A stretch of DNA of 22,491 nucleotides from a virus. The notes under the pieces were generated by a model. That model worked only from the letters and a program-made list of their open reading frames with translations, searched no databases and had not been told where the DNA came from. The stretch spans positions 1-22,491 of the IMG/VR virus record IMGVR_UViG_3300033153_010047; one strand, 5' to 3'. Shown here piece by piece: positions 1 through 22,491 of this stretch; the stretch's first letter is position 1; the number at the start of each line of letters is the position of its first letter. The translations under genes and the position numbers were made by a program.

Positions 1-869
1 TGAAAATCATTGACTATTTCGTTGGCTTTTGCTTGAGCAATTGCCGATTTTTTATATCTATCTTCTTCAGCTTTGAATAAACTTGCTCCAAGCTTTTTCT
101 GGTTTTCTAGTTCTTGTATTTTATGTTCTGATAGGTTTCTATCTGCAGTTATTATTTTATCTTGTAGTTGTTTTCTTTCGTTTAAAAGTCGTTGAGTTTC
201 TGCAATATTTTCATTATTTTGTTTTTGTTCAGTTAAAAGTCCGATTCTTTTATTTTTCAGTTTTTTTGCTTGGAATGCTTCTTCTTGATTTATTTCTTTT
301 ATGTTTAACGCTGCCTTAGAATCTATCCCTTTGTTCTTTAGCTCTAGCTCTTTATAAATCATACCTCTTGTTACTTTTATTCTATTGCTTCTTAATTTTT
401 TTAAGCTTTCATTATGGTCTATTAATTGCTGTTCTTGTTTTACATATAGCTGTTTAGTCTTTTCGTCTTCTGGCTCTTCTCTTTTTGTTCCAACGCCTAA
501 TGCTCTTAGTTTTTCTATCTCTTCTCTTTTTAGAGCTATCAGTTTATTTGTTTTCTCTCTTTCATTTCTTAATGCTGCAGCTCCTGCTTTTTTTATTCCT
601 GCTTCTTCAAGTGATGCCATTTTTTCTATATGTTCTCTTTTGTTGGTCTCAGCTGTCTTATTTACACCTTTTCTTTTTTCGTGCATGTCGTTTATTAGTT
701 TTTCTTGTTTTATTGTATTATCTGCTAGTTTATTATATATATTTGTAGAATTTACCTGAAGGTCTTTCATGTTTAACATTGAGGATTTAACATCGTTTTC
801 AAATGTTTTTAATGCTTTTTTAGCATCGTCTACGTTTGCTTGTAACTTTATCGTAATCGTATTAGCCAT
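1..869 (-). CDS. Tape measure protein (lambda H position), N-terminal part
   Basis: The frame is open from the ATG at 869 to the left edge, giving 289 codons, so the gene is truncated by the window. The N-terminus begins MANTITIKLQANVDDAKKAL, the short beta strand plus helix often seen at the start of tape measure proteins. What follows is almost wholly helical, rich in Lys, Glu, Gln and Asn, and looks like long coiled coil. This family sets tail length, runs inside the tail tube and is packed by the G/G-T chaperones. It lies just downstream of the G-T frame in the tail gene order but is separated from it by a four-gene cassette on the other strand. AAGG precedes the ATG. It has its own TATAAT at 895-900 beside a shared palindrome. 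The transmembrane and C-terminal parts lie outside the window. Confidence 0.8.
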   Translation of the reverse strand, partial: MANTITIKLQANVDDAKKALKTFENDVKSSMLNMKDLQVNSTNIYNKLADNTIKQEKLINDMHEKRKGVNKTAETNKREHIEKMASLEEAGIKKAGAAALRNEREKTNKLIALKREEIEKLRALGVGTKREEPEDEKTKQLYVKQEQQLIDHNESLKKLRSNRIKVTRGMIYKELELKNKGIDSKAALNIKEINQEEAFQAKKLKNKRIGLLTEQKQNNENIAETQRLLNERKQLQDKIITADRNLSEHKIQELENQKKLGASLFKAEEDRYKKSAIAQAKANEIVNDF

Positions 870-894
870 AATGAACCTTACAAATGTTTTTAGT

Positions 895-934
895 ATTATA
901 TCTAAATTTCTTATAGAACTTGATGTAAGTCAAG
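895..934 (-). promoter_or_regulatory. Promoter for tape measure gene, sharing the palindrome
   Basis: On the minus strand TATAAT lies at 900-895, 26 bases upstream of the tape measure ATG. The palindrome at 919-934 lies upstream of it, centred 29 bp from the -10 centre, against 32 bp on the other side. The same site therefore sits between two divergent -10 boxes. The -10 box is seen; use by the same regulator is inference. Confidence 0.5.
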
Positions 935-961
935 GACAAAGATTTTAAAGTGCTATATAAT
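919..961 (+). promoter_or_regulatory. Palindrome-type promoter of the moron cassette (FNR/CRP-like box)
   Basis: CTTGATGTAAGTCAAG lies at 919-934 and a perfect TATAAT at 956-961. The right-arm TCA ends exactly 23 bases before the -10 box. The hexamer at the -35 position is AGGACA, a poor match to TTGACA. The box fits TTGAT-N4-RTCAA and is centred 32 bp upstream of the -10 centre, which corresponds to about -41.5. It drives the 57-residue ORF at 991. Confidence 0.75.
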
Positions 962-990
962 ACGATACATTAAAAAAACAAGGAGAATGT

Positions 991-1164
991 ATGTCAACAC
1001 ACATAGAGCTATCACTAGATGATGGAAAATTTACTATACTGAAAGAAGAAGTTCTTATGGTGACCGTAGGAGAGGGAACTGAAACTGCCGTGATACACAC
1101 AGATAATTTTGGAGAGCTACTCATAAAAGAATCTTATAAAGAGGTAAAAGAAAAGCTGATATAG
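991..1164 (+). CDS. Small acidic protein, 57 aa, first gene of moron cassette
   Basis: The ORF starts at the ATG at 991, preceded by AAGGAGAATGT, a strong ribosome binding site, and encodes 57 residues. The overlapping ATG at 987 gives only 11 codons, so 991 is the start. The protein alternates short polar and beta-like stretches and has a Lys/Glu-rich C-terminal helix. I recognise no family. It is the first gene after the palindrome promoter at 919-961 and has a second palindrome promoter after its stop. Both strand and position (between the G-T chaperone and the tape measure) are those expected of an accessory moron gene. Confidence 0.65.
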   Translation: MSTHIELSLDDGKFTILKEEVLMVTVGEGTETAVIHTDNFGELLIKESYKEVKEKLI

Positions 1165-1182
1165 TCGTAAAAACAAACTGTG

Positions 1183-1226
1183 CTTGACATAAAGTCAAGG
1201 ACAAAAATTTAAAAACACTATATAAT
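1183..1226 (+). promoter_or_regulatory. Palindrome-type promoter, second copy
   Basis: CTTGACATAAAGTCAAG lies at 1183-1199 and TATAAT at 1221-1226, again with exactly 23 bases between the right-arm TCA and the -10 box. Its -35 hexamer AGGACA is identical to that at 933-938. The arms are perfect inverted repeats, but the spacer is 5 bases rather than 4. It precedes the gene at 1250. Confidence 0.75.
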
Positions 1227-1249
1227 TTGGGTAAAGATTAGGAGATATT

Positions 1250-1627
1250 ATGAAGACAGTAAAAGCTAAAGACACAACTAAGAAATGTATAGAACTGTTA
1301 ATAGAGTGCATAGACAGAGGAGAGAATGTTATCTTTGTGACACAAGGAAATAAGCATGTAGTAGAAGAATGTGTAAAAACAAAAATCCTCCCTAGCGTAG
1401 AGAACAGACTAAAAGGCAAACAAAGAAAAAATGAACTTTATTTTCAAAGTGGGGCGAGAGTCATATTTATTGGAGACCGAGAAGAGCAAAGAAAGGTGCA
1501 GGTAGCAAATGCTTGGACTGTTAATAATTTGATAGTATGTAACACTACCAACTATAGTCCTTTAGATGAAAAAGAGAGATTTCTTAAAGACCCAAACTAT
1601 GTAATGGTTATAGAGATGTCTAAATGA
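1250..1627 (+). CDS. Hypothetical protein, 125 aa, moron cassette
   Basis: The start is the ATG at 1250, with GGAG six bases upstream. The protein looks like a compact alpha/beta fold. It has an N-terminal helix with two Cys, a strand GENVIFVTQG near residues 24-33, a second strand RVIFIGDREE near residues 70-79, and a third around NNLIVCNTTN. The spacing of hydrophobic strands followed by Gly or polar turns resembles a nucleotide-binding or Rossmann-like core, but there is no clear P-loop, so this is only a shape impression. Its stop overlaps the ATG of the next gene (ATGA), so the two are translationally coupled. Function unknown. Confidence 0.75.
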   Translation: MKTVKAKDTTKKCIELLIECIDRGENVIFVTQGNKHVVEECVKTKILPSVENRLKGKQRKNELYFQSGARVIFIGDREEQRKVQVANAWTVNNLIVCNTTNYSPLDEKERFLKDPNYVMVIEMSK

Positions 1628-1833
1628 AACTTTTTTCTATGAAAGAAATTATACAAGCGAAGATTATCATTAGAATAGATTATCTTTTAAAACAGTTAGA
1701 AGTAGTGGCTGAAGAGTTTGACTTTGAAGATGGCAGCGTTATGGAAAATGCTAAAAAAAGTCTTAATCAAAAAGATACAATAAAAAGAGCTAGAGCTATA
1801 CAGATGGAGTTGTCTTTATTGCAAGGTATTTAA
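1624..1833 (+). CDS. Small helical protein, 69 aa, moron cassette
   Basis: The gene overlaps the upstream stop by ATGA at 1624, which argues for coupling. A second possible start is the ATG at 1639. The product is predicted to be mostly helical and charged, with a Leu-rich segment (RIDYLLKQLEVVAEEFDF) and a C-terminal Lys/Arg-rich helix. There is no membrane segment and no family I recognise. Its coupling to the 125-residue protein suggests that the two act together, possibly as a complex; that is inference. Confidence 0.6.
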   Translation: MKLFSMKEIIQAKIIIRIDYLLKQLEVVAEEFDFEDGSVMENAKKSLNQKDTIKRARAIQMELSLLQGI

Positions 1834-1855
1834 CAAAACAAAAAAAAGGATATGT

Positions 1856-2260
1856 ATGTCTATTTTATTTAGGGGTGAGGCTGTGATTCAAAGCTATACT
1901 AAAGAGCTTGATGAATCTGAAAATTTAAAAAATATAGGTGGTGTGTGGTATGCTTTTTGTACTCTGTTTGAATACGAGATTGTAGATCTAACTCCACCTT
2001 ATTCAGGAGTTTCTCCTGATGATCGTCGCTTGTATTATCTTAAGGGTATGCAAGTAGTAGAGGGCACTATAGCTGTTCACACTCGTTACATGAAAGACAG
2101 CAAAGGAGATGCTATTTATGTTAGTCGTGAAGACAGTGGAAAAGGTGGAGATATATGTAACCATAAAGACTTTCCAAATGGATGTGCTATGGTGTTTAAA
2201 GACCCTATGGAAGAATATGTTAAGTATGATGATTTTACAATAGTAGGTATAAAGAAGTAG
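1856..2260 (+). CDS. Hypothetical protein, 134 aa, last gene of moron cassette
   Basis: The start at 1856 has AAAAAGGA just upstream; an ATG at 1852 lies in another frame. The protein is soluble and mixed alpha/beta, with several aromatic residues (GGVWYAFCTLFEYE, residues 29-42) and a Gly-rich turn SGKGGDICNHKDFPNG around residues 94-109 carrying Cys and His. I do not recognise the family. It ends 103 bases before the convergent end of the G-T frame and closes the cassette. The gap holds only weak hairpins and a degenerate copy of the palindrome. Confidence 0.7.
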   Translation: MSILFRGEAVIQSYTKELDESENLKNIGGVWYAFCTLFEYEIVDLTPPYSGVSPDDRRLYYLKGMQVVEGTIAVHTRYMKDSKGDAIYVSREDSGKGGDICNHKDFPNGCAMVFKDPMEEYVKYDDFTIVGIKK

Positions 2261-2281
2261 TTAGAAGTAAATATATGTTCT

Positions 2282-2330
2282 CCTCTGAAAAACAGAGGCA
2301 TCCCTAAGGAAATGTATTGGTATTTTACCA
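2282..2330. other. Two small hairpins between convergent genes
   Basis: CCTCTG (2282-2287) and CAGAGG (2293-2298) form a 6-bp stem with an AAAAA loop. TGGTA and TACCA around TTT form a second perfect small palindrome at 2318-2330. Neither has a proper T run on either strand. They may slow or end convergent transcription, but they are not convincing intrinsic terminators. Confidence 0.3.
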
Positions 2331-2336
2331 TCTTAT

Positions 2337-2350
2337 TTAATGTAAGTCAA
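2337..2350. promoter_or_regulatory. Degenerate copy of the palindrome box
   Basis: TTAATGTAAGTCAA keeps one perfect arm (GTCAAG with the next base) and shares the 11-base string TGTAAGTCAAG with the box at 919-934. No -10 box lies at the expected distance on either strand. It marks the right end of the moron cassette. It may be a remnant or an unused site. Confidence 0.4.
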
Positions 2351-2363
2351 GCTTTTGGTAAAC

Positions 2364-3238
2364 CTACGATTCCTCTTTAGGTTTTCGTAGGTTTTGTAGT
2401 ACTATGTTTTGGTAGATGTCTAAAGCCCATCTTACTTTTTTAACTGAGGTGTATAAAAAAGCTTCTTGGTATTTAGCTTCTTCCTTTATGGTTTTCATAT
2501 CTAAGTAAAGAACGTCACCCATGCCCGTGCGCATCCAGTAGTGACCTACTGAAAGTACGCAGTTTATATAGAACCATGCCATGTTGTGAACGATTGGTGG
2601 TTCAAACTGATTCTTTATGGAATCAGAGATGCGCTCGTTATCTTTGAAGCTATCCCAATCTTCTTTTTTTGTTTCCCTCCATGTAAAATAGAGTTCTAGT
2701 TCTTTCCCACTTTAGTATTTTTAGGGTCATTTTCATAACAGTACCAAAAGAAAAGTTTTTGGTCAAACTGATTCAATGCCTCAAAAGCTTCACTAAGACC
2801 ATAGTGTTCAGCATAAACTGCACCTTTTTCTTGTTCAGTTTCAACTTTTTCACATTTTTTATTTAATTTTTTTCTATGTTTGATGCCAACTGGCACTACT
2901 GCTTCATTTTTCTGGTAAAGGTCACATGGCTTTAGTTCACCGCTGTCATATTTCACGTTATATATTTTATCTATAACCAGTGCCGAGAATTTTGTAATGT
3001 TTTGGATGCTTGTATCATCTGGTAGTTCTTTTTCAGACAACTTAAAAGCCCATTCAGCAACTTCAATAAGTTCATTTTCATTTAGCTCTAAAGAGAATTC
3101 TTCTTCTGAGCTGTCTGCACCATAAACTCTATCTTCTATAAAAGAAGGAATACTGCCATCTGGTCTTTTTAATGGAAACTTTGATAGTGCTGTTTTTAGC
3201 ACGGCTGGTAATTTTGCGATTTGTTGTTTTTTTGTCAT
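2364..3238 (-). CDS. Tail assembly chaperone G-T fusion made by -1 frameshift
   Basis: This is the product expected when ribosomes slip back one base at GGGAAAG (2708-2702). The frame is read from 3238 to the AAG codon ending at 2702 (179 codons), then continues in the -1 frame from 2702 to the TAG at 2364-2366, adding 112 residues for a total of about 291. The -1 frame is open without interruption and encodes a plausible helical domain with a conserved-looking Trp/Tyr-rich stretch (MAWFYINCVLSVGHYWM). In lambda, G and G-T bind the tape measure protein and recruit tail tube subunits, and the slippery heptamer there is the same. The T part has no ribosome binding site of its own. Confidence 0.8.
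2696..3238 (-). CDS. Tail assembly chaperone (lambda G-like), 180 aa
   Basis: This is the main, unshifted product. It starts at the ATG at 3238 with AGGA seven bases upstream and stops one codon after the slippery site (TAG at 2696-2698). The protein is soluble and charged, with no signal or membrane segment. The middle is acidic (SSEEEFSLELNENELIEVAE). Its identity rests on position (between tail tube and tape measure), length and the G/G-T type frameshift at its end, since sequence in this family is poorly conserved. An 89-base gap with a stem-loop separates it from the tail tube gene and may lower its level relative to the abundant tube protein. Confidence 0.75.
   Translation of the reverse strand: MTKKQQIAKLPAVLKTALSKFPLKRPDGSIPSFIEDRVYGADSSEEEFSLELNENELIEVAEWAFKLSEKELPDDTSIQNITKFSALVIDKIYNVKYDSGELKPCDLYQKNEAVVPVGIKHRKKLNKKCEKVETEQEKGAVYAEHYGLSEAFEALNQFDQKLFFWYCYENDPKNTKVGKN
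2702..2708 (-). other. Programmed -1 frameshift site GGGAAAG
   Basis: On the minus strand the reading is GTG GGA AAG AAC TAG, so the heptamer G GGA AAG has the X XXY YYZ form in the zero frame and is followed within two codons by the stop. Re-pairing in the -1 frame gives GGG AAA and opens 112 further codons. No strong downstream pseudoknot is evident by eye; only a weak TAGA/TCTA stem follows. Confidence 0.85.
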
Positions 3239-3288
3239 TTTTTTATCCTATTTTGTTTTTTATCTGATTTATTTGTTTTATTTTTTAG

Positions 3289-3322
3289 TGGTGGCACAAA
3301 GGGGATAAACCAAAAGCCACCA
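3289..3322 (-). other. Stem-loop between tail tube and chaperone genes
   Basis: TGGTGGC and GCCACCA form a perfect 7-bp stem with a 20-base loop, placed directly after the tail tube stop. On the minus strand it is followed by an A-rich run, not a T run, so it is not a standard intrinsic terminator. It could be an RNA processing or 3-prime stabilising structure that lets the tube gene be expressed more than the genes after it. That role is inference. Confidence 0.5.
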
Positions 3323-3327
3323 TAAGA

Positions 3328-4488
3328 TTACGAGTTATAAACTTGTAAACTTCTTACTGTGTATTGGAACGCACTGTTTCCTGTTGTTCCAAAAGCCTTA
3401 TAATCTGCATCTAGCTTCGATACCATCCCTGCTTCAAAAGTTGGAGCTTTTAGTGGGAATGTTACATTTGGTAGTGTGAAAGAGATGAAACTTCCTATAC
3501 CATCGTCATACGTCACAGCTAAACTTGAGTCTGTATTTTTTCTCATTGCATCATACAAGTCTGCATCCCAATATCCAGTCAATGAACCACTTACATTTCT
3601 TACTCCAGTGGCGAAGAATCTATCTATATTTAGAGGGTCAATGATTTCTTGAGCATTATCACTAGTGATACCAAAAGTAAGAACCGGATAAGTTGCAGAA
3701 GCACCTACCGCAAAACCAAGCTGGCTATTTCTTACATCGTGACCTGATTCTATGACAATCTCTGTTGCTCCAGCGATATCCATAAGTTTTTCATATGCCA
3801 CTAATGGGTCTAAGTCATCTTCAGTTGTTGAACCATTTGTTGCGATAGTTACTGTTGGAATTGTTTTTTTCTCAACATTTGTCGCAAAAGATGCTGCTGA
3901 ATTTCCAAGAGTTCTGATATACATAAGGTTGTCATCACAATCTTTAAACTCATACTCAATAGCAATCAGAGGAAGACAAGCATCTATACCGCTAGTTACC
4001 TCTTCAAGTCTGCCTTTATGCACTACCCAAGTCACACCATTGTCATCTATCTCTTCATCTTGAACTGCAGAAGATGTGTCTGGTGCTGTGCCTCCAGTTG
4101 TTCCGCCTGCTTTACAGTAAAGGTCGTCAGTAGCTGGGGTAGTTCCTTTTACTATCACACCTGGTGTAACTATTACTCCTGTTGTCCAATCACCGGTATT
4201 TGATTCTGTCGCTGTGTTTGAACCAACTGATATGCCTAATGCAAATGCAGCAGTATGATAGTTTAGTTTCATCTCAATATTTGAAGAGATATTTGTTACA
4301 CCTGAAAGAATTTCTCTTGATGGCTCTACACCATTACCTAAAAGGTTTACTGTTTCAGCATCTTCACTTAAATCTAGTGACACTGTTATAGCTGGTATGC
4401 GAAGCACTGTTGGTGTTGTAGGTAGTGCGTTGCCTGCTCCTGTTATAACTACTCTGGCTGCTTCCGCTCTCATTTTTACTACTGCCAT
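3328..4488 (-). CDS. Major tail tube protein (lambda V position), 386 aa
   Basis: The start at 4488 has AAAGGAG upstream. The N-terminal part (about residues 1-95) and the C-terminal part (about 200-386) look like the beta-rich tube protein fold. Between them, about residues 105-160, lies a Gly/Thr-rich stretch (CKAGGTTGGTAPDTSS, then DDNGVTWVVHKG). It resembles the short G-T-T-G...D-N-G-V-T-W module found in many phage tail and fibre proteins and probably projects from the tube surface. There is no transmembrane segment. The position, after the tail terminator and before G/G-T, supports the call. At 386 residues it is longer than lambda V (246 residues); the insertion and a long C-terminal half account for the difference. 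Confidence 0.75.
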   Translation of the reverse strand: MAVVKMRAEAARVVITGAGNALPTTPTVLRIPAITVSLDLSEDAETVNLLGNGVEPSREILSGVTNISSNIEMKLNYHTAAFALGISVGSNTATESNTGDWTTGVIVTPGVIVKGTTPATDDLYCKAGGTTGGTAPDTSSAVQDEEIDDNGVTWVVHKGRLEEVTSGIDACLPLIAIEYEFKDCDDNLMYIRTLGNSAASFATNVEKKTIPTVTIATNGSTTEDDLDPLVAYEKLMDIAGATEIVIESGHDVRNSQLGFAVGASATYPVLTFGITSDNAQEIIDPLNIDRFFATGVRNVSGSLTGYWDADLYDAMRKNTDSSLAVTYDDGIGSFISFTLPNVTFPLKAPTFEAGMVSKLDADYKAFGTTGNSAFQYTVRSLQVYNS

Positions 4489-4490
4489 TA

Positions 4491-4667
4491 TTATTCTCCT
4501 TTAGCTAATTTAGCTACTTTTTTGTCTTCTACTAACTCTTTTTTTAGAGCGTCATATACATTGTGCTCTGAGCCTTTTTTAAGCTCCATTCCACAAACTC
4601 TTTTATAATCTTTTGTCATCACAATTTTTGTTGTGATTGTTTTTTTTGTTGGTTTTTTTTCTACCAT
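4491..4667 (-). CDS. Small basic protein, 58 aa, in tail operon
   Basis: A short ORF from the ATG at 4667 to the TAA at 4491. It fills the gap between the tail terminator and tail tube genes exactly, overlapping the end of the former by seven bases. Its last codons contain AAAGGAG, the ribosome binding site of the tail tube gene, so it is tightly built into the operon. It is very Lys-rich at both ends (MVEKKPTKKT at the start) and has one Cys in KRVCGMELKKG, a pattern reminiscent of short phage ORFs with a single compact SH3-like or Ig-like fold. I do not recognise the family. It has no lambda counterpart at this position. Confidence 0.65.
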   Translation of the reverse strand: MVEKKPTKKTITTKIVMTKDYKRVCGMELKKGSEHNVYDALKKELVEDKKVAKLAKGE

Positions 4668-5137
4668 AATTCACTTCCTAAAAAGGTTTCTTGTGAGGCT
4701 ACTGTCTCCATAGAGCCTCTTAAAATTCCCTGAGCTATTAAAGTTTCATCTTTTTCAAAATAGTATGGAGGTGTATTCCCACAGTATTTTTTCACGATTA
4801 GCTTAAATATTTCAGACGCTATTTTTTCTGCTTTTGGAGTGTCTGCATATTTGAAGTAGTTTCCTACTTGCACCCTTTCTGGAGATGCGTTCAATAGTAC
4901 TGATATTTGTATAGCTTGGTCTATGCTTTCATCTTTTACTGGATCGCCAGTTTGACGAGGAACATTTACTGTTATACATGGATAATCTTCTTTTGGGTCA
5001 GCCGTTTGATAGTCAGCCCCACCTATAACTCTACATTCTTCTCCTATCGTGCTTGTACAAAAAGCTAAAAATGTAGCATTTGTTGATAGAAGTTCACATA
5101 TAAAATCTTCTAACTCGTATGCTTTAGTCAGACTCAT
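4661..5137 (-). CDS. Tail terminator protein (lambda U position), 158 aa
   Basis: The gene starts at 5137 with a 4-base overlap (ATGA) with the upstream Z-like gene. Residues 1-35 are helical and are followed by beta strands (YPCITVNVPRQTG, QAIQISVLLNAS), then a long helix and a C-terminal strand pair. This is the alpha-beta arrangement of tail terminators, which cap the tail tube and join it to the head. Length is close to lambda U (131 residues) and its relatives. The call leans heavily on gene order, between the Z-like protein and the tube protein. Four Cys are present with no metal-binding spacing. Confidence 0.65.
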   Translation of the reverse strand: MSLTKAYELEDFICELLSTNATFLAFCTSTIGEECRVIGGADYQTADPKEDYPCITVNVPRQTGDPVKDESIDQAIQISVLLNASPERVQVGNYFKYADTPKAEKIASEIFKLIVKKYCGNTPPYYFEKDETLIAQGILRGSMETVASQETFLGSELW

Positions 5138-5880
5138 GCAGCCGCTCCTATCTCTTTCATTACTTTGTCAAAGTATCTTTCATACTCTGATTTTACTATT
5201 GCACCTGCTTTTGATGCTCCTACTACATAAGCACTAGTTGCAAAGTTGGTGCGTCTGTATGTTACTTCTTTAATCATCGGAAACAATTTTCCGTTTTTTC
5301 CACTTGCAAGAAATGGCTGAGATACTACTAACTCGCCTTTGTCATTTTTCTTTATGACTTTCATACTAGACAAAAGCCATTGCTGCTTAGTACTTAAAGG
5401 TTTAGTTCCACCATCGTTTAGCTTTTGAAAGATATTGATAATATCGTTAGGATTATTTTCTCCACCTTTCGCAGTACCTGAGATGGTTTTGCCTTCAAAG
5501 CCGACTCTTTTACCATCTCTAAACTTAATAGGTCTAAAAGATTTGTGTCTACCCATTACCACTACTAAATGGTTTTTCTCATCAAGATAATTCTTAATCA
5601 TACTTGCCATGTTCTCAGGGTTGTCTTGACTTCCATCTTTACGAAGTCTGTCTCCAAAGTTTTTTGATATTCCTTGACCCCTTATGATAGTTTTGTGTAG
5701 TTTAGACGGTTGAAGACTAAAGCCTGTTTGAGCTTGTGCTTTCAACTTTTGTCTAGCAACTTTATTAAATTCTGCTCCACCTTTACTTAAGGCTTGATTA
5801 AGCAAGTCTGAACTTGCTAATTCTAACTCCGTGATATAGGCAGTTATGTTTTCATCTATCTTCATGGTAGTTCGTATCAA
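5134..5880 (-). CDS. Z-like tail completion / virion morphogenesis protein, 248 aa
   Basis: Two starts are possible. The TTG at 5880 overlaps the upstream stop (TTGA) and has AAGGTGA upstream. The ATG at 5865, five codons later, has no ribosome binding site, so the TTG is favoured. The N-terminal 60 residues form a helix rich in Ala and Lys, followed by a basic region (DRLRKDGSQ, RPIKFRDGKRVGFEGK). The pattern fits the minor tail Z / HK97 gp10 type of protein that finishes the neck end of the tail before joining to the head. Gene order supports this strongly; sequence identity alone would not. Confidence 0.65.
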   Translation of the reverse strand: MIRTTMKIDENITAYITELELASSDLLNQALSKGGAEFNKVARQKLKAQAQTGFSLQPSKLHKTIIRGQGISKNFGDRLRKDGSQDNPENMASMIKNYLDEKNHLVVVMGRHKSFRPIKFRDGKRVGFEGKTISGTAKGGENNPNDIINIFQKLNDGGTKPLSTKQQWLLSSMKVIKKNDKGELVVSQPFLASGKNGKLFPMIKEVTYRRTNFATSAYVVGASKAGAIVKSEYERYFDKVMKEIGAAA

Positions 5881-6239
5881 AATGTCACCTTTTTAGTAGT
5901 TAGAGAAAAGGCTTTTTGAGAGCATATAACTACTAAGTCTACATCTGATGGGAAAGTCGTTGCCACATACCAAGTTTCTCCGCTGTGAGTTATCACATCG
6001 TTCATTTTGGAAGCTAGTTTTAAAAACTTTCCTTCATCATCTTTTGAGATTATAAACTTTTTACCTAGTAAAATAATCTCACCACTTACTTTGTAGTTTT
6101 CAAGTGGTTCTACTACGGCAAAAGTGTCTGAAGTTTCCTGCAAAACTCCACTTTTTTTATGCAGATATGCAATAGGAGCGGAAATAGCAGTACTTGCTAT
6201 AGTGACAATTTTTGTCATTGCTCCCATTATATTATCCAT
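5877..6239 (-). CDS. Head-tail connector protein (lambda FII position), 120 aa
   Basis: The start at 6239 has AAGG about eight bases upstream; other in-frame ATGs follow at codons 5 and 8. Residues 1-30 contain a small-residue helix (IVTIASTAISAPIAYL), after which the protein is mostly beta strand (VSGEIILLGKKFII, VDLVVICSQKAF). Size is close to lambda FII (117 residues), the head completion protein that forms the docking site for the tail. The short hydrophobic stretch could suggest membrane contact, but the operon context favours a virion protein. Coupled to the next gene through TTGA. Confidence 0.6.
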   Translation of the reverse strand: MDNIMGAMTKIVTIASTAISAPIAYLHKKSGVLQETSDTFAVVEPLENYKVSGEIILLGKKFIISKDDEGKFLKLASKMNDVITHSGETWYVATTFPSDVDLVVICSQKAFSLTTKKVTF

Positions 6240-6242
6240 TTT

Positions 6243-6743
6243 CTAGCCTTTTTTCTCTGCTAACTTAGCTTTAAGCGTTTCTAGCTTCCATTTTACTGTT
6301 GCTACAACTCCTAAGCCTCCTAACTCTTCAATTAAAATTCTTTTTTCATCTAAGTCAGGATCAGCACTTGCATCAGAATCACTTTTAGGCTTATCTTTTT
6401 TTGCTTCTGCTTTAAGTTGTGGAGCTACAGTTATTACTGGCTCTGTATTGGCTTTTGCTGGTGCTTGTAAAACCAAAGCCTCAAGCTTAGACTGAACAAT
6501 ATCATTAGAAAAAGGGATATTTAAACCTTTAGCTATTGCTACTAACTCAGGGTCCAATTGTGAAACCTCTTTCACATCACCAGAGATTCTAACTAATTCT
6601 TTCTCTAAAGCCTCTTTAAAAGGTGTTTGAGATGGTAACCAGTCTGGCATAGGCTTAGAAACAAGTGGGTGAAGTTTAATAAACTCACTTGTTCCTGCCT
6701 TTAAAAACTTCAACGCTATAGTTGAAATAACTGTTTTTTGCAT
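6243..6743 (-). CDS. FI-like head protein with C-terminal HeH/LEM-like motif, 166 aa
   Basis: The protein has a helical N-terminus, a Pro/Ala/Lys/Asp-rich linker at about residues 95-130 (APQLKAEAKKDKPKSDSDAS) and a compact C-terminal segment (EELGGLGVVATVKWKLETLKAKLAEK). The last part resembles the small two-helix HeH/LEM-type motif found at the end of several phage head proteins such as lambda FI. It lies between the capsid gene and the FII-position gene, with stop and start only three bases apart. In lambda FI aids DNA packaging by helping terminase dock on the prohead; that role here is inferred from position and the motif. Confidence 0.6.
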   Translation of the reverse strand: MQKTVISTIALKFLKAGTSEFIKLHPLVSKPMPDWLPSQTPFKEALEKELVRISGDVKEVSQLDPELVAIAKGLNIPFSNDIVQSKLEALVLQAPAKANTEPVITVAPQLKAEAKKDKPKSDSDASADPDLDEKRILIEELGGLGVVATVKWKLETLKAKLAEKKG

Positions 6744-6744
6744 C

Positions 6745-7734
6745 TTACACTTCCCAGATTTCTACTGTGTTTTTACGTTTCACATCAAGACCAAGTTGCA
6801 TAGAAGTAAATGTTGCTGTAACATTGTTTCCAGTTAAGTCTTTGCTGATTGCAGATTTACCGCCAATAAGGTGTGCGGCAAAAGGGTTTTCATAAGAGAT
6901 GTATTTCTTTTCAATAAGTCCAAGAATCATAACTTTATGAGTTCCACCCTTTAACACTAATGGAATTTGACCAACACCAGTATCTTCAATAAACTTAACT
7001 GTAATTTGGAGTTCATCTTCAAAATATTCTACTAGCTCTTTAAACGCAGACTTTTTGTTTGCTGGCATATCAGTAGATTCTGTTTGAACTCTTTTAAGTT
7101 TGTTTAAAGTACCTGTGTCCATGCGGATAGTAATAGTCGCTCTCGAAACAGCTATGTCTGGAACATCAGCTTCATCGTTGATGCCATCTATGTAGCTGTG
7201 AACGATAGCTTTCATTTGAGTTACTAACTCTTGAGCATCTGTTGTATCTGCAAAAGATTGTGCTAAAGCGGTTGCAGCTCTAGTGATAAATGGATGTGTT
7301 CCAAAACCATAAATACCCATAGCTGTATACTTAGCAGTTGAGCCATAAGCAATATTATCGGCGATATTATAGTGAGACTCAAAGTTTGCTTTTAAGTCTG
7401 CTCTTAATACCTCTGTATTAACTTTGTTGCCGTGTCTTAAGTAGTCACCTTGCGATACTTTTGCAGCCGATTGAAAAAATCCACCATCACTAAGAGTAAA
7501 AGTTTTTTGGATTGATGAAGAGATAACTGGAACAGAACTAGAGTTAGCGTCTGTAAGTTCAGCTTCTCCTATAATTATTCTTGAAACTGTAGAACTTTTA
7601 ATTTGTTGTTGCCAGTTTCCTGACACATTGATTATTCCACTTAGATTTTCAGCAAGCAAAGAAGTATCTTCTCTTGCCTCTGTTCTAATTGCTGCCACAT
7701 TTCCTAATATATATGATGTTGCGATTGATAACAT
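6745..7734 (-). CDS. Major capsid protein, 329 aa
   Basis: Length is right for a lambda E-type or DUF2184-type capsid protein. Several stretches look like HK97-fold capsid parts. These are an N-terminal region ending in ISSSIQKTFTLSDGG, a segment around residues 110-130 (IAYGSTAKYTAMGIYGFGTHP), a helix and strand region (AVSRATITIRMDTGTLNKL) typical of the A and P domains, and a C-terminal strand (LGLDVKRKNTVEIWEV). I favour a DUF2184-like family, but this is from memory of pattern, not a search. It sits directly after the decoration gene and before the FI-position gene, as in lambda D-E-FI. Confidence 0.75.
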   Translation of the reverse strand: MLSIATSYILGNVAAIRTEAREDTSLLAENLSGIINVSGNWQQQIKSSTVSRIIIGEAELTDANSSSVPVISSSIQKTFTLSDGGFFQSAAKVSQGDYLRHGNKVNTEVLRADLKANFESHYNIADNIAYGSTAKYTAMGIYGFGTHPFITRAATALAQSFADTTDAQELVTQMKAIVHSYIDGINDEADVPDIAVSRATITIRMDTGTLNKLKRVQTESTDMPANKKSAFKELVEYFEDELQITVKFIEDTGVGQIPLVLKGGTHKVMILGLIEKKYISYENPFAAHLIGGKSAISKDLTGNNVTATFTSMQLGLDVKRKNTVEIWEV

Positions 7735-7743
7735 TTCTACTCC

Positions 7744-8307
7744 TTACCAGATTTCTATTACTGCATCGCCAAATGCAGCTGCACCGATTCTAACGATTGC
7801 ATTTGGGATAAGTTCAGTATTTGCATCATTTACTGATGTAATACCGCCTAAAACAAGACCATTTTCAGTTGTTGCAGCGTCTGCTACGTTTATTCTCATA
7901 TAAACTGCACCGTCTACTGCTAAAATAGCTTCAGTTTTAACTCCAAAGAAACCTTTTCTTCCAACTGTTACTGGTTGATATTCTTTTACGAATTCCGTTT
8001 GACCTTGACCTACCGGTGCTGAAATTGTATCTTGTGAATAACCATCAATTTCTAAGTTTGTATCTAATGGTTCACGTTGAATAAGAGTAATTCCTATGAA
8101 CTTATTCGCAGATGTTGTTGCGCCGTTTCCAAGCTGGTCGCCATCGTCACGAACCTGTGCTTCACCTTCTGTTCCAGTACCTACTACTGCGATACCATAA
8201 CCTACATTTGATCCTACAATTTGTTTAGGCTCATCAAGTTGTGCTGACGTTTCTTTCCAAACTTTACCTGGTACTACTACTTGTGTAGCTGTTTTTGTTG
8301 CTGCCAT
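7744..8307 (-). CDS. Head decoration / cement protein (lambda D position), 187 aa
   Basis: The product is beta-rich, with many Val, Gly, Thr and Ala residues. The middle (NVGYGIAVVGTGTEGEAQVRDDGD, starting near residue 34) and the C-terminus (PNAIVRIGAAAFGDAVIEIW) look like the small beta-barrel proteins that stabilise expanded capsids. It is longer than lambda D (110 residues) and closer in size to cement proteins of other siphoviruses. The start at 8307 is one base after the protease/scaffold stop, so the two are coupled. No Cys residues are present, as is common in virion surface proteins. Exact family not assigned. Confidence 0.65.
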   Translation of the reverse strand: MAATKTATQVVVPGKVWKETSAQLDEPKQIVGSNVGYGIAVVGTGTEGEAQVRDDGDQLGNGATTSANKFIGITLIQREPLDTNLEIDGYSQDTISAPVGQGQTEFVKEYQPVTVGRKGFFGVKTEAILAVDGAVYMRINVADAATTENGLVLGGITSVNDANTELIPNAIVRIGAAAFGDAVIEIW

Positions 8308-8760
8308 TTAAAACTCCTCTGACATTTTTTGTACATCTTCTGGGACTTCATCTTTGTTTAAAGAATCATCTCCGCCTGTTTGTGGTGCTGAACTAGATGC
8401 CATAGCTTTATGTAATGATAGTTCTAAATTAACCATATCTGCGCCACCATCACTTAAGAGTGTTACCTCATCAAGAGTTTTCATTTTCACATCTGCTGCT
8501 ACACCACCAAAAGATTCTGATGTTACCATCGTTAAAACTGCTTTCATTGACGTTTGCATATTTAATAGTTTTACACCATCTTGCGTGTCTCTGTCTGCTA
8601 TAGCTTGTGTGTGTGATGCAGTAAGTGTTGCTACCTCATCATTTTTTGCTGTTAGTGTTGCAGAATCTACTCCGCCTAACAATGCCACTATCGCATTTTT
8701 ATCTTCTGAGGAAGCTGTTGCTGCGAATACTTTTATACCATTTGATGTTGTTACATCCAT
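8308..8760 (-). CDS. Nested scaffold protein (Nu3-like), 150 aa
   Basis: This is an in-frame internal start inside the protease gene. The ATG at 8760 (residue 228 of the long product, MDVTTSNG) is preceded by AAGGA with a 7-base spacing, as good as any ribosome binding site in the operon. The product begins exactly where the scaffold-like region begins and shares its C-terminus with the long protein. It is acidic, rich in Ala/Thr/Asp, and ends with DVQKMSEEF. Separate expression of scaffold in excess over protease is the known arrangement in lambda (C/Nu3); here it is inferred from the start signal. Confidence 0.65.
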   Translation of the reverse strand: MDVTTSNGIKVFAATASSEDKNAIVALLGGVDSATLTAKNDEVATLTASHTQAIADRDTQDGVKLLNMQTSMKAVLTMVTSESFGGVAADVKMKTLDEVTLLSDGGADMVNLELSLHKAMASSSAPQTGGDDSLNKDEVPEDVQKMSEEF

Positions 8761-9441
8761 ATCGTTTTCCTTTTGTTGAATTTGAGTTGGCTTATCTATA
8801 GTATCCAATAAGCTTGCCATTGATTTTAGTTCCTCAGAGTACCCTTCTTTTTTGAAGTTTTTTAAACACTCCTGAGAATTTCTTGCATTACAAGCTAAAG
8901 CTTTTTCTTTAAAGCTTGCTATACTATCTGTTTTATTTAAAACCTCTAACTCTCCTGATTCTTTAATTTCTGTTGCAAAGCCTGAATCTAGTATTTCTTG
9001 ACCAAAAAGCCACTTCTCTGCTATCAATTCTGCTTCTATCTCGTTTTCTGTTCTGTTTGATATTCTACTGTAGTCTCTTTTAAATATACCAAATACCCCT
9101 TTAAGATAGTTAGCTCTTTCTTGGACTACCACATATGTACCCCACACTCCGCTTGATGGAGGATGAGCCATATATGCTGAGTTGCTATAAACTACTCTCT
9201 CTTCACCTGCTAGAAAAATATAACTTGCTGCTGATACCGCTTGACCCATTATTACAGTTGTTATTTTCCCTTTTGTGTAGTTTTTTAAAAGATTAAATAT
9301 TCTAACTGCTTCAAAGACATCTCCACCATCTGATGATATTTCTACAGTTATGTCACCTGTTGCAGATTTTAGTTGTTTATTTACTCTGTCTGCTGTTACT
9401 CCGTAGTATGGTGATATGTCATCATCTATTAGTATTTGCAT
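8308..9441 (-). CDS. Prohead protease (ClpP/S49 type) fused to scaffold (lambda C), 377 aa
   Basis: The N-terminal 175 residues are a ClpP-like serine protease. The oxyanion/Gly motif EISSDGGDVFEA lies at 34-45, the likely catalytic Ser is S70 in GQAVSAAS, and the likely His is H93 in YMAHPPS. The C-terminal half, after a linker with two Cys (CNARNSQEC), is low in complexity, rich in Ala, Thr, Asp and Glu, and helical, as expected for scaffold. An internal ATG at 8760 with a strong ribosome binding site allows the scaffold to be made alone, as for C/Nu3 in lambda. The start at 9441 overlaps the portal stop by one base. The protease removes scaffold and matures the prohead. Confidence 0.85.
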   Translation of the reverse strand: MQILIDDDISPYYGVTADRVNKQLKSATGDITVEISSDGGDVFEAVRIFNLLKNYTKGKITTVIMGQAVSAASYIFLAGEERVVYSNSAYMAHPPSSGVWGTYVVVQERANYLKGVFGIFKRDYSRISNRTENEIEAELIAEKWLFGQEILDSGFATEIKESGELEVLNKTDSIASFKEKALACNARNSQECLKNFKKEGYSEELKSMASLLDTIDKPTQIQQKENDMDVTTSNGIKVFAATASSEDKNAIVALLGGVDSATLTAKNDEVATLTASHTQAIADRDTQDGVKLLNMQTSMKAVLTMVTSESFGGVAADVKMKTLDEVTLLSDGGADMVNLELSLHKAMASSSAPQTGGDDSLNKDEVPEDVQKMSEEF

Positions 9442-11015
9442 TATTGTTTTTCTCCTGGTGTTGGTTTTGGTGTTTCTTCATCTATTGCTATTTCTTGTTG
9501 CACTATATTGTCGTCTTCGTCTAGTGTGTATTGTATGCCTAGTGGTGCTGCTTTTTTGTTTAGCTCTACTAGTTCATCAAGAAGTTTCATTTTTTCTTCT
9601 ATCTCTTTTTTCTTAGCTCTTGTGTTTGCTTCTAGGATGTTGTCTAAATCGTTTCCTAGTTGTGATGCTGCATCGTAATCTGATATTACTTTTTCTTTTT
9701 TGTTTATTTTTCTAGCGTTGGCAGATTTGACTTCATCTAGTTCTGTTTTAGTTCCCATCGTTATGGTGTATTGGTAATAGTATTTATATTCATCTTGGTA
9801 AAAGTCTTTTATTCCCCACTTTGTAGCGTTGGCAAATATGAACTTATTTATGATGTCTACAAATAACATACCTTTTATGTTGTCTTGCTCTATACCATAA
9901 CGTGTTTCATTTTCTTGCTTTTTAGCTTTCACTACTGCAAAAACTGCTGAGTCTTCACCTTGCATGAGTGAACTTGTTGAGATAGAGAAGTTTTGAGCTA
10001 GTGTTTCTTTTTCGTTTTTTCTGAAAGTGTCAAACACAGACTTCATAGATTCATTTTTCAGTGCTGTTAAATCTTCATCTATTCCTATATATGCTGTTGG
10101 GCTGTTTGATTGGTCTTCTGTTGAAAAAGATTGCACTGATGGCATCCCTTTTTCTGTAGCCAACTTTTGCGTCCAATAGTCTTTTTGTCTTTCTATTAGT
10201 GGTTTAATTACATTTGTCTTATGAACATACTTTGTAGAAGATGCAGCTGTAGAAGCTTTTAGTTCGTTGTTTTTATAAGTAATAGTATCTTGAACTACTC
10301 CTATTGCACCAGCGATTTGTGGTATTCCACGGTATTGGCTTATTCTTAGGTGAGGGTTGAAATATAGCGTAAAGCTATTTCTTGGGTATAGTGTAGACTT
10401 TTGTTTTGTTACTCCATCGTCATATATATAGACACCTTCTACTTTTCCATATTCGCCTAATTGGAGTCCACTTACTATTGCGTAAGATTTTAGTGCTCCT
10501 GTTTGTTCGTGATACTCCGCTGGCTTATCTTTGCTCGTGTCTATCATAGATGTTTCTAGTAGTTGAGTAACGTATCCAAATCTTAAAGATGGGTCTATGT
10601 GATGAAGAACTAAAACTTCACCTTCTGCACCTTTTTCTGCTTTTACTATTTGTCTAAGGATGTTATCGCAGTGATAGTCACCTTTTACTTCAAAGAACTG
10701 TTTTTTACAGAAAAGAATCCAGTCTGCTTCCGCTTTGTCATTTTTTTCTTTATCTAAGTTTCCATCTTTATCTTTAAACTTAAACTGAACACCAGTTTTG
10801 ATTCCTATAACCCCAGCCTCAAAATTTAACTTGATTGCTTGAATAACAGAAGTGTTTGCATCCATAAAACGAGTTTTATCAGTGAGGGATGTTTTTTCGT
10901 CTATGATGTCATTTATGTTTTTATCTTCTGCGTCTGCTGCTTGAGCCTGAAGACCTAGACTTGAGTGAGTTAAGTAGTTTGAAGCTGCTGAACTTACGAA
11001 AGGTGAAACATTCAT
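9441..11015 (-). CDS. Portal protein (lambda B type), 524 aa
   Basis: Length matches lambda B (533 residues). The stretch around residues 45-75 (DANTSVIQAIKLNFEAGVIGIKTGVQFKF) is the typical start of lambda-family portals, where arms lead into the wing domain. HIDPSLRFGY and NPHLRISQYRGIPQIAGAIG (around 215-240) match the conserved region reading roughly R-x-x-Q-x-R-G-x-P. The C-terminal 100 residues are Lys/Glu helices (stem/crown), ending in a Pro-rich tail. The portal forms the dodecameric ring for DNA entry. It follows the gpW-like gene directly (TAA then ATG), with GGAG ten bases upstream. Confidence 0.85.
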   Translation of the reverse strand: MNVSPFVSSAASNYLTHSSLGLQAQAADAEDKNINDIIDEKTSLTDKTRFMDANTSVIQAIKLNFEAGVIGIKTGVQFKFKDKDGNLDKEKNDKAEADWILFCKKQFFEVKGDYHCDNILRQIVKAEKGAEGEVLVLHHIDPSLRFGYVTQLLETSMIDTSKDKPAEYHEQTGALKSYAIVSGLQLGEYGKVEGVYIYDDGVTKQKSTLYPRNSFTLYFNPHLRISQYRGIPQIAGAIGVVQDTITYKNNELKASTAASSTKYVHKTNVIKPLIERQKDYWTQKLATEKGMPSVQSFSTEDQSNSPTAYIGIDEDLTALKNESMKSVFDTFRKNEKETLAQNFSISTSSLMQGEDSAVFAVVKAKKQENETRYGIEQDNIKGMLFVDIINKFIFANATKWGIKDFYQDEYKYYYQYTITMGTKTELDEVKSANARKINKKEKVISDYDAASQLGNDLDNILEANTRAKKKEIEEKMKLLDELVELNKKAAPLGIQYTLDEDDNIVQQEIAIDEETPKPTPGEKQ

Positions 11016-11216
11016 TTAAACATTCTCCATTCTATATAATTCGTTTTCAGTTTCGTTTTTGAGTGTTTTTAGTTGTGCCGTTGTAGCTTTCTTAAAGTAT
11101 GTAGCACCTTGTTTAAACTCTTCTACTCCACCTGTAGCTATAGACTGAGTATATGCTGTTGTTATTGCATCTAGCTCAGTTTGTTTAGTTGCTATTTCCG
11201 CAGTAGTATAAGCCAC
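11016..11216 (-). CDS. Head-tail joining protein gpW-like, 66 aa
   Basis: The start is the GTG at 11216, with GATGAGGTG upstream. At 66 residues it is nearly the same size as lambda W (68 residues). The predicted fold is two helices around a short beta hairpin. The N-terminal helix is TAEIATKQTELDAITTAYTQSIATG, and the C-terminal helix follows the FKQGATYFKKATTAQLKTLKNE stretch, which matches the gpW pattern of a hairpin with T-Y-x-x-A. In lambda W closes the portal after packaging. It is the first gene of the head-tail operon after the inserted zinc-ribbon gene and has its own -10 box. Confidence 0.8.
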   Translation of the reverse strand: MAYTTAEIATKQTELDAITTAYTQSIATGGVEEFKQGATYFKKATTAQLKTLKNETENELYRMENV

Positions 11217-11246
11217 ACTATCACCTCATCTCAAAATATTAGCACC

Positions 11247-11285
11247 ATTATATCATAAAGTCTCGTTTTCTTGATGTGTGTCAAG
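11247..11285 (-). promoter_or_regulatory. Promoter of the head-tail operon sharing the palindrome
   Basis: On the minus strand a perfect TATAAT at 11252-11247 lies 31 bases upstream of the gpW-like start. The palindrome at 11270-11285 lies upstream, its centre 28 bp from the -10 centre. The same box drives the plus-strand gene at 32 bp spacing. The site thus sits between two divergent promoters. Confidence 0.5.
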
Positions 11286-11312
11286 GAAAATGTTTTTTAG
11301 TTGTTGTATAAT
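11270..11312 (+). promoter_or_regulatory. Palindrome-type promoter of the zinc-ribbon gene
   Basis: CTTGATGTGTGTCAAG lies at 11270-11285 and TATAAT at 11307-11312, with exactly 23 bases between the right-arm TCA and the -10 box. The -35 position reads AGGAAA, as in the promoter at 18078-18120. The start codon follows at 11333. Confidence 0.75.
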
Positions 11313-11332
11313 GCCGTCATAAAGGATAATAA

Positions 11333-11494
11333 ATGGCAAGATATAACTATAGATGCGAAAACTGTAAAAAAGAAACAGTGATATCAAAACCTATGATAGA
11401 ATCTAGTAGAGATGAGTTTTGTACTAAGTGTGAAGCAAAACTAACTAGAGTATATAGTATTGCTGTTAAGACTGGTGATGGATTTAAAAGTTAG
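11333..11494 (+). CDS. FmdB-like zinc-ribbon protein, 53 aa (moron)
   Basis: A 53-residue ORF from the ATG at 11333 with AAAGGA upstream. It begins MARYNYRCENCKKE and has paired CxxC motifs at C8/C11 and C30/C33, the small zinc-ribbon layout of FmdB-type and transcription-factor-like proteins. The rest is polar and basic, ending VYSIAVKTGDGFKS. It lies between terminase and gpW on the opposite strand, has a palindrome promoter, and its stop overlaps the convergent terminase stop by four bases. It probably binds nucleic acid or a protein partner; its role is unknown. Too short for many gene finders, but the metal-binding pattern, ribosome binding site and promoter make it credible. Confidence 0.75.
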   Translation: MARYNYRCENCKKETVISKPMIESSRDEFCTKCEAKLTRVYSIAVKTGDGFKS

Positions 11495-13536
11495 AAGTGG
11501 TCGTGTTGTTGTGGTGATTTTTTATAAGCTATCATATCTTCCATTTCTTTGATTTCTCTTCTTGAGAGTTCTTTTGGTTTTTCTGCTATGTATCCTGAGT
11601 CCATATTCCAATTGGCTATAGAGTAGATGAAACAATCCCAGTAGTCATTTCTTACCGATGAGTTTCTTTTTATCCAAGACTCTTCTTTATCTACTTTTCC
11701 TGTTGCTTGGTCTACTGCGTATGTTTTATGCTCTGAGGACATCATTCTTTCAAAGTCTTCTCTGACTGATTTTAGTCCTGCTTCGGTTTTTTCTTCTGCT
11801 AGTCTTACTGGTTTTTGATTTATGAAGTATAGGTTATCTTCATAGTTTAGAGCTTTTTCTAGTTTATCATCTCCATCTAGTGCTTTTACTCTTTCTATGC
11901 TTCTTGTTATGAGGTCATGTGCATAGTCTTTTGCCATAAGGTTGTTTACTTTTATGATTTTTATCTCTGGGATGGTTTTATGTTTTGCTGGTGCATGAAC
12001 TGTGGTCATGTTTTTCCCACTTACACCTTCTGTTGCGTATATATAGTCTTCTCTACCCTCTGTGATAACTATATTTTTTATCCACTCGTCCACTAAAGTG
12101 GTTCTCTTTTTATCTCCAAGCCTATCTATAGTTACTCTATTTATTGGTTTTATCTCTCCATGCTGTGTAACTAAAGTTTGTTTTCTTATGGTGTCAAGTT
12201 CATCAAAAGATTCCGCTCTACCATAATCTACTAAGTTTGGTTTTGATCCATACTCCCATGAGTGGATAGTCCACCAGAAATGGGTAAGCTGAGTATCTAT
12301 AGTTAAATATACTTTAAAAGAATCTTCTGGAATCACTCTCTCCTCCAGTCCATTTGAAAGTAAAAGTATGTCGTTTTTCTTTAAAGTTTCTTTTGCCTCT
12401 TGTTCGAAAGTATCGTTAAAATACCCCTCGTATAAAAGCTCTAAAAGTCTTTTTCTTTCAGTAGGATTTCTTTCAAGTTGTGCTTTTAGCCATTTCCTAG
12501 CTATCTCTTCATAGGGTACAAAAAAAGATAAAAATGAGTTTGCACTAAATCCTACAGTAGATGGATTGATTTTGTTTCCTTTTACATACCATCCTATTTT
12601 AAAATCAAGGATTTGTTTATTTTTCTCTTCTGTATTTATCTTGCATCCGTTTACGTTACACTCATAATATGCAGTTTTTGCAGCATAAGGTAGATATTTC
12701 TCGTAAATCACTTCATCCGTAAAAGTCTCTGCCGTATACCCAAACATCTCTTTATAATCTTTTTCGCTTAAAACTATAAACTGAGTATGAGATGGTTCTA
12801 TAAACTCACTGCAATGAGGACATTCTATAGTTAAATAGTTCTTTTGCTCACAGCTATTAAACCCTTTCGTAATTGGGCTATCTTTTGATTTTTTTGTAGA
12901 TGCAGCTAAAAGTTTTCCACCATACTCTATAAAAGTTTTTCCACGCTCTACAAGTGGAGCTATAGAGGCAAGACCCTCTTTGAACTCATCTATCTCATCT
13001 GCTATAATCAGTTTGGCTGTTACAGCTTTTTTATCATCATCCGTCATCGAACCGATAAGATAGGTTGTTGCTCCTTGGTGGGCTATGATACCACCTTTGT
13101 TTTGTGCTCTTTTTTCTTCTACTCTAGTCTCTTCTATGATTGCTTTTAGTGCTGGTGAAGAGTTTACTAGTTCTGTAATTTTTTCTTTTTGATATCTTCC
13201 TATCATTTTATCTTTAGGAATCATCCATACAACAGTTTTTGGGTTCATCTTTGCGTTGTGTGACCATGCAATAAAAAGAAATAGTGTTTTTGCCATTTGA
13301 GAAGCAAACATAAGGAAAACTTCTTGAATTTTAGGATTGTCTAATGCTTGCATAGGTTTTATAAGATGGGGACTGCGAGAAAAGTCTACTGGCTTACCCG
13401 CACCAACGGCATTTGTTTTTGGAAGATGCACAAAAGTTTCAGCATACTTTTGATGTGTCATTGTCTTTTCCCACTGCAAGAGTCGGTCTACAGTGGGTAG
13501 TGAATCTCGTAGTTCTGCTCTTCTAGTGTCATTCAT
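11491..13536 (-). CDS. Terminase large subunit, lambda gpA family, 681 aa
   Basis: Packaging motor ATPase and nuclease. The deviant Walker A is ASQMAKT at 78-84, where the family usually has SAQVGKT-like. A strand ends in VVWMIPKD, Walker B is LIIADEIDEF near 176-185, and there are Cys pairs at C239/C242 and C293/C299 (zinc-binding in this family). The nuclease Asp is probably D414 in LTIDTQLTHFWW, followed by the C-terminal RNase H-like domain. Length is close to lambda A (641 residues). I chose the ATG at 13536 over an in-frame TTG at 13578, because the TTG would place 14 unlikely residues in front. No small terminase gene lies upstream; the region upstream is occupied by divergent genes. 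Confidence 0.9.
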   Translation of the reverse strand: MNDTRRAELRDSLPTVDRLLQWEKTMTHQKYAETFVHLPKTNAVGAGKPVDFSRSPHLIKPMQALDNPKIQEVFLMFASQMAKTLFLFIAWSHNAKMNPKTVVWMIPKDKMIGRYQKEKITELVNSSPALKAIIEETRVEEKRAQNKGGIIAHQGATTYLIGSMTDDDKKAVTAKLIIADEIDEFKEGLASIAPLVERGKTFIEYGGKLLAASTKKSKDSPITKGFNSCEQKNYLTIECPHCSEFIEPSHTQFIVLSEKDYKEMFGYTAETFTDEVIYEKYLPYAAKTAYYECNVNGCKINTEEKNKQILDFKIGWYVKGNKINPSTVGFSANSFLSFFVPYEEIARKWLKAQLERNPTERKRLLELLYEGYFNDTFEQEAKETLKKNDILLLSNGLEERVIPEDSFKVYLTIDTQLTHFWWTIHSWEYGSKPNLVDYGRAESFDELDTIRKQTLVTQHGEIKPINRVTIDRLGDKKRTTLVDEWIKNIVITEGREDYIYATEGVSGKNMTTVHAPAKHKTIPEIKIIKVNNLMAKDYAHDLITRSIERVKALDGDDKLEKALNYEDNLYFINQKPVRLAEEKTEAGLKSVREDFERMMSSEHKTYAVDQATGKVDKEESWIKRNSSVRNDYWDCFIYSIANWNMDSGYIAEKPKELSRREIKEMEDMIAYKKSPQQHDHF

Positions 13537-13558
13537 GTGAAATTGTATCCAAAAATGG

Positions 13559-13564
13559 TATAAT
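13559..13564 (+). promoter_or_regulatory. -10 box for tail fibre operon
   Basis: TATAAT lies 23 bases upstream of the ATG at 13588, with no recognisable -35 and no palindrome box at the usual place. On the other strand a TTGAAA...TACAAT pair with 16-bp spacing would start the terminase transcript almost at its ATG. Both calls are by eye. Confidence 0.45.
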
Positions 13565-13587
13565 TTCAAAAAAGACAAAGGAAAATT

Positions 13588-13839
13588 ATGGCTAGTGAAA
13601 ATTTAACTCTTACAGGGAGTCAACAATCCACCGTTTCAGTAGGAGGTCTTGCTGCCTACTCTGTGCAAAATAGGTTCAATACTGACTTGTATTTCAAAGA
13701 AGTTGGTGCTGATGATTCAGTTTATGGTTTTATTCCGCAAGGAACATTTGATAATTTTGATAGAGATATGGTGTTTTGGTATCCAGAAGCTTCCGATGCA
13801 GAAATCCGAGATGTTTATATTCTAAGGAGTTTAACATGA
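13588..13839 (+). CDS. Small virion-associated protein upstream of tail fibre, 83 aa
   Basis: The start is the ATG at 13588 with AAAGGA upstream. The sequence is beta-rich and Gly/Ser/Thr-rich at the N-terminus (TLTGSQQSTVSVGGLAAYSV), with a Tyr/Asp-rich second half. It has no signal or membrane segment. Its stop overlaps the fibre gene start (ATGA), so the two are made together, which suggests a fibre-attachment or baseplate role. I recognise no family. It is divergent from terminase, an unusual position for a tail gene in the lambda order. Confidence 0.65.
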   Translation: MASENLTLTGSQQSTVSVGGLAAYSVQNRFNTDLYFKEVGADDSVYGFIPQGTFDNFDRDMVFWYPEASDAEIRDVYILRSLT

Positions 13840-16580
13840 TTCCTGGTGATGATAAAAGTTTTGGTGTCAATGATGTACTTTCTCCTGTCACTCCCATCAA
13901 TAGACTTATAACTGAAACTGAACTTGGTGCTTCTGGTGGTGGAGACATGCTTAAAAGCAACTACGATCCAAACACTAAAACTGCAGATGCTTTCAGTATG
14001 GATAATATGGATGAAGGAACAGATACAAAGATACTTACAGCTACTGAGCGTACTGAGATAGCAAAAGTAGCAGATAAGGTTGATAAAGTTGCAGGAAAAG
14101 GATTATCGGCAAATGACTTTACAAATACTCTAAAAACAAAACTTGATAGTGTAGAGGCAGATGCAACAGCAGACCAAACAGCTAATGAAGTTGCAATCAC
14201 GACTATTATCGGAAGCCCCTCACACGGTACAAACATTCAATCAATGAACCAATTGGTAAACACCTCAGGTGTAGTATCAGGAAGTGATTTAATCGACCAT
14301 GATAACGGCACGGTAACCATTGAAACTGGGACGGCATTTTTAAGAAGCACCTCAGACAGTAGAGAACCATTATTTGCAGTAGAAGTTGCACAAAGTGAGG
14401 TTTTATCATTAGTAGATGACTCTATGAATTTTATATATGTAGAGTACAACGGTGGGACACCTCAATTTGGTGTAACTCAGGTACAAAGCTATATAAATTG
14501 CCAAGATAGATGTTTAGCATATATCGTTCACAGAGAGGGCAATATACTTCATTACATAGATGATAGACAACATGGAATAGATGTATCTAAAAAAACAAGA
14601 GGAGTATTTAGAGACTTTTCATACTTTATTCATGCTCAGGGTGGTTCAGTATTATCAGAGCCAGCAGATTTAGCTATAGGATTAACAGCAGGTAGATTTT
14701 ACTACACCGTTACGAAACTAGACCATACGGCATTTAATACAAGTGTAGCAGGTACTGAGTCGGATAACGTCTTTAAGCTATCCTATAGAGATGATTCAGG
14801 AGGCTGGACTACACAAGTAGAACAAAAAGTAATAGATACAAATACCTATGATGACGATACAGGAACTCCTGCAACATTAGGTAATTCAAAATATGGTGTT
14901 TCGTGGGTTTATATGGTACATAATGCTCCAAGTGACTTACATATCATCATGGGTCAAGAAGAGTACGCTTCACGAGCAGCAGCAGAAGTTGCTACAGTTC
15001 CCTCGGAAGTTCCAAGTATAATTACTGGCTTAGGCTCTTTAGTTGGTTTTGTAGTTTACCAAAAAGGCTCAACTTCATTCGATAATGTTTTAAGTGCATT
15101 TGCTCAAACTTTCACTGGTTCAGCACCGACAAATCATAATAATCTAGCAGGGTTACAAGGTGGGGCTTTAGGAGATTATCAGCATTTAACAACAGCTCAG
15201 GTTGCTTTAGTAGATGGAAGTGTTCAAAATACTGGCGACACTATGACTGGTGCTTTAGAAGTTAGAATAGAAGATGCAGTTAATAATGATTTTTCAAAAG
15301 CACTCTTATTATCTCACAAAACAACAGGGACTCCAGCCAACGGAATAGGAGTTAGAATAGATTTTGAAGCAGAAGATGATGGTGGAAATGTAGCAACAAT
15401 AGGCTATATAAAACATAGACTTGTTGATGTTACTGATGGTGCGGAAAAGTCCACTATGTCTTTTTCTACTCGTAACGGTGGTTCTATATCTGATAAAATG
15501 ACTATTGATGAAGTTGGAAACATTGGAATAGGAACAAACAGTGCCGATGAATTATTACATACTAAAAAAACAAACGGAGATAACTTCTTAAAGCTTGAAA
15601 ACTCAGGAGATACTAATTACTCTGGAATATTTTTCACGAGAGAAACATCAGCAGCAGAAGACCAAGGTGGTGCTTATATTAGGATGCAATCTAATACAGC
15701 AAATACAACTGGTATATTAGAATTTGGTGTAGGTAGTAATATTAACAGTGATACAGCAACGACTGATATGGTTATTAATAATAACAAAATAGGGGTAGGA
15801 ACAACAGAGCCTGATACTATCCTACATGTCACAACAGAAGACAATACAATCTTAAGGCTTGAAAATTCAGCTACTGCTCTCACTACTGATGATAGAGTTG
15901 GAGAGATTGATTTTTATGCAAACGATGGCTCTACAAATGGAACAGGTGCAAAAGTAAATATAAAAGCAGTTGTAGAGAGTACAGCAGGTACATTAGTTGG
16001 TTTGTCATTAGGAACATCTGACAGTACATCTGCTACAGCAGTTGAAAGAGTTAGAATTTCAGCGTCTGGTAATATAGAAATGCCAACAGTAGGTGCAAGC
16101 ATTACAATGACTTCATCAAATGGAGTTACGCATAAAATAAACAGAACATTAGGAAGTTTATTAGGCGCAACAGTACCAACTAGTATACCAGCCGATTTAG
16201 TAAATGGTACGGCTATAGTAAACTATACAAGTAAGATAGAATTAACAACCCTTGCAGATTTAACAACGGGCGTTATATCTATCCAGCATAGTGGTACTTA
16301 TAGATTAAATCTTAGTTTGCATATGGAGTTTGACAATGTAGGGCAGCAAGGGAATAAAGAATTTTGGTTTGATTTAGTTGATGTAACTGGAACACCAACA
16401 ACAGTTAGGTCGATAAAAGGTTTTATTTTAGATAGTTCAGAAACATATAGTTTTAATGATAATGGAGCTACTATTTTAACAGGTGGACATGATTATCAAA
16501 TGGAAATAAGAAGTGAGAGTGCTTTGACTGGATTTAGTTTTTCATCTTCAACTTTTTATATAGAGTCAATACTATACTAA
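13836..16580 (+). CDS. Tail fibre / receptor-binding protein, 914 aa
   Basis: I start at the ATG at 13836, which overlaps the upstream stop (ATGA) and has AAGGAG upstream. The longer in-frame start at 13776 would add 20 residues read out of frame over the previous gene. The N-terminus is linker-like. Around the middle lie fibre motifs HNNLAGLQGG, GDYQHLTTAQ and NTGDTMTGALEV, then three repeats of the GNIGIGT type (beta-helical or prism shaft, with FLKLENSGD and TILRLENSAT). The final 150 residues (HSGTYRLNLSLHMEFDNV and the strands after it) resemble a C1q/TNF-like trimeric tip. It probably binds the host surface. The gene ends 109 bases before a terminator. Confidence 0.85.
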   Translation: MIPGDDKSFGVNDVLSPVTPINRLITETELGASGGGDMLKSNYDPNTKTADAFSMDNMDEGTDTKILTATERTEIAKVADKVDKVAGKGLSANDFTNTLKTKLDSVEADATADQTANEVAITTIIGSPSHGTNIQSMNQLVNTSGVVSGSDLIDHDNGTVTIETGTAFLRSTSDSREPLFAVEVAQSEVLSLVDDSMNFIYVEYNGGTPQFGVTQVQSYINCQDRCLAYIVHREGNILHYIDDRQHGIDVSKKTRGVFRDFSYFIHAQGGSVLSEPADLAIGLTAGRFYYTVTKLDHTAFNTSVAGTESDNVFKLSYRDDSGGWTTQVEQKVIDTNTYDDDTGTPATLGNSKYGVSWVYMVHNAPSDLHIIMGQEEYASRAAAEVATVPSEVPSIITGLGSLVGFVVYQKGSTSFDNVLSAFAQTFTGSAPTNHNNLAGLQGGALGDYQHLTTAQVALVDGSVQNTGDTMTGALEVRIEDAVNNDFSKALLLSHKTTGTPANGIGVRIDFEAEDDGGNVATIGYIKHRLVDVTDGAEKSTMSFSTRNGGSISDKMTIDEVGNIGIGTNSADELLHTKKTNGDNFLKLENSGDTNYSGIFFTRETSAAEDQGGAYIRMQSNTANTTGILEFGVGSNINSDTATTDMVINNNKIGVGTTEPDTILHVTTEDNTILRLENSATALTTDDRVGEIDFYANDGSTNGTGAKVNIKAVVESTAGTLVGLSLGTSDSTSATAVERVRISASGNIEMPTVGASITMTSSNGVTHKINRTLGSLLGATVPTSIPADLVNGTAIVNYTSKIELTTLADLTTGVISIQHSGTYRLNLSLHMEFDNVGQQGNKEFWFDLVDVTGTPTTVRSIKGFILDSSETYSFNDNGATILTGGHDYQMEIRSESALTGFSFSSSTFYIESILY

Positions 16581-16593
16581 AAGATAATTTTAA

Positions 16594-16679
16594 TGGAGGA
16601 GAGTATGAGACTCGAACTCATACAGGTTTTACCCTGACGGTTTAGCAAACCGTTTCTTTAACCGTTCAGGCAACTCTCC
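16594..16679 (-). tRNA. tRNA-Ser (anticodon GCU)
   Basis: This is a full class II cloverleaf of 86 bases with encoded CCA. The acceptor stem GGAGAGT/ACTCTCC is perfect. The anticodon stem ACGGT/ACCGT closes the loop TTGCTAA, with anticodon GCT. The variable arm CAGG/CCTG has a 6-base loop, and the T arm ATGAG/CTCAT encloses TTCGAGT. It reads AGC and AGU Ser codons. The base before CCA is T rather than the G usual for bacterial tRNA-Ser. It lies just after the exported-protein gene on the same strand and may be carried by the phage or be a piece of host DNA. Confidence 0.92.
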
Positions 16680-16688
16680 GTTTTAGCT

Positions 16689-16720
16689 GCACAAAAGTAA
16701 AATACCTTTGTGCTATTTTT
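16689..16720 (+). terminator. Intrinsic terminator after the tail fibre operon
   Basis: GCACAAA (16689-16695) and TTTGTGC (16707-16713) form a 7-bp stem with an 11-base loop, followed by TATTTTT. The T run is on the plus strand only, so it ends the fibre transcript after reading antisense through the tRNA gene. Confidence 0.65.
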
Positions 16721-16733
16721 CCGAAAGGGGAGT

Positions 16734-17072
16734 TTATACCCCTCCCTCTCCTGTATATTCTAGTTTTAAAGTTTTCCATGCTGATTCTGTAGAACGACTT
16801 GCAGTAAGACCATCACCACCATTATCAATTAAACTTACATTTTCTAATTTATTGTCTCCATTATCACCCCAACTATACAAAAGAGTGTCTTTGTGCGAAA
16901 TAATTACTTTTTTATCTGCATGAGCAGCGACAGCGGTTTTTCCTTTTTGACGAGCATTTACATTTTCTTGACCAGCATTTATATTGAAAGTATTTCCAAT
17001 ATTTGGTGGACTTGCATATAATGAGCTAATTAAGCCCATGAACATCATAAATAAGAATAAAATCTTTTTCAT
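16734..17072 (-). CDS. Small exported protein, 112 aa
   Basis: A Sec signal peptide is clear: MKK, a hydrophobic core ILFLFMMFMGLISSL, then YA followed by SPP, giving probable cleavage after residue 20. The mature 92 residues are soluble, with Asn/Gly/Lys-rich loops, a Trp near the middle (TLLYSWGDNGDN) and a C-terminal ESAWKTLKLEYTGEGGV. I do not recognise the family. It is likely periplasmic or secreted, since there is no lipobox and no further membrane segment. It follows the SPFH lipoprotein gene on the same strand after a 143-base gap. An accessory role on the infected host is likely; it has no place in the virion module. Confidence 0.7.
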   Translation of the reverse strand: MKKILFLFMMFMGLISSLYASPPNIGNTFNINAGQENVNARQKGKTAVAAHADKKVIISHKDTLLYSWGDNGDNKLENVSLIDNGGDGLTASRSTESAWKTLKLEYTGEGGV

Positions 17073-17208
17073 GTTTTACCTTTGTGTTAAATTTTACTAT
17101 TTTAAATCATAGCTGAATACAACTTAATTCTAGTAGTTGCCAAACTCTCCGTCAACAAGTACGGTTGCAGTATTTTAACCCTGCATTGTTTTTAGCTATG
17201 TAAGTATA
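17073..17208 (-). promoter_or_regulatory. Long leader with possible promoter before the exported-protein gene
   Basis: On the minus strand TATACT lies at 17208-17203, giving a possible leader of about 125 bases before the ATG at 17072. Within it, TGCAG/CTGCA and short GTTG/CAAC and CCGT/ACGG pairs suggest local structure. The 9-mer CGGAGAGTT matches the tRNA-Ser 5-prime end. I recognise no known riboswitch class. No palindrome box is present. Confidence 0.3.
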
Positions 17209-17215
17209 GCGTATT

Positions 17216-18046
17216 TTATTTTACTTGAAACATAGGCTGTGGATTTCCACCCATGATGAGACTTATGCTAATTTTACCTTCTTTCGCACCCTCTATTGCA
17301 AGTTTTTGATTATCTAGTTTTTTCATTTCTAAATATTGTGTTGGACTCATACCTATAGCCTCCATATAAGCCTTGTCTGCATTAGCCGATGCTGTCTCAG
17401 CATTTTCTCTTGACTCTTCGGCTTTAACTCTCTCTTCTTGAGTCTTAACATTTTGCTTTTGCACAGCAGTTTGTATAGTAGAGGCAATTACTGCTTTAGG
17501 AGGCATCACCTTACCTACAGTTGCTTTTATTAGCTCAGTTGGAATACCCTCATCTTTTAAAAATTTTCTAACCTCTATTGTAACCTGATTTTCTAACTCG
17601 GTGGTTATTTTTCCATCTGTAGTCATTTCAAACATTTTATGTGCTTTTGTAAAGTTACGGACTGAATTTCTTAGTGGCTCACGAACCTTGTTTTTGTACC
17701 ATCCTACTACGCCAAATTTCTCGACAAGTATTGGCGTTTTACCTTCAATGTGTTTTAGCGTTAAATGTATTTTAAAATCTACTGGATTATTATCAGAAGT
17801 TACCAAATCATCAAAGACCTCATTCACATTAAAAGGCTTAATGTTAACTCTCTCTACTGACGTACTCCACACAGTCCACGCTAACCCTGTTTTAACTGAT
17901 GTCTGATCCACTCCACCGTGACCAAAAACCCAAGGTTTATAAATCAGAACTCCCTCTTCACCTGCATCTACACTAGATGGACTCAAACAACCCTGAAATG
18001 TAAACATTCCTACTATAAGCATAAAGCTTGCTATTATTTTTTTCAT
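17216..18046 (-). CDS. SPFH/Band-7 (prohibitin-like) lipoprotein, 276 aa
   Basis: The N-terminus is a lipoprotein signal: MKK, hydrophobic IIASFMLIVGMFTF, lipobox FQGC with the lipidated Cys at 20. It is followed by DAGEEGVLIYKPW, the usual beginning of an SPFH/Band-7 domain, which runs to about residue 200 (VDFKIHLTLKHIEGKTP, EKFGVVGWYKNKVREPLR). The rest is Ala/Glu-rich coiled coil (EERVKAEESRENAETASA). SPFH proteins oligomerise on membranes and scaffold or protect membrane proteins. A lipid anchor places this one on the outer face of a membrane, so it may act in the envelope of the infected cell. It is controlled by its own palindrome promoter just upstream and has a good ribosome binding site, AAGGAG. 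Confidence 0.85.
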   Translation of the reverse strand: MKKIIASFMLIVGMFTFQGCLSPSSVDAGEEGVLIYKPWVFGHGGVDQTSVKTGLAWTVWSTSVERVNIKPFNVNEVFDDLVTSDNNPVDFKIHLTLKHIEGKTPILVEKFGVVGWYKNKVREPLRNSVRNFTKAHKMFEMTTDGKITTELENQVTIEVRKFLKDEGIPTELIKATVGKVMPPKAVIASTIQTAVQKQNVKTQEERVKAEESRENAETASANADKAYMEAIGMSPTQYLEMKKLDNQKLAIEGAKEGKISISLIMGGNPQPMFQVK

Positions 18047-18077
18047 ATCTTTTCTCCTTGTTTTTTAAAGATAATGT

Positions 18078-18120
18078 ATTATATACTATCTTTTGAATTG
18101 TTTCCTTGACTTACATCAAG
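18078..18120 (-). promoter_or_regulatory. Palindrome-type promoter of the SPFH lipoprotein gene
   Basis: On the minus strand CTTGATGTAAGTCAAG lies at 18120-18105, the same 16 bases as at 919-934. TATAAT lies at 18083-18078, 23 bases after the right-arm TCA. The -35 position reads AGGAAA. The RusA stop codon TGA lies inside the left arm. Confidence 0.8.
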
Positions 18121-18505
18121 TTTCTTCTATTTTGTCTATAAAGATTGTTATTTTATCTTCACCTTGATTTAGATGCTTTCTTACTCTTAGGTCTAGAATC
18201 TGGTTATCGTTTTTGTAGCAGAAATTTTCTAGTGCATCAAAGAGTTGTTTTAATAGTGCGTCTATGTCTGGAGACTTTACTTTTTTTACTTCTATATCCA
18301 TATAGAAACTTAAGTATCCCTCTAACATCTTGTCTTGTTTTTGTTGCAAGACCATCATCTGTATAAGTTTTTTTGTTTCTCTAGATTCTTTTGAGAGTAG
18401 AAGTGAAGCTACACACTGTCCTAGCATTTTACATACTGGTGTGTATAGTTTGTTAAGTGGAGTAGGTTTTACTCCTTTAAGGACTATAGCTATCGCCATT
18501 TCCAT
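18116..18505 (-). CDS. rusA: RusA-type Holliday junction resolvase, 129 aa
   Basis: The C-terminal half carries the RusA signature: SPDIDALLKQLFDAL at 78-92 and YKNDNQILDLRVRK at 97-110. The acidic residues D80, D82 and D100 correspond to the metal-binding Asp residues D70, D72 and D91 of E. coli RusA. The usual Asn after the second Asp is Ala here. The N-terminus (VKPTPLNKLYTP...SKESRE) also fits. RusA resolves four-way junctions as a dimer, and phages use it in recombination and to debranch DNA before packaging. Length (129 against about 120) is normal. The start at 18505 has no ribosome binding site and lies inside the short upstream ORF, so translation is probably coupled. Confidence 0.85.
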   Translation of the reverse strand: MEMAIAIVLKGVKPTPLNKLYTPVCKMLGQCVASLLLSKESRETKKLIQMMVLQQKQDKMLEGYLSFYMDIEVKKVKSPDIDALLKQLFDALENFCYKNDNQILDLRVRKHLNQGEDKITIFIDKIEET

Positions 18506-18582
18506 ACCATAAGAAGTAAACTAAGCACTGAAAGAAATGCACTCATCACTAGTCCTCCTAAGTGGGTGTAGTTTGCTATCAA
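18490..18582 (-). CDS. Very small membrane peptide, 18 or 30 aa
   Basis: There are two in-frame starts. The TTG at 18582 overlaps the upstream stop (TTGA), with AAAGG seven bases before it, and gives 30 residues. The ATG at 18546 has a strong GGAGG with a 7-base spacing and gives 18 residues, MSAFLSVLSLLLMVWKWR. Either form is one hydrophobic helix ending in Trp/Lys/Arg, like a single-pass inner membrane peptide. It ends 15 codons-worth of sequence before nothing else but the RusA frame, which it overlaps by 16 bases. It may couple RusA translation or act itself on the membrane. The strong GGAGG, which nothing else nearby can use, is the best support. Confidence 0.5.
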   Translation of the reverse strand: MIANYTHLGGLVMSAFLSVLSLLLMVWKWR

Positions 18583-18920
18583 GATGAACCTTTCTCTGCT
18601 TCTGTCTCTTTTATCCTCTTTATGACCTCATTACACCTATTGTTTTCATCACTAATAACAAGAACCGCAAACTCTGGGAAGACAAAATCTGTTTGCAAGA
18701 AAACTTTAATTAGGCATTTAATTATGTCTCCTGAAACATCCGAGCATTTATAGCAACACCCAAACATACTAAGCCCTCCCATAAGTTTGTTTCCACCACA
18801 GTTGTCTATTCCATCTTTATTTGTAATTCTCAATATATCCAATCCAACTGATAAAGATATATCTTCTATGATTTCATCTTCATCATTACATATTATTGCT
18901 ATTTCTATGTTGTTGCTCAT
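18579..18920 (-). CDS. Hypothetical Cys-containing protein, 113 aa
   Basis: The start ATG at 18920 overlaps the preceding stop by one base. The N-terminus is acidic (CNDEDEIIEDISLSVG). The middle has a Gly/Cys cluster (DNCGGNKLMGG, MFGCCYKCSDVSG, then IIKC) that could bind metal. The C-terminus is a strand (PEFAVLVIS) and a charged helix. I know no family for it. It is coupled to genes on both sides in a run of small genes, which suggests an early accessory operon. Five of its Cys lie within about 30 residues. Confidence 0.65.
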   Translation of the reverse strand: MSNNIEIAIICNDEDEIIEDISLSVGLDILRITNKDGIDNCGGNKLMGGLSMFGCCYKCSDVSGDIIKCLIKVFLQTDFVFPEFAVLVISDENNRCNEVIKRIKETEAEKGSS

Positions 18921-19324
18921 TAAGCAATTCTCTCTTTATTTATCTTTCTGTTATCTCTTGCTTTATCGGCACATTTATCGCATACTGCCATTTCATCTCC
19001 ATGACCCTTTAATAGTAAAGTACCGTCTTTATCGTAGATACCATTCACGTCATGTATAGGTTCATCTTCATACTCTTTACGATAATAAATCATCGTATCA
19101 TCGCTAATCCAATTTTCGTAGAACGACTCAACACTTTCACGACATTCACATATACCACAAATCTCTTCATAAGATTCTGCATAGCACTCATCACAAACTT
19201 GAATAGGAACATCGAACTTCATATATGAACCGTACAAGTTGTCAAAATGCGTAACTTCTTGCATGCCCTCACCATCATCCTCAACTTCTACTTTCTCGCT
19301 ACAACTGTCACATATTCTACTCAT
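18920..19324 (-). CDS. Multi-CxxC zinc-binding protein, 134 aa
   Basis: The protein carries four CxxC pairs: C5/C8, C44/C47, C56/C59 (with C61) and C115/C118. This number and spacing suggest two zinc sites made from distant pairs. It is very acidic overall (EKVEVEDDGEGMQE). Between residues 70 and 105 lies an aromatic/charged stretch that could be a small beta domain. No known family is recognised. It overlaps the upstream gene by eight bases and touches the next by one. A role as a protein-binding adaptor or nucleic acid binding factor is possible but not shown. Confidence 0.7.
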   Translation of the reverse strand: MSRICDSCSEKVEVEDDGEGMQEVTHFDNLYGSYMKFDVPIQVCDECYAESYEEICGICECRESVESFYENWISDDTMIYYRKEYEDEPIHDVNGIYDKDGTLLLKGHGDEMAVCDKCADKARDNRKINKERIA

Positions 19325-19625
19325 TAAACAATCCTTCTATTACAGGATGAGGAAACAGTTGATTTGCTTTGTTTACCGAAATATGCTTTAACAGTGATAT
19401 ATAATTACTCTCACATTGAAGAGCAATATTAATTTTTCTCCTCATCCACTCTTTAAATTGGTAAGAATTTTCATCTGCTTTATAACTTGGGTTTCCACTA
19501 CTAAATTCTACAGAACCTGTTTCTTTCATAAATGGAATATTGGCTTTATCTTCTTTATACTCCATCACCAAATGCTCATAGGCTAAATCACTTATTCCTA
19601 TTTGTATTGTTTTATTATTCATCAA
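19317..19625 (-). CDS. Hypothetical protein, 102 aa
   Basis: The start at 19625 overlaps the upstream gene by 11 bases. The N-terminus (TIQIGISDLAYEHLVMEYKED) looks like a strand followed by a helix; the middle is polar; and the C-terminal half (YQFKEWMRRKINIALQCESNYISLLKHIS) is helical and moderately basic. It has no CxxC, signal or membrane segment. The basic helix and small size could fit a DNA-binding or inhibitor protein; that is a guess. It is part of the coupled small-gene run. Confidence 0.6.
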   Translation of the reverse strand: MMNNKTIQIGISDLAYEHLVMEYKEDKANIPFMKETGSVEFSSGNPSYKADENSYQFKEWMRRKINIALQCESNYISLLKHISVNKANQLFPHPVIEGLFNE

Positions 19626-19803
19626 AAAGTCCTTTCTCTTGTTTTTTACTCACATACCCATCACACTGTATACCATTGTTTTGAGTGTTCTTTAGTGCAA
19701 AAGTCTCAAACTCTTCACCTTGCTTTTGAGGTTCACTTCTTTTGCATTGTCTACACATAGGTACTTGCATATTTGGGATAAAACACTTTGTTATTTCTTC
19801 CAT
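19615..19803 (-). CDS. Small four-Cys protein, 62 aa (paralog A)
   Basis: Four Cys lie at 7, 17, 20 and 47 (C-x9-C-x2-C-x26-C), with CxG and an aromatic residue at the last Cys (CDGYVSKK). This spacing is nearly the same as in the 66-residue protein at 20065-20265, which has C-x9-C-x2-C-x25-C and CKGFINKN. The two look like paralogs of a small zinc-binding family. The start at 19803 lies inside the end of the preceding ORF, which supports coupling. Function unknown. Confidence 0.65.
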   Translation of the reverse strand: MEEITKCFIPNMQVPMCRQCKRSEPQKQGEEFETFALKNTQNNGIQCDGYVSKKQEKGLFDE

Positions 19804-19904
19804 AAATCTGTTCTCCAGTAAGCTTCTAAATTTTCTTTTAGTTTATCTACTCTTTCAAGCCACTGTTTATCTTGCTTTGGCTTTCTTTTAAAGCTACACC
19901 TCAC
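19791..19904 (-). CDS. Very small basic peptide, 37 aa
   Basis: An ORF from the GTG at 19904 to the TAA at 19791. It overlaps the end of the 53-residue gene by 11 bases and the start of the next by 13, so it fits the coupled run exactly. It starts MRCSFKRKPKQDKQWLERVD and continues as a charged amphipathic helix ending in WRTDLWKK. Without it there would be a 90-base gap in an otherwise gapless operon. Support is only frame and position; there is a weak GAG-rich stretch upstream of the GTG. Confidence 0.4.
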   Translation of the reverse strand: MRCSFKRKPKQDKQWLERVDKLKENLEAYWRTDLWKK

Positions 19905-20055
19905 TCTCAGCCCATGCTATAGCTAGTGCTGCTTTGCTATAACCAGCAGTTTCAACTTCTTTACCGTTGAGTTTAACATAAAACATTTGGTCTTTTATGT
20001 TTACATAAACTTTATACTTTTCACTTGTCATATACTGTGCAAGATTTTCATCCAT
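19894..20055 (-). CDS. Small protein, 53 aa
   Basis: The ATG at 20055 has AAAGGA upstream. The product has a central beta hairpin (KYKVYVNIKDQMFYVKLNGKEV) followed by a helix (SKAALAIAWAESEV). The hairpin-helix pattern and size resemble small phage proteins of the type that bind and inhibit a host enzyme or modify a complex, but there is no family match I can name. It lies between the two coupled blocks of the small-gene run. Confidence 0.65.
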   Translation of the reverse strand: MDENLAQYMTSEKYKVYVNIKDQMFYVKLNGKEVETAGYSKAALAIAWAESEV

Positions 20056-20064
20056 TTTTTTCCT

Positions 20065-20265
20065 TTAAAATAAACTTGGATTATTTTTATTTATAAACCC
20101 TTTACAAAACCATGTGATTACACCTGGTTCTTTTTCTGTAGGCTTAAAGTTTTCATAAGTTGAACTTTCTTTATTTCTTGCACATCCCATGCAAAGCTTT
20201 AACTTATCATCTGGTTTTTTACATCCGGCTATCTGAGAGTTATCCCCCCCATAATCATTCTCCAT
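20065..20265 (-). CDS. Small four-Cys protein, 66 aa (paralog B)
   Basis: Cys at 15, 25, 28 and 54, the last in CKGFINKN. It matches the Cys spacing of the 62-residue protein at 19615-19803 almost exactly, so the pair probably arose by duplication, while the sequence between the Cys has diverged widely. The N-terminus is acidic (MENDYGGDNSQ). Its start overlaps the previous stop by one base (TAATG). A short run of seven C on the plus strand at 20244-20250 lies within its first codons and could be prone to slippage. Function unknown. Confidence 0.65.
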   Translation of the reverse strand: MENDYGGDNSQIAGCKKPDDKLKLCMGCARNKESSTYENFKPTEKEPGVITWFCKGFINKNNPSLF

Positions 20266-20414
20266 TATTTCTTCCCTTTCTTGCTTTTTACTATAGATTC
20301 AGCTTTTACACCTTTTAAAAGTTCTTTAATTTGGTCTGCTCCAAATCTCTGTCCGTCTGCTTGCAAAGAGCCTAGTTGAAACTTAGCTTGTCCATCTTTA
20401 TTAAAAGCTGTCAT
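20265..20414 (-). CDS. Small basic protein, 49 aa
   Basis: The ATG at 20414 overlaps the stop of the methyltransferase gene (ATGA), a strong sign of coupling. The product is 49 residues: a polar N-terminus (MTAFNKDGQAKFQLGSLQAD), a short helix (GADQIKELLKGVKAES) and a basic tail IVKSKKGKK, which suggests nucleic acid binding. No family recognised. Its stop overlaps the start of the next gene by one base. Confidence 0.6.
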   Translation of the reverse strand: MTAFNKDGQAKFQLGSLQADGQRFGADQIKELLKGVKAESIVKSKKGKK

Positions 20415-21133
20415 CTTTCTAACCTCCCATCTAGTCTAAGCTGAGTTATTTTTTTCCATGTAAGACCTTGTAACTGAATACTATTGATTACTTTATCATC
20501 TTCGCAGATTCCATTGTCTATGCCTATGCTGCTTATGCCTAGTTCTTCGCATGCTACCATCGTTGAGCCACTACCTTTAAAAGGGTCTAAAACTACTTGC
20601 CCTTTTTTTACTGAGTTAGATACATACATCTTCATTAAATCTACTGGTTTTTCAGTAGGATGAAGTTTGTTTCTTGGGTTTTTAGACTCATGTACTGTTT
20701 GTGATCCACAGTTGTTTATAAACTTTGCTTTTCCTTTTCTAGCAAAGATAGTGTACTCACAGTTTTTCATATACCATTTGTTTGGTGTTGGAGTATTCTT
20801 TTTCCACACCAAAAGGTTATGAATCACAAAACCAGCATTTTCAATCTCAGTCATCATCTTTTGAAGATTTAAAAGATTTGTCATCACATAGATATGAGAA
20901 TCGTCATTTAGAATCTCATAACACTTAGGCAACCACTCACTAAACTCTGGAATACTTTTCATAAGCTGCTTATTTGCAGTAAGTATACCAGATGGTTTTC
21001 CTTTTTGACCATTCTTCCCACCGGTAATAACTTTGTAAGCTGGGTCTGTAACTACAGCATCAACTTTTACACCGTCTACTATAAGCTTATCTAAAACCTC
21101 TAAAACATCTCCATGATACAAATCGTGTTTCAT
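20411..21133 (-). CDS. DNA amino-methyltransferase (N6-adenine or N4-cytosine), beta type, 240 aa
   Basis: The catalytic motif IV is TDPAY at 29-33, in place of the common DPPY/SPPY, and the SAM-binding motif I is DPFKGSGST at 183-191 near the C-terminus. This order (IV before I) is the beta class. HPTEKPVDLM at 158-167 is the typical motif X. The true start is the ATG at 21133, with AGAGGAGA upstream; an in-frame GTG at 21166 lies over the -10 box and is rejected. It probably methylates phage DNA to resist host restriction; there is no restriction enzyme nearby. It has its own palindrome promoter in the end of the C5-methyltransferase gene. Confidence 0.88.
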   Translation of the reverse strand: MKHDLYHGDVLEVLDKLIVDGVKVDAVVTDPAYKVITGGKNGQKGKPSGILTANKQLMKSIPEFSEWLPKCYEILNDDSHIYVMTNLLNLQKMMTEIENAGFVIHNLLVWKKNTPTPNKWYMKNCEYTIFARKGKAKFINNCGSQTVHESKNPRNKLHPTEKPVDLMKMYVSNSVKKGQVVLDPFKGSGSTMVACEELGISSIGIDNGICEDDKVINSIQLQGLTWKKITQLRLDGRLER

Positions 21134-21156
21134 AATCTCTCCTCTAATTTTAATGT

Positions 21157-21199
21157 ATTCTACCACACATACTAAACACTACTCTTGATTTGTGTCAAG
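21157..21199 (-). promoter_or_regulatory. Palindrome-type promoter of the amino-methyltransferase gene
   Basis: On the minus strand CTTGACACAAATCAAG lies at 21199-21184 and TAGAAT at 21162-21157, again with 23 bases between the right-arm TCA and the -10 box. The -35 position reads AGAGTA. The box encodes the last residues ELDTNQE of the upstream gene. Confidence 0.7.
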
Positions 21200-22177
21200 T
21201 TCTAGTGGTATGTGTCTAAAGATGTGAGCAGGTACGTCTATAGTCCATCCGTTTCCTATCATGTGGTATCTCCAGAACTTTGGAACACCTAAAGTAAAGC
21301 CGACAGGAAGAGTTTGTGTTTTTTCACACTCTTCTGGTGTAAGAAATCTCCATTTGTCTCTATTTTCTTTACCTATTAGATTACATTTGTCTATATGGGG
21401 CTTGTTTTCTCCAGTAACAGACTTCATAAACTCTTCATCAGTAAAAACTATCTGTCGTGAACCTCTATATAAGTACCTTCTTAAATTTGAACCTTTGCCA
21501 TAGTTTGCATCTATGCAAAAGCTTTTTTCTCTATCTGTATATGCATTATCTAATATGTCTTGTAATTTTACATCTTTTTGTTTTATTGGCTTTATATCTT
21601 GAATATTTGTCCAATAAAATCTTTTTCTCATCCCTGCACAGACTTCTTCACTATCTATCCTAAGAGGTTCTACTCCCATTGCTTGGTTAAACATAGGTAG
21701 CCATTTAGGATTTATTTTTACATTTTCTAAAAAAAAGTAGTCTGGTTGTATTTCTTTTTGAAGTCTTACAAATTCCCAGAAGAGATAAGACTGTCCGTTA
21801 AACTCAAAATTTTGTGCTTTTAAGTCCATATACTGCTCTAGCGAAACAACATCTATACCACAAGCTGTTGATGAGCCTTGAAGTTTTCCAGCCATAGAGA
21901 AACCTTGACATGGTGAACCACCTATGAGGATGATTTTTACATCTCCGAACTCTTCTCTGATTTCTTTAAGTAGTTTATGTCCATCTAATTTTGTAATATC
22001 TCCTAATCTATATGGAGTATCTTGTGGGTAGTTGTGGTCTGCTACTTGAATGGCATACTTATCTACTTCTGAACTATAGTATCTTAAAACATCTATATGT
22101 TCCACTCTATCAAACGCTATGCGCCCACCGCTCAAACCATCAAACCCACTTACAACTACTACTGGTAACTTTTCCAT
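21179..22177 (-). CDS. C5-cytosine DNA methyltransferase, 332 aa
   Basis: The family motifs are all present in order: motif I SGFDGLSGGRIAF at 10-22, motif IV GGSPCQGFS at 87-94 with catalytic Cys90, motif VI FLENV at 149-153, motif VIII RKRFYWTN at 183-190 and motif X GNGWTIDVPAHIF near 308. The form FDGLSGGRIA rather than FxGxGG, and the compact target recognition region, resemble the Dnmt3-like phage enzymes. It probably protects phage DNA. The start at 22177 has AAAGGA upstream. The promoter at 22195 directs it. No partner restriction enzyme is present. Confidence 0.9.
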   Translation of the reverse strand: MEKLPVVVVSGFDGLSGGRIAFDRVEHIDVLRYYSSEVDKYAIQVADHNYPQDTPYRLGDITKLDGHKLLKEIREEFGDVKIILIGGSPCQGFSMAGKLQGSSTACGIDVVSLEQYMDLKAQNFEFNGQSYLFWEFVRLQKEIQPDYFFLENVKINPKWLPMFNQAMGVEPLRIDSEEVCAGMRKRFYWTNIQDIKPIKQKDVKLQDILDNAYTDREKSFCIDANYGKGSNLRRYLYRGSRQIVFTDEEFMKSVTGENKPHIDKCNLIGKENRDKWRFLTPEECEKTQTLPVGFTLGVPKFWRYHMIGNGWTIDVPAHIFRHIPLELDTNQE

Positions 22178-22194
22178 ATATATCCTTTTATAAA

Positions 22195-22237
22195 ATTATA
22201 CCTACATTAGAATCTAAACTTATTGACTTACATCAAT
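22195..22237 (-). promoter_or_regulatory. Palindrome-type promoter of the C5-methyltransferase gene
   Basis: On the minus strand ATTGATGTAAGTCAAT lies at 22237-22222 and TATAAT at 22200-22195, with 23 bases between. The -35 position reads ATAAGT. The outer base pair is A-T here where the others have C-G, so the pairing is kept. The box encodes the last residues of the upstream ORF. Confidence 0.75.
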
Positions 22238-22429
22238 TCCAGTAGATTCTTTTTTCCATTCTAGAATCCAATGATCTAAGTTTATCTCATCAGCTTTGCC
22301 TAACTTTTTTAAAAGCTTTTCTGTGCCTTCTTCACTTAGGTCATATTTATAAACATAACTAGCATCTTCAGTGATAACAACTACTTTACCATCTGAGATG
22401 TATGCTGCCATTAGTTTTGTGTTTGGCAT
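22220..22429 (-). CDS. Hypothetical protein, 69 aa (or 63 aa)
   Basis: Two starts are possible: the ATG at 22429 (69 residues), or the ATG at 22411, which overlaps the stop of the upstream ORF (TAATG). Neither has a good ribosome binding site, so coupling is likely. The protein is a beta sandwich-like set of strands (SDGKVVVITEDASYVYKYD) followed by a charged helix (EEGTEKLLKKLGKADE) and a Trp-containing C-terminus. It ends GIDVSQ, which is encoded by the palindrome box. No family recognised. Confidence 0.55.
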   Translation of the reverse strand: MPNTKLMAAYISDGKVVVITEDASYVYKYDLSEEGTEKLLKKLGKADEINLDHWILEWKKESTGIDVSQ

Positions 22430-22491
22430 CTTTTTATTCTGTCTTTTAGTTGAGACATGCTACTAAAGTAACGTATATCCATATCTTTTTC
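22411..22491 (-). CDS. Partial ORF at right edge
   Basis: The frame is open from the right edge to the TAA at 22411, giving 26 residues with several charged ones (SQLKDRIKRCQTQN at the end). It overlaps the next gene by 19 bases, or by one if that gene starts at 22411. It may be the C-terminus of a real gene whose start lies outside the window. Little can be said from so short a piece. Confidence 0.35.
   Translation of the reverse strand, partial: EKDMDIRYFSSMSQLKDRIKRCQTQN

Follow-up and report, generated by a model that had tools for sequence, protein, structure and literature searches.

Why would a phage carry four small genes, facing the other way, in the middle of its tail operon? The locus lies in the virus record IMGVR_UViG_3300033153_010047 (positions 1 to 22,491), and we refer to the whole of this 22,491-base stretch as the window. 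The lambda-like head and tail genes of the window are on the - strand. An earlier note on this DNA had placed four + strand genes of 57, 125, 69, and 134 aa between the G/G-T pair and the tape measure gene and had described two of them as ATGA-coupled; the list of open reading frames (ORFs) confirmed this arrangement, and the coupling was borne out for ORF2 and ORF3. The features of the locus are as follows.

3 to 869, - strand: N-terminal part of the tape measure gene, which runs off the window (ORF list)
895 to 900, - strand: -10 element for the tape measure gene, 19 bp away from the palindrome core
919 to 961, + strand: ORF1 promoter, CTTGATGTAAGTCAAG, 21 bp, TATAAT
991 to 1164, + strand: ORF1, 57 aa, no family
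1183 to 1226, + strand: promoter of ORF2, ORF3, and ORF4, CTTGACATAAAGTCAAG, 21 bp, TATAAT
1250 to 1627, + strand: ORF2, 125 aa, no family over cut-off
1624 to 1833, + strand: ORF3, 69 aa, ATGA overlap with ORF2
1856 to 2260, + strand: ORF4, 134 aa, homologue in another phage record (L116, 11400 to 11768)
2339 to 2351, + strand: partial palindrome copy, atgtaagtcaag, far edge of the block
2696 to 3238, - strand: G, within the G/G-T pair at 2364 to 3238

Each of the four ORFs shows a coding signal (z 3.3 to 4.9 versus base shuffles) in no frame but its own, and ribosome sites of the type GGAG/AGGA precede ORF1, ORF2, and ORF4. On the flanks, a -1 frame from GGGAAAG at 2708-2702 yields a 291-residue G-T product ending at 2364 on the - strand, and judged from the sequence the G-T frame is real. 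The N-terminus of the tape measure protein is 27% identical (E 5e-13) to the start of a 2374-aa frame in the related phage record IMGVR_UViG_3300023210_000088 (G001, also L008). A scan for block terminators returned 0 terminator-like sites, and a hairpin without a T run was seen by eye at 2282-2298. The partial palindrome at 2339-2351 matches the one in the first promoter and might mark the edge of the block as the remnant of an earlier promoter copy or as a site of recombination.

The earlier note had read the block as a moron-type insertion, and this reading is supported by related phages that lack the block at the same site. Specifically, G001, which is identical to the window at 70% of positions in the terminase, 72% in the tail tube, and 61% in G, has ~340 bases separating G-T from the tape measure gene, with a single opposite-strand ORF for an unrelated hydrophobic protein of 63 aa. 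In L136, in which G is 53% identical to that of the window and the same GGGAAAG is found, the site is empty because the tape measure gene starts inside the end of G-T. The site is also empty in the Nitratiruptor phage NrS-4, in which the start of the tape measure gene overlaps the preceding gene. The four genes are, therefore, not a constant part of this position in related phages. The position had also been taken to be an unusual one, and this part was not borne out because gp15 of HK97, annotated as a moron, sits at the same place between G-T and the tape measure gene (gene H). On these comparisons, the block counts as a variable insertion, placed where morons were already known; relatives have the two flanking genes without it, and it has its own promoters, two in number by sequence and statistics. 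HK97 gp15, which acts in superinfection exclusion, is non-structural and missing from relatives of HK97; however, it is one gene on the tail-gene strand, whereas the block comprises four genes on the opposite strand with a shared promoter type, and searches with ORF1, ORF2, and ORF4 detected no homology. Similarly, Tab of the Pseudomonas phage JBD26 is a small opposite-strand gene with its own promoter inside the late operon, but it lies between the terminase genes and its promoter is reported to be constitutive in the prophage (PMC10884400).

A second site of variable opposite-strand ORFs is the junction at which the terminase gene meets the next head gene; the ORFs there change from phage to phage. 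In the window the occupant is an FmdB-like gene, and G001, L004, and NrS-4 have different opposite-strand ORFs; in the window, L004, and G001 the same palindrome lies between divergent promoters. The coordinates concerned are the following.

Window, 11333 to 11494
L004, 5489 to 6158
L007, 7385 to 7829
L132, 20739 to 21332

The two palindrome promoters that the earlier note assigned to the block are present, but they are not specific to it and belong to a phage-wide set. In the window, the same promoter type recurs at four other positions.

11270 to 11312, + strand: before the FmdB-like gene
18078 to 18120, - strand: before the Band 7 lipoprotein gene (17216 to 18046)
21157 to 21199, - strand: before the N6/N4 DNA methyltransferase gene
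22195 to 22237, - strand: before the C5 DNA methyltransferase gene (21179 to 22177)

Sites of the form TTGAY-N4/5-RTCAA were observed 6 times in the window versus 0.39 expected. In six of six, a -10 element (counted if at least five of six bases match) lies exactly 22 bp past the core, and this combination occurred 0 times in 200 shuffles; the promoter geometry is beyond chance. Five sites are exact, combining N6 spacing with 22 bp to the -10 element, and in the ORF2 promoter the arms are one base further apart (N7). Each of the six sites precedes an accessory gene, i.e. ORF1, ORF2, and the genes for the FmdB-like protein, the Band 7 lipoprotein, and the two methyltransferases. The two methyltransferase genes are adjacent (20411-22177), each with a separate Crp/Fnr-type promoter, and the lipoprotein gene was assigned to Band 7/SPFH by Pfam (E 1.2e-15) and phrog_200 (E 1e-25).

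The promoter type is common to the window and at least eight other phage records, including records with different terminases. G001 and L004, whose selection rested on protein similarity rather than on the promoter pattern, have six further sites and two sites with exact spacing, respectively; G001 has in addition a single-mismatch site before its 63-aa ORF, and spacings of 21 and 23 bp gave nothing in these two records. Further records came from a pattern scan. Most of the loci that it returned were set aside as chance matches, with spacings of 21, 22, and 23 all occurring among the pattern-fetched ones, and only records with at least three sites were kept. Those designated G004 to G009 have three to six sites each. 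Across nine records, 39 sites were counted versus 0 matches to the reversed pattern, and their consensus is TTGAYnTARRTCAAG-N21-TATAAT, in which the palindrome arms, the central TA, one G, and the -10 element are conserved while the intervening bases vary and no -35 element is conserved. The pattern used for the 39 sites placed no demand on the central TA, on the final G, or on the third to fifth -10 positions; because the scan that fetched G004 to G009 demanded the G and TATAAT, unbiased support for these two elements comes from the window, G001, and L004. The pattern was absent from NrS-4 and SNW-1, two phages of Campylobacterota. Judged from their ORFs, several pattern-fetched records look related to the phage group of the window. 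By eye, L061 encodes a homologue of a small window protein (16734-17072), L017 has a dUTPase-like protein as does G001, L062 has an SSB of the G001 type, and L116 has a RusA-like protein. With a promoter grammar shared across different phages of one host group, accessory genes can be sought from sequence alone; several related phage records, one of them with an ORF4 homologue, came out of the pattern scan. Morons at this position were already known; the new part is the promoter set, and what reads the promoters can be proposed from its geometry.

Crp/Fnr proteins at class II promoters bind at about -48 to -35. In the phage promoters, the palindrome core starts 36 bases before the -10 element and thus spans ~-48 to -35, and by sequence the sites have the TTGA-N6-TCAA centred near -41.5 that is expected of a class II Crp/Fnr promoter. 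In Campylobacterota, the sites of the Nss-type Crp/Fnr regulator are TTGA-N6-TCAA, as in Nitrosophilus labii and Wolinella succinogenes, and in N. labii exact sites precede the predicted starts of napA, norE, and nosB by 49, 48, and 48 bases, respectively (PMC11539149). As far as sequence can tell, the phage palindromes match these sites in both letters and distance (about -48); the known targets are host denitrification genes, whereas here the genes are those of a phage and the sites are predicted. Because the promoters match sites of a regulator of nitrogen respiration, the respiratory state of the host may control the four genes. According to a review, Campylobacterota have no known FNR orthologues (PMC6682613), and therefore only other Crp/Fnr members would fit.

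That the host is most likely a member of the Campylobacterota is suggested by the SSB of G001, which is 60 to 70% identical to the SSBs of nine plasmids from this phylum and at most 45% to the listed proteins from other phyla. The window terminase gave no alignment to genome contigs. An alphaproteobacterial metagenome-assembled genome with one methyltransferase match in a genome contig was not taken as the host. No Crp-type helix-turn-helix domain over the cut-off was found in 18 phage records, which favours a host protein; the records are fragments, and a phage regulator may lie outside them. Further observations count against this explanation, namely the N7 spacing of the ORF2 palindrome, which a Crp/Fnr dimer may tolerate poorly, the absence of the pattern from NrS-4 and SNW-1, and, with regard to a prophage state, that no integrase was seen.

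The palindromes also face structural operons. The one of the ORF1 promoter is common to the tape measure promoter on the opposite strand, and at 919-934 and 11270-11285 TATAAT lies 19 and 18 bp away, respectively, on the structural side, the second of these sites facing the - strand operon that leads to the portal gene. The corresponding sites of G001 and L004 have structural-side spacings of 17 to 19 bp. In this arrangement the palindrome core overlies the -35 region of both structural promoters, tape measure and portal, and a dimer bound there would probably impede RNA polymerase. Our working hypothesis is that the block is a moron cassette of two units, ORF1 and ORF2-ORF3-ORF4, each with a class II promoter, and that a Crp/Fnr-type dimer on TTGAYnTARRTCAA near -41.5 would recruit RNA polymerase to a -10 element that has no conserved -35 element. 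The regulator would most likely be the host's own Nss/Dnr-type Crp/Fnr protein, responding to nitrogen oxides or low oxygen. A dimer at 919-934 would at the same time cover the -35 region of the opposite-strand tape measure promoter and block it, so that a single site may turn the accessory genes on and hold the structural genes off. At OR, lambda CI switches on one promoter from about -42 and shuts off the divergent one, a precedent for one protein with both activities; here, however, there is a single Crp/Fnr-type site per switch and no repressor gene was identified. We regard it as an even call that the block is a moron cassette of a Campylobacterota phage under a host Crp/Fnr regulator, with the same site blocking the tape measure promoter. 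The wider proposal, in which environmental phages place different cargo at different positions under a nitrogen-oxide or redox regulator of the host and hold both head and tail operons off from one divergent Crp/Fnr site while accessory genes are on, so that the respiration of the host would set the phage programme, is more tentative, and we rate it below even.

None of the four products has a recognised family, as the earlier note had stated. The one Pfam match for ORF2, Pyr_redox_3 (E 9.5e-5), was set aside at 22 bits versus a curated cut-off of 30, as was an impression from strand and helix order of a terminase-like ATPase core without a P-loop, which no search backs. Structure models were too poor for use (pLDDT 54 for ORF2 and 34 for ORF4), and Foldseek with the ORF2 model gave no reliable match. 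ORF1 had only matches at E 0.4 or worse in phage records, all in phages other than HK97. For ORF2 and ORF4, these searches found no homologues in IMG/VR, phages, or plasmids save one chance-level plasmid match of ORF4, and no matches in phage records including HK97. The sole homologue detected for any of the four is that of ORF4 in L116, where it lies behind the terminase gene and behind the same promoter type. A T..KD..G..IY pattern noticed by eye suggested that ORF4 might be YopX (PF09643); the tests failed, with no Pfam match for ORF4 or its homologue and a probability of 0.4% in a profile comparison, albeit one made with two-sequence profiles. YopX-like proteins are encoded elsewhere in related phages, at 9658-10050 in L116 (PF09643 over cut-off) and at 13473-13916 in L008 (E 0.076). 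Because of the position, the strand, the own promoters, and the company of methyltransferases and a lipoprotein, a role of the products outside the virion is most likely, and exclusion of other phages or counter-defence, as for HK97 gp15 and Tab of JBD26, would be plausible examples.

It is possible, if on the unlikely side, that the palindrome is instead the operator of a phage-encoded, lambda CI-like regulator that turns on the accessory promoters from about -41.5 and keeps the structural operons repressed, in which case the cassette would follow lysogeny or an early/late switch of the phage and not host respiration. The sites are phage-wide and occur at accessory and structural promoters alike, as would suit such a regulator, and the early region of G001 encodes a small XRE-type protein and a KilA-N protein. 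The XRE protein, however, finds no counterpart in ten other records, the majority of which bear the sites; the records with different terminases share the sites, so that a common regulator would have been missed in all of them; and the site is of the Crp/Fnr type, for which no protein was found in the phages.

We consider it improbable that the palindromes are inert promoter parts, spread by duplication and recombination and read by no regulator. Copying has left traces, since the first promoter and the lipoprotein promoter are alike over 71 bases (82% identity) and the first two promoters are 86% identical over 35 bases; yet over the 39 sites the conservation is restricted as described above, and conserved elements with variable bases between them argue for constraint and not for copying. 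Least probable is that the four products are structural or assembly proteins of the tail: the block does lie inside the tail operon, and another + strand gene (13776-16580) looks fibre-like, but relatives keep the flanking tail genes without the block, and its promoters match those of the methyltransferase and lipoprotein genes.

If a host regulator reads the sites, nitrate, nitric oxide, or oxygen would govern both the accessory functions and the silencing of the structural genes in bacteria of redox gradients. We also note that in L008 (G001) a reverse transcriptase-like protein (6168-7553) is encoded beside a 461-aa variable, lectin-type-like protein (7854-8951), as read by eye, and that this pair is possibly a diversity-generating retroelement.
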